DNA from: Nocardiopsis coralli
GTDB lineage: Bacteria > Actinomycetota > Actinomycetes > Streptosporangiales > Streptosporangiaceae
Length of the DNA stretch: 64,000 nt
Reading direction: 5' to 3'
Assembly: GCF_014892575.1 (NCBI RefSeq)
Contig: NZ_JADBGI010000005.1
Coordinates: forward strand, 1-64,000
Under the pieces are notes generated by a model. It was not told the origin of the DNA. It did not search any database and saw only the letters and a list, made by a program, of their open reading frames with translations. A program made the position numbers and the translations under genes. Positions 1-64,000 of the stretch are shown here, in pieces; position 1 is the first letter of the stretch; every line of letters starts with the position of its first letter.

Positions 1-1242
1 GCCTCGTTCACGGCCCCCTACGGCACCACGGAGAAGAACTCCGACAACGGCGCGGGCGCCGACGGCACCGCTGCCTCCGCCGCCTCCGGCGGCCCCGGTG
101 GCGCGGGTGGCTCCGACATCGACTTCATCCCCCCGGGCGAGGCCGTGACCTCGCGCTACGGGCGCACCTACGACGCGCTCATCAGCGCGATGGGCTTCGC
201 CCACGGCCACCACGGCCACACCAACACCAAGACCGGGACCGAGGTCACCGGCAAGGGCAAGGGCAAGGGCAACGCCTCCGGCAGCGGCGAAGCCGCCGGC
301 ACCGCAGGGGCGGCCACCGGCAACGTCTCCGGCGCTGCTGGCGCCGACGGCGACGTCGTGGGCGGCTCTGCCGCTGACGCGGACGGCTCCGCCTCGGGCG
401 GTGGCTGCACCGAGCCGCCGGGCACGAAGGCGGTCATCAACATCACCGTGCCCCTGTCGGCGCTGCTGGGCTTCGGCTTCGCCTTCAACACCGACGCCCA
501 CGACGCCAACGGCAACGCCGACGCCGACGGCGCCGCAGGCGCCACCGGGGCAACCGCCCCCGGGGCCGCTGGCGCGGCCGGGGCATTCGGGGCGAGCGGG
601 TCGCCGCCGGGCTCGGGTTCCGGCTCGGGCGCCGGGACTGGCCCCGACCCCGGCGGCGGTGGCTGCACCTGCGGTGGCGATACCACCACAGGCGGCACCA
701 CCCCTGCTTCCAACACCGGCCCGCCCGGCTACGCCGGTGCGCCCGGCACCCCCGGCACCCACGGTGCCCCTGGTGGCCCCGGGTCTCCCGGGCCGCTCGC
801 ATCCTCCGGCCTGGCGGTGACCGAGGACGGCAACGTGCTCGCCCTGTCGGCGGTGCGCGCCATGGCGCCCACGGCCCAGATCCGCCGGTTGATCTTCGAC
901 GACCGCACCGGCCTGCCCCTGGACCTGGGCCGGGCCCACCGCCTGGCCCCCGGTTACCTGCGCACTGCCGCTTTTGCCGGGCACACCACCTGCGCCTGGT
1001 CGGGTGGGTGCGACGTGCCGGTCTCGCAGTGCGAGGCCGACCACATCACCGAGTTCTCCCACGGCGGCGAAACCAAGGCCACCAACCTCCAGCCCCTGTG
1101 CTCCAAGCACAACCGCGCCAAGTACCGCCGCTCCCGTACCGAGAACACCCCCACCAACGGGACCGGTGTCGGCGCCCTAAGCGGCTCGGGTGCTCAGGCC
1201 GCCGACTCCGACAACGACACCGTCAACGTCGCCACCGGTTAG
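1..1242 (+). CDS. HNH endonuclease, DUF222 type, 5' end outside the window
   Basis: The frame is open from the first base, so this is the C-terminal part (413 codons) of a longer gene; a Met codon at 145 is not the true start. The last ~110 residues carry an HNH fold of the kind found behind DUF222 domains: CAWSGGC, then the DHI/EFSHGG core, then NLQPLCSKHNRAKY, with cysteines that could bind zinc. Between the missing DUF222 part and the HNH is an unusually long Gly/Ala/Asp/Ser-rich stretch (about 230-700), followed by nine collagen-like Gly-X-Y triplets (about 718-796). Such proteins are abundant in actinobacteria, often in many copies, and their cellular role is unclear. The TAG stop lies inside the first copy of a 32-bp direct repeat. 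Confidence 0.85.
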   Translation, partial: ASFTAPYGTTEKNSDNGAGADGTAASAASGGPGGAGGSDIDFIPPGEAVTSRYGRTYDALISAMGFAHGHHGHTNTKTGTEVTGKGKGKGNASGSGEAAGTAGAATGNVSGAAGADGDVVGGSAADADGSASGGGCTEPPGTKAVINITVPLSALLGFGFAFNTDAHDANGNADADGAAGATGATAPGAAGAAGAFGASGSPPGSGSGSGAGTGPDPGGGGCTCGGDTTTGGTTPASNTGPPGYAGAPGTPGTHGAPGGPGSPGPLASSGLAVTEDGNVLALSAVRAMAPTAQIRRLIFDDRTGLPLDLGRAHRLAPGYLRTAAFAGHTTCAWSGGCDVPVSQCEADHITEFSHGGETKATNLQPLCSKHNRAKYRRSRTENTPTNGTGVGALSGSGAQAADSDNDTVNVATG

Positions 1243-1303
1243 ATCCCCGGGGGCCCTCCGTGGGTCGTCGGCACCGGTTAGATCCCCAGGACCGCTCCGT
1301 GGG
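1233..1303. repeat. Imperfect 32-bp direct repeat, 39-bp period
   Basis: Two copies (1233-1264 and 1272-1303) both begin CACCGGTTAGATCCCC and end CTCCGTGGG, with a few differences between. The first copy contains the stop codon of the HNH gene, so the repeat spans the gene end and the spacer. Confidence 0.8.
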
Positions 1304-1614
1304 GCTGTTGCGGAACCGAGTTCAACCGAGCCCCACCGGGGCCACCGGGGCCTCTCCAGACCTGGGTCCAGTGGTGCACGCTTGGACGGCCACTGCCGTA
1401 ACCGGCCCCGTCGAGGCCCACCGCGCACCAGGCACCAGGTACCGGGCGCCAGGCACCGGGCGCCGGGCGTCGTCTCTGGAGAATCTCCGCAGGATGGCCA
1501 CCGCATACCCCTCGCATGCGACCGCAGCACGCCTACCGACGGCGGCCAGCTCCGGCTCCACCGGGCCGGATCGCACGCGAGTCTGCGCGTGGCCCGAGCG
1601 GCCGTCCCTCAGCG

Positions 1615-1675
1615 GTTGATAGTGCTCTTTTGAGCACCTGAAAACGTTGTCAGTGCCTAATTGAGCACTATCAAC
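1615..1675. repeat. Perfect 13-bp inverted repeat around a small hairpin
   Basis: GTTGATAGTGCTC at 1615-1627 is exactly complementary to GAGCACTATCAAC at 1663-1675. Nested inside is TGCTC-TTTT-GAGCA (1623-1636), so the GAGCAC/GTGCTC word occurs three times in 60 bp. It could be a terminator of the HNH transcript or the operator of an unknown regulator. The local base composition is lower in GC than its surroundings. Confidence 0.6.
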
Positions 1676-2149
1676 GACACAGCGCCGGACACCTGCCCCA
1701 CCGGGCACACCAACGCCACCAGCAACCAGAGGGGTGGACCGGAGCACAGGTCCGCCCGGCCCCACCCGCACACGTGTCACCCCTGGCCTCAATGCTCCGC
1801 CGGGAGTGCGCGGGGCGCGCCTGTGCCGTTGCCGTCGCAGGAGCGAGCCACCACCCCCACACCGCAAGCGTCGGCCAGCAGTGTGGCCACCCCAGAGGGT
1901 CACCGCGCCGAAGGCGCCCGTAGTGCCACCGTTCCTTTGGGCTGGCGGGGGCCTCGGGGGTGAAGGGGGTTCGTCGATGCGGGTCGGGTCAGCCCGGCGA
2001 ACAGGGCCGGAACGCACACCCCGAGGCGCCCCGAACAACCCACCACACCACCGACACCATCACCGCCCAGAGAAAGCCTCGGGGGTGGCGCCGACGTGGG
2101 TTGCGAGAAGGCCCGGCCGGGCTAAGATCCGACCCCGACGAACCACCAC

Positions 2150-2214
2150 CCCCGAGGCAACACCACAGAACACCCATCCCGCCGGCTACCCCGAGGCAAC
2201 ACCACAGAACACCC
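2150..2214. repeat. Perfect 26-bp direct repeat, 39-bp period
   Basis: Identical copies at 2150-2175 and 2189-2214, each starting CCCCGAGGCAACACC and ending CAGAACACCC, lie just beyond the 3' end of the amidase gene. The 39-bp period is the same as that of the unrelated repeat at 1233-1303. Confidence 0.8.
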
Positions 2215-2257
2215 CACACCCGATCGCGCGCCCTGCCGACCCCAAACGGGACCAGGT

Positions 2258-3736
2258 TCATTGACCACTCGTGCTGGGGAGCCCCTCGACGGCCCGCCCG
2301 ATCTCGAAGACGGTCGTCTCGTCGAACGGGTGGCCCACTATCTGCAGGCCGACCGGGAACCCGGCCGCCGTCCCGGAGGGCACGCACAGGGCCGGACACC
2401 GGTTGGCGATGTTGAACGGCACGGTCATGTGCGCCTGCCAGTAGTGCTCCAGCGTGCGGTCGACCCCGTCGGGCTGGTCGGTGACCGTGATCCCGTCCAG
2501 GTACTGGCCGTCGGCCGCCAACGCGCGCACCGCCGAGGCCGGGGTCAGCAGTGCGTCGACGCCCCGCAGCGCCGCCGCCAGGTCCGCCTGGATCCGGTGC
2601 TCCGCGGCCACGGTCTCGAACAGCGTGTGCCGGGCGGCGTGCTCCCGGGCCACCTCGATGAAGCGCAGCGTGTACGCCTCGGCCGTGTCCTCCCGGCCGG
2701 CGAGCAGGGAACGCATCCCCTCGGCCAACAGGTGCCCGAAGTGCGCCATGCTGACCCGGCCGATCTCCTCGGTGGTCCAGGGCAGGTCCACCTCGACCAC
2801 GTCCGCCCCGGCGGCCTCGAGGGCGGCGACGGTGCGGTCGACCTCACGCCGCACCCCGCGCTCGACCGGGAAGTCGCCCAAGGTGGGGGAGTAGGCCAAC
2901 CGCCGCCCCTGCAGCGTGCTCAGGGCCTGCTCCTCCGTGGCGACCGCGATGCCCCGGGACGGCACCGTGGCGTGGTCGGACGGGTGCGGGCCCCGCATCA
3001 CGTCGGTCAGCAGGGCGGTGTCGGCCACGGTCCGGGCCATGGCACCGTCGCCCCGGTACCAGTCCGCGGCCAACGGCCCCGCCCCCGGAACCGTGCCGTA
3101 GGGCCCCTTGTACCCGACGTTGCCGGTGAAGGCGGCCGGCAGGCGGGTGGACCCGGCGATGTCGGACGCGGTCGCCAGGGGTGTCATGCCGGCGGCCAAC
3201 GCCGCTGCCGCACCCCCGGACGAGCCGCCGGGCGAGAGCGCGCGGTCCCACGGGTTGCGGGTCACGCCCCACATCCGGGAATGGGTCACGGTCGCACAGG
3301 AGAACTCCGGTGAGGTGGTCCTCCCGTGTACGATGCCCCCGGCCGCCCGGATGCGCGCGACCGCGGGGTGGTCCTCCGCGGCCACCGCGTCGGCGTGCGC
3401 CCGCATCCCCTGGCTGATCGAGCGGCCGGCCAGTGCGTGTTTCTCCTTGGTGGCCACCGGAAGGCCCAACAGCGCCGCACCCAGGGGTGCGTCGTTGCCG
3501 TCCCGCGCGTAGAAGGCGTCCGCGGCCCGCGCCTCCTCGCGCGCGGGCCCGTCCAACACCTCCATGAACGCGTTGAGCGGCAGCTCGTGCCGGGCATCGG
3601 CGGCGATCCGGTCGAGCACCACACCGAGGTACTCGCTCGGTGCCAGGGCCCGGGTACGGAACAGGCGCAGGACCTCGACCGCCGGCAGCGCGGCGATCCG
3701 GCCCGCCTCCGTGTCCGGCGTCGGTCCGTCAGCCAT
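2258..3736 (-). CDS. Amidase (amidase-signature family)
   Basis: A 492-residue enzyme of the amidase-signature family, which hydrolyses carboxamides with a Ser-cisSer-Lys triad. The expected residues are present: Lys97 in VATKEKH, the GGSSGG motif at 170-175 supplying the cis-Ser, and the nucleophile Ser196 in SDIAGSTR (usually DTGGS, so a mild variant). The start chosen is the ATG at 3736, which overlaps the end of the upstream M20 hydrolase gene by 8 bp. An upstream in-frame start would extend deep into that gene. The operon partners (M20 carbamoylase, SSS symporter, DUF3311) suggest uptake and breakdown of an amide, ureido or hydantoin-type nitrogen compound. The exact substrate cannot be read from sequence. 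Confidence 0.9.
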   Translation of the reverse strand: MADGPTPDTEAGRIAALPAVEVLRLFRTRALAPSEYLGVVLDRIAADARHELPLNAFMEVLDGPAREEARAADAFYARDGNDAPLGAALLGLPVATKEKHALAGRSISQGMRAHADAVAAEDHPAVARIRAAGGIVHGRTTSPEFSCATVTHSRMWGVTRNPWDRALSPGGSSGGAAAALAAGMTPLATASDIAGSTRLPAAFTGNVGYKGPYGTVPGAGPLAADWYRGDGAMARTVADTALLTDVMRGPHPSDHATVPSRGIAVATEEQALSTLQGRRLAYSPTLGDFPVERGVRREVDRTVAALEAAGADVVEVDLPWTTEEIGRVSMAHFGHLLAEGMRSLLAGREDTAEAYTLRFIEVAREHAARHTLFETVAAEHRIQADLAAALRGVDALLTPASAVRALAADGQYLDGITVTDQPDGVDRTLEHYWQAHMTVPFNIANRCPALCVPSGTAAGFPVGLQIVGHPFDETTVFEIGRAVEGLPSTSGQ

Positions 3737-5048
3737 GCGGGCGCTCGCCCCCGGGTTCGGTCTGCGACAGTGCACCGGTCACCATGCGCGCTGCGACGTT
3801 GGTCAGCACCCGGAGCCCGCTGACCAGGTCCTCGTCGGAGGTGAACTCCCGTTCGCAGTGCGAGACCCCGTCGACGGACGGCACGAAGAGCATCACCGTC
3901 GGCGTCACCCGGTTCAACGCCACCGAGTCGTGGCCGGCCAGGGTGTTGAGCACCGCCGATCCCATGCCCTCGTCGCGGGCGGCCTCCTGGCCGAGGGCGA
4001 TCGCGTCCTGCGGGAACGGCTGGACCGGGCGGACGTCGAAGTCGTCGGCCTCGATCTCCACCCCGCGCCGCTCGGCCAGGCGCTCCATGCGTTCGAGCAG
4101 CAGGGACCGGGCGCGGGTGACGTCGCCCCGGTCGGCGGCCCGCAGGTCCACCACCAGGTCCACCCGGCGCGGAACCACGATGGGCGAGTTCGGTTCGACG
4201 TCGAACTTGCCGACCGAGGTCACGATCGTCTCCGGGGTGAACTCGTCGACCATCTCCTCCACCATGACGACCACGTGCGAGGCGGCCACGAGCGCGTCCC
4301 TGCGGTCGGCCATGAGGGTCGCGCCGGTGTGCGACTGCTCCCCGACGACCCGCACCAGCAGCTTCTGGGTGTGCCAACTGCGGTCGACCACGCCGATGGG
4401 GATGCCCGCGCGCTCCAGGCGACGGCCCTGCTCGATGTGCACCTCCGCGTAACCGGCGAGCGGCAGGTCGACCGGTTCCCCGGCCCGGCCCGTGTCGGCC
4501 AGCGCGTCGGCGACGGTCACACCGTCCGGATCGACGGTGCGCAGCGCCGCTTCGAGCTCCAGCAGCCCCACGAAGACCGAGCTGCCCATGATCGACGGAG
4601 GGAAGCGCGCGCCCTCCTCGTTGAACCAGTCGACGACCGCGATGTTGGCCTGCGGGACCAGGTGCCCGTCGCGCACCGCGCGGTCGAGGGCGGAGGCGGC
4701 GTGCAGGGCCGCGACCACGCCGTAGGTCCCGTCGAAGCGCCCGCCCAGCGGCTGGCTGTCCAGGTGCGACCCGACCAGGACGTACGGCGCCCCGGGGTTC
4801 CACTCCTTGACCGCGAAGATGTTGCCGATCGTGTCGGTGCGGACCTCGAACCCGCGTTCCGCCGCCCGGGCCTCGAACCAGTCCCGCACCTGCCCGTGGG
4901 GCACGGTCGCGGCCTGGCGGTCGATGCCGCCGTTGTCGGTGGCGCCGTAGCGCGTGGTGTGGTGGAAGTCGGCGAGGAACTCTTCGGTGTCGGGGCCGAA
5001 GGCGTCGGGGGAGGGGCTGTTCGGCACGGGGGTACCTCGATCCGTCAC
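3729..5048 (-). CDS. Zn-dependent M20 hydrolase, N-carbamoyl-L-amino acid hydrolase / allantoate amidohydrolase type
   Basis: A 439-residue M20-family amidohydrolase. Visible landmarks are GSHLDSQPLGGRFDGTYG (metal-binding His and Asp), DWFNEEGARF (the Glu pair), and a C-terminal metal-ligand stretch LAGHDSVALN followed by VDGVSHCEREFTSDED. The family removes the carbamoyl or ureido group from N-carbamoyl amino acids, allantoate or ureidoglycolate, releasing CO2 and ammonia. The GTDNG-like N terminus (TRYGATDNGGIDR) is typical of this subfamily. Its stop overlaps the amidase start, and its own start is 4 bp inside the symporter stop, so the genes are translationally coupled. Hydantoinase-pathway and purine-pathway roles cannot be separated because no hydantoinase or allantoinase gene is in view. 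Confidence 0.9.
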   Translation of the reverse strand: MTDRGTPVPNSPSPDAFGPDTEEFLADFHHTTRYGATDNGGIDRQAATVPHGQVRDWFEARAAERGFEVRTDTIGNIFAVKEWNPGAPYVLVGSHLDSQPLGGRFDGTYGVVAALHAASALDRAVRDGHLVPQANIAVVDWFNEEGARFPPSIMGSSVFVGLLELEAALRTVDPDGVTVADALADTGRAGEPVDLPLAGYAEVHIEQGRRLERAGIPIGVVDRSWHTQKLLVRVVGEQSHTGATLMADRRDALVAASHVVVMVEEMVDEFTPETIVTSVGKFDVEPNSPIVVPRRVDLVVDLRAADRGDVTRARSLLLERMERLAERRGVEIEADDFDVRPVQPFPQDAIALGQEAARDEGMGSAVLNTLAGHDSVALNRVTPTVMLFVPSVDGVSHCEREFTSDEDLVSGLRVLTNVAARMVTGALSQTEPGGERPHG

Positions 5049-6589
5049 TGGTGATCACCTTGCAGTCCGGGGTCGCCACTGGGTTCGCCCGAGTCCGTCG
5101 TGTCCTCGGATTCCCATTTCTCCCGGTCGAAATCGTGCTTGCGGGAGCGCAGCAACCCCAGGAGCCGCTCGTCGCGGGGCTTCGTGCACAGGCTCACGGC
5201 CGTGAACACGGCCGCGTTCAGCAACAGCGCCAGGAGCCCGCCGCCGCCCTCCGAGAAGGGCCCGGGCGCCCACGCGGGCACGGCGGTGAAGACGGCCAGG
5301 GAGACCAGGCCGACGACCAGCCCCGCGGTGGCTCCGACGACGCTCGCACGCCTCCAGAACAGGGCGCCGACCGTCGGAACGACGACCTGCGCGAGGCCTG
5401 CGAAGGCCACCAGGCCGATGGTGACGAGCAGTCCGGGCACGTACAGCGTCATCACGTACGCGAGCGCGGAGAACCCGAGGATCGCCCAGCGGCCGATCCA
5501 CACCCTCTTGCGCTCGGGGAGGTCGCGCTGCACGTAGCGCTCGTGGAAATCGACCGTGTAACTCGCGGCCATCGCGTGCACCTGCGAATTGGCGGTCGAC
5601 ATCGCCGCGCCCGCGCCGGCCGCGATCACCAGGAGCGCCAGGAGCAGCGGCGCGTGCTCCAGCAGCACCGCGGGCAGGACCTGGTCGGCCTCCTCGATGA
5701 CGGGGTCCAGCAGGACGGCGGAGTTCCCGACGAGCATCGAACCGATGTAGGCGAAGGCCATGAGCCCGACGAGGAACGGCATCAGGTCGAAGATGCGCGC
5801 ACTCTTGGTGGCATACATCCGGGTCCACATCTGCGGCCCCATCAGGGCGCCGAGGGGCGTGATGAGGAACATCGCCACCCAGGTCATCCACACGCCGTCG
5901 CCGAGCACGAGGTGGTCGGGCTGCACCTGCTCGATGCGGTCGAACATCGTGCCCATGCCGCCGACCTCGCCGACCACGAAGATGCCCCCGGCGATGAGCC
6001 CGAGGAAGATCGTGACGCCGTAGAACACGTCGGTCCAGGCGATGGCCCGCACCCCGCCGGCCCACACGTAGGCGATGATCACCAGGTAGAACAGCAGCGC
6101 GCCGAGCCAGAACGGGATCGCGCCGTCGGAGGCGACCTCCATGAGGTAGGCGCCGCCGGTGAGCTGGATCTGCAGGTGGGGGAGGGTGAACACCAACAGG
6201 ATGATCGCGATGAACGTGCCCAGCCGCTGCGACCCGAACAGGCCCACGAAGAAGTCCCGCGGGGTCACGTAGTTCCCGCGCTTTCCGTGGAACCAGACGC
6301 GTTTGCCGATCCAGTAGAACATGACCCCGAAGAAGACGTTCCAGACCAGGGCCGTCCAGTACAGCGGGCCGTCGAGGTAGAAGCTCGCGTTGGACCCGAG
6401 GAAGGCGAAGGCGCTCCACCACGTGGCGGTGACGGTGAAGAACACCGCGACCGACCCCATGGAGCGCCCCTGCACGAAGTAGTCGTCGGCGGTGGCCGTG
6501 GACCTGCGTGCGGCGAGTCCGCCGATGATCAGCGGTACCGCCAGGAAAGCCGCGATCACCAGGACGCCGAGCACGTGTTGGGAGGTCAT
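5045..6589 (-). CDS. Sodium:solute symporter (SSS family)
   Basis: A 514-residue integral membrane protein with about 13 hydrophobic segments, beginning with an N-terminal helix (VLGVLVIAAFLAVPLIIGGLA) and followed by the family's RSMGSVAVFFTVTATWWSAF region and the central GAGAAMSTANSQVHA motif. Members import small solutes with Na+. The start at 6589 overlaps the DUF3311 stop by 4 bp (ATGA), a typical arrangement for DUF3311/SSS pairs. With the downstream amidase and M20 hydrolase it probably imports the compound these enzymes degrade, for example an allantoin-, hydantoin- or ureido-type solute. That substrate is inferred from context only. Confidence 0.92.
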   Translation of the reverse strand: MTSQHVLGVLVIAAFLAVPLIIGGLAARRSTATADDYFVQGRSMGSVAVFFTVTATWWSAFAFLGSNASFYLDGPLYWTALVWNVFFGVMFYWIGKRVWFHGKRGNYVTPRDFFVGLFGSQRLGTFIAIILLVFTLPHLQIQLTGGAYLMEVASDGAIPFWLGALLFYLVIIAYVWAGGVRAIAWTDVFYGVTIFLGLIAGGIFVVGEVGGMGTMFDRIEQVQPDHLVLGDGVWMTWVAMFLITPLGALMGPQMWTRMYATKSARIFDLMPFLVGLMAFAYIGSMLVGNSAVLLDPVIEEADQVLPAVLLEHAPLLLALLVIAAGAGAAMSTANSQVHAMAASYTVDFHERYVQRDLPERKRVWIGRWAILGFSALAYVMTLYVPGLLVTIGLVAFAGLAQVVVPTVGALFWRRASVVGATAGLVVGLVSLAVFTAVPAWAPGPFSEGGGGLLALLLNAAVFTAVSLCTKPRDERLLGLLRSRKHDFDREKWESEDTTDSGEPSGDPGLQGDHQ

Positions 6590-6876
6590 CGGTGCGATTC
6601 CCCCTCGCCGGCGTCCCGGTTCCCGTTTCCGTCGGGTTCACCGTCGAGTTCGTCGGGCCGGGGTCTGCCCCAGCGCACCTTGTAGGCGATGAAGAGGACG
6701 ACGCAGATCGCGAACCAGATCACCAGGTTGAAGCCGTAGATGAACGGCATACCGAGAATCCGGGGTTCGGTCACGTCGTGGTAGAAGAGGATGCCCGGGA
6801 ACTGCAGTGTCGCCAGGCCGATGATGATGAGGGTCCAGAGCGTCGTGGTGACGGGCGTCGGAGTTCTCCTGGTCAT
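6586..6876 (-). CDS. DUF3311 small membrane protein, partner of the SSS symporter
   Basis: A 96-residue protein with two hydrophobic segments (TLWTLIIIGLATLQFPGILF and FNLVIWFAICVVLFIAY), matching DUF3311 proteins that are usually encoded directly before SSS-family transporters. The ATG at 6876 is preferred over an upstream alternative because GAAGGG lies about 9 bases before it. It is the first gene of the four-gene minus-strand operon and probably assists assembly or regulation of the transporter. The biochemical role of the family is not established. Confidence 0.8.
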   Translation of the reverse strand: MTRRTPTPVTTTLWTLIIIGLATLQFPGILFYHDVTEPRILGMPFIYGFNLVIWFAICVVLFIAYKVRWGRPRPDELDGEPDGNGNRDAGEGESHR

Positions 6877-7012
6877 GGATATGCCCTTCGCCGGGGGTGA
6901 AGCATGTCCCTCATGATTACCGGCGGGGCTGCTGTGGCACATGACCAGAATGTAAATATCGCATGTTCGATTCTTACGTTCTGTACGGATACCGCTACGG
7001 GACCACAGGAAA

Positions 7013-7040
7013 GGGCGCCCCGCCTCGGGGCGGAGCGCCC
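7013..7040 (-). terminator. Hairpin terminator after the 7058-7663 gene
   Basis: Arms GGGCGCCCCGCC (7013-7024) and GGCGGAGCGCCC (7029-7040) pair with a single G-T type mismatch. On the minus strand the stem is followed by a short TTT run. It lies 18 bp downstream of the stop codon and insulates the next operon. Confidence 0.65.
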
Positions 7041-7057
7041 AGGTCAGCGGCGCGCGG

Positions 7058-7663
7058 TCACTGCTGGGGCGGCGGTCCCCAGGGCCCGTTCTGCGGCGGC
7101 TGCGCGTGCGGCTGCTGCGGTACGTACCTCTCGCCCACCGGCTGCTGCGGGCCGTACGGCGGCTGACCGTACTGCTGCCCGTAGTGGGGCTGACCGGGAT
7201 GCGGCGCGTACTGCTGGGCGTGGTCCTGCACGGCGTCGCCCCGGTGGATCGCGAAGAACCGTCCGGACAGCGGGCGCCCGAGCGACACCAGCCCGGCGAT
7301 GGACAGCGGAAGCAGGAACAGCGCCCACAGCCACTGTTCCCCGCTCAGCAGGAACAGCGACTGCATCACGGTCTGCACGATGAGCATGACCTTGGCCATC
7401 TTCCGCGCCCAGGGCCGCCCGCGGGTCAGGGAGAACGCCGGCGCGGCCAACAACGCGCCCAGGACCAGATGGGGCAGGGAATAACCGAACGCGTACCCGG
7501 CCGAAACACCGGCCATGAGCCCGGTGGCCATGTTGAAGACGAGAACGGCGAACGAGACCGCCGCGGAGATCCACAGCATCGCCGCCAGATTCTGTACGGG
7601 TCCGGGCGGCGGATACTGCTCCAGCAGGGCGGGCCGGTCCGGCTGGGAAGGTCGGGGATACAT
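7058..7663 (-). CDS. Small membrane protein with Pro/Gln-rich C terminus, function unknown
   Basis: A 201-residue protein with about four hydrophobic segments between residues 25 and 130 (for example LAAMLWISAAVSFAVLVFNM and WLWALFLLPLSIAGLVSLG) and a C-terminal cytoplasmic-looking tail of QQYAPHPGQPHYGQQYGQ-type repeats ending in PPPQQ. The ATG at 7663 was chosen because an AAGG-containing site sits just upstream and the extended N terminus would be arginine-rich and unnatural. Similar Pro/Gln/Tyr-rich tails are common on actinobacterial membrane proteins of unknown function. It is divergent from the peptide transporter operon. No specific function is proposed. Confidence 0.7.
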   Translation of the reverse strand: MYPRPSQPDRPALLEQYPPPGPVQNLAAMLWISAAVSFAVLVFNMATGLMAGVSAGYAFGYSLPHLVLGALLAAPAFSLTRGRPWARKMAKVMLIVQTVMQSLFLLSGEQWLWALFLLPLSIAGLVSLGRPLSGRFFAIHRGDAVQDHAQQYAPHPGQPHYGQQYGQPPYGPQQPVGERYVPQQPHAQPPQNGPWGPPPQQ

Positions 7664-7863
7664 GGGGGCCTTCTCGGTGAGGGGGACGTGCGGGCCGCAT
7701 CCTAGTGCCGCCCGAACCCGGTTCCGTCCCGTTCCGGAACGGAATCCGTGGCCACATGTGGCCGAGTGCTCACGATGGATGTCACCCCTGGTTCTGCTCT
7801 TTTCACTCAGAGGAACAACATGAAAAAACCCGGGTGTGTTACTTAAATGCAACCGTCAAAGTA

Positions 7864-7893
7864 TTGAACATTTTTGCAGGCCAGGGAAACTAT
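7864..7893 (+). promoter_or_regulatory. Possible promoter of the dpp operon
   Basis: TTGAAC (7864-7869) and AACTAT (7888-7893) are separated by 18 bp within an unusually AT-rich stretch (about 7795-7900) upstream of the substrate-binding protein gene. The -10 match is weak, so this is tentative. Confidence 0.3.
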
Positions 7894-7933
7894 GTCGGTT
7901 GATATCCCCTGCGCTCAAGGAGGCGCTTCGACC

Positions 7934-9556
7934 ATGCGAGTCCCCCGATCTCGCCTGTTCCTACCTGCGACTCTGTCGGTGACGCTCCTGCTCACCGCGT
8001 GTGGCGGGTCCGGTGACGAAGACCAGGCCGAAGGGCCGGTGACCATCGACGGCGGCCAGCCGGAGAACCCCCTGGTCCCCGGGAACACCAACGAGGTCTA
8101 CGGCGGCGACATCCTCGACGCCCTCTTCGCCAAGCTCATGCGGTACGACCCCGACACCGCTGAACCCGAGGAGCACATCGCCGAGTCCATCGAGACCGAC
8201 GACGACCAGACCTTCACCATCACCATCCGGGACGACTGGTCGTTCCACGACGGCACCGAGCTGGAGGCGCGCCACTTCGTGGACGCGTGGAACTACTCCG
8301 CCTACGGTCCCAACGGGTTCGTGAACAACTACTGGTTCGAGGACATCGAGGGCTACGAGGACCTCAACCCCGAGGACGAGGACGCCGAGCCGGAGACCGA
8401 CGAGATGTCGGGCCTGGAGATCATCGACGACCACACCTTCGAGGTCACCCTGAACGAGCCCTTCGCGGACTGGCCGTTCCAGCTGGGGTACACGGTCTAC
8501 TCGCCCCTGCCGGACTCCTTCTACGACGACCCCGAGGCCTTCGGCTCCGAGCCGGTCGGCAACGGGCCGTACGAGTTCTCCTCCTGGACCGACAACGAGG
8601 AGATCACCGTCGAGCGGTGGGACGACTTCCCGGGTGAGGAGCCGGGCCAGGTCGACGCCATCCAGTGGCGCATGTACGACAACCAGGACACCGCCTACCA
8701 GGACCTGATCTCCGGCAACCTCGACATCATGACCCGGCTGACCCCGGCCGCGCTGGCCGGCGACGTCTACCAGGACGACCTCGAGGACCGCTACATCGAC
8801 CAGGAGTCGGGCCTGACCTACAGCGCCACCATCACCACGGAGTCGGAGGGCTACGACGACCCGACCTTCCGCCAGGCGCTGTCGATGGCGGTCGACCGCG
8901 ACGAGCTCGCCGAGCAGATCTTCAACAACGGCCAGGAGGCCGCCGACGGCTGGGCCACCGGTGCGGTCGTCGCCTACCAGGAGGACGCCTGCGGCGAGTT
9001 CTGCACGTACGACCCGGACCGCGCCAACGAGCTCCTCGACGAGGCCGAGGACGACGGCTTCGACGTGCCCGAGGAGGTCAACTTCTACTTCAACGACGAC
9101 GCCGAGCACCGCGAGTGGGTCGAGGCCGTCGTCACGAACTGGAACCAGGTCTTCGAGGGCCGCCTCGAGGCCAACGCCGTCCCTGTCCCGACCTTCGGCG
9201 AGTTCCGCGAGAACATCAACAACCGGGACTACGACGGCATCCTGCGCACCGGGTGGCAGATGGACTACCCGCACCTGGAGAACTTCCTGACCCCGCTGTT
9301 CGTCACCGGCGCCGCCTCCAACGACGGCGACTACAGCAACGAGGAGTTCGACGAGCTGGTCGCCGAGGCCAAGCAGAGCTCCGACGAGGACGAGGCCGCC
9401 GAGCTGTACCAGGAGGCCGAGCGCATCCTCGCCCAGGACATGCCCACCATCCCGATCTTCGCGGGCCGTACCATCTCCGGCTACTCCGAGCGGATGGACA
9501 ACATGGAGATCAACCCCTTCGGTGTCCCGGTCTACGAGCGCCTCACGGTGCAGTGA
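7934..9556 (+). CDS. ABC transporter substrate-binding lipoprotein, peptide family 5
   Basis: A 540-residue extracytoplasmic solute-binding protein. The N terminus MRVPRSRLFLP is followed by a hydrophobic segment and the lipobox LLTACGGS, so it should be lipid-anchored outside the membrane. The mature part is very acidic and matches the SBP_bac_5 (DppA/OppA) family, with the conserved region around FRQALSMAVDRDELA and the late motif GWQMDYPHLENFL. The ATG at 7934 is chosen for a strong AAGGAGG 12 bases upstream; an in-frame upstream codon would bury the signal peptide. It is the first gene of a complete Dpp/Opp-type operon with two permeases and two ATPases. Di- or oligopeptide uptake is the likely function. 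Confidence 0.95.
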   Translation: MRVPRSRLFLPATLSVTLLLTACGGSGDEDQAEGPVTIDGGQPENPLVPGNTNEVYGGDILDALFAKLMRYDPDTAEPEEHIAESIETDDDQTFTITIRDDWSFHDGTELEARHFVDAWNYSAYGPNGFVNNYWFEDIEGYEDLNPEDEDAEPETDEMSGLEIIDDHTFEVTLNEPFADWPFQLGYTVYSPLPDSFYDDPEAFGSEPVGNGPYEFSSWTDNEEITVERWDDFPGEEPGQVDAIQWRMYDNQDTAYQDLISGNLDIMTRLTPAALAGDVYQDDLEDRYIDQESGLTYSATITTESEGYDDPTFRQALSMAVDRDELAEQIFNNGQEAADGWATGAVVAYQEDACGEFCTYDPDRANELLDEAEDDGFDVPEEVNFYFNDDAEHREWVEAVVTNWNQVFEGRLEANAVPVPTFGEFRENINNRDYDGILRTGWQMDYPHLENFLTPLFVTGAASNDGDYSNEEFDELVAEAKQSSDEDEAAELYQEAERILAQDMPTIPIFAGRTISGYSERMDNMEINPFGVPVYERLTVQ

Positions 9557-9578
9557 CCAGCGAGACGCGGTAATACGC

Positions 9579-9609
9579 GGCGGAGCGTCCGGTCCCCGGG
9601 CGCTCCGCC
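9579..9609 (+). terminator. Intra-operon stem-loop after the substrate-binding protein gene
   Basis: GGCGGAGCG (9579-9587) pairs perfectly with CGCTCCGCC (9601-9609) across a 13-base loop, between the SBP stop and the first permease. Such stem-loops in ABC operons typically stabilise the SBP message or attenuate read-through, giving excess binding protein. Confidence 0.6.
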
Positions 9610-9628
9610 CGCATGTGAGAGGACACCC

Positions 9629-10555
9629 ATGGGCCGTTATCTCCTGCGGCGCCTGCTCCAAGCCGTCCCGGTGCTCTTCGGAACGACCTTCCTGATCTAC
9701 GTGGTGGTCTGGCAGCTCCCCGGAGACCCGTTCGCCGGCCGGTGCGGCGACCGGGCCTGCCCCGACGCGTTCGTCAACGCGATGAACGAACAGTTCCGCC
9801 TGGACGAGCCGCTGCTCGTGCAGTACGGGCACTACATCGCCAACATGCTCCAGGGCGACCTCGGGCTGACCTACAACATGGTGCCCGTCACCGACCTGAT
9901 CGCCCAGGCGGCGCCGATCACCCTGCGCCTGGCGCTGGTCGCGCTCGCCTTCGAGATCGTGATCGGCGTGGTCGCCGGCGTGCTCTCGGGCCTGCGCCGG
10001 AACAGCTTCTTCGACAACCTGGTCTTCGTCAGCACCCTGCTCGCGCTGTCCATCCCGACCTTCGTTCTGGGCCGGTTCCTGCAGTGGCTGCTCGGTGTGC
10101 AGTGGGGCATCATCACACCCTCGGTCTCGGGTGAGGCGACCTGGGGCGAACTCATCGTGCCCGGCATCGTGATCGCCACGACCACGACGGCGATCCTCGC
10201 CCGGTTGGCGCGCACGACCATCGCCGAGAACCTGCGGGCCGACTACGTACGGACCGCGATCGCCAAGGGCATGCCGCCGCACCGGGTCATCGGTGTGCAC
10301 CTGCTGCGCAACTCCATGATCCCGATCATCACCCTGATCGGTCTGGACCTGGGCACCCTCATGGTCGGAGCGGTGGTCACCGAAGGCATCTTCAACATCA
10401 ACGGGCTGGGCGGACTGGTCTACGACCACGTCATGCGGCTGGACTCGACCGTGGTGGTCCCGGTCGCCACGCTCTTCGTCCTGATCTACATCCTCGCCAA
10501 CCTGGTCGTCGACTTGATCTATGGCCTCCTCGACCCAAGGATCCGATATGAGTGA
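9629..10555 (+). CDS. dppB: ABC transporter permease, DppB/OppB family
   Basis: A 308-residue inner-membrane permease starting MGRYLLRRLLQAVPVLFGTTF, a hallmark DppB N terminus, followed by a short extracytoplasmic segment with two cysteines and about five further helices. The EAA-type loop that contacts the ATPase is visible as DYVRTAIAKGMPPHRVIGVHLLRN. A GAGAGGA ribosome site precedes the ATG. The stop overlaps the next permease start by 8 bp. It forms the translocation pore with the DppC-like protein. Substrate class (peptide) is inferred from family. Confidence 0.94.
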   Translation: MGRYLLRRLLQAVPVLFGTTFLIYVVVWQLPGDPFAGRCGDRACPDAFVNAMNEQFRLDEPLLVQYGHYIANMLQGDLGLTYNMVPVTDLIAQAAPITLRLALVALAFEIVIGVVAGVLSGLRRNSFFDNLVFVSTLLALSIPTFVLGRFLQWLLGVQWGIITPSVSGEATWGELIVPGIVIATTTTAILARLARTTIAENLRADYVRTAIAKGMPPHRVIGVHLLRNSMIPIITLIGLDLGTLMVGAVVTEGIFNINGLGGLVYDHVMRLDSTVVVPVATLFVLIYILANLVVDLIYGLLDPRIRYE

Positions 10556-11453
10556 GCAGCTGGCCCAGGTGAGCACCAGTACCCGGCCACGCGGGCTCTG
10601 GGACGACGCCTGGGACGAGTTGAAGGGCCGGCCGATCTTCTGGATCTCCTCGGTCCTGATCCTCCTGTTCATCCTGATGGCCGCCTTCCCCACCCTCTTC
10701 ACCCGGGTGGACCCGCACGTGGCGGACCTCAGCCGCAGCATGGAGGAACCCAGCGCCGAGCACTGGTTCGGCCTGGACCGGCAGGGGCGCGACGTGTTCG
10801 CCCGCACGATCCACGGCGCGCGGGCCTCGATCATCGTCGGGCTCGCCGCGACCCTGGTGACCACGCTCATCGGCGGGCTGCTGGGGATCCTGGCCGCCTA
10901 CCTCGGCGGATGGGCCGACACCCTGATCTCCCGTCTCGGCGAGATCCTGCTCGGCCTGCCGTTCGTGCTGGGCGCGATCATCATCCTGACGACCTTCGCC
11001 GGGGCCCAGAGCGGGGCGGGGCCCGCGCTCGTCATCACCTTGGTCGTGGGCACACTGACGCTGTTGTCGTGGCCACTGGTGGCCCGGATCGCCCGTTCGG
11101 CCGCCTACTCCGTCAAACACGCCGACTACGTGCAGGCGGCGCGGGCGCTCGGGGCGGGCCCGTTCCGGATCATGTTCCGGCACCTGCTGCCCAACGTCAT
11201 GGCACCGGTGATCGTCTACGGATCGCTCATGGTCGCCACCTTCATCAGCGCCGAGGCGACCCTGTCCTTCCTGGGTGTGGGCCTGCGGCCGCCGGTGGTG
11301 TCCTGGGGCGTGGCCATCTCCGAGGCCGGCGACTACATCCGCCAGGCCTTCTTCCTGACGGCGTTCCCCACCGCGTTCCTGTGCGTCACGGTCCTGGCCT
11401 TCGTCATGTTGGGCGATGCCATCCGCGACGCCCTCGACCCGAAGCTCAGATAG
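10548..11453 (+). CDS. dppC: ABC transporter permease, DppC/OppC family
   Basis: A 301-residue permease with the DppC-type N-terminal helix (IFWISSVLILLFILMAAFPTLF), the family motif HWFGLDRQGRDVFARTIHGAR, and the EAA loop ADYVQAARALGAGPFRIMFRH. The ATG at 10548 overlaps the dppB stop (coupling); the longer frame begins inside dppB without need. It pairs with the upstream permease to make the membrane channel of the peptide importer. Confidence 0.94.
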   Translation: MSEQLAQVSTSTRPRGLWDDAWDELKGRPIFWISSVLILLFILMAAFPTLFTRVDPHVADLSRSMEEPSAEHWFGLDRQGRDVFARTIHGARASIIVGLAATLVTTLIGGLLGILAAYLGGWADTLISRLGEILLGLPFVLGAIIILTTFAGAQSGAGPALVITLVVGTLTLLSWPLVARIARSAAYSVKHADYVQAARALGAGPFRIMFRHLLPNVMAPVIVYGSLMVATFISAEATLSFLGVGLRPPVVSWGVAISEAGDYIRQAFFLTAFPTAFLCVTVLAFVMLGDAIRDALDPKLR

Positions 11454-11466
11454 GAGTTGTGAAGCA

Positions 11467-12489
11467 GTGACCCTGCAGAACAGGGACTCGGGTGACTCCT
11501 CCGTCCCCCTGCTGGAGGTGGAGGACCTCCAGGTCGAGTTCCACACCCGCGCGGGCGTGCTCAAGGCCGTCGACGGTGTGAGCTTCAGTGTGGACCACCG
11601 GGAGACGCTGGCCGTCCTCGGTGAGTCGGGCTCCGGGAAGAGCGTGACCGCGCAGACCATCATGGGCATCCTCGACATGCCCCCGGCCGTCATCGCGGGC
11701 GGAGCGGTCCGGTACCGCGGCACCGACCTGCTCGGGCTCTCCCCGCCCGAACGGCGTGCCATCCGGGGCCAGAAGATCTCGATGATCTTCCAGGACGCGC
11801 TGTCGGCGCTGAACCCGGTCTTCTCCGTGGGCTGGCAGATCGCGGAGATGTTCCGGGTCCACCGGGGCATGTCCCGCCGGGAGGCGAAGAAGCGGGCGAT
11901 CGAGCTGATGGAGCGGGTGCACATCCCGGCCGCGGCCAAACGCGTCGACGACTTCCCGCACCAGTTCTCCGGCGGGATGCGCCAGCGCATCATGATCGCG
12001 ATGGCGATCGCGCTGGACCCGGAGGTGCTCATCGCGGACGAGCCCACCACCGCCCTGGACGTGACGGTGCAGGCCCAGATCATGGAGCTGCTGGCCGAAC
12101 TCCAGGAGGAGAGCGGCATGGGGCTGATCCTCATCACGCACGACCTGGGGGTGGTCGCCGACATCGCCGACCGCACCGCGGTGATGTACGCGGGCCGGGT
12201 CATGGAACAGGCCGGGGTGTTCGACGCCTACGCCGCACCCGCGCACCCCTACACCAAGGGCCTGCTGGAATCCATCCCGCGGCTGGACCAGAAGGGCGGG
12301 GACCTGTTCTCGATCCCGGGAACCCCGCCTGACCTGCTGCACAGGCCCTCGGGCTGCGCCTTCCGCCCGCGCTGCCGGTTCCGTACGGACGAGTGCCTGA
12401 CCGAGGACCCGCCACTGCACGACATCGGCGGGGGCCGCGGCAGCGCCTGCCACCACTACCAGGAGGTCCTCGATGACGCAGAGCGGTGA
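11467..12489 (+). CDS. dppD: ABC transporter ATP-binding protein, DppD/OppD family
   Basis: A 340-residue ATPase with Walker A GESGSGKS, signature FSGGMRQRIMIAMA and Walker B VLIADEPTTALD, then the C-terminal oligopeptide-transporter extension containing cysteines (CAFRPRCRFRTDEC) typical of DppD/OppD. The start is taken as the GTG at 11467: AGGAG sits 9 bases before it, whereas the upstream ATG would overlap dppC and read through non-conserved sequence. Its last 17 bp overlap the partner ATPase gene. It energises peptide import. Confidence 0.94.
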   Translation: MTLQNRDSGDSSVPLLEVEDLQVEFHTRAGVLKAVDGVSFSVDHRETLAVLGESGSGKSVTAQTIMGILDMPPAVIAGGAVRYRGTDLLGLSPPERRAIRGQKISMIFQDALSALNPVFSVGWQIAEMFRVHRGMSRREAKKRAIELMERVHIPAAAKRVDDFPHQFSGGMRQRIMIAMAIALDPEVLIADEPTTALDVTVQAQIMELLAELQEESGMGLILITHDLGVVADIADRTAVMYAGRVMEQAGVFDAYAAPAHPYTKGLLESIPRLDQKGGDLFSIPGTPPDLLHRPSGCAFRPRCRFRTDECLTEDPPLHDIGGGRGSACHHYQEVLDDAER

Positions 12490-13516
12490 GCGCGGCCCGG
12501 CGCCCTCGGCCGAACCGGTCCTGGAGGTGCGCGACCTGGTCAAGCACTACCCCATCACCCGCGGGATCCTGTTCCAGCGCAGCTACGGCGCCGTGCAGGC
12601 CGTGGACGGGGTGAGCTTCGACCTGCGTCCGGGCGAGACCCTGGGCGTGGTGGGGGAGAGCGGGTCCGGCAAGTCCACGCTCGCCAAGATGCTGATCGGT
12701 CTGGAGGGGCCCACATCGGGCTCGATCAAGGTGCACGGGAAGGACATCACGGAACTGGACCGGCGCGGGGCCAAGCGCATGCGCCGCGACATCCAGATGA
12801 TCTTCCAGGACCCCTACACCTCGCTCAACCCGCGGATGACCGTCGGCGACATCATCTGCGAACCGTTCGAGATCCACGGCGACGTGCTCCCGTCCTCCGA
12901 ACGCCGGGGCCGCGCCCAGGAACTCCTCGAGGTGGTCGGCCTCAACCCCGAGCACATCAACCGCTACCCGCACCAGTTCTCCGGCGGGCAGCGGCAACGG
13001 ATCGGGATCGCGCGGGCCCTGGCGCTGCGCCCCAGCATCCTGGTGTGCGACGAGCCGGTCTCGGCACTGGACGTGTCGATCCAGGCGCAGGTCATCAACC
13101 TGCTGATCAAGCTCCAGAAGGAGTTCGGGCTCGCCTACGTCTTCATCGCACACGACCTGTCGGTGGTACGCCACATCTCCGACCGGGTCTCGGTGATGTA
13201 CCTGGGCCGCTTCGTCGAATCCGGTACCGACACCGAGATCTACGACCACGCGAGCCACCCGTACTCCCAGGCCCTGCTGTCGGCGGTGCCCAACCCGACC
13301 CCGGTCGGGCGGGAGTCGCGGCAGCGGATCCTGCTCTCCGGGGACGTGCCCAGCCCGGCCGACCCGCCCTCGGGGTGCCGGTTCCGCACTCGCTGCTGGA
13401 AGGCGGAGGAGATCTGCTCCACCGACGACCCGGAGCTGACGGTGCGACCCGGATCAGACCACCCGAGCGCCTGCCACTTCGCCGAGGGGCCGCTCGAGGT
13501 CGGCGGCCCGCGGTAG
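12473..13516 (+). CDS. dppF: ABC transporter ATP-binding protein, DppF/OppF family
   Basis: A 347-residue ATPase with Walker A GESGSGKST, Q-loop FQDPYTSLNPR, signature FSGGQRQRIGIARA and Walker B ILVCDEPVSALD. The C terminus again has the peptide-transporter extension (CRFRTRCWKAEEIC). A strong AGGAGG precedes the ATG, which lies inside the end of dppD. It is the last gene of the operon and forms the ATPase heterodimer with DppD. Confidence 0.94.
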   Translation: MTQSGERGPAPSAEPVLEVRDLVKHYPITRGILFQRSYGAVQAVDGVSFDLRPGETLGVVGESGSGKSTLAKMLIGLEGPTSGSIKVHGKDITELDRRGAKRMRRDIQMIFQDPYTSLNPRMTVGDIICEPFEIHGDVLPSSERRGRAQELLEVVGLNPEHINRYPHQFSGGQRQRIGIARALALRPSILVCDEPVSALDVSIQAQVINLLIKLQKEFGLAYVFIAHDLSVVRHISDRVSVMYLGRFVESGTDTEIYDHASHPYSQALLSAVPNPTPVGRESRQRILLSGDVPSPADPPSGCRFRTRCWKAEEICSTDDPELTVRPGSDHPSACHFAEGPLEVGGPR

Positions 13517-13628
13517 TGCCGGGGTGGGGTCCACGCGGGTGGGCCCCACCCACGGGTGCACGCCCGGGGCCCCGGGGCTCGTCCGCCGCGCAGTAGGCTC
13601 GCCGGAGCCCCCAGCAGACGAGGTCCGT

Positions 13629-15077
13629 ATGCGTTTCTTCCGATGCGGTCGCCGACGCGGTCCGCGGCCCTCCGGACCACCCGAGGCACCCGCCCCCGAG
13701 GCCTCTGCCCCCGAACCGTTGAAGGGTGAGCTCCCCCGCCACTACGACCACGTGGTGCGTATCGGGGTGGAGGCCGACCCCCGGGACGAAGCCGCCTTCC
13801 TCGCGGTGGCCGGCGGCCGGCCGTGGCAGACACGGAGGGTGGGCCCGGGCCGGTACGACGTGCACATCGCCGTCGCCGGTGCCGCTCTGGGTGCCACCGG
13901 GGTGGCCCTGGCCGAGTGCCACCAGGCCATGGACAAGGCCGGTTCGAACGCCCGGGTCGTGTGCGCCGCCCGGCTGCTGCGGCGCTCGCAGCCGTCCCGC
14001 CGGTACCTGGTTCTGCCCAAGGGGCGGATGCCCGAACGGGAATGGCTCGCGGCCCCCGCCCGGGGTCTGCTGGCCTGGTGGTCCCGGGGAACGATCCAAG
14101 CCGCCTCGCTCGAGGAAGCCAGATCGAGGCTGCCCGATTTCGCCGAACGCAACCCCGAGGCCGGTCCGCCGACCGGGCTCATGGTGGCCGGGCCGCCGGA
14201 TCCCCCGGACGCCCCGAGCCCCGGCTCGGCCCCGGCGGAACACGACCCCTGGAGCGACTGGCGTTTCCTCCTCGCCGCAGCGGCCGCGATCGCGGCCGGG
14301 GCGTTGTTCCTCGGCCTCTACTCCGCCTTCTGGATGCCCGAGGGGATCACGAGGTGGCTCTTCGCCGGCATCCTCGCCGCCGGCTTCTGCGTCTTCGGGC
14401 TGTGGCAGATGCTCCGACGTGTCCCCGAAGGCCGCATCAACACCTGGCTCCCCGTGGCCCTGGCCGCTCTGGCCACACCCTTGGCGGTCGCCCTGAGCAA
14501 CTCCAGCTACGACACCTACCTGGAGACCTTCGGGATCACACCGGGGGAGGTGGCGCCAACCGGCGCCGCCGGCCGGCTCTTCGCCCTGTCCGACACCCTG
14601 CCCCCGGTGCTGTTCGTGCTGCTGTTCTCCCTCGGGGTCTTCGGCCTGCTCCGGTACTTCCACGTGGGCCGGCGTGGGGTGGGGTTCGTGCCGCAGCTGC
14701 TGTCGGTCGGCGTGGTCGGTCTGTACGGGCTCGCCACCCTGTACCTGCTGCTCACCGCCATGGCCGTGTCCCTGGAGCGGAGCGTCGAGGTCGGCGCCGA
14801 ACACGCCGCCCACTACCGGGACCAGGGCGGGGAACCCCTCGGGCACGCGGGGGTGCTGCCCTCCGCCGTTTGTGCGGTACCCGATGAGGACCCGGTCACC
14901 CGGATCGGGCCGCCGCTGACCACCGACCGGCCGGTCCTGTACTTCGAGGGCACGGACGGCGTCGACCTCCTGTGGGACCGGGAACACGGGCTCACGAAGG
15001 TGCCCCGTTTCTCGGTGAGCCTCACCCCGGTGCCCGACCTCGACGCCGAGTGCCCCGAACAGGAGGCCACCGCATGA
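13629..15077 (+). CDS. Membrane protein of unknown function
   Basis: A 482-residue protein. The first ~190 residues are soluble, with a basic start (MRFFRCGRRRGPRPSG), a proline-rich linker and a globular segment around DHVVRIGVEADPRDEAAFLAV. The middle (about 205-380) has five hydrophobic segments, for example WLFAGILAAGFCVFGLWQML and LPPVLFVLLFSLGVFGLLRYF. The last ~90 residues are again soluble. The ATG at 13629 is preceded by GACGAGG; the longer open frame lacks a ribosome site. I recognise no catalytic motif. It stands alone between the dpp operon and the convergent sulfatase gene. Confidence 0.75.
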   Translation: MRFFRCGRRRGPRPSGPPEAPAPEASAPEPLKGELPRHYDHVVRIGVEADPRDEAAFLAVAGGRPWQTRRVGPGRYDVHIAVAGAALGATGVALAECHQAMDKAGSNARVVCAARLLRRSQPSRRYLVLPKGRMPEREWLAAPARGLLAWWSRGTIQAASLEEARSRLPDFAERNPEAGPPTGLMVAGPPDPPDAPSPGSAPAEHDPWSDWRFLLAAAAAIAAGALFLGLYSAFWMPEGITRWLFAGILAAGFCVFGLWQMLRRVPEGRINTWLPVALAALATPLAVALSNSSYDTYLETFGITPGEVAPTGAAGRLFALSDTLPPVLFVLLFSLGVFGLLRYFHVGRRGVGFVPQLLSVGVVGLYGLATLYLLLTAMAVSLERSVEVGAEHAAHYRDQGGEPLGHAGVLPSAVCAVPDEDPVTRIGPPLTTDRPVLYFEGTDGVDLLWDREHGLTKVPRFSVSLTPVPDLDAECPEQEATA

Positions 15078-15117
15078 GCAGGCGCACCCGGCCCGGTCCG
15101 GAGGAGCGCTGACCGTC

Positions 15118-15177
15118 GGGGATCTTGCTACCAGAGCCGGCTTCAGCGCTGATGTTGGTTCCAGTAGCAAGATCCCC
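15118..15177. terminator. 60-bp imperfect palindrome between convergent genes
   Basis: GGGGATCTTGCTA (15118-15130) pairs perfectly with TAGCAAGATCCCC (15165-15177). The inner arms continue to match imperfectly down to a central AGCGCT, so the whole 60 bp can fold on itself. It lies between convergent stop codons at 15077 and 15186, so a bidirectional terminator is the simplest role. Its length is greater than most terminators and a miniature inverted-repeat element is an alternative. Confidence 0.6.
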
Positions 15178-15185
15178 GGGGTCGG

Positions 15186-16724
15186 TCACCTCGACGGGTC
15201 GGCGATCTTCCCGTGGCCCAGGGCGTTCCAGAAGTCCCCGCGCACGTAGCGGTCCTCCGCCTCGGGCTCGTAGTCCCAGCGGCGCACGCGCCCGTTCTGC
15301 AGGGCCTCGGCGACCAGGCGGCGGCTCGACTGGCTCGCGAGCACCTTCTCCTCCAGCGCCGGGACGTCGTAGCGCGCCTCGAGCGCAGACCGCAGCTCCT
15401 TCACCCGGTCGGCGTACGCGGGGTCCGCGGCACGGTTGTGCAGCTCGTCCGGGTCGGCCGCCAGGTCGAAGAGCTGCTCCGGGTCGCCCGGGCACAACAC
15501 GTACTTCAGGTCGCCCCGCACGACGGTCAGCTGCGGCCGGACCGTGCCCTCGGCCAGGTACTCGATCACGATGTCGCGGTCCTCCGGTGCAACATCGCCC
15601 GCCCGCTCCAGGCGTGCGGACTCCAGCAGTGAACGGCCGGCCTGTTCCTCCGCCTCCGGGGCCCCGGAGAGCTCCAGCAGGGTGGGCATGAGGTCGACCA
15701 GGCTCACCGGGTTCGCGAAGCGGCCGCGCGGCACCAGGTGCTCGGGCCCGTACACGATCATCGGCACGCGCGAGGACTGCTCGTACGGCGACATCTTGTA
15801 CCAGAGGCCCTTCTCGCCGAGCATGTCGCCGTGGTCGCTGGTGACGACGATGACGGTGTTGTCGGCCAGACCCAGCTCCTCGACCCGGTCGCGGATGCGC
15901 CCCACGTGGTCGTCGATGTAACTCACCGCGGCGTAGTACGCGCGGCGGGCCCGGCGGACCTCGTCGATCCCGGGGTCGCGCCGGTCGAACCCGCTCATCG
16001 TGCGCAGGCGGTGGCTGTGCGGGTCCTGCTCCGGGTCGGGCACCTCGGGGTGAGCCGGGTCCGGGATCTCCACATCGGCGAACCGGTCCCAGTGCTCACG
16101 CGGCGGCTCGTACGGGTCGTGCGGGTGGATGAACGAGGACACCATCAGGAACGGCTGGTCCTCGCCGGCGGCCTGGTTCGCGCGGACCCGGTCGTTGAGG
16201 TGGCGCAGGGTGCGGAACCCGACCTCGTCGTCGAAGTCCTGCTGCACCGTGGCCTTGGAAACACCGGCGGTGAAGACCGCGTCGGCGTCGTGGTACCACT
16301 GGAGCCGGTCCTTCAGCGGCCGGTTCCAGTCGGGCACCATGTCCAGGTCGGCCGGGTAGACGTCGGTGGTCAGGCGCTCCTCGAAACCGTGCTGCTGGTC
16401 CGGGCCGATGAAGTGCATCCGCCCGACCAGCGCCGTGTGGTAGCCGACCGCCCGCAGCCGGTGCGCGAAGGTCGGCTCGGAGGCGGCGAAGTCGTCCCCG
16501 TTGTCGTAGCAGTCGATCTCCGAGGGCATGCGCCCGGTCATCATCGACGCACGCGAGGGCGCGCACAACGGGGTGTTACAGTACGCGCGATCGAACACCG
16601 CCCCCTCATCGGCCAGCGCGTCCATGTTGGGTGTGCGCGCGGCCTCGTCACCGTAGGCACCGAGGGCCTGCGCCGCCATCTGGTCGGCCTGGACGACGAT
16701 GATGTTCGGCCGATTCCGAGTCAT
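15186..16724 (-). CDS. betC: Choline-sulfatase (type I sulfatase)
   Basis: A 512-residue alkaline-phosphatase-superfamily sulfatase. The N terminus NIIVVQADQMAAQALGAYG supplies the first metal aspartate, and LCAPSRASMMTGR is the C-x-P-S-R sulfatase signature whose Cys is converted to formylglycine. The segment SEIDCYDNGDDFAASEPTF and VGRMHFIGPDQQHGFEER are characteristic of choline-sulfatase, which hydrolyses choline-O-sulfate to choline and sulfate. The late TSDHGDMLGEKG holds further metal ligands. The ATG at 16724 has GAAAGGAAG just upstream; longer frames run into the divergent gene. The activating enzyme gene lies divergently 37 bp away and a BCCT transporter gene follows, supporting osmoprotectant uptake and conversion. 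Confidence 0.92.
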   Translation of the reverse strand: MTRNRPNIIVVQADQMAAQALGAYGDEAARTPNMDALADEGAVFDRAYCNTPLCAPSRASMMTGRMPSEIDCYDNGDDFAASEPTFAHRLRAVGYHTALVGRMHFIGPDQQHGFEERLTTDVYPADLDMVPDWNRPLKDRLQWYHDADAVFTAGVSKATVQQDFDDEVGFRTLRHLNDRVRANQAAGEDQPFLMVSSFIHPHDPYEPPREHWDRFADVEIPDPAHPEVPDPEQDPHSHRLRTMSGFDRRDPGIDEVRRARRAYYAAVSYIDDHVGRIRDRVEELGLADNTVIVVTSDHGDMLGEKGLWYKMSPYEQSSRVPMIVYGPEHLVPRGRFANPVSLVDLMPTLLELSGAPEAEEQAGRSLLESARLERAGDVAPEDRDIVIEYLAEGTVRPQLTVVRGDLKYVLCPGDPEQLFDLAADPDELHNRAADPAYADRVKELRSALEARYDVPALEEKVLASQSSRRLVAEALQNGRVRRWDYEPEAEDRYVRGDFWNALGHGKIADPSR

Positions 16725-16761
16725 GGGTCTTCCTTTCTGAGGACGGAACAAAGGGGTTCGA

Positions 16762-17667
16762 ATGAGTTGCTGTGGTCCTGCGCGTGAGACGGCCGGCCCG
16801 CGGCCCGGGGGCCCGGCGGGCGCAGACACAGCGGTGCTGGAACGCCTGGCCGCGGCCGCCGACGGTGAACTGCGCATGGTCGGCCTGGCCGGCGGTGCCT
16901 TCCTCATGGGGAGCACCGACCGGTTCGCCTACCCGGAGGACGGCGAGGGCCCGGTGCGCGAGGTGCACGTGGCGCCGTTCGCCATCGCACCCACGACGGT
17001 GACCGTGGCCGAGTTCGCCGCCTTCGTGCACGACACCGGGTACCGCACCGACGCCGAGGAACACGGGGACTCCCTCGTGTTCCAGGGCCTGCTGCCCGAA
17101 GCGCTGCGCGACCGCGCGCCGGCGGTGGAGGCGACACCGTGGTGGCGCCAGGTCGGGGGCGCCTGCTGGCACCGCCCCGAGGGCCCCGGTTCCTCGGCCG
17201 AGAGGCGCGCACGCCACCCCGTCACCCACGTCTCGCAGCGCGACGCGAACGCCTACGCCGAGTGGGTCGGTGGCCGGCTGCCGTCCGAGGCCGAGTGGGA
17301 GTTCGCTTCCCGCGGCGGCCTCGAACAGCAGCCCTTCCCCTGGGGCGGGGAACGGGAACCGGGCGGACAGGTGCGCATGAACACCTTCCCCGGCCGGTTC
17401 CCGGACGGCCCGACCGGCCCGGTCGGCGCCATGGCCGCGGACTCCTTCGAACCCAACGGCTACGGCCTGTACAACACCACCGGCAACGTGTGGGAGTGGA
17501 CCTCCGGCGTGTTCGGCGCGGACGACCCGCGCCCCGTGCTGCGCGGCGGGTCGTACATGTGCCACGCGTCGTACTGCCGCCGGTACCGCACCTCGGCGCG
17601 CACCGCGGTGACCGCGGACACGAGCCTGGGGCACACGGGGTTCCGCCTGGCCGTGGACGCCGGCTGA
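16762..17667 (+). CDS. Formylglycine-generating enzyme (sulfatase activator)
   Basis: A 301-residue FGE-sulfatase domain protein. It would oxidise the active-site cysteine of the neighbouring sulfatase to C-alpha-formylglycine. The diagnostic C-terminal pair is present in YMCHASYCRRYR (two cysteines five apart, matching the copper-binding/catalytic Cys pair of aerobic FGEs), as are GGAFLMGSTD near the N terminus, RLPSEAEWEFASRGG and GNVWEWTSGVF. No signal peptide is seen, so maturation should be cytosolic. AAGGGG precedes the ATG by 5 bases. The divergent pairing with the sulfatase makes functional coupling very likely. Confidence 0.93.
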   Translation: MSCCGPARETAGPRPGGPAGADTAVLERLAAAADGELRMVGLAGGAFLMGSTDRFAYPEDGEGPVREVHVAPFAIAPTTVTVAEFAAFVHDTGYRTDAEEHGDSLVFQGLLPEALRDRAPAVEATPWWRQVGGACWHRPEGPGSSAERRARHPVTHVSQRDANAYAEWVGGRLPSEAEWEFASRGGLEQQPFPWGGEREPGGQVRMNTFPGRFPDGPTGPVGAMAADSFEPNGYGLYNTTGNVWEWTSGVFGADDPRPVLRGGSYMCHASYCRRYRTSARTAVTADTSLGHTGFRLAVDAG

Positions 17668-17692
17668 CCGGTCGGGCCGGGTTCCCGGGCCG

Positions 17693-19759
17693 TCAGCGGC
17701 GCTCACGCTCGGCCCCGGTGTCCGGATCGGTGTCGGGCCCGGCGCCCGTCACCGGCTCGGGCTCGGCACCGGTCTCGGGCCCGGGTTCGGCGGCGGGCTC
17801 GCAGATCTCGCCGGTGGCCGCGTCGTACCCGTCGGCCCACTCCCCGGTCCCGAAGTCGTAGTCGACCGGTTCGCCCTCCTCGTTGGTGCGCCGGTACCAC
17901 TCGGTGTAACTCTCGTCGGTGGAGTCGATGTCGGCACCTGCACCGTTGCCCGGGCGGGACTCGACGACCTTCAGCGAGAAGTCGTCGCCGTAGCGTTCCA
18001 CGCCCTCGGTCACGGCGTTGTTCACCGCGGTCTCGACGTAGCGCATGCGCAGTGCGAGCGGGTCGGTTCGCAGTTCCTTGAACCACGCGACGATCGCGGC
18101 GACCAGGATGAGGGCGAACGGGACCGCCGTGACGATCACGAGTTGCTGCAGGCCCTCCAGGGCCATCGCATCACCGAGGAGCAGCATCACGATCGCGATC
18201 CCCGACATGACCAGGCCCCAGAAGACGACCACCCAGCGGCGGGGCTTCTGGTCGCCCTGCGTGGTGAGCATGCCCATCACGACCGACGCGGAGTCGGCGG
18301 CGGTGACGAAGAAGATCGCCAGCACGACGATCACGACGTAGGGAAGCCAGCCGATGTAGGGCAGGTTGCCGATGACGGAGAAGAGCACCTCCGGCGGCGG
18401 GGTGTCGGCGCCGAGTCCCTCCGCGCCGTCCCGGTACATCCAGATGGAGGTACCGCCCATCACCGCGTAGGCGATGAAGAGCAGCGACGAGGGGATGAGG
18501 ATCGTCCCGAGGGTGAACTGGCGGATACTGCGGCCGCGGGAGATGCGGGCGAGGAAGATGCCGACAAACGGCGACCAGGAGATCCACCAGGCCCAGTAGT
18601 AGACGGTCCACGTGGACTGGAACTCCTGCGTCTCCCCGCCCCACGAGAGCGAGCGGCCCATCATGTCGAACAGGGACCCGATGTACTCCATGACCGCCGA
18701 GGGGAGCAGGTTCAGGAGGAACAGCGATGGGCCGGCGAAGAACACGATCGCGATCATGCCGATCGTGAGCACGATGTTGATGTTCGACAGGTAGCGGATG
18801 CCGCGGGCCACACCCGAGACGGCCGAGACGACGAACGCGACGGTCAGGATCGCGATGATGACGACCAGGGCGCTGTTGGTGAGCTCACCGGCGCCCGAGA
18901 CGATGGTGACGCCCGCGCCGATCTGCATCGCCGCGATACCGAGGGCGGCGGCCGTGCCGAAGAGGGTCGCGATGATCGCGAAGACGTCGACGAGCTTGCC
19001 GGCGAAACCCTCGGTGAGCCGCTGCCCGAACAGGGCCCGGAAGATCGACGACATGAGCAGGGACCGGCCGCGGCGGTAGGCCGCGTAGGCGACGGCGCCG
19101 CCGACCAGGGCGTAGAACGCCCACGCGTGGAAGCCCCAGTGGAAGTACATCTGGGCCATGGCCGTGTGCAGGGCCTCGGTCGACTCGGGTTCCTCGGTCA
19201 TCGGGGGAGGGGAGATGAAATAACCGAGCGGTTCGGAGGGGCCCCAGAACAGGACCGCGACGCCCAGGCCTGCGGCGAAGAGCATGGCCACCCACGAGAA
19301 CGTGCTGAACTCGGGTTTTTCGCCGTCCTTGCCGAGCGGGATCCTGCCGTAGCGGGAGAGGGCGATGCCCACCGTCGAGGCGAGCACGATGATCGCCACG
19401 GCGTTGAACATCCAGCCGAGGTTGTCGGTCGCCCAGAAGAAGGCCGTCTCGGAGACCGCGGCGACGTTCTGGGGCGACCAGATGCCCCAGGCGACGAAGG
19501 CGACCGTCAGCGATCCGGCGATCGCGAACACGAGCCGGTCGATCCGGTAGCGGCGGCGCTGCTCGTCGATGGGGATGCCCGGGACGAGGACCGGGTGTGT
19601 GTCGTGGGGGTACTTGGGACGCCGGTAGTCGAGGCTCGCGAACGCGGAGTTCCCGGTCCGCCGCTGGGGGTTCGGTCCTACCCCGTCCTCTGTGGTGTTC
19701 TTGTTCGGTTCTTGAGGGTTGTGCGGCTGCCCTAGGCCTTTGTTCGGGTTTTCGGGCAT
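17693..19759 (-). CDS. BCCT-family betaine/carnitine/choline transporter
   Basis: A 688-residue secondary transporter with 12 predicted helices. The conserved BCCT tryptophan-rich segment is visible (WTVYYWAWWISWSPFVGIFLARISRGRSIRQF split over helix 8), with MYFHWGFHAWAFYALVGG earlier. Long hydrophilic N- and C-terminal tails, the latter acidic and ending in a Glu/Pro/Thr-rich low-complexity tail, could act in osmosensing as in BetP-type carriers. The ATG at 19759 has GAGGAGG upstream and starts MPENPNKGLG; the longer frame would be arginine-rich. Placed beside choline-sulfatase and FGE, it is a candidate importer of choline, choline-O-sulfate or betaine. Confidence 0.92.
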   Translation of the reverse strand: MPENPNKGLGQPHNPQEPNKNTTEDGVGPNPQRRTGNSAFASLDYRRPKYPHDTHPVLVPGIPIDEQRRRYRIDRLVFAIAGSLTVAFVAWGIWSPQNVAAVSETAFFWATDNLGWMFNAVAIIVLASTVGIALSRYGRIPLGKDGEKPEFSTFSWVAMLFAAGLGVAVLFWGPSEPLGYFISPPPMTEEPESTEALHTAMAQMYFHWGFHAWAFYALVGGAVAYAAYRRGRSLLMSSIFRALFGQRLTEGFAGKLVDVFAIIATLFGTAAALGIAAMQIGAGVTIVSGAGELTNSALVVIIAILTVAFVVSAVSGVARGIRYLSNINIVLTIGMIAIVFFAGPSLFLLNLLPSAVMEYIGSLFDMMGRSLSWGGETQEFQSTWTVYYWAWWISWSPFVGIFLARISRGRSIRQFTLGTILIPSSLLFIAYAVMGGTSIWMYRDGAEGLGADTPPPEVLFSVIGNLPYIGWLPYVVIVVLAIFFVTAADSASVVMGMLTTQGDQKPRRWVVVFWGLVMSGIAIVMLLLGDAMALEGLQQLVIVTAVPFALILVAAIVAWFKELRTDPLALRMRYVETAVNNAVTEGVERYGDDFSLKVVESRPGNGAGADIDSTDESYTEWYRRTNEEGEPVDYDFGTGEWADGYDAATGEICEPAAEPGPETGAEPEPVTGAGPDTDPDTGAERERR

Positions 19760-20539
19760 GACAAAAACAGCCTCCTCAGGAGTCTTCGAGCGGAGATGCA
19801 GAACGGGCCCGGAAAGGCGCGCACGCACGTCGAAAGAAGGGAGCAGAAAGATTGGGGAACCGGCAGCGGAATCGCCGGGTTCCGGCAGAGGCGGGAGGCT
19901 TCGGCGAGCACGACGGAAAGGTGTGCACGCACCTCTGCGCATGGTGAGAACGGCATGCGTCAGGCGTCATTGCCGACGGTGCCGGATCGATGTCCCGGGG
20001 CGGACCGGTTACGGTTCGCCGCCCGACCAGCCGATCGCCACGCCTGCCCACGAGTCGTTCTCGTGGCCGACCGTGTCGGTGGCGGCGTGAGAGCCGACCC
20101 GGTCACGGAGCGCGGCCAGGGGCCCCTGGCGCTCCGCGGACCCGCGCCCGTCGCGGCGCTGTGTCGGCGATCGGAATTCGGACATATGCGACACACAGTA
20201 ACTGTGGATTGAGGCGCCTGTCAACTGCGGAATCGGAATCCGCCGTGCGCGTGTCTCTTTCCGGGGTTCTGCGGAAAGCGCGGCCGGCATTCCTCCTGTG
20301 GTCGGGGCATTTCCGGGCGCCGTGTCCGTCGCGGTCCATGTATGCGTTGTCGGCAAAGGGCCCTGATTGCCCGGTTTGCGAAGGTCTGTCGGGGTGGCGT
20401 GTGTCGGCGCCGGCGGCGGGTTCTGGTCCGCGTGTGCCACCCGGGCCGCATCTAACCCCCTAACTCCGTTTGACAGGTTAGTCGAGCGGTGGTCGACTGC
20501 ACCCCTAACCAGTCAAAGCTACTGAAGGGGTTAGATCTG
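19760..20539. other. Long intergenic region
   Basis: Nearly 800 bp between divergent genes. The open frames have no recognisable domains and poor codon character, so I call no gene. Features seen are the CTAACCCC motif cluster at its right end (20452-20534) and presumably the BCCT promoter at its left end, which I cannot place. Confidence 0.5.
20452..20534 (+). promoter_or_regulatory. Cluster of CTAACC/GGTTAG motifs upstream of the hydrolase gene
   Basis: The word CTAAC(CCC) or its complement occurs five times in 83 bp: 20452-20459, 20459-20464, 20476-20481 (GGTTAG), 20502-20510 (CCCCTAACC) and 20527-20534 (GGGGTTAG, overlapping the ribosome site). A TTGACA hexamer at 20470-20475 may be the -35 box. 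This looks like a multi-site operator for a regulator, which is not encoded next to it. Confidence 0.55.
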
Positions 20540-21436
20540 ATGGTTGCAGGTCACCACCGGTTCACCGAGGTCGACGGGCACAGGGTCTTCTACCGCGAGG
20601 CCGGCCCTCGTGACGCCCCGGTGGTCGTGCTGCTCCACGGCTATCCGACGAGCTCGTTCATGTTCCGCGCCCTCATCCCGGAGCTCGCCGAGCACTACCG
20701 CGTCGTGGCGCCGGACCACATCGGCTTCGGGCTCTCCGACGCGCCGGGTGTCGACGAGTTCGACTACACCTTCGACAGCCTTGCCCAGATCACCGCCGCC
20801 CTCCTGTCGAAGCTGGGCATCACCGAGTACGCGGTCTACGTGCAGGACTACGGTGCCCCCGTCGCCTGGCGGCTCGCGCTGGCGGACCCCTCGGCGGTCA
20901 CGGCGATCATCAGCCAGAGCGGCAACGCCTACGACGAGGGTTTCGTGGACGGCTTCTGGAAGGACGTGTGGGCCTACGCGCAGAACCCCGACGAGCGGAC
21001 CGAGTCCGCGGTCCGGTCCGCGCTCACCCGTGAAGCGGTCGAATGGCAGTACCTGCACGGTGTCCCCGACCCGACACTGGTCGACCCGGAGGTCTGGGAA
21101 CACGACCTCGCCCTGCTCTCCCGTCCGGGGAACGACCTGGTCCAGCTCCGGCTCCTGCGCGACTACGCCACCAACCCGCCCCTGTACCCGCGGCTGCACG
21201 AGTACTTCCGCATCTTCCGGGTGCCGCTCCTGGCCGTGTGGGGCGAGAACGACCGGATCTTCGGCCCCGCCGGCGCCGAGGCCTTCGCCCGGGACCTCCC
21301 CGACGCACAGATCGAACTGCTGCCCGGCGGTCACTTCCTGCTCGAGACCCACCTCGACGAGGTCGCCGCGCTGATCCGCCCCTTCCTCGCCTCAGCGCTG
21401 GGACCGCGCCAGGTGCCACGCGCGCAGAGGGCATGA
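20540..21436 (+). CDS. Alpha/beta hydrolase (epoxide hydrolase / haloalkane dehalogenase-like)
   Basis: A 298-residue alpha/beta-hydrolase. The oxyanion motif LLHGYPTSSFMFR, the APDHIGFGLSDAP segment and the nucleophile elbow VQDYGAPVAWRLA (Asp nucleophile in the x-D-x-G-x position) are those of epoxide hydrolases and haloalkane dehalogenases. The late acidic and His positions are in LLAVWGENDRIFGPAG and LLPGGHFLLETH. The ATG at 20540 with GAAGGGG upstream is preferred to an earlier in-frame codon that lies within the motif cluster. Substrate cannot be assigned. Confidence 0.88.
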   Translation: MVAGHHRFTEVDGHRVFYREAGPRDAPVVVLLHGYPTSSFMFRALIPELAEHYRVVAPDHIGFGLSDAPGVDEFDYTFDSLAQITAALLSKLGITEYAVYVQDYGAPVAWRLALADPSAVTAIISQSGNAYDEGFVDGFWKDVWAYAQNPDERTESAVRSALTREAVEWQYLHGVPDPTLVDPEVWEHDLALLSRPGNDLVQLRLLRDYATNPPLYPRLHEYFRIFRVPLLAVWGENDRIFGPAGAEAFARDLPDAQIELLPGGHFLLETHLDEVAALIRPFLASALGPRQVPRAQRA

Positions 21437-21483
21437 GCGCTTCCGCGCGGCGCCGAGCGGGGGCCGGTGCCGCGCGGGCCCGT

Positions 21484-22887
21484 TCAGCAGGCGCCCTCCT
21501 CCTCGTCCTCGGCGGTGACACCGTCGAGGTCCTCGGTGACGGACAGGTCGCTCCCCGGGTCCGATCTCTCGGCGAACCCGTCCCAGTCGACGCCGGTGAC
21601 CAGTTCGAGCGTTCCCTCCAGCCCGTCGGCCTCCTCCGTCTGCGGGGTGTTCTCGAGGGAACCCGCCAGCAGCTCCGCGGCCGCCTCCTCACCGGGGCCG
21701 TGGAAGACCGTGGTGGCCTCGGGAGCACGCTCCTCGGGGTTGCCCGTCCCGGTGACCTCGTAGCCCTCCCCGGTCAGGAACGCCTCGACCTCCGAGGCCA
21801 GCCCGTCGATGTCGGTGTTGTTGACGATCTCGACGGAGACGTCGGAGGGGTCGACCGAGCCGTCCCCGTCCGGGGCCTCGTCTTCCTGGTCGGCGGTCAG
21901 GTCCGCCCCCTCGTTGATCGCCGCGAACAGCTCCGGGGCCTCGGGGCCCATGGCCAGGCGGTTTTCGTTCTCGGGGTGGGCCTCGGTGGGGACCGTGACG
22001 AACTGGACCTGGTCCAGGTCGATCTCCCGCAGGGAGACCGCGATGTCGGCCATGGTGTCGACGGACAGGTCGTCGTCGGTGGTGATGGAGTCGGTCACCG
22101 CGCCGAGGAACTCGGTCACCGTCGCAGGGTTGCGCATGACCTCGCTGCTGAGGGCTTCGCGCAGCATCGCGCCCATGAACTCCTGCTGGCGGTCGATCCG
22201 GGACAGGTCGCTGCCGTCGCCCTGGGCGTAGCGCGAGCGCACGAAACCCAGCGAGTCCTCGCCGTCCAGGACCTGGAGTCCGGCGTCCAGCTCCAGCTGG
22301 GCCTTGGGGTCGTCGACGGGTTCGGGGACACACATCTCGACCCCGCCGAGGGCGTCCACCATGTCCTTGAACCCGATGAAGTCCATCATGACGAAGTGGT
22401 CCAGGTGCACCCCCGTGACCTCCTCGACCGCCCTCCACTGGCATCCCACCCCGCCGAAGGTCATGGCGGAGCTGATCATGCCCTCCTGCGGCGACATGCC
22501 CTCGTAGCCGTCGCCCGGATCGCAGCCCGGCAGGTCGACCACGAGGTCGCGGGGCAGGTTCACCAGCGTGGCGGCGCCGCTGTCGACGTCGATACTGGCG
22601 ATGAGCATCGTGTCGGCGCGCTCGCCCTCGGCGTCCCCGTAGTCGGCGTTGTCGCCCGTGCGCACGTCGGAGCCGAGCACGAGGAGGTTCATGATGCCGT
22701 CCACGTCCACCGGCCTCTCGCCCCACTCGTCGGTGTCCACCTCGGTGGTCGTGACGTTGCCGACCAGGCCCTGGTACCAGCCGTAGCCGGCCAGACTCAC
22801 GATGACGGCCAGTGCGGTAGCGGCACAGGCGATCCACTGCAGGGTGGACAGCCGGGACGCGCCCCGGGCGGAGCGTTCTTCGAGCAT
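21484..22887 (-). CDS. LCP (LytR-CpsA-Psr) family protein
   Basis: A 467-residue type II membrane protein. After a short cytoplasmic start (MLEERSARGASRLSTLQ) comes one helix (WIACAATALAVIVSLAGYG), then the LCP domain: MNLLVLGSDVR, ADTMLIASIDVDSGAATLVN, NLPRDLVVDLPGC, and the conserved VRSRYAQGDGSDLSRIDRQQ. LCP enzymes transfer undecaprenyl-linked glycopolymers (teichoic acid, arabinogalactan and similar) to peptidoglycan outside the cell. The C terminus (about 375-460) contains a LytR_C-like domain (VSVEIVNNTDIDGLASEVEAFL) and ends in an acidic tail. A GTG 69 bp further upstream is an alternative start. The gene shares a CTGAA-type element with the adjacent PepSY/two-component genes, so it may be in their regulon. 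Confidence 0.9.
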   Translation of the reverse strand: MLEERSARGASRLSTLQWIACAATALAVIVSLAGYGWYQGLVGNVTTTEVDTDEWGERPVDVDGIMNLLVLGSDVRTGDNADYGDAEGERADTMLIASIDVDSGAATLVNLPRDLVVDLPGCDPGDGYEGMSPQEGMISSAMTFGGVGCQWRAVEEVTGVHLDHFVMMDFIGFKDMVDALGGVEMCVPEPVDDPKAQLELDAGLQVLDGEDSLGFVRSRYAQGDGSDLSRIDRQQEFMGAMLREALSSEVMRNPATVTEFLGAVTDSITTDDDLSVDTMADIAVSLREIDLDQVQFVTVPTEAHPENENRLAMGPEAPELFAAINEGADLTADQEDEAPDGDGSVDPSDVSVEIVNNTDIDGLASEVEAFLTGEGYEVTGTGNPEERAPEATTVFHGPGEEAAAELLAGSLENTPQTEEADGLEGTLELVTGVDWDGFAERSDPGSDLSVTEDLDGVTAEDEEEGAC

Positions 22888-23115
22888 GAGGTGGCAGAGC
22901 TTTCGGTGGAGCGGGCGAGTGGAATCGCAGAACTGTTTCCGGCCGAAGGGCGCCACCGAACTCGGGTTCTTTTTGCGACCGCGACGAGTTCACGTGATTT
23001 CCGAGCCGGAACGGGTTCCGAACGGGCCGGTTCGAAAAATGCGCGCAAGGCAGGGCCGGGCCCTCATGCGCGCCGAACGGCCCCGCCCAGCGTGTCAACG
23101 ATTACTGAATCAAGG

Positions 23116-23144
23116 CTGAAACGATCCTGAAGCCCCTCTTCAGG
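23116..23144. promoter_or_regulatory. CTGAA-repeat element, copy 1
   Basis: Pattern CTGAAA-N2-ATCCTGAAG-N6-TTCAGG over 29 bp. The two CTGAA words start 11 bp apart in direct orientation, followed by the inverted TTCAGG. It lies 229 bp upstream of the LCP start. Eleven-base direct repeats are the usual architecture of OmpR/PhoB-family sites, and such a regulator is encoded at 24011. Confidence 0.55.
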
Positions 23145-23160
23145 TGAACCCCGGGACCCG

Positions 23161-23850
23161 TCAGTCGCCCGGGCGGATGTCGACGACCTCACCGGAGTGA
23201 TCGAGGAGCACGTCGTAGGAGCGCCCGTCGGGGCTCCGCACAGCGATCTCCCAGCCGTCCTCGCCGGTGCGCTCGACACCGGTCGCACGCGCGCCGTCCC
23301 CGACCGCGTCCTCGGCGGCGGCGCGGGCGGATTCCCGGTCGGCCTCGGCCCGCGGCCCGGTGTCCTCCCACGGGGCAGGACCCCCGCCGGGGTCGCGCAA
23401 CGAACGCCCGTTGATGGTGAAGACATCGGCCTCGTCGCGGCCGTCCTCCCCGCTCGCGTCGTAGCGCACGCCGAGCGTCACGTCGGAACCGTCCAGGGAA
23501 CGCAGCTCCTCCAGGACCGGATCGGCGACCCCGTCGGCGTCGAAGTCCTCCAGGACGGGATCGGTGAGCAGCCACGCGCGGGGGCCGAAGTCGACCCCGA
23601 CACCCGCGCCGTACCAATCGTCGGGGCCGTCCCCCGAGCGCAGCTCACCGACCAGCTGTTCCAGGCCCTCGACCGGTACGGACTCGCCCTCTCCGCCGGG
23701 TTCGGGCAGTGAGGGGGCGCCGGTGAACCCGTCGAGGTGCACCGTCTCGACCGTGTGTTCCGGGTCCTCGGAGAAGACCAGGCGCCCACCGACGCCCAGG
23801 ACCGTCGCCGCCACCACACAGGCGGCGAGCACGGTCGTTCTTCGTCGCAT
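23161..23850 (-). CDS. Exported PepSY-like protein beside the two-component system
   Basis: A 229-residue protein with an N-terminal export or anchor signal (MRRRTTVLAACVVAATVLGVGG) and no lipobox. The C-terminal ~65 residues read as a PepSY-type unit (AAEDAVGDGARATGVERT, WEIAVRSPDGRSYDVLLDHSGEVVDI); the middle holds EF-hand-like DFDADGVADPVLEELR. PepSY proteins next to OmpR-type two-component systems are common in actinobacteria and are thought to modulate the sensor kinase outside the membrane. It is divergent from the response-regulator gene and shares its promoter region and CTGAA-repeat element. Confidence 0.75.
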   Translation of the reverse strand: MRRRTTVLAACVVAATVLGVGGRLVFSEDPEHTVETVHLDGFTGAPSLPEPGGEGESVPVEGLEQLVGELRSGDGPDDWYGAGVGVDFGPRAWLLTDPVLEDFDADGVADPVLEELRSLDGSDVTLGVRYDASGEDGRDEADVFTINGRSLRDPGGGPAPWEDTGPRAEADRESARAAAEDAVGDGARATGVERTGEDGWEIAVRSPDGRSYDVLLDHSGEVVDIRPGD

Positions 23851-23913
23851 CGTCGTTCCTTATACGGTGGGTGCGGACAGGTTCCCATTGTTCACGGGCC
23901 CGATGACGGGTCC

Positions 23914-23942
23914 CTGAAAACATCCTGAAGATCGAATTCAGG
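23914..23942. promoter_or_regulatory. CTGAA-repeat element, copy 2
   Basis: The same pattern as at 23116-23144: CTGAAA-N2-ATCCTGAAG-N6-TTCAGG, with 22 of 29 positions identical by eye. It lies in the divergent promoter region, 64 bp from the PepSY-like start and 69 bp from the response-regulator start, which suggests autoregulation. Confidence 0.6.
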
Positions 23943-24010
23943 TTTCTTTTGTCGTGGGCCGGCATTCTTTCCGTGCCGGGGCGGCCGAGCGGGCAGGGGG
24001 ATGCAACGCG

Positions 24011-24670
24011 GTGTCGATTCTGTTGGTCGAGGACGAGGCGGGCATCGTCTCCTTCGTGCAGCGCGGGCTGGAGAGCGCCGGGCACCAGGTGCTGACCGCC
24101 TCCGACGGTGTGGACGGGTTGATCCTGGCGCAGTCCTCCGACGTCGACCTCGTCATCCTGGACCTCGGGTTGCCGGGCCTGCCCGGTGAGGAGGTCCTGC
24201 GCCGACTGCGCCGTCGCCGTCCTTCCGTACCGGTGATCGTACTGACCGCGAAGGACGCGGTGAGCGACCGCGTCGCCAACCTCGACGCCGGCGCGGACGA
24301 CTACACCGTCAAGCCGTTCAGCCTGAACGAACTGCTGGCCAGGGTCCGGGCCCGGTTGCGCACCAGCGGCCAGGAACGCGGTGATGCCCTGGCCGCAGGG
24401 GGCGTGACACTGGACTTCGGGGGACACGTGGCCCACGTGGACGGGACCGCCATCACCCTGTCGGCCCGGGAGTTCGCCCTGTTGGCGGTCTTCATCCGCC
24501 ACCCCGGACAGGTGTTCTCCCGGCCCCAGCTCCTGGACCTGGTGTGGGGGTACGACTTCGAGGGCGCCTCCAACGTCGTCGAGGTCTACGTCAGCCAGCT
24601 GAGGCGCAAACTCGGCGCCGACCGTATCCAGACGGTGCGCGGTGTCGGTTACCGCCTGAACGGCCGAGGG
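24011..24670 (+). CDS. OmpR-family response regulator
   Basis: A 219-residue two-domain regulator, followed by the stop codon that overlaps the kinase start. The receiver domain starts VSILLVEDEAGIV (acidic pocket), has the phospho-acceptor Asp in VDLVILDLGLPG and the conserved Lys in DYTVKPFSLNEL. The winged-helix output domain follows (LSAREFALLAVFIRHPGQVFSR to SQLRRKLGADRIQTVRGVGYRL). The GTG at 24011 has GGGGG 10 bases before it; the longer frame would add a non-conserved N terminus. It is cotranscribed with the kinase (GTGA overlap) and probably binds the CTGAA-repeat elements. Confidence 0.92.
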
Positions 24671-26043
24671 TGAACCTCGCCGGCCGCCTGATCCTGCGGT
24701 CGCTGTTGGTCATGGCCTTGGTGATCGGTGGCATCACTGCTCTGACCTACGAACTGGTGCAGGTCTCGGGGCGCAACGACGTGGACGAGCTGTTGCAGCA
24801 GGAGGCCGAGTTCCTGAGCGACGCGCTCGGCGAGGAGCTGCCCGCCGCGGCCGGGCTGGACGGCGTGGTGTCGGGCCCCGAGGCAGAGGAGGCCGCACGC
24901 CAGGCACTGACCGTGCGCCCCAGCGGGGAGCGGCACGTGTCGTCGGTGCACGCCAACGGGGTCCGGTTGCAGAGCACGGGCGGTCCGTCCAGGGCGGCGG
25001 CCCTCATGCGCGGCGACGACGCACCCCGGCCGGAGCCCGGGGCCGTGCGCACCGAGCACACGGACGCCGGGCCTATGCGTGTGCTCGACACCGCCGTCAC
25101 CGACGGGACCGGACGGCAGGTCGCGGTGATCAGCCTCGCCTCGCCCTTGGACACGGTCCACGACAAGGCCACCACCGTCCTGCTGGTCGCCTCTGCGGCC
25201 GGTGCCCTCGGCCTCGGCGTGGGCGGGACGACGTTGTGGTTGGTGGTGCGCCGGACCCTCGCACCGGTACGCACGGTCTCCGCGGCCGCGAAGGAGATCC
25301 GCCCGACCGACCTGGCCACACGTGTCCCCGTACCGGACACCGACGACGAGATCGCCGAACTGGCCACCGAGATCAACCAGATGCTCACCCGCATCGAACA
25401 GGCCGACGACACCCGGCGCCGGTACCTGGCGGCCATCTCCCACGAGGTCCGCACGCCGCTGGCGGTCGCCAAGGGGCACCTGGAGCTGTTGGGCGGTCCC
25501 GAGGCGGACGTCGTGCACGCCGAACTCGACCGGTTGCGGCAGGTGTTGGAGGACCTCATGGCCGTGGCACGCGGGGGCGACGAGATCGACGCCCACCGCG
25601 GTCCGGTCTTCCTCCCCGACGTCGTGGAGGCCGTACGCGCCCGCGTGAGCTCCCTGCCCCACGCACGCTCCGTCGTGTTCGAGGAGGCTTCGCCCCAGGT
25701 CGTGCTGGGCGATCAGGACCGGTTGGAACAGTGCCTCATGAACCTGGTCTCCAACGCCGTGGACCACAACCCGCCGGACGTGACCGTCACGGTGGCCGCC
25801 CGTGCGGAGGCCGGTACTGCGGTCCTGACGGTCGCGGACGACGGGAACGGGATCGACCCCGGTCTGCTTCCGCACGTGTTCGAACCGTTCGTGACGACTC
25901 GCTCCGACGCATCGGGCGGGCTGTCCGGTCTGGGGCTGGCGATCGTCCAGGCGCGCGTGCGGGCGCAAGGGGGAGAGGTCGACATCGACAGCGGCCCCGA
26001 GGGGAGCTCGGTGCACATCCGCCTGCCCCTCGCCACCGCGTGA
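24670..26043 (+). CDS. Sensor histidine kinase (HAMP, HisKA, HATPase)
   Basis: A 457-residue membrane kinase starting at the GTG that overlaps the response-regulator stop. Helix 1 is at about 8-30 (LLVMALVIGGITALTYELV), an extracytoplasmic sensor region follows, and helix 2 is at about 160-190 (TTVLLVASAAGALGLGVGG). A HAMP linker (RRTLAPVRTVSAAAKEI) precedes the H-box (AISHEVRTPLAVAKGHLELL), N-box (NLVSNAVDHN), G1 (DDGNGID) and G2 (GGLSGLGLAIV). With the divergent PepSY-like protein it forms a typical three-part envelope-sensing locus. The signal is unknown. Confidence 0.92.
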   Translation: MNLAGRLILRSLLVMALVIGGITALTYELVQVSGRNDVDELLQQEAEFLSDALGEELPAAAGLDGVVSGPEAEEAARQALTVRPSGERHVSSVHANGVRLQSTGGPSRAAALMRGDDAPRPEPGAVRTEHTDAGPMRVLDTAVTDGTGRQVAVISLASPLDTVHDKATTVLLVASAAGALGLGVGGTTLWLVVRRTLAPVRTVSAAAKEIRPTDLATRVPVPDTDDEIAELATEINQMLTRIEQADDTRRRYLAAISHEVRTPLAVAKGHLELLGGPEADVVHAELDRLRQVLEDLMAVARGGDEIDAHRGPVFLPDVVEAVRARVSSLPHARSVVFEEASPQVVLGDQDRLEQCLMNLVSNAVDHNPPDVTVTVAARAEAGTAVLTVADDGNGIDPGLLPHVFEPFVTTRSDASGGLSGLGLAIVQARVRAQGGEVDIDSGPEGSSVHIRLPLATA

Positions 26044-26066
26044 CCACGGGGGCGCGAGGGTCCAGG

Positions 26067-26564
26067 TCAGGGCTGTGCCCGGCGGGCCTCCCACCGTGCG
26101 GTGTACTCGGTGAGCAGGGACTCGAGCTGCGAGACCAGGAAGCGGTAGTAATCCAGCATCTCGCCCAGCCGTTCCCGTTGCACGGCCGACAGTTCGGCGC
26201 GGTGTTCCTCCGCGCTCTCCGCCAGGTGCAGCAACCGGGTGGTCGACTCGAGCTGGTGCCGCAGGCAGCCGACCCAGGCGTCGTCGCGCCAGCGGTACAC
26301 GAAGTGCCGTGAGCCCGGCTCCTTGACACGCTCGACGACGCCGTTGGTCTTGAGCAGCCGGGTCGTCTCCGAGACCGACCCCTTCCCGGCCCCGAGCGCT
26401 TCTTGCAGCTCCGCCGAGGTCAGCGCACGTTCACTGAGGATGAGCACGCCCGCGGCCCGACCGGCCATCGGCGGCCAGCCCATCGCCCTGCCGATGTGCA
26501 GTCCGAACTGCTCGACGATCGACGCGAGCGGGTCGGCCCCGCTGTCGTCGGCTGCCAGGGCCAC
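26067..26564 (-). CDS. GbsR/MarR-family transcriptional regulator
   Basis: A 165-residue winged-helix regulator of the GbsR type: IVEQFGLHIGRAMGWPPMAGRAAGVLILSE is the conserved N-terminal region, and SAELQEALGAGKGSVSETTRLL is the recognition helix. GbsR proteins bind choline and repress choline oxidation and uptake genes. The start is a GTG at 26564 with GGAGG 6 bases upstream; longer frames enter the operator region. It is divergent from the choline-dehydrogenase-like gene, and two abutting inverted repeats lie between them. Confidence 0.85.
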   Translation of the reverse strand: MALAADDSGADPLASIVEQFGLHIGRAMGWPPMAGRAAGVLILSERALTSAELQEALGAGKGSVSETTRLLKTNGVVERVKEPGSRHFVYRWRDDAWVGCLRHQLESTTRLLHLAESAEEHRAELSAVQRERLGEMLDYYRFLVSQLESLLTEYTARWEARRAQP

Positions 26565-26579
26565 GCTTCCTCCACGAAA

Positions 26580-26615
26580 GTTCGCAAAAAAGTGAACGTT
26601 CAGTATTGACCGAAC
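26580..26615. promoter_or_regulatory. Two abutting GTTC-N10-GAAC operators
   Basis: Two 18-bp inverted repeats with the same form, 26580-26597 and 26598-26615, directly adjoin. Together they make a 36-bp dyad whose centre is the palindrome TGAACGTTCA (26593-26602). They sit in an AT-rich patch between the divergent gbsR-like and GMC genes, 15 bp from the gbsR-like start, so they are a strong candidate for GbsR binding and mutual control. Confidence 0.65.
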
Positions 26616-26698
26616 TCTGTGATGTGGGTCATTGTACAGATCGGGCGACCGGGCCGTGACGGGGGTCGAGGCGCCCCACACAGGGCGGGAGATGAGCA

Positions 26699-28261
26699 GT
26701 GGCGAGCAACGGATGGGACCTCATCGTGGTGGGCGCGGGCTCGGCGGGCGCACCGCTCGCGGTCCGCCAGGCCGAGAAGGGCAAGCGGGTCCTGCTGCTG
26801 GAGGCCGGCCCCGACTACCGGTCGGCGCAGATGCACGAGGCGTGGCGCTCGCCCAACCCCGCGGCCGCGCTGGCCGACCCCGCAGCGATCGAAGGCATGC
26901 TCTGGACGGGCCTGGACTCCTCGCGCACCGATGCGCAGCAGCCCGCACCGTACTGGCGCGGCCGGGGCGCCGGGGGCAGCTCGTCGGTCAACGGCCAGAT
27001 CGCGATCCGGCCGCCGATGGAGGACTTCACCGACTGGGCCGCACTCGGTTGCGACGGATGGTCGCCCGGAGACGTCCTGCCCCACTTCGCCCGGGTCGAG
27101 GACGACGAGGACTTCGGCGACGCGCCACACCACGGACGCGGTGGCCCCACACCCATCCACCGGACCCCGCAGGACCGGTGGGGCAGCGTCGACACCGCGC
27201 TGTTCAGCTCCGCACGGGCCGCAGGGTTCGAGTGGGCACCCGACGTCAACGCACCCGGGGCGACCGGGGTCTCGCCCTACCCGATCAACTCCCGCGACGG
27301 GCGGCGGGTGTCGGTCAACGACGCCTACCTGGAACACGCCCGCGACCTGGAGAACCTCACCGTGCGCGGGGATGCGCTCGTGGACCGGGTGGTCCTCGAG
27401 GGCGGGCGCGCGACCGGGGTCCGGGTCGTCACCGGCGGGACCACGGTGACCGAGCACGCGGACACGGTCGTGCTGAGCGCCGGCGTCGTCCACACCCCGG
27501 GGATCCTGATGCGTTCCGGCATCGGCCCGGCCCGGCGCCTGGAGTCCCTCGGCATCGGCGTCCGGCAGGACCTCCCGGTGGGACAGGGCATGCAGGACCA
27601 CCCCATGGCACTGCTGTCCCTGCCCCTGACCCCGGCCGCGTCGGTCGGGACCCCGAACGACCGGCACACCAACGTCTGCGTCCGCTGGACCAGCGGCGCC
27701 GGGGCACCCGTCAACGACCTGATGTTCGTCTCCATGAACCAGAACGTGCTGGCCATGGCCGCGGCCGACACCGGGGCCGGGGCGGGCGCCTACGGGGTTT
27801 GGCTCAACCAGGCCCGGTCGCGCGGTGAGCTGACCCTGACCTCGACCGATCCGGCGCAACAACCGCGGATCCGCCAACGGATGCTCTCCGACGAACACGA
27901 CCTCGCCCGGATGCGGGACGGGATCAGGGCCCTGGTCGACCTGGCCCGCCGGCCCGCGACGGCAGCCGTCACCGAGGGGGCCGTGGAACACGCGAACGCG
28001 GCCCTGTTCGCCGCGCTCGACGACGACCGCGCCCTCGACGCACACCTTCTGGCCACGGTGGGCGACGCACAGCACGGGACCAGCACCTGCCGCATGGGCC
28101 ACCCCGACGGGGACGGCACCGTGGTCGACCCCGCGTGCCGCGTACTCGGGGTGGAGGGCCTGCGGGTGGTCGACGCGTCCGTGTTCCCGAGCGTGCCCAG
28201 GGCCAACACCAACCTCGTCACCATCATGGCCGGAGAGCTCATGGCCTCCCGGCTCGACTGA
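26699..28261 (+). CDS. betA: GMC oxidoreductase, choline dehydrogenase-like
   Basis: A 520-residue FAD enzyme of the glucose-methanol-choline family. The dinucleotide fold GAGSAGAPLAVRQAEKGKRVLLLEAG is at the N terminus; GRGAGGSSSVNGQIAIRP is the second FAD motif. The active-site His is in QHGTSTCRMG and Asn in PRANTNLVTIMAGE. It would oxidise choline to betaine aldehyde. The start is a GTG at 26699, with GGGAG upstream; an ATG 7 bp earlier is in another frame. The next gene is an aldehyde dehydrogenase and the divergent gene a GbsR-type regulator, which supports choline as substrate; other GMC alcohols remain possible. Confidence 0.85.
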   Translation: MASNGWDLIVVGAGSAGAPLAVRQAEKGKRVLLLEAGPDYRSAQMHEAWRSPNPAAALADPAAIEGMLWTGLDSSRTDAQQPAPYWRGRGAGGSSSVNGQIAIRPPMEDFTDWAALGCDGWSPGDVLPHFARVEDDEDFGDAPHHGRGGPTPIHRTPQDRWGSVDTALFSSARAAGFEWAPDVNAPGATGVSPYPINSRDGRRVSVNDAYLEHARDLENLTVRGDALVDRVVLEGGRATGVRVVTGGTTVTEHADTVVLSAGVVHTPGILMRSGIGPARRLESLGIGVRQDLPVGQGMQDHPMALLSLPLTPAASVGTPNDRHTNVCVRWTSGAGAPVNDLMFVSMNQNVLAMAAADTGAGAGAYGVWLNQARSRGELTLTSTDPAQQPRIRQRMLSDEHDLARMRDGIRALVDLARRPATAAVTEGAVEHANAALFAALDDDRALDAHLLATVGDAQHGTSTCRMGHPDGDGTVVDPACRVLGVEGLRVVDASVFPSVPRANTNLVTIMAGELMASRLD

Positions 28262-28333
28262 CGCCGCCGCCCCACACCCTCGGGCGCGCCATCTCGGCGG
28301 GCCCGCCCGGCACCACGGAGGGACAAGACGCCC

Positions 28334-29755
28334 ATGAAGACCCTGCAGAACCTCATCGGCAGCGCGTGGGAGGGATCGCGGCGCACGGTGTACCTCGAGG
28401 TCGTCGACCCCGCCACCGAGGAGGCCGTGGCCCGGTTCCCGGCCGGCTCGACCGACGACGTCGACCGAGCGGTGGAGGCAGCGGAGCAGGCGCAACCCCA
28501 GTGGGCCGCGCTGCCGGTCGCCGAACGTGTCGCACGCATCTCGGCCTGGGCCGACGTCGTCGCCGAACACAGCGCCGAACTGGCCGAGCTGGAATGCCGG
28601 GAGATGGGCAAACCGGTCGGGACCGCCCGCACGTTCATCGACGGGGCGGTCGAGGGGCTCAGGGGCGCCGCGGAAGAAGCGCTGGACTACCCGTTCGAGC
28701 GGGACATCGAACGCGCCGACGGCGGACGCACACGCATCCTGCGGCACCCGCTGGGCGTGGCCGCGGTCATCACGCCGTGGAACTTCCCGGTCGCGATGGT
28801 CCTGTCCGCCCTCGGCCCCCTGCTCGCCGCGGGCAACACCGTGGTGGTCAAACCCTCCGAGCGTTCACCGCTGTCCACCGCGCGGCTGTTCGAGCTCCTC
28901 GACCTGCCGCCCGGTGTGGTCAACCTGGTGCTCGGCGATGCCCGCGCGGGTGCGCCCCTGGCCGAACACGGGACGGTGCAGCTGGTGCACTTCACGGGCT
29001 CGGTCGGGGCCGGGCGCACGATCGGGGCCAACGCCGGCAGGCAGTTGCACCGGACCGTGCTCGAACTCGGCGGCAAGGACCCGGTCGTCATCGACGCCGA
29101 CAGCGACCCGGAGGCCACCGCCGAGGCCGTGGCCTTCGGCGCCTTCGTCAACACCGGGCAGATCTGCACGTCGATGGAGCGCATCTATGTGCACCGGGAG
29201 ATCGCCGAGAGGTTCGTCGACGCACTGGTCACCGCGGCCCAGGGCTTCACCGTGGGCGACGGACGCCGGGAGGACACGGTGCTCGGCCCGCTCGTCGACG
29301 CACGTCAGCGCGGGCTCGTCCACAGTCACGTCACCGACGCCGTGAACCGGGGTGCACGGGTGCGCACCGGCGGCGCCGTGCCCGAGGGGCGGGGGTTCTT
29401 CTACCCGCCGACGGTCCTGACCGGCGTGGACGATTCCATGCTGGTCATGGCCGAGGAGACCTTCGGCCCGGTCGCCCCGGTCGCCGTCGTCGAATCGTTC
29501 GAGGAAGGGCTGGAGCGCGCGTCGCGGTCGAGGTTCGGACTGGCCGCCACCGTCTTCACCCACGACCCCGGGCACGCGGCCGCGGCGACGCGCATCCCCG
29601 CCGGTGTCACCTGGATCAACCAATGGCAGGGCGGGGGCCCGGAGCGGTTGTACGAGCCGGCCCGCGACAGCGGGATGGGCGCCACCGGCGCGCACGCCGC
29701 CTACGACGCCGCCACGCGTCCCGCGTCGGTGCACATTCCGGCCCCGTCCTCGTAG
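28334..29755 (+). CDS. betB: Aldehyde dehydrogenase, likely betaine-aldehyde dehydrogenase
   Basis: A 473-residue NAD(P)-dependent aldehyde dehydrogenase. NAD-binding and catalytic landmarks are ITPWNFP, KPSERSPLST, FTGSVGAGRTI, LELGGKDPVV (general base Glu) and NTGQICTSMER (catalytic Cys). EETFGPVAPV is the late conserved Glu-Phe motif. It lies 72 bp behind the choline-dehydrogenase-like gene in the same orientation, so it probably oxidises betaine aldehyde to glycine betaine. The family alone would allow other aldehydes such as succinate semialdehyde. Confidence 0.85.
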   Translation: MKTLQNLIGSAWEGSRRTVYLEVVDPATEEAVARFPAGSTDDVDRAVEAAEQAQPQWAALPVAERVARISAWADVVAEHSAELAELECREMGKPVGTARTFIDGAVEGLRGAAEEALDYPFERDIERADGGRTRILRHPLGVAAVITPWNFPVAMVLSALGPLLAAGNTVVVKPSERSPLSTARLFELLDLPPGVVNLVLGDARAGAPLAEHGTVQLVHFTGSVGAGRTIGANAGRQLHRTVLELGGKDPVVIDADSDPEATAEAVAFGAFVNTGQICTSMERIYVHREIAERFVDALVTAAQGFTVGDGRREDTVLGPLVDARQRGLVHSHVTDAVNRGARVRTGGAVPEGRGFFYPPTVLTGVDDSMLVMAEETFGPVAPVAVVESFEEGLERASRSRFGLAATVFTHDPGHAAAATRIPAGVTWINQWQGGGPERLYEPARDSGMGATGAHAAYDAATRPASVHIPAPSS

Positions 29756-29799
29756 GTCCTCTGCGCCCCCGCGGGCACCGTTGCCGCGCTCGCGGCGCA

Positions 29800-31719
29800 T
29801 CAGGCCGGGGTGGAGGACCGTCCGCCCAGGTGGCGTGCGAGGAACCGCTCGAGTGTCCGGTACAGCTCGATGTTGCTGTCCGGGTTGGTGAACCAGTGCC
29901 CCTCGGACTCGTTCACCAGGTGCTCGACCTCGGCGCCGCGGCTGCGGAGCGCGTCGGCGATCCGGTCGGAATTGCGGCGGTGGACGCGCACGTCGTTGGC
30001 GCCGTGGACCAACAGCACCGGCGCGGTGATGTCGTCGACCCGGCTGATGGGGGAGCGGGCCAGCATGTCGGCCTCCTGGCGGGGGTCGTCCGGGTCGCCG
30101 ATGTAGCGCAGGTAGCTGTTCTCGACGGTGCGCCGCGCGAACGGCACGACCGACCGCACGAGGTCGACGAGGTCGGACATGCCGGTGTAGCTGACCGCGG
30201 CGGCGAACCGGTCCGGGGTGAACGCGGCCCCGACCAGGGCGGCGTACCCGCCGTAGGAGCAGCCGTAGATCGCGACCCGGTCCGGGTCGGTGACGCCCTG
30301 CTCGATCACCCGGTCGAGGGCGTCGATCAGGTCGTCGTGCATGCGTCCGGCGAACTCCCCGATCGCCGCCTGGGTGTGGGCCTTGCCGTAGCCGGTGGAG
30401 CCGCGCATGTCCACCTGGAGCACCGCGTAACCGCGGTCGGCCAGAAGCTGCACCTCCGGGTCGTAACACCAGCTGTCCCGGTACCACGGGCCGCCGTGCA
30501 CCAGCAGCACGGTGGGCAGGCCGCGCGGCTCGACCCCGACCGGCAGGGTGAGGTGGCAGGGCAGGGCCAGGCCGTCGCGGGCCGTGACGGTGAAGGGCGT
30601 GACGGGGGCGAGCCGGGCCGGGTCCAGGTGCGGGTAGGGACGGAACAGCCGGCGCGCCTGCCCCGTGTTGTGGTCGTAGAACCACGTGACACCGGGGTCG
30701 CGGTCGTGGGTGAAGTCCACGACCCAGCGCTGCCCGGTGGCGTCGCAGGACACGTGCCCCAGATCGCCGTCGGACAGCTCCGCCAGCCGCGGCAGCACCT
30801 CGGCGAAATGCGGGTCGAGCGCGTGGATCTCCTGGCGGGCACCCAGGTAGCGGACGCCGAGCAGGTCCCCGGTGCACGAGTGCAGGATCAGCGAGGACGG
30901 GAAGCGCGGGTCGGCCTCGGGCCGGGGCGTGTCCAGGTCGAACACCGGGTGGCTGTCCACCTCGCTCTGCTCCCCGGTGGTCAGGTCGACCCGGACCGGG
31001 CGGGTGCGGTCCGAGTTCTCCGGCGAACCGATCCACAGACCCTCCCCGTCCGGGCTGAGCACGGCCGGGGCAGGGCCGAAGGGGAAGTCGATGCCGGCGA
31101 ACCGGGCGATCGGGCGCCGCCCTTCCGGCTCCCACTCCGACAGCAGGTGGTCGCCGCCCTCCTCGACGGAGAAGGACAACAACCGGTCGGGGCTACGCAG
31201 CCAGGTGTAGACGTCGCCCGGGTTCTCCGCGGCGCAGGTCAGCTCGCCGGTGTCCAGATCGAGCTCGTACAGGTCGACGAGGTCGGGGCTGCGCTTGTTC
31301 AGCGGCACGAGCGCGGTGTCCGGGCGGTCCGGGGGGAGCTGGGTGCCGAGCAGCCGCACACCCTCGTAAGGCGTGAGGTCGACCGTGGGCTCCCCGGGGC
31401 GGTACGGGTCCGCGCGGTGCAGGTGCCAGTTCTCGTCGCCGTCGGAGTCCTGCAGGAACAGCAGGCGACGGCCGTCCGTGCTCCAGAAGAAGGTGTCGAT
31501 GTTGCGGCGGGTCTCGGAGGTGACGCGCCGGGCGCCGGCGGTGTCGCTGTCGTCGGGGGCGGACCAGTCCGAGTCGATGTCACGGACGAACACGTTGAGC
31601 CGTCCCCGCCACGGGGCGAGGTAGGCGGCCTTCGTGCCGTCCGGGGACAGCACGGCCCGGCTCCGTACCGGCAGGCCGAAGAAGTCTTCGACGGGGATCG
31701 GCGTCGACGGTGCGGTCAT
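29800..31719 (-). CDS. S9-family prolyl oligopeptidase-like peptidase
   Basis: A 639-residue protein with an N-terminal beta-propeller (WD40-like DGTKAAYLAPWRGRLNVFVRD and similar strands) and a C-terminal alpha/beta-hydrolase peptidase domain. The nucleophile is in YGCSYGGYAALVGA, preceded by VDMRGSTGYGKAHTQA; the late Asp and His are in VLLVHGANDVRV and NESEGHWFTN. Such enzymes cleave small peptides or acylated amino acids in the cytosol. The ATG at 31719 has CGAGGA upstream. A MerR-type promoter precedes it and a MerR regulator gene lies 130 bp upstream, so expression is probably inducible. Confidence 0.9.
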   Translation of the reverse strand: MTAPSTPIPVEDFFGLPVRSRAVLSPDGTKAAYLAPWRGRLNVFVRDIDSDWSAPDDSDTAGARRVTSETRRNIDTFFWSTDGRRLLFLQDSDGDENWHLHRADPYRPGEPTVDLTPYEGVRLLGTQLPPDRPDTALVPLNKRSPDLVDLYELDLDTGELTCAAENPGDVYTWLRSPDRLLSFSVEEGGDHLLSEWEPEGRRPIARFAGIDFPFGPAPAVLSPDGEGLWIGSPENSDRTRPVRVDLTTGEQSEVDSHPVFDLDTPRPEADPRFPSSLILHSCTGDLLGVRYLGARQEIHALDPHFAEVLPRLAELSDGDLGHVSCDATGQRWVVDFTHDRDPGVTWFYDHNTGQARRLFRPYPHLDPARLAPVTPFTVTARDGLALPCHLTLPVGVEPRGLPTVLLVHGGPWYRDSWCYDPEVQLLADRGYAVLQVDMRGSTGYGKAHTQAAIGEFAGRMHDDLIDALDRVIEQGVTDPDRVAIYGCSYGGYAALVGAAFTPDRFAAAVSYTGMSDLVDLVRSVVPFARRTVENSYLRYIGDPDDPRQEADMLARSPISRVDDITAPVLLVHGANDVRVHRRNSDRIADALRSRGAEVEHLVNESEGHWFTNPDSNIELYRTLERFLARHLGGRSSTPA

Positions 31720-31756
31720 GGTGGATCCTCGTGGTCGGTGGCGGCGTGCACCAGCC

Positions 31757-31787
31757 ACTCCAGACCCCGACGTCGCGTCGGACTCAA
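31757..31787 (-). promoter_or_regulatory. MerR-type promoter of the S9 peptidase gene
   Basis: On the minus strand TTGAGT (31782-31787) and TGGAGT (31757-31762) are separated by exactly 19 bp, and the spacer contains the palindrome CCGACG-N3-CGTCGG (31767-31781). An over-long spacer filled by a dyad is the hallmark of MerR-activated promoters, and a MerR gene is immediately upstream. The -10 box is weak. Confidence 0.5.
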
Positions 31788-31849
31788 GGCCTCGATGGAT
31801 GACGTGCATCACCGTCGATCGAGGGGCGGCTCAGGGGCTCGGCGCGGTC

Positions 31850-32599
31850 TCAGCCCCCGCCGGAGCCCTCGCCGGTCGCGGCCAACCGCTGCTGGACCTG
31901 CTGCAGGACACGGTGTTGCACGGGTTCGAGCGCCTGCTCGTTCAATTGCTCCATCAGAGCCGAGGCCCGGTGGTCGAGCGGGGGCAGCTCGGTCAGCCCG
32001 GCCACCACCGGTTCCAGGTGGGTCACCAATTCGTCGACCAGAGCGGCGACCTCGACGTCCGGGGTGTCGGGCCCGAGGGCGTAGAAGCGCTCCGTCAGAG
32101 CCACGTTCACCGCCGAGTCCGGGGCCGATTCACCGACCAGGGCGGTGAGCAGCGCCGGACCGCCGTGGCCGAGCAGGTGTCCGGCCAGCACCAGCTGCTC
32201 GTGTTCGTAGCGGGCCATGTCCGCGCTGATCTTCTCCGGGTCGGTGCGCCAGCCCGACCACCCCGGAGGCAGATCGGGCGGGGTGTTGCCCCGGCGCAGC
32301 GCGGCGATGTCGGCCCGGCGGGCGGTGAGCCGTTCGATCTCGGCGGCGGCCCGGCGATCGAGCTCGTCGAGCAGTTCCTCCGCGGCCGTCGGATCGTCCA
32401 GCACCTCCGGGAGCGCGGACAGGGGCAGGCCGAGCGCGGTCATCCTCGTGATGCGCAAGAGGCGGACGAGGTCGCTCACGCCGTAACGCCGGTAGCCCCC
32501 GGACGAGCGCGGCGGCTCCGGCAACAGTCCGATCCGGTGGTAGTGGCGCAACGTGCGGACGGTGACACCGGCCAGCTCGGCGAGTTCACTGCTGAGCAT
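31850..32599 (-). CDS. MerR-family transcriptional regulator
   Basis: A 249-residue regulator. The N-terminal winged helix LSSELAELAGVTVRTLRHYHRIGLLPEPPRSSGGYR is a textbook MerR DNA-binding domain, followed by a coiled dimerisation helix (about 85-110). The C-terminal ~130 residues are helical and hydrophobic without metal-binding cysteines, suggesting sensing of an organic ligand. The ATG at 32599 has GAGGAG 8 bases upstream. It probably controls the S9 peptidase gene downstream on the same strand. Confidence 0.88.
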   Translation of the reverse strand: MLSSELAELAGVTVRTLRHYHRIGLLPEPPRSSGGYRRYGVSDLVRLLRITRMTALGLPLSALPEVLDDPTAAEELLDELDRRAAAEIERLTARRADIAALRRGNTPPDLPPGWSGWRTDPEKISADMARYEHEQLVLAGHLLGHGGPALLTALVGESAPDSAVNVALTERFYALGPDTPDVEVAALVDELVTHLEPVVAGLTELPPLDHRASALMEQLNEQALEPVQHRVLQQVQQRLAATGEGSGGG

Positions 32600-33017
32600 C
32601 GGGCGGCTCCTCGGGATCCGGATCGGGCAGGACGTGGGGGTGAATTCGGGTCGGGCACGGGTGCGCATTTGCACCAGCCGTACCATTCTCCTCCATTCTT
32701 CATCATCCGGATCACCTCGAGAACCGGACATCGACGGACCATTCCCGCGAGAACCGGTGGCGCATCCCGGAGACGTTCCTCCGTCCGTCGGAGCGTCGGT
32801 TGAACCGTGCCCGGCCCGTGGTGATACTCGACTGGTGACCGAGGTTGAGCTGGTGGTCGGCCCCCCTGAGATCCGGTTTGCCGGTCCGGCGCACAACCTG
32901 CCGCCCAGAACGTGGCGCCCGACAAGGATCCCCCATTAATTTCCCGCGTCCGGGTCCGGCGACGAATCGGAATTCGGGGGCCTCGAATGCGCCCCGTGAC
33001 AGTGCAGAGGTGCAGGA
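32600..33017. other. Intergenic region between divergent genes
   Basis: About 420 bp between the MerR gene and the FAD oxidoreductase. Open frames here have no domain character. I see no clear operator; it should hold both promoters. Confidence 0.4.
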
Positions 33018-34496
33018 ATGACACAACAGTTCGACCGTGCAGGGCCGTCTCCGAGGAACACGGGCATCGGCCGGCGGACCCTCCTCCGGGCCGGAGGGGT
33101 GCTCGGTGCCGCCGGTGCCCTGGGTGCCCTCACCAACCCCGCGTACGGGGCCGGCCGGCCCGACCACTGGCTCCGCCCCGGCGACGAGGGGTACGACGCG
33201 GCGGTGTCCGGCTTCAACACCACGGTGACCCGTCGGCCGGAGGCGGTGGTCCTCGCCCGCGACGCGGAGGACGTGCAGCAGGCCGTGCGCTACGCCGGAC
33301 GTGAGGACCTCCCCGTGTGTGTGATGGCGACCGGGCATCAGGCATCGGTCTCCTTCGAGGGCGGCATCCTCGTCTCGACCGCGGCGATGGACGGGGTCCG
33401 CGTGGACCAGCACTCCTCGTCGGTGCGGGTCGGGCCCGGGGCCCAGTGGGGGCCCATCGCCGAAGCCACCGCACCCCACGGCCTGGCGGGGCTCGTCGGC
33501 TCGTCGGTGAGCGTCGGGGCCGTCGGTTACACGCTCGGCGGCGGGCTGAGCCCCACGTTCGGCCGCCTGCACGGCTACGCCGCCGACCACGTGTCGCGCC
33601 TCGAGATCGTGACCGCCGACGGCGAACTGCGGGTCGCCACCCCGGAGCAGGAACAGGACCTGTTCTGGGCGGCCCGGGGCGGCAAGGGCAATTTCGGGAT
33701 CGTCACCTCGCTCGACTTCGGGCTCTTCCCCGTGCGGACCCTCTACGCGGGCGCGATCATGTACCCCGCCGAAGTCGCCCGCGAGGTCCTGCCGGCCTGG
33801 CGCGACTGGGCCGCCGAGGCGCCGGAGAGCGTGACGACCTCGGCGGCGTTCGTGGAGATCCCGCCCGACGCGCCGCTCCCCGACGACGTGCGCGGCCGGC
33901 GTGTGGTGAGCGTGCGGGTCTCCTACGTGGGGGACACCGACGAGGGCGCCCGGCTCGTGGCCCCGCTCCGGGACGCCGGGCCGGTCCTCCTGGACTCCGT
34001 CGACGAGATGCCGTTCACCGACTGGGACATCATCCACAGCGACCCGGAGGGGCCGATCCCGGCCTACGAGCGCACGAGCCTCCTCGGCGAGCTCCCGGAT
34101 CTGGCGCTGGAGGTGATGATCGAACTCGCCGGGGCAGACTCGGGTTCGCCGATGGACCTGGTCGAGGTCCGCCAGCTCGGCGGCGCCCTGGCGCGCGACC
34201 CCGAGGTGCCGAACGCCGTGGGGCACCGCGACGCCGCCTTCACGTTCTTCACCATCGGGCTGGCGCCGCCCGAGCAGGTCGAGGAGGTGCGCGCGCACGG
34301 CGCCCTGCTCGTCGAGGCGATGGAGCCTTGGGGCATCGGCGGCGCCTACGTCAACTTCCTGTCCAGCGACGAGGCGGACCCGGCCGACGTGGAGCGCGCG
34401 TACGCGCCCGAGGTGTACGAGCGCCTGGTGTCGGTGAAGTCGGACGTGGACAGCGACAACATGTTCCGCCTCACCCACAACATCCCTCCGGGGTGA
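33018..34496 (+). CDS. Secreted FAD-linked oxidase (berberine-bridge type), Tat signal
   Basis: A 492-residue FAD oxidoreductase of the VAO/BBE class. The N terminus IGRRTLLRAGGVLGAAGALGAL is a twin-arginine signal with cleavage after AYG, so the folded flavoprotein is exported. The FAD domain shows CVMATGHQASVSFEGGILVS (His for covalent FAD) and VSVGAVGYTLGGGLSPTFG. The C terminus has the BBE segment DSDNMFRLTHNIPP. The position that supplies the second, cysteinyl FAD link in bicovalent members appears to be Ser, so single covalent linkage is likely. Substrate is unknown (sugar, polyketide or aromatic compounds are used by relatives). Confidence 0.87.
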   Translation: MTQQFDRAGPSPRNTGIGRRTLLRAGGVLGAAGALGALTNPAYGAGRPDHWLRPGDEGYDAAVSGFNTTVTRRPEAVVLARDAEDVQQAVRYAGREDLPVCVMATGHQASVSFEGGILVSTAAMDGVRVDQHSSSVRVGPGAQWGPIAEATAPHGLAGLVGSSVSVGAVGYTLGGGLSPTFGRLHGYAADHVSRLEIVTADGELRVATPEQEQDLFWAARGGKGNFGIVTSLDFGLFPVRTLYAGAIMYPAEVAREVLPAWRDWAAEAPESVTTSAAFVEIPPDAPLPDDVRGRRVVSVRVSYVGDTDEGARLVAPLRDAGPVLLDSVDEMPFTDWDIIHSDPEGPIPAYERTSLLGELPDLALEVMIELAGADSGSPMDLVEVRQLGGALARDPEVPNAVGHRDAAFTFFTIGLAPPEQVEEVRAHGALLVEAMEPWGIGGAYVNFLSSDEADPADVERAYAPEVYERLVSVKSDVDSDNMFRLTHNIPPG

Positions 34497-34526
34497 GCGC
34501 CGTGCCGAACCTGACGGGCCGACCGC

Positions 34527-35315
34527 ATGGTTGACGGCGAGGGGTTGCGCGGCGGGGTCAATGTGGTCCGCAGATCCGGCGACCGGGTCCACCGCCCGTC
34601 GACGGCGGCCACACCGACCATCCACCGCCTGCTCGCGCACCTGCGTGCACGGGGGTTCGCCGGGGCTCCGACACCCCTCGGCCGGGACGCGCAGGGCGAC
34701 GAGGTCCTGTCGTTCCTCCCGGGCGAGGTGCCGGGGTCCCTGCCGCCCCGGCTGAGGTCCGAGCGGCTCCTCGGATCGGCCGGTGCCCTGCTGCGCGGCT
34801 TGCACGACGCGAGCGCCTCGTTCGGGACCGGGCCCGAGGACCGCTGGCAGGTGGCCCCTCGGGCGCCGAGGGAGGTGATCTGCCACGGGGACATCGCCCC
34901 CTACAACAGCGTGGTGCGGGACGGGCGCGTCGTGGGGTTCATCGACTTCGACACCGCACACCCCGGGCCGCGACTGTGGGACCTCGCCCACGCCGCCTAC
35001 CGGTTCGCGCCTCTCCACGCGCCGGACAACCCGGACAGCCTCGGGGACATCGCGGACCAGGCCGGACGCGTCGTCCTTCTCTGCCGGGCGTACGGACGGG
35101 AACCGGACGGAGCCCTGCTCGACGCCGTGGTCGAACGGCTCCGGTGGACCATCGAGCACATGCGTGAACAGGCCGACCGGGGCAGCACGGCCTTCCAGGA
35201 ACACATCTCCGACGGGCACATCGACCTGTACCGGGAGGACATCGCCCACATCCGTGCGCACTTCTCGGCCCTGACACGCTCGTTCGATGCTCTCGGGGCG
35301 GGTGGGATCCGGTGA
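34527..35315 (+). CDS. APH-like phosphotransferase
   Basis: A 262-residue kinase-fold protein of the aminoglycoside phosphotransferase/choline kinase group. The catalytic Brenner motif ICHGDIAPYNSVV and the metal-binding GFIDFDTAHPGPRLWDLAHAAYRF are intact. The N-terminal lobe is short. Such genes are common in actinobacteria and many act on small metabolites rather than antibiotics, so no resistance role is claimed. It follows the FAD oxidase by 30 bp and may be cotranscribed; the ribosome site is weak. Confidence 0.85.
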   Translation: MVDGEGLRGGVNVVRRSGDRVHRPSTAATPTIHRLLAHLRARGFAGAPTPLGRDAQGDEVLSFLPGEVPGSLPPRLRSERLLGSAGALLRGLHDASASFGTGPEDRWQVAPRAPREVICHGDIAPYNSVVRDGRVVGFIDFDTAHPGPRLWDLAHAAYRFAPLHAPDNPDSLGDIADQAGRVVLLCRAYGREPDGALLDAVVERLRWTIEHMREQADRGSTAFQEHISDGHIDLYREDIAHIRAHFSALTRSFDALGAGGIR

Positions 35316-35476
35316 AGGGACGAACGCTGCAGCACGACCGGGTAGAAGTGGAGCACGACCTGGAGCGGTCCCCGGTCATGGCGGGTACGGACCCCGCCCG
35401 ACAGGGGAACAGAACCCGCCACGGTGGGAACCGGCGGCGACCGTCTGTGCCGCCGTGAGACCGGAGGAGGACGAGG

Positions 35477-36055
35477 ATGAGCCGCACGTTGTTTTTCACC
35501 GGGGACGCCGACGCGGACCGGCTGCTGTCCGAGAACCCGACGGCCCTGATGATCGGGATGCTGCTGGACCAGCAGGTGCCCATGGAGTCCGCCTTCGCGG
35601 GGCCGAAGAAGATCCTGGACCGGCTGGGTTCGTTGGACACCGACGAGATCGCGTCCATGGACCCGGAGCGGTTCCAGGAGCTCTGCGCCCGGTCGCCCGC
35701 GGTGCACCGCTTCCCGGGGTCGATGGCCAAACGGATCCAGGCGCTGTGCGCTGCCCTGGTCGAGGGGTACGGCGGCGACCCCGAAGAACTGTGGACGTCC
35801 GGGAACCCCGACGGGCGCGAGGTGCTGCGCCGGCTGCGGGCGTTGCCCGGGTTCGGTGAGCAGAAGGCGAAGATCTTCCTCGCGCTGCTGGGCAAGCAGT
35901 GGGGCGTGCAGATCCCCGGGTGGCGGGACGCCTCCGGCGTCTACGGCGCGGAAGGCGCCCGGCGTTCCATCGCCGACGTGGTCGACGACGAGACGCTGCA
36001 CGAGGTGCGCGCCGAGAAGAAGCGCCTGAAGGCCGAGGCCAAGAAGGAAAAATGA
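35477..36055 (+). CDS. HhH-GPD-type base-excision repair protein
   Basis: A 192-residue protein of the actinobacterial HhH-GPD glycosylase-like family. The start LFFTGDADADRLLSENPTALMIGMLLDQQ is characteristic, the helix-hairpin-helix is RALPGFGEQKAKIFLALLG, and GWRDASG holds the likely catalytic Asp. It ends in a Lys-rich tail (KKRLKAEAKKEK). The family is expected to remove damaged bases from DNA; the exact lesion is unknown. GGAGGACGAGG precedes the ATG. Confidence 0.87.
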   Translation: MSRTLFFTGDADADRLLSENPTALMIGMLLDQQVPMESAFAGPKKILDRLGSLDTDEIASMDPERFQELCARSPAVHRFPGSMAKRIQALCAALVEGYGGDPEELWTSGNPDGREVLRRLRALPGFGEQKAKIFLALLGKQWGVQIPGWRDASGVYGAEGARRSIADVVDDETLHEVRAEKKRLKAEAKKEK

Positions 36056-36166
36056 CGCCGCGGTCCTCCCGGCCAAGAACGGGAGTTCCATTCATGAAAA
36101 GGGGGTGCAGGGGGCGGAAGATTCCTGTGTGTTGCCTTTTCGGGGCGTGGGATAGAGTGGGAAACC

Positions 36167-36577
36167 ATGTCCGACGTGACGACAATGCAGATCGGTGAGC
36201 TGGCGAAACGCATCGGCGTCAGTGCCCGCTCATTGCGCTACTACGAACAGCAGGGGCTCCTTTCGCCCACCCGGGGTGACAACGGATACCGGATCTACGA
36301 TGAGCTCTCCATCGTCCGGGCCGAGAACATCAAGCAACTCTTCGAGGCCGGTCTCACCTCTGCGGATGTCATCCAGTACATCGAGAACGGGTGTCTGGAC
36401 CGGCCCCTGGCCGAGTCACCGCCCTGTTCCGCGGAACTCGACACCGTGCAGGAGCGGTTGGCCGGTCTGGACGAACGCATCGCACGGCTCCAGAGCCTGC
36501 GCGAACGGTTGGTCTCCCACCACACCGAACTGGCGCACGCCATCGAAGCGGAGCAGGTGCCCGAGTCCCGGGGTTGA
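36167..36577 (+). CDS. MerR-family transcriptional regulator
   Basis: A 136-residue MerR protein. MQIGELAKRIGVSARSLRYYEQQGLLSP is the DNA-binding part; the C terminus is a dimerisation coil (ERLAGLDERIARLQSLRERL). There is no effector domain or cysteine metal site beyond two scattered Cys, so it is the short MerR type common near exporters. An alternative Met is at 36185. Its stop codon lies within the -35 region of the downstream MFS gene promoter, which it probably controls. Confidence 0.88.
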   Translation: MSDVTTMQIGELAKRIGVSARSLRYYEQQGLLSPTRGDNGYRIYDELSIVRAENIKQLFEAGLTSADVIQYIENGCLDRPLAESPPCSAELDTVQERLAGLDERIARLQSLRERLVSHHTELAHAIEAEQVPESRG

Positions 36578-36604
36578 CCTTGACGCCCGTGTCAACCTTC
36601 TACC
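36574..36604 (+). promoter_or_regulatory. MerR-type promoter of the MFS gene
   Basis: TTGACC (36574-36579) and TCTACC (36599-36604) flank a 19-bp spacer holding TTGAC-N6-GTCAA (36580-36595). The over-long spacer with an internal dyad matches MerR-controlled promoters. The -35 box overlaps the stop codon of the merR gene. The -10 box ends only 8 bp before the MFS ATG at 36613. Confidence 0.6.
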
Positions 36605-36612
36605 GTCCGCTC

Positions 36613-37851
36613 ATGGTTTCTCATGAGCACAAGGACGGTTCAGGCACGGGCCGGCTCCTCTGCCTCTTGCTGGTCACGTTCGTCATCGGCACCGATGACT
36701 TCATCATCGCGGGCGTACTGCCGGCCATCGCGTCCGATCTGCAGGTCAGCGAAGCGGCCGCGGGACAGTTGGTCACGGTCTTCTCCATCACCTACGCCGT
36801 GGCCGCGCCTCCCATCGCAGTTGCGACGGCCCGGTGGCCGCGCAAGACCCTGATCGTGGGAGGTCTGCTGGTCTTCGCAGCTCTCAACCTCCTGACGGCC
36901 TTCGCGCCCACGTACGGGGCGCTCCTGGTACTGCGTGTGCTCGCGGCGCTGGTGGGTGCATCGATCACGCCTGCGGTCTTCGGTATGGCCGGCCGGCTCG
37001 CCGCCCCGGAAAGAGTGGGCCGGGCCATGGGTGTGGTTGCGGCGGGGCTGACCGTCTCCCTGTTCGTGGGGGTTCCGATCGGTTCGGTGCTGGGAACCAC
37101 CTTCGGCTGGCGCTCGACGTTCATCGCGGTGGCCCTGCTCACCGTCGCCGTGTTGGTCGCGTGCGTGCTTCTGCTCCCGCGGCTCCCCGGCGCACCGGAG
37201 ATCGGGGTGCGCCGGCAGCTGAGCATCCTGTCGCGCCCCGCTGTGCTGACCTGTGTGATGGGCACGGTGATGGGTGCCAGCGGCGGATTGCTGGTCTACA
37301 CGTACATCGGCCCCATCACCGAGGCCCTCAGCGGGCAGGGCGGCCTGATGCTCGCGGTGTTCATCGGGACGGTCGGTGTAGCCGGCGCGGTCGGTACCTT
37401 CGCGGGCGGACGCCTGACCGACCGATGGGGGGCGGACCGAACGCTGATCGCCACCTTCACCGTGCTGGTCCTGGCCACCGTGGCTCTGTCGGCGATCGGT
37501 CTCCTGGGACGGGGGACCGCTCCGGTCTGGCTGGTCACCGTGGCTCTGGCTGTCTACGGCTTCGCGGGATGGGGGTTCAACCCGCCCATGAACACGCGCG
37601 CACTGAGCCTGGCGGGCGATGCCGGGACCGAAGCTGTAGCGCTCAACACCAGCGGCCTGTATGTCGGCATCGCTGTCGCGGGCGCAGTGGGCGGCGGTGC
37701 GATCACACTCCACGGCGGAATCGGTGCTGTCGTGGCGGCGTCGGGGATCGGCCTGGTGACGCTGGTGGTCATGGCTCTTTCGGTTCGCCTCTACCCGTCG
37801 AGCATCGGTGAGAACGCACCCGATGGTTCGCCGTTCCGGGCGTCCGCGTGA
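36613..37851 (+). CDS. MFS drug-exporter-like transporter
   Basis: A 412-residue transporter with 12 hydrophobic segments; helix 1 contains LVTFVIGTDDFIIAGVLPAIA, as in DHA1-type efflux proteins, and AAPPIAVATARWPRKTLIVGG is the loop 2-3 motif A region. The start at 36613 lacks a ribosome site but sits 8 bp behind a predicted -10 box, so a leaderless message is likely. Frames starting further upstream would overlap the merR gene and read arginine-rich sequence. With the short MerR it forms a likely inducible efflux pair; substrate is unknown. Confidence 0.88.
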   Translation: MVSHEHKDGSGTGRLLCLLLVTFVIGTDDFIIAGVLPAIASDLQVSEAAAGQLVTVFSITYAVAAPPIAVATARWPRKTLIVGGLLVFAALNLLTAFAPTYGALLVLRVLAALVGASITPAVFGMAGRLAAPERVGRAMGVVAAGLTVSLFVGVPIGSVLGTTFGWRSTFIAVALLTVAVLVACVLLLPRLPGAPEIGVRRQLSILSRPAVLTCVMGTVMGASGGLLVYTYIGPITEALSGQGGLMLAVFIGTVGVAGAVGTFAGGRLTDRWGADRTLIATFTVLVLATVALSAIGLLGRGTAPVWLVTVALAVYGFAGWGFNPPMNTRALSLAGDAGTEAVALNTSGLYVGIAVAGAVGGGAITLHGGIGAVVAASGIGLVTLVVMALSVRLYPSSIGENAPDGSPFRASA

Positions 37852-37938
37852 GGCACAGACCGCCGCAAATCAGTTCATGAGGACTTGCTCATGATTGCCT
37901 CATCGGGGATTCAGCCGCCACTAACAGGCTGAAGAACC

Positions 37939-39552
37939 ATGAGGACAAGCACCACCACGCAGGACTCCGCGGTCGCCGACACCGTCCCTGACGCCGTCCC
38001 CGGCGCCGCGGACGCACGACACTCCGAGTCCCCGGACCCCGACGAGCACCGCGACACTGACGCGGCGCCGGAAACCGCCGGCGGTCGGCGCTCGCGTTCC
38101 GGACTCATCCAGGGAGCGGCGGCGCTGTCGGCGGTCGCGGCCGGGACCACGGCCGTCGCCGCGGCCCTGCCCGCCGCCGGTGGGCCCGGGGGAGAGCTCA
38201 CCGCCGACGCCCGCGTCGTCCTGTCGGTGTTCGCCGCGGCGCTGCTGTGCTGGACGCTCACCCGCGCCGACGACGCCTTCATCGGCATGGCCGCGGTGGC
38301 AGTGCTGGTCGCGGCCGGGATCCTGCCCTACGGGGACGTCCTCGGCCTGCTGGGTTCGGAGACCGTCTGGCTCCTGGTCGCGGCCGGCGTCATGGCCGCG
38401 GGCATCGAGGCCAGTGGACTCCCGGCCCGAGCCGCCCGCGCCCTCATCGTCCGCGCCGGCAGTGTGCGCGCCCTGGTCCACCTGGTCACGGTGGGCGTGG
38501 TCCTCACCGCCCTGGCCATCCCCTCGACCTCGGGGCGGGCCGCGCTGGCCCTGCCCGTCTTCCTGGCGCTGGCGCGCGTGTTCGCCGAGCGCCCCGCCGT
38601 CGTGCGCGCCCTGGCCCTGGTCTTTCCCACCACGATCCTGCTCAGCGCTATCGCCAGCCTCATCGGCGCCGCCGCCCACCTCATCGGCGACGAGATCCTG
38701 CGCGGCATGACCGGGTCCGGCATCGGGTTCGGCCATTGGCTGCTGCTCGGCGTCCCGCTCGCCGTGGTCTCGGCCCACCTGGCGGCCGAACTGGTCCTGC
38801 TGCTCATGACACGCCGCGCCGACCGGCGCGGCCGCCTCACCCTCGACCCCGAGCAGCTGGGCGACCCCGCCCACGGGGATTCTGCTTCCGGTGGGGATGT
38901 CCCAGGGCGCCTCACGAACGCCCAGTGGCGGATGCTCGCCCTGGTGGCAGTGGTGGTCGCGCTGTGGTGCACCGAGTCGCTCCACGGGGTGCCGCCCACC
39001 GCCGTCGCCCTGCTGGGCGCGCTGGCCGCCACGGCGCCGGGGTTCGGCACCACACCCATGACGGCGGCGCTGAAGTCGGTCCCCTGGCCACTCCTGGTGT
39101 TCATGATCAGCGCCGCGGCCCTGGCCGACGCGCTGGTGCGCACCGGGGCGGCCGAATGGGCGGCCCAGGCAGCCCTCGCCGGGGCCGCCGGGACGGATTC
39201 CACCGTCGTGCTCGCGGCCGTCATCGCCGTCAGCGCGGCCTCCCATCTCGTCCTGCAGTCCCGCTCGGCGCGCGCCGCCGTGCTGGTGCCGGCGGTGATC
39301 CCGCTCGCTTCCGCGGTGGGACTCGACCCCGCCGCGGCCGTGTTCGCCTCCACCGCGGCCGCCGGCTTCTGCCACACCCTGACCTCTTCGGCCAAACCCG
39401 TCGCGCTCTTCTCCGACCTGCCCGACGGATCGCCCACCTACGGGCGCGCCGACCTGCTGCGGCTCTCGGCGCTGCTCGGGCCGCTCATGGTCGCCCTGGT
39501 CCTGGGCGCCGCCGTGTTCGTCTGGCCCCACCTGGGCCTGCCCCTGCGCTGA
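37939..39552 (+). CDS. SLC13/DASS-family anion transporter
   Basis: A 537-residue membrane protein. The first ~50 residues are hydrophilic and acidic, then about 11-12 helices follow. The repeated DASS features are visible in two halves: IPSTSGRAALALPVFLALA and SAASHLVLQSRSARAAVLVPAVIPLA, the latter corresponding to the SNT-like substrate/Na+ motif region of the second half. Members import dicarboxylates, sulfate or related anions with Na+. The glycerate kinase gene follows 58 bp downstream, suggesting that a glycerate- or tartronate-like acid could be the substrate. This assignment is inferred. Confidence 0.82.
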   Translation: MRTSTTTQDSAVADTVPDAVPGAADARHSESPDPDEHRDTDAAPETAGGRRSRSGLIQGAAALSAVAAGTTAVAAALPAAGGPGGELTADARVVLSVFAAALLCWTLTRADDAFIGMAAVAVLVAAGILPYGDVLGLLGSETVWLLVAAGVMAAGIEASGLPARAARALIVRAGSVRALVHLVTVGVVLTALAIPSTSGRAALALPVFLALARVFAERPAVVRALALVFPTTILLSAIASLIGAAAHLIGDEILRGMTGSGIGFGHWLLLGVPLAVVSAHLAAELVLLLMTRRADRRGRLTLDPEQLGDPAHGDSASGGDVPGRLTNAQWRMLALVAVVVALWCTESLHGVPPTAVALLGALAATAPGFGTTPMTAALKSVPWPLLVFMISAAALADALVRTGAAEWAAQAALAGAAGTDSTVVLAAVIAVSAASHLVLQSRSARAAVLVPAVIPLASAVGLDPAAAVFASTAAAGFCHTLTSSAKPVALFSDLPDGSPTYGRADLLRLSALLGPLMVALVLGAAVFVWPHLGLPLR

Positions 39553-39610
39553 CCCGCGGTACCGACGCGCAACGCACCACCCCTCGAGTATCCGACCGAA
39601 AGGCTCAGCC

Positions 39611-40858
39611 ATGTCCCACCTGTCCCACGAACGCCGTATGCGCATCCTCGTCGCACCCAGCGGGTTCAAGGAGTCCCTCGACGCCACCGAAGTCTCCGCC
39701 GCGATCGCCGAGGGGGCGGTGCGCGCCGTGCCCGACGCGGTGATCGACACCGCGCCCATGGTCGACGGCGGCGAAGGCACCGCCGCCTCGCTGGCCCGCA
39801 GCACCGGGGGACGGCTGGTCCACACCACGGTCGAAGGGCCGGTCGGCACCCCGGTCGAGTCCCACTTCGCGGTGCTCGGCGGGCCCGGTCCGCGTACCGC
39901 GGTGGTCGAGATGGCCGCCGCGGCGGGCCTGCGGCTGGTGCCCCGCCACCTGCGCGACCTGGGGCGCACCTCCACCTACGGCGTCGGCACCCTGATCGCC
40001 GCGGCGCTCGACGAGGGCTGTGAACGCATCATCGTCGGCTGCGGGGACTCCGGCACCAACGACGGCGGAGCCGGGATGCTGCAGGCGCTCGGCGTCGGCC
40101 TGCTCGACCGCGACGGCGCCCCGATCGGCCGCGGCGGCGGTGAGCTGGCCCGGCTGGACCGCATCGACGCCTCCGGACTCGATCCCCGGGTGCGCCACAC
40201 CTCCGTCGTGCTGGCCTGCAACCCGTTCAACCTGCTCACCGGTCCGAAGGGCGTCGCCCGCGTCTTCGGTCCGCAGAAGGGTGCCACGCCCGAGCAGGTG
40301 CGGTGCCTGGACGCCGCCCTGGAGCACTGGGGCGACCTGCTCAGCGCCCATGCCGGGACCGACGTTCGCACCGCCCCGGGCAGCGGCGCCTCGGGCGGGC
40401 TGGGTGCCGGGGCCGCCGCCGTGCTGGGGGCCCGCCTGGTCCCGCGCTTCGAGGTGCTCACCGGCAGCTTGGACCTGGACCGCCGCATCGCCGAGGCCGA
40501 CCTCGTCATCACCGCCGAGGGGGCCATCGACGACCAGACCCCGAAGGGCAAGGTCCCCGCCGAGGTCGCGCGCCGGGCCAAGCTGCAGAACACGCCGGTC
40601 GTGGCCCTGGCCGGGACCGTGGGCCGCGGCGCCGACCTCAACCACGCCGCGGGCATCGACGCGATCCTGGGGATCCTCGCGGCGCCGCTCGACCTCGCAG
40701 GCGCCATCGAGCAGGCCGTCCCGCTGACCGCGGACGCCGCCGAACGTGTCCTGCGCATGATCCTCGTCGGGGCCTCCCTCGGGTCCCCGGGTTCGGGCGC
40801 CCCCTGGCTCGCATCCCCGGACAGCCACCGGACCCCGGGTGCGGCACTGGGCGGGTGA
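39611..40858 (+). CDS. Glycerate kinase (GarK/GlxK family)
   Basis: A 415-residue kinase phosphorylating D-glycerate with ATP, usually to 2-phosphoglycerate in this family. Motifs: RILVAPSGFKESLDATEV, PMVDGGEGTA, GCGDSGTNDGGAGMLQALG, GASGGLGAGAAAVLGARL and TAEGAIDDQTPKGKVP. The start at 39611 has GAAAGG upstream; a second Met (10th residue) is also possible. The C-terminal ~35 residues are a non-conserved Pro/Ser/Gly tail. It is paired with the DASS transporter. Confidence 0.9.
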   Translation: MSHLSHERRMRILVAPSGFKESLDATEVSAAIAEGAVRAVPDAVIDTAPMVDGGEGTAASLARSTGGRLVHTTVEGPVGTPVESHFAVLGGPGPRTAVVEMAAAAGLRLVPRHLRDLGRTSTYGVGTLIAAALDEGCERIIVGCGDSGTNDGGAGMLQALGVGLLDRDGAPIGRGGGELARLDRIDASGLDPRVRHTSVVLACNPFNLLTGPKGVARVFGPQKGATPEQVRCLDAALEHWGDLLSAHAGTDVRTAPGSGASGGLGAGAAAVLGARLVPRFEVLTGSLDLDRRIAEADLVITAEGAIDDQTPKGKVPAEVARRAKLQNTPVVALAGTVGRGADLNHAAGIDAILGILAAPLDLAGAIEQAVPLTADAAERVLRMILVGASLGSPGSGAPWLASPDSHRTPGAALGG

Positions 40859-41224
40859 GCGCGGTGCCCGCGGTGCCCGCTTCTCCTCGGCCCCGGTGGG
40901 CCATGGCCGACGCCGTGCCGCTGTCGGCATCTGCTCAGGCCCTCCGGTTCCGTCGCGAGTCCTTCACCGGGCTCGGGGGCCGTCCGCAGCTCTCGTGATC
41001 TCCTCGAGATCCGCCACCGGCCCGGGCTGGTGCGGATCCGGCCTTGCTCCGTGCCCCACCGTTCTTCGGCCACCCCCGCGCCGGCGTCTTGACATGAGTT
41101 CGTTCACTCAACAAACTATTTTGACAGCGGCCGCGCCTCCGTCCCCCATCAGTACGCGTCGGCCCGGGACGCCGCGGTGGGCCAGGACCGCCGACAACGC
41201 CAACCGACGAACGAGGAGCCGGAC
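40859..41224. other. Intergenic region carrying the xylA promoter
   Basis: About 370 bp without a convincing gene. A TTGACA (41089-41094) and CAAACT (41112-41117) pair with 17-bp spacing lies near its right end, with the ROK operator between the boxes. Confidence 0.5.
41097..41117. promoter_or_regulatory. ROK/XylR-type operator in the xylA promoter
   Basis: AGTTCGTT (41097-41104), a 5-bp spacer, then AACAAACT (41110-41117): an inverted repeat with one mismatch of the AGTTTGTT-N5-AACAAACT type known from xylose ROK repressors. It fills the space between the -35 and -10 boxes, as expected for repression by the ROK protein encoded at 42770. Confidence 0.7.
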
Positions 41225-42382
41225 ATGAGTGACTACCGCCCGACCCCGGAAGACAAGTTCACCTTCGGCCTGTGGACCGTGGGGTGGCAAGGCATCAATA
41301 CCTTCGGCTCGGCGGTGCGGCCGCCGCTCGACCCCGCCGACGCGGTGCGCAACCTCGGTGAGCTGGGAGCGTACGGTGTCACGTTCCACGACGACGACCT
41401 CGTCCCGCCCGGCAGCGACCCCGCGACGCGCGACTCGATCCTGCGGAAGTTCCGGTCGGTGCTGGAGGAGACCGGCCTGGTGGTGCCGATGGTCACCACC
41501 AACCTCTTCAGCCACCCCGTGTTCCGTGACGGGGGCTTCACCTCCAACAGCCGGGAAGTGCGCCGGTACGCGCTGCGCAAGGTCATCCGCAACATCGACC
41601 TGGCGGCCGAGCTGGGTGCGAAGACCTTCGTCTGCTGGGGCGGCCAGGACGGGGCGGAGAGCGAAGCCGGCAAGGACAGCCGGGCCGCACTGGACCGGTT
41701 GCGCGAGGCCTTCGACATCCTGTGCCGCCACGTGCGCGAGCAGGGTTACGACATGCGGTTCGCGATCGAGCCCAAGCCCAACGAGCCGCGCGGCGACATC
41801 CTGCTGCCGACGGTCGGCCACGCCCTGGCGTTCATCTCCGAACTCGAACACCCGGAGATGGTCGGCGTGAACCCCGAGGTCGGCCACGAGCAGATGGCGG
41901 GGCTGAATGCGGCGCACGGTGTCGCCCAGGCGCTGTGGCACGGCAAGCTCTTCCACATCGACCTCAACTCCCAGCGCGGGATCAAGTACGACCAGGACCT
42001 GCGCTTCGGGGCCGGCGACGTCAAGGAGGCCTTCTACCTGGTGGACCTCCTGGAGCACGCGGGTTACACCGGCCCCCGGCACTTCGACTTCAAGCCGGCC
42101 CGAACAGAGAACTTCGACGGCGTGTGGGCCTCGGCCGAGGCCTGTATGCGCAACTACCTGATCCTCAAGGAGAAGGCCGCGGCGTTCAGGGCCGACCCGG
42201 ACGTGATCGAGGCGCGGGCCGTCACGGGTGTCGAGGAGCTCTCACGCCCCACACTCGCCCCCGACGAGCGGATCGCGGAACTGTTGAGCGAATCCCTGGA
42301 CGTCGACAGCGCCGGAGAGCGCGGTTACCACGTCGAGCGCCTCGACCAGCTCGCGCTGGAGCACCTGTTCGGCCTGCGCTGA
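41225..42382 (+). CDS. xylA: Xylose isomerase
   Basis: A 385-residue xylose isomerase of the short class I (actinomycete) type. Characteristic parts: [26 protein letters not shown] (catalytic His), [26 protein letters not shown] (metal Glu/Lys), [36 protein letters not shown] (metal Asp) and [11 protein letters not shown]. The enzyme converts D-xylose to D-xylulose. The ATG at 41225 has CGAGGAG upstream; the longer frame begins within the leader. No xylulokinase gene is in the window. Confidence 0.96.
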
Positions 42383-42769
42383 CCTCCCCCACCGGGCGGT
42401 CGGAACGGTCGGTACCGCCTGCGTCCGAGGTCTGCAGTCCTCCGGAGTCATCGCGACGCTGAAGCACTTCGCCGGCTACGCCGCTGAACCGGGAGGCGAC
42501 GTCGTTGATGAGGTCCTGTTCCCCGTCGGTCGAGATGTCCCAGGCGGTGACGCCCGATGTCGTGCGGGAGTCCCCTACGCCGAACCCGCAACCCGAGAAC
42601 ACCATAGCTCCGTCGTGTGGCCGAAAACCGTGACAGGAGCGTGCCGTAAGGTGACTGGGGCGCCAATCATTCGTGCGTCGAACGAAATTCGGCCCGCGAG
42701 CGCGCTCTGTCTCACATGACGCTCCGGGTCTTCTTGGTGCCACACCTGTGGTGGGAGAGTATCGGGTCC
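42383..42769. pseudogene. Relic of a GH3-type glycosidase gene between xylA and xylR
   Basis: The plus strand at about 42408-42480 reads GTACVRGLQSSGVIATLKHF followed by AGYA, which matches the catalytic-domain motif of GH3 beta-glucosidases/beta-xylosidases (V-x-G-x-Q-x-x-G-V-x-x-x-x-KHFAGY). Immediately after, the minus strand (about 42480-42600) reads SGVTAWDISTDGEQDLINDV, resembling the GH3 C-terminal domain. The two pieces are on opposite strands and have no complete frame, so an inverted, decayed gene fragment is likely. No intact gene is seen here. Confidence 0.45.
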
Positions 42770-44038
42770 ATGGCCGCTCACACGCATGCCTCATCGGGTG
42801 CTTCCGTGCACCAGCGCGGTGTCCGCGAGAACAACCTCAGGTTGATCCTGCGCAGGGTCAGCACGCACGGCCCCGCCACGCGGGCGCGGCTCGCGACGGT
42901 CACCGGGTTGACCAAGGCGACCGTCTCCAGCCTCGTCTCGGAACTCATCCAGGCGAGGCTGTTGACCGAACTGGGCGTGCGGTCCAACGGTGGAGCGGGG
43001 CGTCCGGGCAGTGTGATCGACATCGACAGCGACTCCCACGCGAGCATCGGACTCGAGGTCAACGTCGACTACATGGCCGCCTGCGTCAGCGATCTGGGCC
43101 ACCGGATCCGCTACCACCGGGTGGAGTGCGCCGACAACCGGGGCGCCCCGCGGTCGGCGGTCGACCGGCTCGCCCGGGTGCTGGGGCAAGCGTTGGACGC
43201 CGCGCGTGAGGCCGAGCTGCGACCGGTGGGGGTCGCGCTGGCCCTGCCCGGCCTCATCGACGTCTCGGACGGCCGCCTGCTGCACGCCCCCAACCTGGAG
43301 TGGAGCGATCTGCCGATCGCCGGCATGCTCGCCGAACGGCTGGGCCTACGGCCCGGGATGATCCGGCTGGAGAACGAGGCGAACCTTGCTGCGCTGGGAG
43401 AACTCTCCTTCGGCGGGGGCGGCGAGTGGGGGAACTACGTCCAGATCTCCGGAGAGATCGGTGTGGGGGCCGGGATCATCACCGGCGGCCGCATCGATCG
43501 GGGATCCCGGGGTTTCGCCGGGGAGATCGGCCACATCAGCGTCGATCCTTACGGCGAGCCGTGCGGCTGCGGCGGCCGCGGATGCCTGGAACGGTACTGC
43601 GGCCTGGAGACGATGCTGCGGGGCGCGGGTCTGTCGTCCTCGGAACTGACCACGCGCATCGGCGACCCGACCGGCCCGATCTCTCAGCTGGTCGCCGCCC
43701 TACGCCGTGAGGAGCCACAGGCCCTCCGGGCGGTCGGCCGGGCGGCCGACTACCTCGGGGTGGGGATGGCCAACGTGGTGAACACCGTCGACCCCGACAC
43801 CGTCGTGCTCGGAGGGGTCTACGCGCCGCTCGCGCCCTGGCTCGTCGAGCGCTTCACCGAGGCCCTGCACCGGCAGACGATCGCCGCCAGGTGGGTGCCT
43901 CCCCGCGTCGCCGTCTCCGAGCTGGGCTCGGACGCGGCGGTTCGCGGGGCAGCGGGCCTGGGCATCGAGGCCGTCATCAACGACCCCGCGCGGGTGACCC
44001 GCCTGGGGGCGGAGGAGCCCTCGGCCCTGTCCGGCTGA
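42770..44038 (+). CDS. xylR: ROK-family transcriptional repressor
   Basis: A 422-residue ROK regulator. The N-terminal winged helix is around NLRLILRRVSTHGPATRARLATVTGLTKATVSSLVSEL. The sugar-kinase-like domain has VGVALALPGLID, LENEANLAALGEL, GEIGHISVDPYGEPCGCGGRGCLERYCG (the ROK zinc-binding cysteine cluster) and VLGGVYAPLAP. It should repress xylA and release DNA on binding xylose. The ATG at 42770 was chosen because the protein's conserved part starts soon after. The ribosome site is weak (GGGAG 17 bp upstream). Confidence 0.9.
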   Translation: MAAHTHASSGASVHQRGVRENNLRLILRRVSTHGPATRARLATVTGLTKATVSSLVSELIQARLLTELGVRSNGGAGRPGSVIDIDSDSHASIGLEVNVDYMAACVSDLGHRIRYHRVECADNRGAPRSAVDRLARVLGQALDAAREAELRPVGVALALPGLIDVSDGRLLHAPNLEWSDLPIAGMLAERLGLRPGMIRLENEANLAALGELSFGGGGEWGNYVQISGEIGVGAGIITGGRIDRGSRGFAGEIGHISVDPYGEPCGCGGRGCLERYCGLETMLRGAGLSSSELTTRIGDPTGPISQLVAALRREEPQALRAVGRAADYLGVGMANVVNTVDPDTVVLGGVYAPLAPWLVERFTEALHRQTIAARWVPPRVAVSELGSDAAVRGAAGLGIEAVINDPARVTRLGAEEPSALSG

Positions 44039-44146
44039 GCGGCGCCCGGAGGATCCCTGGTCGGCAGGCCGGGCCCCCTCGTAGTGGTCCCATGCGGCCG
44101 GGCGCGCCACTCCGGCGCGTTGCGCACCCGGCCCGGCACACCCGGC

Positions 44147-46675
44147 CTATTCGGCGGTGATGGCCTCCAGGGGATCGGTCCGGGCCGCGACGCCGGCCGG
44201 CCAGACCGCGGCGATCACCCCGAGGGCGACCGTCCCCGCCGCCGCGGTCGCGATCACGGGTACCGGCACGGTCGGGGTCCACAGAGATTGGCCCAGCATC
44301 GCGTTCTGCATCACCGCTCCGACACCGACCCCCAGGACGATGCCGAGCAGCCCTCCGAACACGCACAGGGCCAGGCTCTCCACGCGGATCACCCGGTGGA
44401 CGGTCCGGCGGCGCGCTCCGACCGCCCGCAACATGCCGATCTCACGGCCCCTCTCCCGCACCGACAGCACGAGCGTATTGACCACCCCGAACACCGCGAC
44501 GAGGATGACCAGGCCGAACATCGCGTTCATGACCATGAACCCGGCCTGCTGCCGTTCGACGTCCCGTTCGATGAGCGCGTCCCTGTCGCTGACCATGACG
44601 TCCGGGCGGTCCCCGACGGCCTCCTCGACCGCGGCGCGGGCGGCCTGCGGGTCCGGCCCGGTGACGTGCACGCGGTTGACCCGGTCGGCCAGTTCGTGCG
44701 GCGCGTCCGCGACGTCGAAGAACACGCTCGCCGACATCTCCGTCGCCTCGTAGAGACCGGCGACGCGCGTCTCCAGGTCGACGCCCTCGATACCGAGCGT
44801 GAGGCGGTCGCCCACCCCGAGGCCGAGCATGTCCGCCTGGGTCTCGGCCATGATGACGCCTCGGTCCAGGTCGGCTTCGCCCTCGAGCATGTGCGGGGTG
44901 AGCGCGGTTCCCAGACCCTCCGGATCCACGGCCGAGACGACGCGTCGAGTGCTGCCGCCGGGGTGGTCGATCCGAGCCATGGCGTCACTGCCGGCCATCG
45001 CGGTCCCGACCTCTGAAAGCGCGGCGATCTCCGCCACGTCCGTGCTCTCGAGTACCGGGTCCTCCGCCGCCGGAACGAGCGCTCCCCGGTCTCCGGCCGC
45101 GGGCTCGACCACGGTCGTGGACTCGGGGACGTTCGCCTCCGTGGTCGAGGCGATCAACGAGGCGAAGGTCGCGCTCAGGGTCGCGATGGCGCACACCAGT
45201 GCCAGCCCGACCGTGACCGCGCCGACCGTACTCGCCGCGCGGCGCGGATCGCGCGCGGCGTTCCGCAGGCCCAGGCGGGTGGCCGGACCGGCCCCGTTCC
45301 GCACCACTCCGGAGACGAGCCCCAGGGCCGCCCGAGTGAACGCGGGGGTCAGCAGGAGTACGCCCACCGCCGACACCGCTGCCCCGGCGAGGCCGATGAT
45401 GCGGGACGCCGCCGCCTCACTGGGTGACGAGGTGGCCAGCACGGCCGCCACCCCCGCCAGCAGCAACACCGCTCCCAGCAGGTGCCGGCCGCGCCGCACC
45501 CCTCCCGGCTCGCCGGTCCCCTCGCGCAGGGCGGCCATCGGCGCCACGGAGCCCGCGCGCCGGGCAGCCCCGTACGCGGCCGCGACGGTGGTCACGATCG
45601 CGGCGAGCCCGCCCGCGAACAACGCGACCGGGGAGACCGCGAAGACCAGTTCCTCTCCCGGCCGCAGCACGGTCAACACGGCCGGGCCCAGCACCGCTCC
45701 CAGGGCCGACCCCAGCACGGCCCCGACCGCCCCGAGCACCAAGGCCTCCACGACGACGGTCGCCCGCACCTGCGCGCGCCGGGCCCCCACCGCACGCAGG
45801 AGCGCGAAGTGCCGGGTGCGTTGGGTGACCAGGAGCCGGAAGGTGTTCGAGATGACGAAGACCCCGACCAGCATCGCGATCCCGGCGAAGGGCAGAAGGC
45901 TCAGGCGCAGTTCACGGGCCGCATCGCGCTGCCCTTCATCGCTCACCTCCGCCAAGGTGGTCGCGCTCGCGGCGGAAGCCCCGGCGACGACGGATTCCGC
46001 GTCCCGTGACACCTGCTCGGGGTCGGCTCCGGAAGCGGCCGCCAACTCGACCCGCGCGAACCCGGGCGTGTGCTCCTGCGCGCTCCGAGCGTCGAACACG
46101 ACGTCCGGCCGGGGATCGACCCAGGCGTCGTCGGCGTCGTGCTCACCGAGGGTCCGGTAGTCGAAGGCGCCCACCACGGTGACCTCGGCGATGTGACCCC
46201 CGTCGAGCAGAACGCCGGTGTCCTCACCCACGGCGATGCCGGCCTGCTCGGCGGTGACCCGGTCGACCGCGATCTCCTCGGGGGCCCGGGGGGAACGTCC
46301 CTCGACGAGCGAGAAGCGCCCGCTGTCGTCCCAACCCGTACCGGTCATGTCCAGCGGGGTCGTGCTCCCCACCAGATCGCCGTCCGGACCGATGAGCCCG
46401 GCACGGAACGCCGTCACCGAACGGGCGGAGGCGACCCCCTCCATGTCCTCGAGAGCCTCCCGATCGGCTTCGGACAGGATCCCCTCGTCGCCGCGCCAGG
46501 CCGCGGCGTCCACGCCCTCACGGCTCTCGGTCCCCGCAGCCAGCGTGGCGATGGTCGAGTCGCTCACCACCCAACTCGCGACCACCGCGCACGCGCCCAG
46601 GGCGATCGCGGCGAGGGTCATCGCCACACGGACCTTGTGCTCCCGCAGGTCGCGAAGGATCGCGCGCAGCATCAC
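44147..46675 (-). CDS. FtsX-type ABC transporter permease
   Basis: An 842-residue permease with the duplicated FtsX architecture: helix 1 (VAMTLAAIALGACAVVASWV), a large extracytoplasmic domain (about 40-250), three helices near 255-375 (LLPFAGIAMLVGVFVISNTF, LGAVGAVLGSALGAVLGPAV), two central helices, a second extracytoplasmic domain, and three C-terminal helices near 715-830 (MFGLVILVAVFGVVNTLVL). The start ATG overlaps the ATPase stop (ATGA). Such pairs export lipids or peptides, or give resistance to cell-wall-active peptides. The divergent NarL-type two-component system suggests induction by envelope stress. Confidence 0.9.
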   Translation of the reverse strand: MMLRAILRDLREHKVRVAMTLAAIALGACAVVASWVVSDSTIATLAAGTESREGVDAAAWRGDEGILSEADREALEDMEGVASARSVTAFRAGLIGPDGDLVGSTTPLDMTGTGWDDSGRFSLVEGRSPRAPEEIAVDRVTAEQAGIAVGEDTGVLLDGGHIAEVTVVGAFDYRTLGEHDADDAWVDPRPDVVFDARSAQEHTPGFARVELAAASGADPEQVSRDAESVVAGASAASATTLAEVSDEGQRDAARELRLSLLPFAGIAMLVGVFVISNTFRLLVTQRTRHFALLRAVGARRAQVRATVVVEALVLGAVGAVLGSALGAVLGPAVLTVLRPGEELVFAVSPVALFAGGLAAIVTTVAAAYGAARRAGSVAPMAALREGTGEPGGVRRGRHLLGAVLLLAGVAAVLATSSPSEAAASRIIGLAGAAVSAVGVLLLTPAFTRAALGLVSGVVRNGAGPATRLGLRNAARDPRRAASTVGAVTVGLALVCAIATLSATFASLIASTTEANVPESTTVVEPAAGDRGALVPAAEDPVLESTDVAEIAALSEVGTAMAGSDAMARIDHPGGSTRRVVSAVDPEGLGTALTPHMLEGEADLDRGVIMAETQADMLGLGVGDRLTLGIEGVDLETRVAGLYEATEMSASVFFDVADAPHELADRVNRVHVTGPDPQAARAAVEEAVGDRPDVMVSDRDALIERDVERQQAGFMVMNAMFGLVILVAVFGVVNTLVLSVRERGREIGMLRAVGARRRTVHRVIRVESLALCVFGGLLGIVLGVGVGAVMQNAMLGQSLWTPTVPVPVIATAAAGTVALGVIAAVWPAGVAARTDPLEAITAE

Positions 46676-47412
46676 CGCACCGCCTTCTCGAGCGCCTTGA
46701 TCCGGTCCAGGACCGAGTCCGCGGTGGGCCCTCGCAGGGAGTCGACGACGCGCCCGTCATCGAGGAAGAGCACGGAGTCCGCGTAGGCCGCGGCCGAGGG
46801 GTCGTGGGTGACCATCACGACCGTCTGTCCGAACGCGTCGGCGCTGTGCCGCAGCAGTCCGAGCACCTCGGCGGAGGACGTGGAGTCGAGCGCCCCCGTC
46901 GGCTCGTCCGCGAACACCACCTCGGGCCCGGTGACCAGGGCACGCGCGCACGCCACACGCTGTTGCTGCCCGCCCGACAACTCACTCGGACGGTGGTCGA
47001 GCCGGTCGGAGAGCCCGACGGCGTCGACGATCCCCGCGACCTTCTCCGGGTCGGGGCGACGGCGCGCCAACTCCAACGGCAGCACGATGTTCTCCCGCGC
47101 CGTCAGGGTGGGCAGCAGGTTGAACGCCTGGAACACGAACCCGAGCCGGTCCCGGCGGAAGACGGTCAAGGCGTCGTCGTCGAGGCCGGTGAGGTCGGTG
47201 TCCCCGATCCACACCCGTCCGGCGGAGAGCGTGTCCAACCCGGCGACACAGTGCAGCAGGGTGGACTTCCCCGAACCCGAAGGCCCCATGATCGCGGTGA
47301 ACTCCGCGCGGGCGAACTCGGCGTCCACGTCGGTGAGTGCCCGGACCTGCGATGGGCCGGCCCCGTAGGTCTTGGTCAGTCCGGTCGTGCGGACCGCGGC
47401 ATGTGTCGTCAT
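46672..47412 (-). CDS. ABC transporter ATP-binding protein (MacB/LolD class)
   Basis: A 246-residue ATPase with Walker A GPSGSGKSTLLH, Q-loop FVFQAFNLLPTLTARENI, signature LSGGQQQRVACARAL, Walker B VVFADEPTGALD and the H-loop VMVTHDPSAAAYAD. The sequence is of the type that partners FtsX-like permeases. The ATG at 47412 (MTTHAAVRTTGLTKTYGAG) is chosen; the longer frame is arginine-rich and runs into the divergent kinase promoter. It is coupled to the permease gene by a 4-bp overlap. Confidence 0.92.
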   Translation of the reverse strand: MTTHAAVRTTGLTKTYGAGPSQVRALTDVDAEFARAEFTAIMGPSGSGKSTLLHCVAGLDTLSAGRVWIGDTDLTGLDDDALTVFRRDRLGFVFQAFNLLPTLTARENIVLPLELARRRPDPEKVAGIVDAVGLSDRLDHRPSELSGGQQQRVACARALVTGPEVVFADEPTGALDSTSSAEVLGLLRHSADAFGQTVVMVTHDPSAAAYADSVLFLDDGRVVDSLRGPTADSVLDRIKALEKAVR

Positions 47413-47531
47413 GTGCCGAGCGTGGACCGGCGGCGCACGCCCGCGCCTCGCCCAAGGCGCTACGCATGGTCCTCCCCGAGGAGGAGACACGCTGGTCCGA
47501 TCGGACGAGGACGCGCCGGTCGAGGGCCGCC

Positions 47532-47547
47532 TACGCTCGACCCCGTG
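47532..47547 (+). promoter_or_regulatory. Possible leaderless start of the NarL-type kinase gene
   Basis: TACGCT (47532-47537) is followed after 7 bp by the GTG start at 47545, the usual distance between a -10 box and a transcription start. No ribosome site precedes the GTG. No clear -35 box is visible. Confidence 0.35.
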
Positions 47548-48795
47548 CAGCAATCACGAGGGGTCGAGCGGGAACCGTTCACACGTCCGGCGGGCAACAC
47601 CGCCCCGGTCGTGCTGAGCGTGCTGGTCTTCGGGGCGATCGTCGCCACGGGGGCGGGGGCCCCTGTGACGCACATGTTCGCCACCCCGATGCGTCTGTCG
47701 AGCCCGGCCGAGATCGCGCTCACGCTCACCGTCGCCACGCTCTCCGCCGCCGCGGTCGCCGCCGCCCGGATCACCCCGTGGCCGCTCTTCGCCGCGGCGG
47801 CCGTCGGCTGGCTGGCCTTCGCCTCGTGGCCCGCGCTGTTCGCCGCCTCCTTCGTCGCGGCCACGCGCCTCCGCCGCCGCGCACACCTGGTGGTCTACGT
47901 GGTGCTCGCGGTGCTCCTGGTGGAAGCCCCGGCACTGGTGCGGTCGGTGCTTCAGCCCCTGCCGGAATGGCAAGAGCTCGCCGAGGACCTGCTGGGCGCT
48001 CTGCCGATGACGGTGGTCGTCCCGGTCCTCGTGGGACTGTGGGTCAACGCCCGACAGGCCACGACGGACGCCCTGAGGGAACGGGCTGAGCACGCCCAAC
48101 GGGAACAGGAAGCGCGCGAGGACCAGGCACGGGCGGAGGAGCGTGCCCGTATCGCCCGGGAGATGCACGACGTGGTCGCCCACCACATCTCGCTGATCGT
48201 GCTGCAGACCACGGCCGCGCAGGTCACCACCGGCACGGTCTCCACCGAGCAGCTCGCACGGATCCGGGGTGCGGCGCGCGGCGCTCTGGCGGAGCTCCGC
48301 GAGGTGTTGGGGGTGTTGCGGAACTCGGGTGACGAAGCCGAACGCGCTCCGCAACCCTTCCTGACCGACCTGGACCGGCTCGTGGAGCAGTCGCGTGCGG
48401 CAGGGGTGCCGGTCGACCTCGCCGCCGACCGCGGCCTCGACCGTCTCGCGCCCCTGGTGCAGCGCGCCGCGTACCGAACGGTGCAGGAGGGGCTGACCAA
48501 CGTGCGCAAACATGCCGGCGGTGCCGCAGCGGAGGTCGAGTTGCGGCTCCACGGCGACGAGCTCATGGTCCACGTCCGCAACGGCGCGCCCGCATCGCAG
48601 CCGGTCGAGGGTTCCACGGGCTCGAACCAGGGCCTCGCGGGCCTGCGGCAGCGCGCGGAGATCCTGGGCGGCCGTCTCCATGCCGACCACAGTGCCGACG
48701 GCGGCTTCGTCCTCGTCGCGCACCTGCCCGCCCGCACGGGTGAGGACGCCGCAGGGGCGGCCGATCCCGCAACGTCCAGTGAGGATGCACAGTGA
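47545..48795 (+). CDS. NarL-type sensor histidine kinase (HisKA_3)
   Basis: A 416-residue kinase with four to five N-terminal helices (about 20-165, for example LVVYVVLAVLLVEAPALVRS), a coiled linker rich in Glu/Arg, the HisKA_3 dimerisation motif RIAREMHDVVAHHISLIVLQ (phospho-acceptor His), and a HATPase_c domain ending QGLAGLRQRAEILGGRL. The GTG at 47545 is in frame and fits the first helix; the longer open frame is antisense to the ABC gene. The response regulator follows with a GTGA overlap. It is divergent from the FtsX-type exporter, as in antimicrobial-peptide sensing modules. Confidence 0.9.
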   Translation: MQQSRGVEREPFTRPAGNTAPVVLSVLVFGAIVATGAGAPVTHMFATPMRLSSPAEIALTLTVATLSAAAVAAARITPWPLFAAAAVGWLAFASWPALFAASFVAATRLRRRAHLVVYVVLAVLLVEAPALVRSVLQPLPEWQELAEDLLGALPMTVVVPVLVGLWVNARQATTDALRERAEHAQREQEAREDQARAEERARIAREMHDVVAHHISLIVLQTTAAQVTTGTVSTEQLARIRGAARGALAELREVLGVLRNSGDEAERAPQPFLTDLDRLVEQSRAAGVPVDLAADRGLDRLAPLVQRAAYRTVQEGLTNVRKHAGGAAAEVELRLHGDELMVHVRNGAPASQPVEGSTGSNQGLAGLRQRAEILGGRLHADHSADGGFVLVAHLPARTGEDAAGAADPATSSEDAQ

Positions 48796-49439
48796 TCCGG
48801 GTTCTGATCGTCGACGACGAGGAACTGGTCCGGGCCAGCCTGAGCGCGATCCTCGGCCAGGAACAGGGGATCGAGGTCGTGGGGGAGGCCGGCGACGGGG
48901 GCGAGGCCTTGCGGGCCGTGATCCGGCACCGCCCCGACGTGGTGCTGATGGACGTCCGTATGCCGACCATGGACGGCATCGCGGCCACCGAACACCTCGC
49001 CCGCGGTCCACACCCTCCGCGGGTCGTCGTGCTGACCACGTTCGACCTCGACGAGTACGTGCACAGCGCGTTGCGCGCGGGAGCGGCGGGGTACCTGCTC
49101 AAGGACGCCGAACCCGACACGCTCGCCTCAGCCGTACGCACCGTCGCCGAGGGCGGGGCGATGCTCGCGCCCACGGTCACCACGCGACTCATCGGCACGT
49201 TCACCGAGGAGAACCCGTCGGCCCGGACCCGGGCGCGGGAACGGCTCTCCGTCCTGACCGAACGCGAGACAGCCGTCATCCGGGAGGTGACCCTCGGGCT
49301 GTCCAACGCCGAGATCGGCCGCGAGCTGTGGATGAGCGAGGCCACCGTCAAGAGCCACCTCAGCCGGGCTCTGGCCAAGCTCGACGTACGCAACCGTGTC
49401 CAGGCGGCCATCATCGCCCACGACGCCGGCCTGGTGTAG
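48792..49439 (+). CDS. NarL/LuxR-family response regulator
   Basis: A 215-residue regulator: receiver domain with VLIVDDEELVRASL, phospho-acceptor in DVVLMDVRMPTMDG and the late Lys in GYLLKDAEPDTL; then a LuxR-type helix-turn-helix, LTERETAVIREVTLGLSNAEIGRELWMSEATVKSHLSRA in family register. The start GTG overlaps the kinase stop by 4 bp. It is likely to control the adjacent ABC exporter genes. Confidence 0.93.
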   Translation: MIRVLIVDDEELVRASLSAILGQEQGIEVVGEAGDGGEALRAVIRHRPDVVLMDVRMPTMDGIAATEHLARGPHPPRVVVLTTFDLDEYVHSALRAGAAGYLLKDAEPDTLASAVRTVAEGGAMLAPTVTTRLIGTFTEENPSARTRARERLSVLTERETAVIREVTLGLSNAEIGRELWMSEATVKSHLSRALAKLDVRNRVQAAIIAHDAGLV

Positions 49440-49498
49440 GCGGGCGGGCCGCCGCCCGGTGTTGTCTCCGGACCTACCGAAGGTCGACCTCCCGGGCC

Positions 49499-50680
49499 TC
49501 ACTTCGCCAGGAGGGACTGCACGAGGTCGCCGAACTCCTCGTCGTCGGTGAACAGCGAGGCCGAACCCTGCTCCTGGTCGATCTCGATCCGGACGGCACG
49601 CAGGTCGGGCAGCTCGGACTCGGCACGGTCCCGGGAAGAGGGGTGCCACCAGTACACCTGGGAGGTGATGGGCCTGTCGGCCTCCTCGACGAAGCGGTCG
49701 GCCATGTTCTGGAGGAGCTCGAGCGCGGCCACGGGGTGGCTGCTCTCCTCCCCGAGGACATGGGCCAGGATCACCTGCGGGACGGGAAGTGCCACGAGCA
49801 CACCGTGCGGGGCCTGCTCCACGTGCCTCGTGAGGACGTGCAGCTGGGCGGACACGTACGGGTGCTCACCGCTGATGTGCACGAAGTTCATACCGCCGAA
49901 GTCGTGGTGGGAGACCTCCACGGGTTCGGCGACGCTGTTGGCGACCGCCTCACCATAGGTTCCCTCCTCCGAGCGGCCGGTCTCCTCGTGCTGGTCCCGC
50001 TTCACCGGCTGGACGGTGTCGGGGGTGTTCAGCGCGACGGTCTCGAACAGATCGGCTCCGACCCGTCGGCCGAGCAGGGTGCCGGCCACACCCTCGGGGA
50101 ACCCGGACTCCGGGTACAGGCGCACGCGCAGCTGCTCCGAGGAGGCCTCCGAGAGGTCGGCCACCTCGGAGACACGCTTGATGACGGCCTCGGCGAAGGG
50201 GGTCACTTCGTCGAAGGCCGTGTCGAGGTCGGCGTCCTCGACACGGGAGAGGTAGTCACTCATGTCCATGGCGCCCCGTTCGCCGTCGCGGAGCGGGACG
50301 CTGATGGTCTGCGGATCCTCGAACCGGGCGGAGTACCCGAGCTCGTGCAGGACCCTGATCAGCACCTGTCGGCCGTGGTCGTCCGGGCGCGGCGGGTAGT
50401 GCGTACCCAGAGGCACCCCCTGCTCGCGGACCTGGCGGATCAGGGCGAGCACCACCTGTTCGGCCAACTCCGGATACTGCTCGGCCGACAGGTCCCGTGC
50501 GCGCTCGATGGCGTCGGCGTAATCCGTCTCCAAGGGGTCGTTGCCGGGGATCCGAATACGCATCCCCGTCGGCGGAAGCTGCTCCACCTCGACCCCGTGA
50601 CGCTCGTAGGTCTCGAGCAGCAGGGACATGAGATCGGAGGCGTTCTGGGGACCGCTGCCCGTGGGCGTGCTGTCTGTCAT
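49499..50680 (-). CDS. Hypothetical soluble protein, 393 aa
   Basis: A 393-residue acidic protein without signal or membrane segments. The ATG at 50680 (MTDSTPTGSGPQNASDL) separates it from an upstream IS3 transposase remnant that happens to be in the same frame; keeping the longer frame would fuse unrelated sequences. The C-terminal half contains VHISGEHPYVSAQLHVLTRH and a VLVALPVPQVILAHVLGEES stretch that faintly recalls DUF1444/YtpQ-like proteins, but I would not assign a family. Codon use is normal for the genome. Confidence 0.7.
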   Translation of the reverse strand: MTDSTPTGSGPQNASDLMSLLLETYERHGVEVEQLPPTGMRIRIPGNDPLETDYADAIERARDLSAEQYPELAEQVVLALIRQVREQGVPLGTHYPPRPDDHGRQVLIRVLHELGYSARFEDPQTISVPLRDGERGAMDMSDYLSRVEDADLDTAFDEVTPFAEAVIKRVSEVADLSEASSEQLRVRLYPESGFPEGVAGTLLGRRVGADLFETVALNTPDTVQPVKRDQHEETGRSEEGTYGEAVANSVAEPVEVSHHDFGGMNFVHISGEHPYVSAQLHVLTRHVEQAPHGVLVALPVPQVILAHVLGEESSHPVAALELLQNMADRFVEEADRPITSQVYWWHPSSRDRAESELPDLRAVRIEIDQEQGSASLFTDDEEFGDLVQSLLAK

Positions 50681-50892
50681 GTGTCGTGCGACTTCCGGTC
50701 GGATCCGCTGGGGCTCTTCCTTCCCCGTCGTGTCCGTTGCCGGACGGCCGGGCGCGGGAGGGTTCGCTCCGACGACGGGGAAACCACACACGGTATGCCC
50801 GTGAAGCAAGGCCCGGGACCGGTGAACCACGGGCCGGAGCTCCTGGTTCCGATCGACAGCAGAGCCGAAGCTCGGAACCAACGCATCGACGT

Positions 50893-51088
50893 GCGCCGAT
50901 GCCGGATCGTGCTGCTGGTAGAAGTCGGCTTCGAACTCCGAGGGAGGGACCAAGCCGATCTCTCCGGGCAAGCGGCGGCGGTTGAACCAGTCCACGTGCT
51001 CGGCCACCGCGATCTCCAGGGCCTCGATGCCCCGCCAGGGTCGCCCCCCCCAACCGGGCAGGGCATCCGCGTAGAGCCGGTTGAAAGT
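50893..51088 (-). pseudogene. Fragment of an IS3-family transposase
   Basis: About 65 codons read FNRLYADALPGWGGRPWRGIEA then VAEHVDWFNRRRLPGEIGLV and PPSEFEADFYQQ. This is the C-terminal end of IS3-type OrfB integrases (PWRG, WFNxRRLHGEIG, PPAEFE). The DDE catalytic region and terminal repeats are missing, so it is a dead remnant. Confidence 0.75.
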
Positions 51089-51260
51089 GAGTACTACAGC
51101 CCCAGGGTTGTCGCGGCCACTCGCCCGGACTGGCCCCTGCACGTGACGGTTGCTGTGAAGAGCCCCCTACTTCGGTGCGTCTGCCCGGGGCCCGGCGAAC
51201 GTGATCGGACCCTGGGCAGGCATGTGACCGAGTTTTCTTCCGCCGGTCGGTACAGGGTCT
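51089..51260. other. Spacer beside the IS3 remnant
   Basis: No gene, hairpin or inverted repeat recognised. With the sequence between 50681 and 50892 it forms the non-coding surroundings of the IS3 remnant. Confidence 0.4.
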
Positions 51261-52637
51261 CTACGGCAGTGCGGCGCCGAATTCGGCTTCCGTGCCGTCC
51301 AGGCCCATGGTGGCCGCGCCGAAGGTCTGTGAGCCTTCACCGCTCAGGCCCTCGTCGGAGTTGTAGATGATGGTGATGGCGCCGTTGCCGTCGTTCTCTC
51401 CGGGTACCCCGGCCACCAGGTCCAGCATCCCGTCGCCGTCCAGGTCGATCAGGCTCACGTCCGCGCCCATGCGGTCACCGGCCTCGGACACACCGTCCAC
51501 GCCGTCGGAGCCCTGAACGAAGGACTCTTGGCGCCCGTCGGTCCAGTCCGGGCCGCCGTGGACCACGCTCACCCCGCCCGCATCGTCACCGCCGTCGGGG
51601 TCCTCCACGGTGGTGTCACCGAGCACGATGTCGGCGTGCCCGTCATCGTCGATGTCACCGATCGCGACGGAATCGGTCCCCAGGCCTTCGTCCAGCGTGG
51701 TGCCGTCCTCGGTGATCCCGTCGGCCGAACCGGCGAAGACCCGAGCGGCGTCACCGTCGGCGGGGGTGAGGACCACGTCGGCGTGGCCGTCACCGTCGAT
51801 GTCGCCTGCGGCCACGTCCGAAGCCCCCTCGGGAAGCAGAACCGGTTCACCGATACGGACCGGATCGGAGCCCGCCTCGGTTCCGGAGAAGACCAGCAGG
51901 TCACCCAGGTCGGGGCCCTCATCGTGGGCAGAGGTCACGATGAGGTCGTCGACGCCGTTGCCGCTCACGTCGGCCATGGCCAACCCTTCGACTTCGTCAC
52001 CGGGGCCGGCGGCGGCCAGGAACGAGGTCACCGATGGATCGTCCGCCTCGTCCAGATCCTCGCGTCCCCACAGCACGCTGATGTGGTCGCCGTTGCTGAT
52101 GGCCACATCTTCCAGTCCGTCGCCGTCCAGGTCGCCGGTGGCCAGGTGGGTGCCGAACCCGGTGTCACCGCGCTCCTGGCGTGGCGAGTGCAAACCGATC
52201 GCGTCCTGGGAGAGCCCGTCCTCGGACCCGAAGACGACTTGGACCAGACCGGCGTCCTCGTACTCGCCCACGTCTTCCTCGGGGGCCGAGACCACCAGGT
52301 CGGCGTGGCCGTCGCCGTTCAGGTCGGCCGAGGCGACCTGCTCGCCGAAGCGGTCACCGACCTCGGGCGCGCCCGGCACACCCGGGGAGTCCTGGTCGAT
52401 CTGGTAGCCGGCCTCCGGATCGGCGCCGTCCGGGCTGCCGGGAACGACGGCCACGTATCCGCCGCGCACGTCGTTGCCGCCGATGCCTTCGGGGGCGCCC
52501 ACGAACAGGTCGGCGTAACCGTCACCGTCGATGTCGGAGGCAGAGACCGTCTGGGCCTGGGCGGGGACCAACATCAGGGGCACGCACAGGGCGCTCGCGC
52601 CCAGAAGGGCCGTGCTTCTGAGCAGGTGGGGGGACAT
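51261..52637 (-). CDS. Secreted FG-GAP repeat (integrin-alpha-like propeller) protein
   Basis: A 458-residue protein with a Sec signal (HLLRSTALLGASALCVPLMLVPAQAQ). The mature part has about seven FG-GAP/calcium-binding repeats, such as DIDGDGYADLFVGAP, DLNGDGHADLVVSAP, DLDGDGLEDVAISNG and DIDGDGHADVVLTPA, so it should fold as a beta-propeller with Ca2+ in each blade. Such proteins act in adhesion or as scaffolds for surface enzymes. GCAGGG precedes the ATG. It lies downstream, on the same strand, of the Rhs protein and small membrane-protein array. Confidence 0.88.
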   Translation of the reverse strand: MSPHLLRSTALLGASALCVPLMLVPAQAQTVSASDIDGDGYADLFVGAPEGIGGNDVRGGYVAVVPGSPDGADPEAGYQIDQDSPGVPGAPEVGDRFGEQVASADLNGDGHADLVVSAPEEDVGEYEDAGLVQVVFGSEDGLSQDAIGLHSPRQERGDTGFGTHLATGDLDGDGLEDVAISNGDHISVLWGREDLDEADDPSVTSFLAAAGPGDEVEGLAMADVSGNGVDDLIVTSAHDEGPDLGDLLVFSGTEAGSDPVRIGEPVLLPEGASDVAAGDIDGDGHADVVLTPADGDAARVFAGSADGITEDGTTLDEGLGTDSVAIGDIDDDGHADIVLGDTTVEDPDGGDDAGGVSVVHGGPDWTDGRQESFVQGSDGVDGVSEAGDRMGADVSLIDLDGDGMLDLVAGVPGENDGNGAITIIYNSDEGLSGEGSQTFGAATMGLDGTEAEFGAALP

Positions 52638-52723
52638 GTTGTTTCCCTGCTTTCTGTTATCTCTTCCGAACTGTTTCGTCTCGAACTTGCTACGGCAATG
52701 GAAGCGCTCACGTCATGTGGCGG

Positions 52724-53005
52724 CTAGTTTCTTGTCCGGTTCCACAGAATGATCTTGGGGAGGATCCAGATGAGAAAGAACACGATGGCCATGGCGGCAA
52801 AGGCAGCCCCCGCCCCAGGGGTGTCGTCATATGCAAACCAAAGGGATGCGGCAAGGAGCATGATTGGAACAAGGGAGAGTCCGACTATCAATGCGCGCCA
52901 GTCATGGCTTCCCGGGTTCTCTGGGAATTCCTTGTATCCGATGGGGAGGAGCATATGAGACTTGGCAAGGCGCTCGATGAATCCGGTGGGCGAACTCCTT
53001 GCCAT
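52724..53005 (-). CDS. Small two-helix membrane protein, array member 4 (candidate immunity protein)
   Basis: A 93-residue protein: ~40 hydrophilic residues (ARSSPTGFIERLAKSHMLLP), then helices LIVGLSLVPIMLLAASLWFA and AAFAAMAIVFFLIWILPKII, ending LWNRTRN. A strong GGAGGAG is 4 bases before the ATG. It is clearly paralogous to the gene at 57634-57951 (ERLA-x-S near the start; F-x-IWILPK-x-ILW at the end) and to the two broken genes between them. All lie downstream of the Rhs gene on the same strand. Immunity to the Rhs tip is inferred from position, repetition and topology, not from a known family. Confidence 0.75.
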   Translation of the reverse strand: MARSSPTGFIERLAKSHMLLPIGYKEFPENPGSHDWRALIVGLSLVPIMLLAASLWFAYDDTPGAGAAFAAMAIVFFLIWILPKIILWNRTRN

Positions 53006-53182
53006 ATGCTCCTCCAGCTTTGGGTGATGAATGCGAGGATCATGCGCATGCGTTGCACGTGAGTTCTCTGATTGCGCCCAACTCTACGTCATTAGGCCGA
53101 GTCTCCAGTCAGAAGTCCGCGCATGCTCAGGCCGGTGTAGCCCTAACCTTCCATGTTGCGATTGGGGCATAATATTTTTGTT

Positions 53183-53517
53183 TTAGTGCTTGTTATTTTT
53201 TACGGCGTTCAGCAGGTAGATCTTGGGGATGGCCATGAAGAAAATGCAAAATACAATAAGAGCAAGGCTGAGCACCATGCCGCCAAGGCTATCTCGCCAA
53301 AAAATGACATGTAGCCCAGGGCTCCAAGGGGTAGGACTGCCATCAGTGAGCCGATGATCACAGCTCTTACTTCCTTGGTTGAAGACTCTTCGCTCAGTTT
53401 GTCGGCAGCAGCTTTTGGCATCAGGAGGGGGTTCAGGGCGAGACTCATCATTGCTCGTCCGAAAAAAAATCTATTCTCTTCCATGGGTAGGGTCAATCTA
53501 TTTGGCCATGTCTTCAC
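53183..53517 (-). pseudogene. Small two-helix membrane protein, array member 3, frameshifted
   Basis: The frame starting at the GTG 53517 (overlapping the previous stop) gives the hydrophilic start and helix 1 (VRAVIIGSLMAVLPLGALGY), but then runs into SSWPSPRSTC, stopping at 53209. In the next frame the same DNA reads DSLGGMVLSLALIVFCIFFM followed by AIPKIYLLNAVKNNKH, stopping at 53183; this matches the second helix and IPK-I-L end of the paralogues. The switch falls at or near a run of six A at 53299-53304 (T on the coding strand). It could be a true mutation, a slippage site, or a sequencing error. Confidence 0.7.
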
Positions 53518-53646
53518 TCGTGTAATCTTTTGTTTCTGTGGTAGGCCAATGTATATGGAGCTGGGATCACCAGGAATGCGATGAGGGAGAATGTAAGAGC
53601 CAGTACGGCCGGTCCTTGATTCGTGTGATAGAGATAAAAAGAAAGT
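53514..53646 (-). pseudogene. 3' part of the transposon-split small membrane protein gene (array member 2)
   Basis: Reading away from the transposon, the minus strand gives FYLYHTNQGPAVLALTFSLI then AFLVIPAPYTLAYHRNKRLHE and a TGA (53514-53516). This is the second helix and tail of a paralogue of the neighbouring small membrane proteins. It is in frame with the 5' part at 57371-57615 once the transposon and one target copy are removed. The TGA overlaps the next gene's GTG. Confidence 0.8.
53639..53646. repeat. Target-site duplication, left copy (AAGAAAGT)
   Basis: The 8 bp directly outside the transposon end at 53647. An identical 8 bp follows the other end at 57363-57370. Eight base pairs is the usual ISL3-family duplication. 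Confidence 0.92.
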
Positions 53647-53649
53647 GGC

Positions 53650-54975
53650 TCATCCCAATCGGGGGTGTAGGAGTTGGGGTCTGAAGCCGCCGGTCTCGAG
53701 CAGGCTTCGGGCGATGTAGTTGGTCAGGTTGCGGAACCCGAGTGCGGAGCCGCGCAGGTGTTCGAGCCGTCCGTTGAGCGCCTCGGTCGGCCCGTTGCTG
53801 GTGCCGGGTCGTTCGAAGTAGGCGAGCACGTCAGCGGCTCGCTTCTTCAGGGTCCGGCCCAGGGTGGTGAGCTCGGTGAGCACCTTGGGGACGCCGGCGC
53901 TGAGGTCGGTGATCAGCTTCTCCATGAGCTCGCGGCCACGTTGCCGGTCCTCGTGGCGATAGGCGGCGATCATGCGCTGGTAGACACCCCAGGTCGCCTC
54001 GACCTCGACGTGAGCGTCATCAACGAACAGCGCGCGTAGCCTGTCGCTCTGCTTGTCGGTGAGCAGGTCCGCGCCGGTGTGCAGCGTGCGCCGCGACTTG
54101 TAGAGCGGGTCGTCCCTGAACCCACGGTGCCCGTGGATCGCGAGTTGGACCCGGCGCCGGCACCTGTCGAGGGCGTCACCGGCCAGGCGCACGACGTGGA
54201 AGGGATCCATCACCGTGACCGCGTCCGGGATCTCCTCTGCAGCGGCGGTCTTGAACCCGGTGAAGCCGTCCATCGCGACCACCTCGACCGCGTCACGGAA
54301 GGCGTCGTCGCGGTCGGCGAGCCAGGTCTTGAACGCCGCCTTCGACCGGCCCTCGACCATGTCCAGCAGCCTTGCTGGGCCGGCGCCATCGCGGACCGGG
54401 GTGAGGTCGATGATCACGGTGACGTACTTGTCGCCACGCCTGGTGTGGCGCCAGACGTGCTCATCGACGCCAATGACCTTCACGCCCTCAAACCGCGTGG
54501 GGTCGTTGATCAGCAGCCGCTTGCCTTCAGCCAGGACCGCGTTGTTGGCGGTGTCCCACGCGACCCCGAGTCCCTCGGCGACACGGGCGACGGTGAGGTG
54601 TGCGACCACGATCCCTTCCAGCGCCCACCGCAGCCCGGTGCGCGAGAGCTTCGCGCGTGGCTCCGCCGCGGCGCTGGTGTCTTGGCGCCACACGTGTCCG
54701 CAGTCGGCACAGCGGTAGCGGCGCACTACAACTTCCAGCACGGTCGGTCGCCAGCCCAGCGGCTCGTGGGCCAACCGCCGGATCACGGTGTCACGAGCAG
54801 CGCCTTCGCTGCCGCACCGTCGGTACCACTGATCTGGTTCCACCACGCGGCACGCGAGGACCGCACGATCCGGTTCAAGTCGTTGTCCGGTCACGCTCAG
54901 ACCGAGGCCGTCGAGTCGAGCGAAGGCGGTCAGGTCAGGGCGGCCGAAGCCGGCCGGCGGGGTAGCGTCGGACAC
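53650..54975 (-). CDS. ISL3-family transposase
   Basis: A 441-residue transposase. The N terminus has an HTH/zinc-finger region with cysteines (RYRCADCGHVWRQ); the DDE-type core has VIGVDEHVWRHTRRGDKYVTVIIDL, VVAMDGFTGFKTAA and VMDPFHVVRLAGDALDRCRRRVQ, and the C terminus has ERPGTSNGPTEALNGRLEHLRG, all typical of ISL3. The start is a GTG at 54975 inside the 166-bp end repeat. The stop codon lies within the left terminal repeat, 3 bp from the element's end. Length matches intact ISL3 transposases, so it may be active. Confidence 0.95.
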   Translation of the reverse strand: MSDATPPAGFGRPDLTAFARLDGLGLSVTGQRLEPDRAVLACRVVEPDQWYRRCGSEGAARDTVIRRLAHEPLGWRPTVLEVVVRRYRCADCGHVWRQDTSAAAEPRAKLSRTGLRWALEGIVVAHLTVARVAEGLGVAWDTANNAVLAEGKRLLINDPTRFEGVKVIGVDEHVWRHTRRGDKYVTVIIDLTPVRDGAGPARLLDMVEGRSKAAFKTWLADRDDAFRDAVEVVAMDGFTGFKTAAAEEIPDAVTVMDPFHVVRLAGDALDRCRRRVQLAIHGHRGFRDDPLYKSRRTLHTGADLLTDKQSDRLRALFVDDAHVEVEATWGVYQRMIAAYRHEDRQRGRELMEKLITDLSAGVPKVLTELTTLGRTLKKRAADVLAYFERPGTSNGPTEALNGRLEHLRGSALGFRNLTNYIARSLLETGGFRPQLLHPRLG

Positions 54976-55085
54976 GTCGAGGTCTTTCGGATGGATGGCC
55001 TAGGAACCTCCGTCGTCGGGAGACCTCGACGTCTATCTGCGGACCGACGCGCCCGGCCGACCTACACCGTCATCTGAGAAGACCC
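54920..55085. repeat. Internal copy of the transposon right end
   Basis: This 166 bp matches 57197-57362 with six mismatches by eye. It contains the first ~18 codons of the transposase and an inner version of the terminal repeat whose last bases differ (GACCC instead of GAGCC, plus one more change), so it probably functions poorly as an end. Confidence 0.9.
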
Positions 55086-55289
55086 CTGAAACGTCTTCGA
55101 CGACGACGGGACCGGCGAGGAGGAGGGCGCGGTGAGCTAAAGGAATGGAGCTTGCTCGGCTTCGACGCCGCCGCAAGCTCCGGTGAAACGGTCGGTACTG
55201 GTCGGTCGTCGTCGGTCACCACCGGATGGCGGCGTCCCCCACGCTCGGCGTTTGCGCAGGTCAGCGGCTCGTTCGCCCAGTGGGCGCAT

Positions 55290-55350
55290 CAAGCGATAGA
55301 CGCAAAGCCGACGTGATTAGGTCGTCGGTTCGATTCCGACAGGCGGCTCC
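55290..55350 (+). other. Possible 3' fragment of a tRNA or tmRNA
   Basis: GTCGG-TTCGATT-CCGAC (55324-55340) is a perfect T-stem and T-loop, followed by AGGCGGC and TCC, as in an acceptor 3' strand. Upstream CGAC-N7-GTCG could be a long variable arm. I find no matching 5' acceptor strand, D-arm or anticodon arm, so it is at most a truncated gene. Confidence 0.35.
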
Positions 55351-55358
55351 GGCGAACA

Positions 55359-55390
55359 GCCCCTGACCTGCGGAAACGCAGGGCAGGGGC
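55359..55390 (+). terminator. Strong hairpin behind the tRNA-like fragment
   Basis: GCCCCTGACCTGCG (55359-55372) pairs with CGCAGGGCAGGGGC (55377-55390) with one mismatch around a GAAA tetraloop. The following sequence is only mildly T-rich. It could be the former terminator of the RNA gene. Confidence 0.5.
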
Positions 55391-55607
55391 GGTTCGGTTC
55401 TGGTGGTCGCGCGATGCGCTGGCCTCACGGCTCTGCCCGACACCGACGTCGCTCTCCTCTGCGACGGACCCCTCGCCGGCTGAGCGCTCGCGGCCGGCAT
55501 CCTGTCCGTGTGCCGATAGGCCTCGCACCGCTCGGCAACGCAGCATGGCGTTGCGTCGCGACCTGGCGACGGCTCGGCGGGGCGCGATCGTCTCGTGCGT
55601 TGGCGGA

Positions 55608-55919
55608 CTACGGGAGCTTGGACGCGAGGACGTCGGCCGCCAGGATCTCGGGTGCTGCGCTGAGGAGGTGCTGGTTGGCCATCAGGGCTGCGACGATGGC
55701 GCCGTTGGCGTGGGCGTCGCGAGCGGCCTCGTCGGGGAATGCATCGAAGATCCAGAAGGTGTCGGCGTGGGTCCTGACCGCGAACCAGACAATCGTTCCT
55801 ACTTCTTCGTTGGCGAGTGCGACAGCGCCGGCGAGCAGATCGGCGAGCGCGTCGTGCTGTCCATCGGCCGCGACGATCTTGGCGACGAAGGCATACGGAA
55901 GTGATGCGGGTGTTGACAT
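55608..55919 (-). CDS. ABM-family (antibiotic biosynthesis monooxygenase-like) protein, transposon passenger
   Basis: A 103-residue single-domain protein of the dimeric alpha-beta-barrel ABM/YgiN type: AFVAKIVAADGQHDALADLL, GTIVWFAVRTHADTFWIFDAFPDEAARDAHANG are the typical strands and helix. Members include small quinol monooxygenases and stress-related enzymes without cofactor. AAGGAG lies about 9 bases before the ATG. It is divergent from the GlxA-type regulator gene inside the transposon and is probably its target. Confidence 0.85.
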   Translation of the reverse strand: MSTPASLPYAFVAKIVAADGQHDALADLLAGAVALANEEVGTIVWFAVRTHADTFWIFDAFPDEAARDAHANGAIVAALMANQHLLSAAPEILAADVLASKLP

Positions 55920-56026
55920 GAGGGACTCTCCTTGAAGTCGTGGTTCTTCGTGGGACGAGTTCAGCGTATGACGAGCGAGGGGCGGTGGGGAGTGGCGTAT
56001 ACGGCAGTATTGCTATTGTTTACGTC

Positions 56027-56968
56027 ATGCGTATCGGACTGATCGCGATCGACGGCTGCTTCGGTTCGGCTATCGCGTCGATCATCGACATCGTGCGGGT
56101 GGCCGACGGAGCCCGCGGCGATGTCGACCCGCGGATCGACCCGATCGAACTCGCCATCCTCGGACCGAAACGGCGAGTGACCACGACGGCATCGATGACC
56201 CTGTCGGTGGACCACCCGCTGTCGGAGTCCGGAGAGTTCGACGTGGTCGTCGTCCCTGCGCTTGGAACCCTTACGGCCGCCGCTACCAACGACGCCCTCC
56301 AGAGCCGAGATGCTCGTTCGGTCATCGCCTCGCTCGGGCGCCTCGACGAGGCGACCACCCGGATCGCCGCGGCGTGCACCGGCGTGTTCGCTGTCGCCGA
56401 GACCGGACGGATGTATCATCGGCGGGCGACGACCAGCTGGTTCCTGGGGCCGGAGTTCCTGAAGCGCTATCCGACCGTCGCCCTCGATCTCGACACCATG
56501 GTCGTGGTCGACGGGAACCTCGTCACCGCCGGCGCCGCGTTCGCCCACATCGACCTCGCGCTCTCACTCGTGCGATCGATCAGCCCCGACCTGGCCCAAC
56601 ATGTCGCCAAGCTCCTCATCATCGACGAGCGCCCGTCGCAGGCGGCCTTCGTCGCCTACGAACATCTCCGGCACGAGGACCCGATCGTCGTCGAGTTCGA
56701 ACGCTTCGTGCGCGCCCGCCTGGACGAACCGTTCAACGTCGCCTTCGTCGCGCAGTCGCTCGGCACCAGCCGGCGCACCCTCGAACGACGAGTCCGTGCG
56801 GCGCTCAACCTCACTCCGCTCGGCTTCGTCCAACGGCTTCGCATCGAACGAGCTCGGCACCTCTCAGCAACCACGGACCTCACCTCCGCCGAGATCGCGC
56901 TACGGGTCGGCTACGCGAACGCCGAGACTCTGCGCTCCCTCCTGCGTAGGGAGCGACGCCGTTCCTGA
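56027..56968 (+). CDS. GlxA/AraC-family regulator, transposon passenger
   Basis: A 313-residue regulator. The N-terminal half is a DJ-1/PfpI-like amidotransferase fold (MRIGLIAIDGCFGSAIASII, VVVPALGTL, AAACTGVFAVAETG with the elbow Cys), as in GlxA proteins. The C-terminal half has two AraC helix-turn-helices (NVAFVAQSLGTSRRTLERRV and TSAEIALRVGYANAETLRSLL). The ATG at 56027 fits the conserved start; upstream TATTGT at 56014-56019 lies 7 bp before it, suggesting a leaderless message. It likely controls the divergent ABM gene. Confidence 0.85.
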   Translation: MRIGLIAIDGCFGSAIASIIDIVRVADGARGDVDPRIDPIELAILGPKRRVTTTASMTLSVDHPLSESGEFDVVVVPALGTLTAAATNDALQSRDARSVIASLGRLDEATTRIAAACTGVFAVAETGRMYHRRATTSWFLGPEFLKRYPTVALDLDTMVVVDGNLVTAGAAFAHIDLALSLVRSISPDLAQHVAKLLIIDERPSQAAFVAYEHLRHEDPIVVEFERFVRARLDEPFNVAFVAQSLGTSRRTLERRVRAALNLTPLGFVQRLRIERARHLSATTDLTSAEIALRVGYANAETLRSLLRRERRRS

Positions 56969-57196
56969 CCTATCGCCATTCCTGTAGCCGGTGTGCTAGT
57001 GCTCGACTGGAACCACCTCTCAGCACGTCGCGTCGACGCTCCTGCGTCGCCCCTGGACGACCCACTCGACACGCCCGCAGCACAGGCCATGTGACGTGTC
57101 CCGGCTTCCCGGACGGTCGGGGTTGGGTGGCTGTGATGTCGCTGCGTTCTCGTCGAGAGGATCAGCAGACCCGATCAGAGTCGATTGGGATGAGAC
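56969..57196. other. Transposon passenger region, non-coding
   Basis: About 230 bp between the GlxA-type gene and the right-end repeat. No gene or clear structure recognised. Confidence 0.4.
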
Positions 57197-57362
57197 GCGA
57201 AGGCGGTCAGGTCAGGGCGGCCGAAGCCGGCCGGCGGGGTAGCGTCGGTCACGTCGAGGTCTTTCGGATGGATGGCGTAGGAACCTCCGTCGTCGGGAGA
57301 TCTCGACGTCTATCTGCGGACCGACGCGCCCGGCCGACCTACACCCTCATCTGGGAAGAGCC
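57197..57362. repeat. Outer right end of the transposon
   Basis: The 166-bp counterpart of 54920-55085. Its terminal bases match the left inverted repeat better than the inner copy does, and the target duplication follows it directly, so this is the end that was used in the last transposition. Confidence 0.9.
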
Positions 57363-57615
57363 AAGAAAGTCCGGCGAGGATGAGGGTGGGTATGAAGGTT
57401 GCTGCTATGAGAGGAAGCCGGATGTGGTCTTCAGGGTGCTCGGGAGGTTCTTGTAGATAGTGGACGAAGGAAAACGGGCCCCTGCAGGCAAGCCAGTATG
57501 CCAGTCCTTGTTTCTGTCTCGAGGTTGCCTCCGAAGTCGTCAGGGGTTCCTCATGAGTCTTTTCGGGCACCAGTATCCCCGCTTCGGGTGCGTTCCTCGA
57601 ATCAAGGCCTCTCAT
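57363..57615 (-). pseudogene. 5' part of the transposon-split small membrane protein gene (array member 2)
   Basis: From the ATG at 57615 (AGGAACC just before it) the minus strand encodes a hydrophilic start, FSFVHYLQEPPEHPEDHIRL, then helix 1 (LPLIAATFIPTLILAGLS). It then enters the transposon, where 18 foreign residues precede a stop at 57310. Joined to 53514-53638 across one target copy it yields a two-helix protein of about 125 residues with the same plan as its neighbours. The first coordinates include the right-hand target duplication (57363-57370). Confidence 0.8.
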
Positions 57616-57633
57616 GGTTCCTGCGCTTCTCGT

Positions 57634-57951
57634 TCATGAATCTCTCAGGTTTTTCTTCCCTCCCATCCTCATCCAGAGGATCAGCTTGGGTAGGATCCAT
57701 ATCGAGAAATAAAAGAATGCCATGAGGGAGAATATGGCAATCAAGAGAGGATCATTCTGAAGGTAGCTCACGAAAGTGAACCCCAGGAGTGCCAGCAAGC
57801 CGAGAGAACTGGCGGCGATGTAGTCGATCCATTGCCGTGAAGTTGGATGGTTGGGCATCTTCCACTTGGCGCCGAAAGAAAGAAGGCTTGAACGTGCCAG
57901 GCGTTCAATTATGTCTACGTGCCTTGCATTTCCTTCATGTTCGTTCTCCAT
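57634..57951 (-). CDS. Small two-helix membrane protein, array member 1 (candidate immunity protein)
   Basis: A 105-residue protein: hydrophilic start (MENEHEGNARHVDIIERLAR), helix 1 (YIAASSLGLLALLGFTFVSY), helix 2 (LLIAIFSLMAFFYFSIWILP), then KLILWMRMGGKKNLRDS. It is the first gene behind the Rhs gene (102 bp gap) and clearly related to the 93-residue protein at 52724. Base composition is lower in GC than the surrounding genome. Immunity function is inferred from position and the presence of paralogues. Confidence 0.78.
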   Translation of the reverse strand: MENEHEGNARHVDIIERLARSSLLSFGAKWKMPNHPTSRQWIDYIAASSLGLLALLGFTFVSYLQNDPLLIAIFSLMAFFYFSIWILPKLILWMRMGGKKNLRDS

Positions 57952-58053
57952 TTTTCACGCCCCCTTTCAGTGTTCATTTAGTGTTTGTTTGAGGCGGGCG
58001 CCTTGCTGGAGGTCGCCCGCCTCGTTTCTGCATGTCTGTCAATGGGTCATATG

Positions 58054-61000
58054 TCAGAACACCGTTGTGCCTACTTCTGTCACAGCGGCACCGCTTACAG
58101 GGTCAGGGAATGCTCCACCAACGCCCCCGCTGGCCATGCCTCGGAACGTCGCCTCTCGAACCTGACCCTGCGAGCCACCGGAAGCGATCGCACCCATTCC
58201 TCCAGCAGCACCTCCGATGGCCATACCACCCACTACGCCAGCAGTCGCGCATACTAGGAAGGCTGCCGTGCAAGTGAGAAACATACCCACTCCGAAGAGC
58301 CCGGTAGCGAGTCCAGACGCCATGTCACCGTGATCGACCGCGCTCATGAGCCCGGTGGGGTCGGTGCGGTTGATGGGGTCGCCCATGGCGTAGGCGTAGT
58401 TGTTCATCTCCTGGCGGGAGGGGTCGGCCTGGGTGAAGTTGAGCGTCATCGCGTCCAGGAACCGGTGTCCCAGGTGGGTGGTCCCGTCCAGGAACTGGTA
58501 CGCACCGGTGAACCCGAACGGGTTGAGCTCACCGGCCCGGCTGTCCTCGTCGACCTCGTCGGTGCGTTCGCCGAACGGGGTGTACTCATAGACCGCGTCC
58601 GGGGCCTCGGCCTCCGAGCCCTCGGCGGTCAGCGCCAACACCGTGTTCTGGTGGTCGGTGGTGTAGTGGAAGCGCTCCTCGTCCTCCCAGGCCACCATCG
58701 AGACCAGCTCCCCGGCGGGGTCGCGCACGTAACTGGTGCGCTCGCCCTCGGAGGCGATGTTGGTCGTGCCCAGCGCGGTGTTGGAGAGCTGGCGCTCCAC
58801 ACGCTCGCCATCGTCGCCGTCCTCGACGTCGGTGATGCCGCGGATCTGGGTCTGGTCGGTGGTGTCGTAACTCAGCGACCGGGCCAGGTCCCCGTCACCG
58901 TCTTCCGAACGCAGCATCTGGTCGGTGGGGCTGTACTCGTACGTGGTGCCGCCCCGGGTGACCATGTTGCCCGCGTCGTCGTGCTCCACCCCGGTTCCGC
59001 GGGCGTCGGTGACCTGGTCGGCGTCGTTGTAGGACCACTCCTCACCGTCGGCCGAGACGAGGTTGCCGGCCTCGTCGTAGGAGTAATCGATCTGCCCGTT
59101 GCTGGTCAGCCGGTCCAGCCCGTCGTAGGTGAACTCCTCCGTGGTGCCGTCCACGGTGCGCTCGGAGAGCTTGTCGGAGTCGTCCTCACCGCTGGTCCAG
59201 GAGTAGGAAGCACTCAAGAGCTCTTGGCCCTCGGCGCCGGTGGCAGTGATGGAGGTCAGGCGTCCGGAGTCGTCGTAGCTGCGGTCCTCCTCGGCCCCGT
59301 CCGGGTGGGTGGTGTTGGTGCGCTGGTTGTTCTCGTCGTGGCTGAAGGTGGTCTCGGCCCCGGTGATGTCGAGCAGCGAGGTCAGCCGGAACGCGTCGTC
59401 GAAGGAGTACTCGGTGGTGCGCCCGTGCTCGGTGAACTCGGTGACGTTGCCGACCGCGTCGTAGGCATACTCCGTGCTCTCCTCGTCCGAGGAATCGCTG
59501 CGCACGCTCTGGAGCAGGTCACCGCGGGCGTTGAAGGTGAACTCAGTGCTCACCTGGTCGGTGTGGGTGGCCACCAACCGCCCGTTGTCGTCGTAGGAGT
59601 GCGACTGGATGAGCTCGCCGTCGTGGCTGATGGACACGACCCGGTCGAGGCGGTCGTAGCCGTACTCCAGCGTCTGGCCGTTGCCGTCGGTGACCGAGGT
59701 GACCCGGGACAGCGAGTCGTAGGTGAACTCCATCGACCCCATCGGCCCGGGTTCGTGCTGGGCCACCATGTTGCCCGCGTCGTCGTAGTCGAACGTGGTC
59801 CGGTTGCCGTTGGCGTCGGTGGCCGAGGAGGGTGTGCCGTCGTTGTTGTAGTGCATGGACGAGAGCAGGATGTCCTCGTCCTCGGAGTAGGCCCGCATCA
59901 TGTTGCCGGCCTCGTCGTAGGTGAAGGACAGTTCGTTGCCGTCGGGCCCGGTGAACGAGGTCGGTTTGGCCGGGTTCGCGCTGTCGCCATAGCCCACGGC
60001 CGTCTCCGCCCCGGTGGGCAGTTCGGTGCCGATGAGGTTGTTGGCGTCGTCGTAGTCATAGCTGACCGAGGCTTCCAGGGCGTCGGTGGTGGAGGCGACG
60101 TCGGAGTTGGCGGTCCACTCCTGGGAGCGGGTGTTGCCGACCTGGTCGGTGGCCTCGGTCTGGCGCCCCATGTCATCGAACTCGTGGGTGGATTCGCCGC
60201 CGCCCGGGTCGGTGACCGTGGTGGAGGTTCCGTCGCCGTCGCCGTGGTCGAAGCTGTAGGTCGCCCCGTCCTCGCCGTAGGGCTCGGTGAAGGAGGTGAC
60301 CCGCCCCTGGGCGTCGTAGGACAGCTCCCACACGGCGCCTTCGGGGTCGGTGATCTCGGTGAGGTAGCCGTCCTCATAGGCGAAGTCGATGTCGTTGCCG
60401 GCGCGGTCGGTGATGGTGTCCGGCTGCCGGGTGGACTCGCCCCCGTAGGTGTAGGAGGCGGCCGTCTCTCCGGTGGGGTCGGTGACCTCGGTGGGCCGGT
60501 TGGCGCCGGTGTCCCAGTCCAGTGAGGTCGAGCGGTTCTGGGAGTCGTTGATGGCGATCAGGTCGCCGCCGTTGGAGTAGACGAAGTCGTTGGTGTTGCC
60601 GTTGCGGTCGGCGTGGGTGATGGCCCACCCGTTGGCGTCGAAGTACCAGACCTCGTCCTCGAACTCACCCCGGGTATAGGTGAGCGCGTAGTGGCCGTTG
60701 TCGAGCTCGGTCAGGGTCGCATTCAGCCCGGCGGGTGAGTCGTATCCGCCGTCGCCGTCCTCCATGAACTCATCGCAGGAGCCGGTGGGGCCGTGGAAGG
60801 CGATGCGGTCGGACTCGAACTTCAGGCCGATGTCGCGCCCGTAGGAGTGCTTCCACTGCTGGTTGAGGTCGCGGGAGTTGTAGACGCTGTTCAACCCGAG
60901 ATGGACGCCGGTGCCGCCGACGGTCAGATCGCGGTGGCGGATCACGGCGTTGCCGTTCTCCAGGTTGATGTCCACGTCGAGGCGGTCGCTGATCTGGTGG

Positions 61001-61314
61001 CGCTGCATCGGGTGCCAGTCGGCGATCCCGAGGTTCTCCTCGCCCGTGGAACAGGTCCAGGCGGGGCTGCGCTCGGCCTCGTCCTCGTCCTGCTCGTCGG
61101 GCCCGGCCGGTTCCCAGGCCTCGTCCGGCGGATCTTGGGCTTGGTGTTCGCCGGTGGCTTCGCCGGGTTCGAAGGTCTCGGGGACCGGGACGGTGCGGTC
61201 GTGCGGGGAGTGGGGGTCGGTGTCGGCCAGTGCGGGGGGTGCGTGCACGAGGGACGCGGTCAGGGTCGCGGCAGCTGTGGTGGCCACGATGGCCCGGGGT
61301 AGGTGCCATCTCAC
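58054..61314 (-). CDS. Secreted Rhs/YD-repeat protein with hydrophobic C-terminal tip
   Basis: A 1086-residue protein. The start is taken as the GTG at 61314, giving a clean Sec signal (VRWHLPRAIVATTAAATLTA to HAPPALA/DT); the longer frame adds a proline-rich stretch before it. Residues ~90-230 are the Rhs N-terminal part; ~230-930 hold many YD repeats (for example TTFDYDDAGNMVAQ, LEYGYDRLDRVVSISHDG), which form a toxin-enclosing shell. The core ends at NPFGFTGAYQFLDGTTHLG to NRTDPTGL. After it come only ~97 residues with a glycine-rich hydrophobic hairpin (LFGVGMFLTCTAAFLVCATA, GVVGGMAIGGAAGG). This tip resembles no nuclease; a membrane-acting toxin is possible. Small membrane proteins follow. 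Confidence 0.87.
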   Translation of the reverse strand: MRWHLPRAIVATTAAATLTASLVHAPPALADTDPHSPHDRTVPVPETFEPGEATGEHQAQDPPDEAWEPAGPDEQDEDEAERSPAWTCSTGEENLGIADWHPMQRHQISDRLDVDINLENGNAVIRHRDLTVGGTGVHLGLNSVYNSRDLNQQWKHSYGRDIGLKFESDRIAFHGPTGSCDEFMEDGDGGYDSPAGLNATLTELDNGHYALTYTRGEFEDEVWYFDANGWAITHADRNGNTNDFVYSNGGDLIAINDSQNRSTSLDWDTGANRPTEVTDPTGETAASYTYGGESTRQPDTITDRAGNDIDFAYEDGYLTEITDPEGAVWELSYDAQGRVTSFTEPYGEDGATYSFDHGDGDGTSTTVTDPGGGESTHEFDDMGRQTEATDQVGNTRSQEWTANSDVASTTDALEASVSYDYDDANNLIGTELPTGAETAVGYGDSANPAKPTSFTGPDGNELSFTYDEAGNMMRAYSEDEDILLSSMHYNNDGTPSSATDANGNRTTFDYDDAGNMVAQHEPGPMGSMEFTYDSLSRVTSVTDGNGQTLEYGYDRLDRVVSISHDGELIQSHSYDDNGRLVATHTDQVSTEFTFNARGDLLQSVRSDSSDEESTEYAYDAVGNVTEFTEHGRTTEYSFDDAFRLTSLLDITGAETTFSHDENNQRTNTTHPDGAEEDRSYDDSGRLTSITATGAEGQELLSASYSWTSGEDDSDKLSERTVDGTTEEFTYDGLDRLTSNGQIDYSYDEAGNLVSADGEEWSYNDADQVTDARGTGVEHDDAGNMVTRGGTTYEYSPTDQMLRSEDGDGDLARSLSYDTTDQTQIRGITDVEDGDDGERVERQLSNTALGTTNIASEGERTSYVRDPAGELVSMVAWEDEERFHYTTDHQNTVLALTAEGSEAEAPDAVYEYTPFGERTDEVDEDSRAGELNPFGFTGAYQFLDGTTHLGHRFLDAMTLNFTQADPSRQEMNNYAYAMGDPINRTDPTGLMSAVDHGDMASGLATGLFGVGMFLTCTAAFLVCATAGVVGGMAIGGAAGGMGAIASGGSQGQVREATFRGMASGGVGGAFPDPVSGAAVTEVGTTVF

Positions 61315-61787
61315 TGGGGGAGCGCTCCAGACAGGGGGAAAGGGGGATCGGGGGAGCGTCGGCGGTGGGCTAGATGGTGAGAGCAGGCACCTCGGGCCGG
61401 TCTGCAGACGCCACAGGGATGCTAAGCGCACACACGGTCAGAAGGTTGTGCACGCAGGGTAATCGATCTTGCTGTGGGTGATCCTCGGCGCGTGGGGGTT
61501 TGCGCCGACCGCGACGGGGAAACTGACCCGCCCCCGGTTCCGGCCAGGGGCGGAACGTTCGGCCCTGGTTCCTGCGTGTCCCGCCCGATGCGGCATGTGC
61601 TGTGCCCGCCCGCGGTGGTGCGTGGCCAACAGTGGCCACGCGACAATAGTTGTGTGGTGCCTGGGTGTCGGAAGCTTATGGTCCGGATTGCGCTGCGAGT
61701 GCCCGGCGCGCCCTTTGCGCGTTAATGTAGAGGCCTTGTCGGCCGCGTCCTCCCGCTCGGGCCGCCCTCCCCAGGGGATCCCTGCCC
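61315..61787. other. Divergent promoter region between the Rhs and GIY-YIG genes
   Basis: About 470 bp. Open frames overlap but show no domains. No clear operator recognised. Sequence near 61640-61740 is less GC-rich and may hold the promoter of the GIY-YIG gene. Confidence 0.4.
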
Positions 61788-63443
61788 ATGAACTCTTACC
61801 GGGGCGACCAGCCCGAGTACCGTTTCCAGACCCCGCCGAACTGGCCCGCGATGCCGCCCGGATGGAACCCGCCCCCGGGGTGGCAACCGGATCCCGCGTG
61901 GGGCCCCGCTCCACCCGGCTGGACTTTTTGGATGCAGGTCAGCCCGGAGCATGCTTCTTCCAGTGGGCCCGGAAGCCCCGCAGCATCACCGGTCGTGCCC
62001 GGAGCGCATCCGGCACATCCGCATGTGGACACGGAGATCGGTCTGTTCGGTGCGCGTGCCAAAGCTCGCGAGCTGGCGTCCAAGGTCAACCAGCTCGCCG
62101 GTGAGAACATCTACCTCAGGAACAGCTTGCAACGGCTCGGGGTACTCGAGGCCGTCGAGCTCGAAGACCTTCGGGACCGGGTCCGGGAGGAGATCGCCGA
62201 GCTGGAACAGGAGAAGGAGCGCAGGCGTGCTCGGATCGAGGACGAGATCCGGGCATCGGCGGAGCAGACCACCCAACAGCTGGTGCACTCGCGGGACGCC
62301 CTCGAGAAGAAGGTCGCTCAGCTGGAGGCGGAGGAACAGCGCCGGTACGCCCGTGCCACCGCGGACATCAGGCAGCACGACCTGCGCCTGAACGAACTGC
62401 GAGGTCAGATCGTCGCGTCCGAGGATCTGATCGCTCTCCAAGAGGCCGGAATCTACGAGTACTCCCACCCTCTGGACGACTCGGTCGCCTACAAGTCAGC
62501 CCTCGCTGAGCTCAAGGACCGTACGAGGTCGATGAACCGCAAGGACGGCGGGGCGGTCGAAGCCACGACGTCCTTCACCATGAACGGATCCCTCACCGAG
62601 GGGCGCAGAATGGTACGTGAGTTCTCCAAACTGCTCCTGCGTGCCTACAACAACGAGGCTGACAATCTGGTGCGTGGGATGAAGGCCTACAAGCTCCCCA
62701 CCTCACGGGATCGGCTCATCAAGAGCAGGGCCACGATCGAGAAACTGGGCCGGTCGATGGACATCCGCATCTCCGACCCCTATCACCGGCTGCGGTTGCG
62801 CGAGCTCGAACTGACCGCGGACCATCGGAACAAGCTGGCGGAGGAGAAGGAACGGGAACGCGAGGAGAAGGCCCGGCTCCGGGAAGAACGCCGGGCCCAA
62901 GCCGAACTGGACCGCGAGAGGGCCCGGCTGGAGAAGGAACGGCGCCATTACGAGAACGCCCTTCTCGCGCTGAAGGACAAGGGCGACGACGCGGGGGTCG
63001 AGCGCCTGCAGGAGCAGCTCGACGGCGTCGGGCTGGCCATGGAGAACGTCGCCGACCGCGCCGCCAATGTCCGCGCGGGCTACGTGTACGTCATCTCGAA
63101 CCTGGGTTCCTTCGGGGAACGGATGGTCAAGGTCGGCATGACCCGCCGGCTGGAGCCCATGGACCGGATCCGCGAGCTGAGTGATGCCTCAGTGCCGTTC
63201 AATTTCGACGTGCATGCCCTGCATTTCTCCGACGACGCGGTGGGGGTCGAAGCGGAGATGCACCGCAGGCTCGCCGAGAAACGCGTGAACCGTGTCAACC
63301 TCCGTCGCGAGTTCTTCTACACCTCGCCCTCGGAGGTGCGTGACCTGCTCGGTAGCGTTGCGGGAGACCTCATCCAGTACGAGGAGGTCCCGGAGGCGAT
63401 CGAGTACCGGCAGAGTGCGAGAACGGCCGAGGAGAGGTCGTGA
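61788..63443 (+). CDS. DUF4041 / GIY-YIG (T5orf172) coiled-coil protein
   Basis: A 551-residue protein. The N terminus is a Trp/Pro-rich segment with PPGW-type repeats (PAMPPGWNPPPGWQPDPAWG). Residues ~85-210 and ~340-410 are long charged coiled coils (EIAELEQEKERRRARIEDEI; EREEKARLREERRAQAELDR); the part between matches DUF4041 (GSLTEGRRMVREFSKLLLRAYNNEAD). The C terminus is a GIY-YIG-like T5orf172 nuclease domain: AGYVYVISNLGSFGERMVKV, GMTRRLEPMDRIREL, and a terminal MHRRLAEKRVNRVNLRREFF with the metal-binding Glu-type region. Relatives occur in phages and bacterial accessory regions; some have been suggested to act in defence. Function here is unknown. Confidence 0.82.
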   Translation: MNSYRGDQPEYRFQTPPNWPAMPPGWNPPPGWQPDPAWGPAPPGWTFWMQVSPEHASSSGPGSPAASPVVPGAHPAHPHVDTEIGLFGARAKARELASKVNQLAGENIYLRNSLQRLGVLEAVELEDLRDRVREEIAELEQEKERRRARIEDEIRASAEQTTQQLVHSRDALEKKVAQLEAEEQRRYARATADIRQHDLRLNELRGQIVASEDLIALQEAGIYEYSHPLDDSVAYKSALAELKDRTRSMNRKDGGAVEATTSFTMNGSLTEGRRMVREFSKLLLRAYNNEADNLVRGMKAYKLPTSRDRLIKSRATIEKLGRSMDIRISDPYHRLRLRELELTADHRNKLAEEKEREREEKARLREERRAQAELDRERARLEKERRHYENALLALKDKGDDAGVERLQEQLDGVGLAMENVADRAANVRAGYVYVISNLGSFGERMVKVGMTRRLEPMDRIRELSDASVPFNFDVHALHFSDDAVGVEAEMHRRLAEKRVNRVNLRREFFYTSPSEVRDLLGSVAGDLIQYEEVPEAIEYRQSARTAEERS

Positions 63444-63741
63444 GGTCTTCCCGGCGGGTTCTGTTTCCCATGTTTGGTTGAGTCCTGGTCTCCGCGGCCG
63501 GGGTGGAGCCGGGGGCGGCGCGGGCGGTGTCGGGGCACGCGATCTCGGTCCCACCCTGGATCCATGGAGCGGGGCGGTTCGCCTGAGGTAGGGCGAACCG
63601 CCCCGCGCGACACGCCGAGGCCCTCTGTTTCGTGATCCCTCGGCAGCAGGGAACTGCACAGGGAACGGCACGGAGGCACGTCACGAGTCCTCTGGTCGCC
63701 CCCGGAGGGGGCGGGAGCCCCTGCTGTGCAGGGGATGTAGC
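63444..63741. other. Intergenic region with a hairpin
   Basis: No gene seen. Holds the perfect stem at 63569-63606. Confidence 0.45.
63569..63606. terminator. Perfect 15-bp hairpin between the GIY-YIG gene and tRNA-Arg
   Basis: GCGGGGCGGTTCGCC (63569-63583) pairs exactly with GGCGAACCGCCCCGC (63592-63606) across an 8-base loop. It has no T-tract on either side. It may terminate both the plus-strand gene and the minus-strand tRNA. Confidence 0.65.
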
Positions 63742-63817
63742 TGGCGCACCCGGCAGGGTTCGAACCTGCGACCATCGGATTAGAAGTCCGGTGCTCTATC
63801 CACTGAGCTACGGGTGC
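63742..63817 (-). tRNA. tRNA-Arg (anticodon TCT)
   Basis: The minus strand folds as a full cloverleaf: acceptor GCACCCG/CGGGTGC, D-arm GCTC...GAGC, anticodon arm CCGGA-CTTCTAA-TCCGA-type with TCT, and T-arm GCAGG-TTCGAAC-CCTGC. The discriminator G is followed by an encoded CCA (63742-63744). The 76-nt length is normal. It reads AGA codons. Confidence 0.96.
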
Positions 63818-64000
63818 TCGCTTGAAGTTGTCTCCACAGCGGCGGCGGGGCGGCGGGCCGAGCCGGTCGGGCCGACCGGCCGCGTCGTCGGCTCGGGGTG
63901 GGTGCCGTGCGCCGGGGTGGAGCGAAGCCGGTGGCGGTCCTGCGGTCGGGGTCCGTCCCGCGGTGCCGGGGGCTTCCGGGCAGACATTCTAGGGTATTCC

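Follow-up and report, generated by a model that had tools for sequence, protein, structure and literature searches.

In Nocardiopsis coralli, an Rhs protein ends in a short hydrophobic tip and is followed by four small related genes. What does such a tip do, and what are the small genes for? The window analyzed here, i.e., the whole stretch of 64,000 nucleotides, comes from a 6.4 Mb genome whose nearest named relatives are mostly Nocardiopsis. A sequence-only reading of this DNA had proposed a membrane-targeting Rhs toxin with an array of immunity genes that had grown by duplication. With a probability of roughly 0.7, we conclude that this is a polymorphic-toxin locus, in which an Rhs shell would release a short two-cysteine membrane peptide and two-helix proteins would give immunity to it. 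The explanation is built on features visible in the sequences, i.e., the Rhs architecture, the hydrophobic tip, a two-cysteine rule among the tips, the pairing of tip and next gene, tandem cassettes, and a conserved pair of aspartates.

The Rhs gene and the small-gene array

The genes of the locus lie on the minus strand in the order Rhs, S1, S2 (interrupted), S3, S4 and FG-GAP, and the features are as follows:

58054..61431, minus strand: Rhs/YD-repeat protein with a signal-peptide-like start (open reading frame and profile matches; signal peptide by eye)
58348..58425, minus strand: Rhs core end with an aspartate pair, D at −21 and the D of DPTGL (lined up with the Rhs self-cleavage site)
58057..58347, minus strand: 97-aa glycine-rich hydrophobic tip, likely a membrane toxin (sequence)
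57634..57951, minus strand: S1, intact, 105 aa, two hydrophobic segments, likely the cognate immunity gene (open reading frame and profile)
57363..57615, minus strand: first part of S2, interrupted by an ISL3-type insertion (profile)
53514..53646, minus strand: last part of S2, beyond the insertion (profile)
53186..53517, minus strand: S3, with a frameshift near its end (profile)
52724..53005, minus strand: S4, intact, 93 aa, paralogue of S1 (open reading frame and profile)
53647..57362, no strand assigned: ISL3-type element with passenger genes and an 8-bp target duplication, ACTTTCTT (DDE_Tnp_ISL3 match)
51261..52637, minus strand: FG-GAP protein after the array, a flank common with locus L011 (profile and comparison)

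Open reading frames and profiles thus bear out the layout that had been read from the letters alone, i.e., an Rhs gene with a short tip, four small paralogues and an FG-GAP gene. The Rhs protein has 1125 aa when started from the GTG at 61431 and 1086 aa from the GTG at 61314. It matches RHS_repeat with an E-value of 5.6e-56 and, over residues 950-1028, Rhs_assc_core, and its core ends in DPxGL. The tip is 97 residues long, hydrophobic and glycine-rich, as had been stated before, and it contains exactly two cysteines, at tip residues 26 and 33.

The self-cleavage aspartates of the Rhs toxin Tse5 are reported to be D1141 and D1164 (PMC10684867). Both aspartates aligned with this pair are kept, by position, in 42 of the 44 core–tip modules that were collected from related loci, with a spacing of 21 residues here vs. 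23 in Tse5. Because they are kept, release of the tip by a cut directly after DPxGL is predicted, which in the window would place self-cleavage after the L of DPTGL.

A profile of the S family, made from relatives only with the window's own proteins left out, matches S4 with an E-value of 1.7e-36 and S1 with 1e-35. The two halves of S2 (E-values 0.011 and 0.042) and the frames of S3 (0.0031 and 0.002), which were taken as read and neither joined nor mended, give weak matches to complementary parts of the profile. Inside S2 lies an ISL3-family element of ~3.7 kb (DDE_Tnp_ISL3, E-value 4.2e-56), and the identical 8 bp, ACTTTCTT, found at either outer end suggest that S2 was a single gene before the insertion. 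Half of the array, S2 and S3, is thus broken, in agreement with the earlier count of two intact genes, one split and one frameshifted, with the split now traced to the ISL3-type insertion. The low GC content of the small genes was also recovered: S1 is at 0.49, the S2 pieces at 0.56 and 0.46, S3 at 0.50 and S4 at 0.56, i.e., 0.46-0.56 for the array, vs. 0.70 for the window; the tip stands at 0.62.

The origin of the array is another matter. S1 and S4 are only 39% identical to each other, whereas S1 is 86% identical to a protein from elsewhere (P0002), and the identity of S4 is 70% to P0004 and, in N. dassonvillei, 57% to P0005. These values suggest an array that is old or has been drawn together from separate lineages, and they do not support recent growth by duplication. 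On the best reading, the array of four would be a polyimmunity locus of old, separate lineages rather than a set of fresh duplicates. The FG-GAP gene was considered as a partner of the system and rejected. By tblastn, it is found beside the Rhs genes of the window and L011 only, among the 23 loci compared, and it is therefore read as flank.

Short tips with two cysteines

The Rhs core end is present in 13 of 40 genomes of the genus and in 21 of 298 genomes of the family, four of these 21 carrying a distant Rhs without the DPxGL end or membrane tip. The fetched loci yielded 44 core–tip modules, 42 from a motif scan and 2 added by position, and all module counts rest on these first 44. A later, looser scan gave five extra modules that were left out of the counts. 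Three, all in L077 and two of them near-identical, fit the rule described below, with exactly two cysteines and a two-segment next gene; the other two do not, one in L079 having four cysteines and no two-segment next gene, and one in L061 having eight cysteines in a long out-of-frame tail. No such tip is present in the Rhs loci that lack the DPxGL end (L083-L086, L146, L152 and L157). L157 is the L084 locus again.

The tips of the first set, with the L of DPxGL included, are 29-103 aa long with a mean hydropathy of 1.0. Exactly two cysteines are present in 33 of 38 tips sharing less than 80% identity; three tips have one, one has none and one has three, and among these five are two stubs of 29-30 aa and one out-of-frame copy. 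When the same cysteines are dealt at random, a test that ignores the shared ancestry of related tips, 9.7 of 38 tips are expected to hold exactly two, with a maximum of 20 in 20000 trials. The rule spans 18 tip clusters (36 tips), with gaps between the cysteines of 6 to 69 in this first sample. As a control, the cysteine counts of 32 next genes are random, with a variance/mean of 0.94, vs. 0.11 in the 38 tips.

Two further samples were taken after the two-cysteine rule had been seen. The second sample, from a protein search with only the core as query, comprised 30 proteins. Of the 15 tips in it that share less than 80% identity among themselves and with the first set, 14 contain exactly two cysteines, the sole exception (P0024) having none. 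The third sample combined a class-wide search (hits in 23 of 394 genomes) with four plasmid records and gave 22 loci, one of them (L157) already seen; 19 loci have a DPxG-type end, with 20 tips, their sources being six other families and plasmids of Streptomyces and Paenarthrobacter. Here, 16 of 17 non-redundant tips of at least 40 aa have exactly two cysteines (4.5 expected, maximum 12), and the tip of L158 has four. Over the three samples, the count is 63 of 70 non-redundant tips.

These samples bear on a deflationary account of the locus, in which the tip is a leftover glycine-rich hydrophobic linker whose catalytic domain has been lost from a decaying locus. The shortness of the tip and the two broken small genes would fit such decay. 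However, short tips are usual: those readable in the second sample, in 28 of 30 proteins with three read by eye, measure 54 to 101 aa and nearly all have two cysteines (the frame is lost in P0034 and P0035), and short two-cysteine tips likewise occur in the other actinobacterial families. For this reason, the lost-toxin account is rejected as very improbable.

The window tip belongs to a class with a C-x5/7-C pattern and a GGS motif, which also includes the tips of L011, an orphan cassette in L045, L081, and L077 at 3863. In this class, the two cysteines are 6-8 residues apart within one hydrophobic stretch, a spacing that is awkward for a disulfide across a hairpin and counts against our explanation. 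Moreover, with gaps that vary as widely as 6 to 69, one common intramolecular geometry is not obvious, which speaks for a toxin without a closing disulfide, whose cysteines would instead bind metal or haem, carry a lipid, or link peptides into a pore. A metal site would seem to suit exactly two cysteines over many dissimilar tips less well than a pair does. As for a lipid, bacterial lipidation requires an N-terminal lipobox. We consider a toxin of this kind unlikely, and keep a peptide closed by one disulfide as the preferred reading.

A separate observation concerns the core. Position 7 before DPxGL is Cys in modules with far-spaced tip cysteines (32) and Gly in those with close ones (6), with one exception. 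The pattern was repeated in the 30-protein sample and was absent in the wider set, where Gly occurs with far-spaced pairs.

Linkage between the tip and the next gene

A small open reading frame with two hydrophobic segments starts on the same strand within 250 nt of the tip stop in 37 of 43 modules. The opposite strand yields 1 of 43, and shuffled DNA gives a mean of 0.4 and a maximum of 2 over 40 rounds. The two segments were called by a simple hydropathy rule, and the frame with the lowest GC was taken if more than one qualified. In the wider set, a two-segment next gene is found in 13 of 17 cases on the same strand vs. 1 of 17 on the opposite strand.

The more alike two tips are, the more alike their next genes tend to be. 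For 36 modules, the Mantel correlation is 0.71, a value reached in 0 of 5000 permutations; after removal of entries with at least 70% identity, 30 modules give r = 0.26 (0 of 20000), and at a 50% identity cut, 29 modules give r = 0.21 (5 of 20000). An S-family gene follows the window-class tip in four of five cases, the exception being L077 at 3863. Another exception is found in L079, whose tip is like those of L044 and L078 and whose gene is unlike theirs.

The window and L011 have in common the order Rhs, small gene, FG-GAP. The conserved parts are the last 80 core residues (95% identity), the Rhs body (79%) and the FG-GAP protein (65.5%), whereas the identity is 43% for the tips across 86 aligned positions (28% when the five tips of the window class are aligned together) and 33% for the first small genes. 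The position of the next gene and the Mantel tests suggest that a tip tends to be passed on with its first small gene, as the sequence-only reading would have it, with the exceptions noted above. The same reading had counted on a tip that varies, and across Rhs proteins the tips do differ far more than the core.

S-family genes are found in 11 of 298 genomes at E ≤ 0.001, three of these with weak matches inside long frames. At E ≤ 1e-6, family matches occur in 8 genomes, all 8 of which have the Rhs core, with at most 16 candidates scored per genome. Within the same scope, homologues occurring widely without Rhs, which would have cut the proposed tie between the small genes and Rhs, were not seen in the 298 family genomes. 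Among the 12 matches at E ≤ 1e-6, 8 adjoin an Rhs module and 4 are alone on contigs without a core match (two on G032 contig 145, one on G032 contig 213 and one on G011 contig 10), standing by themselves as orphan immunity genes do.

This distribution also bears on whether S2-S4 are immunity genes at all, as they could be unrelated membrane genes gathered at a variable spot, with no role against related tips. The weak family matches of S2 and S3 would agree with such a collection. S4, however, is a clear family member by its E-value, and every one of the genomes with a family match at E ≤ 1e-6 (again with at most 16 candidates scored in each) has this Rhs, which makes a chance gathering distinctly unlikely.

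Orphan cassettes, each consisting of a core fragment, a tip and a small gene, are arranged in tandem at several loci. L077 has a full-length Rhs gene and ten orphan cassettes within about 12 kb, L078 has five behind its Rhs gene, and shorter rows are found in L056, L058, L079 and L080. L045 has an orphan cassette, and those of L043 and L048 are truncated. No orphan tip–immunity cassette was seen in the window itself.

The cassettes help to weigh a non-toxic role, in which the tip would anchor a surface adhesin in the membrane or help it to translocate, and the products of the small genes would be partners in assembly or chaperones. Hydrophobic helices could well serve as an anchor, and adjacency and co-inheritance of tip and gene would be expected of such partners too. 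However, an anchor would be conserved, whereas the tips are hypervariable; rows of orphan core–tip–gene cassettes are the usual pattern of polymorphic toxins; and some S-family genes stand on contigs without a core match. A structural role of this kind is thus improbable, and we return to the toxin reading.

A proposed mechanism and its relation to known systems

In the proposed mechanism, the Rhs shell would be exported by Sec and would cut itself after DPxGL, freeing the tip as a short hydrophobic peptide. A disulfide between the two cysteines likely forms outside the cell and thereby closes the peptide. Related actinobacteria would be the targets: the free peptide may enter their membrane from the outer side and depolarise the rival cell, and a two-helix protein in the producer's own membrane would block the inserted peptide. 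S1 would be the cognate antidote to the window tip, and S4, together with the broken S2 and S3, may give or once have given protection against further tips of this class (polyimmunity). Of the original proposal, the membrane toxin with its immunity array is retained as likely, favored by the variable tip, the tie of the small genes to Rhs and the co-inheritance, and recent duplication is the part that is not supported.

Searches for known families place neither component. No toxin or enzyme family of Pfam or NCBIfam was found in 34 tips (three single chance-level matches, E-value 0.015 or worse), and no named immunity family, such as Imm17 with its two TM helices, was found in 33 next genes up to an E-value of 0.05. 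Each family that matched the 33 next genes did so in one member only, the best being MARVEL with an E-value of 1.2e-4, and a single domain family for tips or next genes was rejected on these scattered single matches. PADLOC had no match for S1, S4 or the window tip. The window tip class had no match among PDB sequences at E ≤ 1, profile A3 gave two chance-level MraY matches in the PDB, and a word-based protein search with the tip region returned only the window's own protein. The window tip by itself was modelled poorly (mean pLDDT 53.2), and this structure was not used. For a two-cysteine tip of N. xinjiangensis, AlphaFold without an alignment predicts a helical hairpin with cysteines near both ends (mean pLDDT 72.8), and Foldseek found nothing for this model at E ≤ 0.001. 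By family and PDB searches, then, no relation of the tip to a named or solved pore-forming tip was found, Tse5 being compared by description rather than by alignment.

Tse5–Tsi5 of Pseudomonas aeruginosa likewise combines an Rhs shell, a self-cleaved C-terminus that forms a membrane pore, and an immunity protein with two predicted TM regions (PMC10684867, PMC9637101). However, Tse5 is a 149-residue toxin delivered by the T6SS of a Gram-negative bacterium, and the word cysteine is absent from the main texts of both papers. The Rhs proteins described here, in contrast, occur in actinobacteria and have mostly tips of 45-105 residues with two cysteines, a signal-peptide-like start, many variants, and orphan cassettes.

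The teneurin-like protein BiTLP of Bacillus inaquosorum similarly has a Gram-positive YD shell, a hydrophobic C-terminal fragment and, in its family, downstream immunity genes (PMC13018210). Its C-terminus inhibits growth of E. coli only with a signal peptide, and the exported fragment makes the cells dye-permeable (PMC13018210). BiTLP differs in its teneurin superfold and in that its family also has C-termini for which enzymatic and further functions are predicted, and the parts of that paper drawn on here describe neither a two-cysteine rule nor tandem orphan tips (PMC13018210). CDI ionophore toxins also have polymorphic membrane-depolarising tips with polymorphic cognate immunity, but they involve CdiA delivery, two domains, five-helix ionophore bundles and receptors, in E. 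coli (PMC11630599). The W-TIP domain, described from proteobacteria only, with RxxR in helix 1 and the W-TIP motif in helix 2, is set apart by this description (PMC3482391). The T7SS toxins EsxX and TspA of Staphylococcus are membrane-depolarising and Gram-positive as well, EsxX having a glycine zipper and membrane immunity proteins that also occur as orphans in toxin-free strains, and TspA having strings of non-identical immunity genes; unlike the present class, they are delivered by the T7SS, and the abstracts name no Rhs shell (PMC12744356, PMC9484751).

Pore-forming Rhs tips, two-TM immunity and strings of immunity genes are, in the sections cited, already in print (PMC9637101, PMC3482391, PMC9484751), as are orphan Rhs tips (PMC3967940). 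What appears new here, judged from sequence, is the actinobacterial Rhs class itself, with putative two-cysteine membrane tips over many dissimilar sequences and paired two-helix genes. A literature search of titles and abstracts, with most subscription papers and preprints outside it, found no paper describing this class.

A broader view, which we hold as an even bet, is that this actinobacterial Rhs class serves as a chassis for bacteriocin-like peptides, i.e., hairpins of 45-105 residues with one obligatory disulfide, in which the tip and its two-helix antidote are swapped as a cassette and some genomes keep magazines of spare cassettes. Class II and circular bacteriocins are short hydrophobic helical peptides, some of them disulfide-bonded or closed end to end, with small membrane immunity proteins; they differ in having their own leader and exporter, and no Rhs shell carries them as its tip. 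If true, the finding would bridge the fields of Rhs polymorphic toxins and of short bacteriocins that act on membranes, and would do so in the antibiotic-producing actinobacteria. The rules of two cysteines and a two-helix gene would bring many tips and antidotes that now lack annotation within reach of sequence searches, and the many natural toxin–antidote pairs would allow the study of how tiny membrane proteins recognize and silence each other.

Core residue and tip cysteine spacing

At 58348-58425 in the window, and in its relatives, the spacing of the two cysteines in the short hydrophobic tip of the Rhs protein follows the core residue at position -7 from the DPxGL motif. Far-spaced tip cysteines occur with a cysteine at this position in 32 cases, and close ones with a glycine in 6, with one exception to the pattern. 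The pattern was also checked in the wider class (other actinobacterial families and plasmids), where it fails.

Small genes in relatives

Two S-family genes, the likely immunity genes, lie in tandem (L009:4239-5124) on a 5.9-kb contig which gave no match to the Rhs core; this genome has several Rhs modules at other places. In the relative G032 (contig 213), a stand-alone, glycine-rich 91-aa ORF with two cysteines (L010:17859-18134) lies close to a weak S-family match, and a Pfam scan of this ORF gave zero matches.

Transposase-like sequences in the window

A 547-aa ORF (49499-51142) begins with a stretch that has a weak likeness to the tail of an IS3 transposase (E 0.053) and runs into a protein of unknown family.

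The S2 gene is split by the following element.

53647-57362, ISL3-type element with passenger genes, 8-bp target duplication
55608-55919, passenger ORF of 103 aa, weak ABM match
55940-56968, passenger AraC/DJ-1-type regulator, inside the element

One IS end is present as two direct copies (54920-55109 and 57197-57386, 92%), and the element appears to be an IS which mobilises genes of its host.
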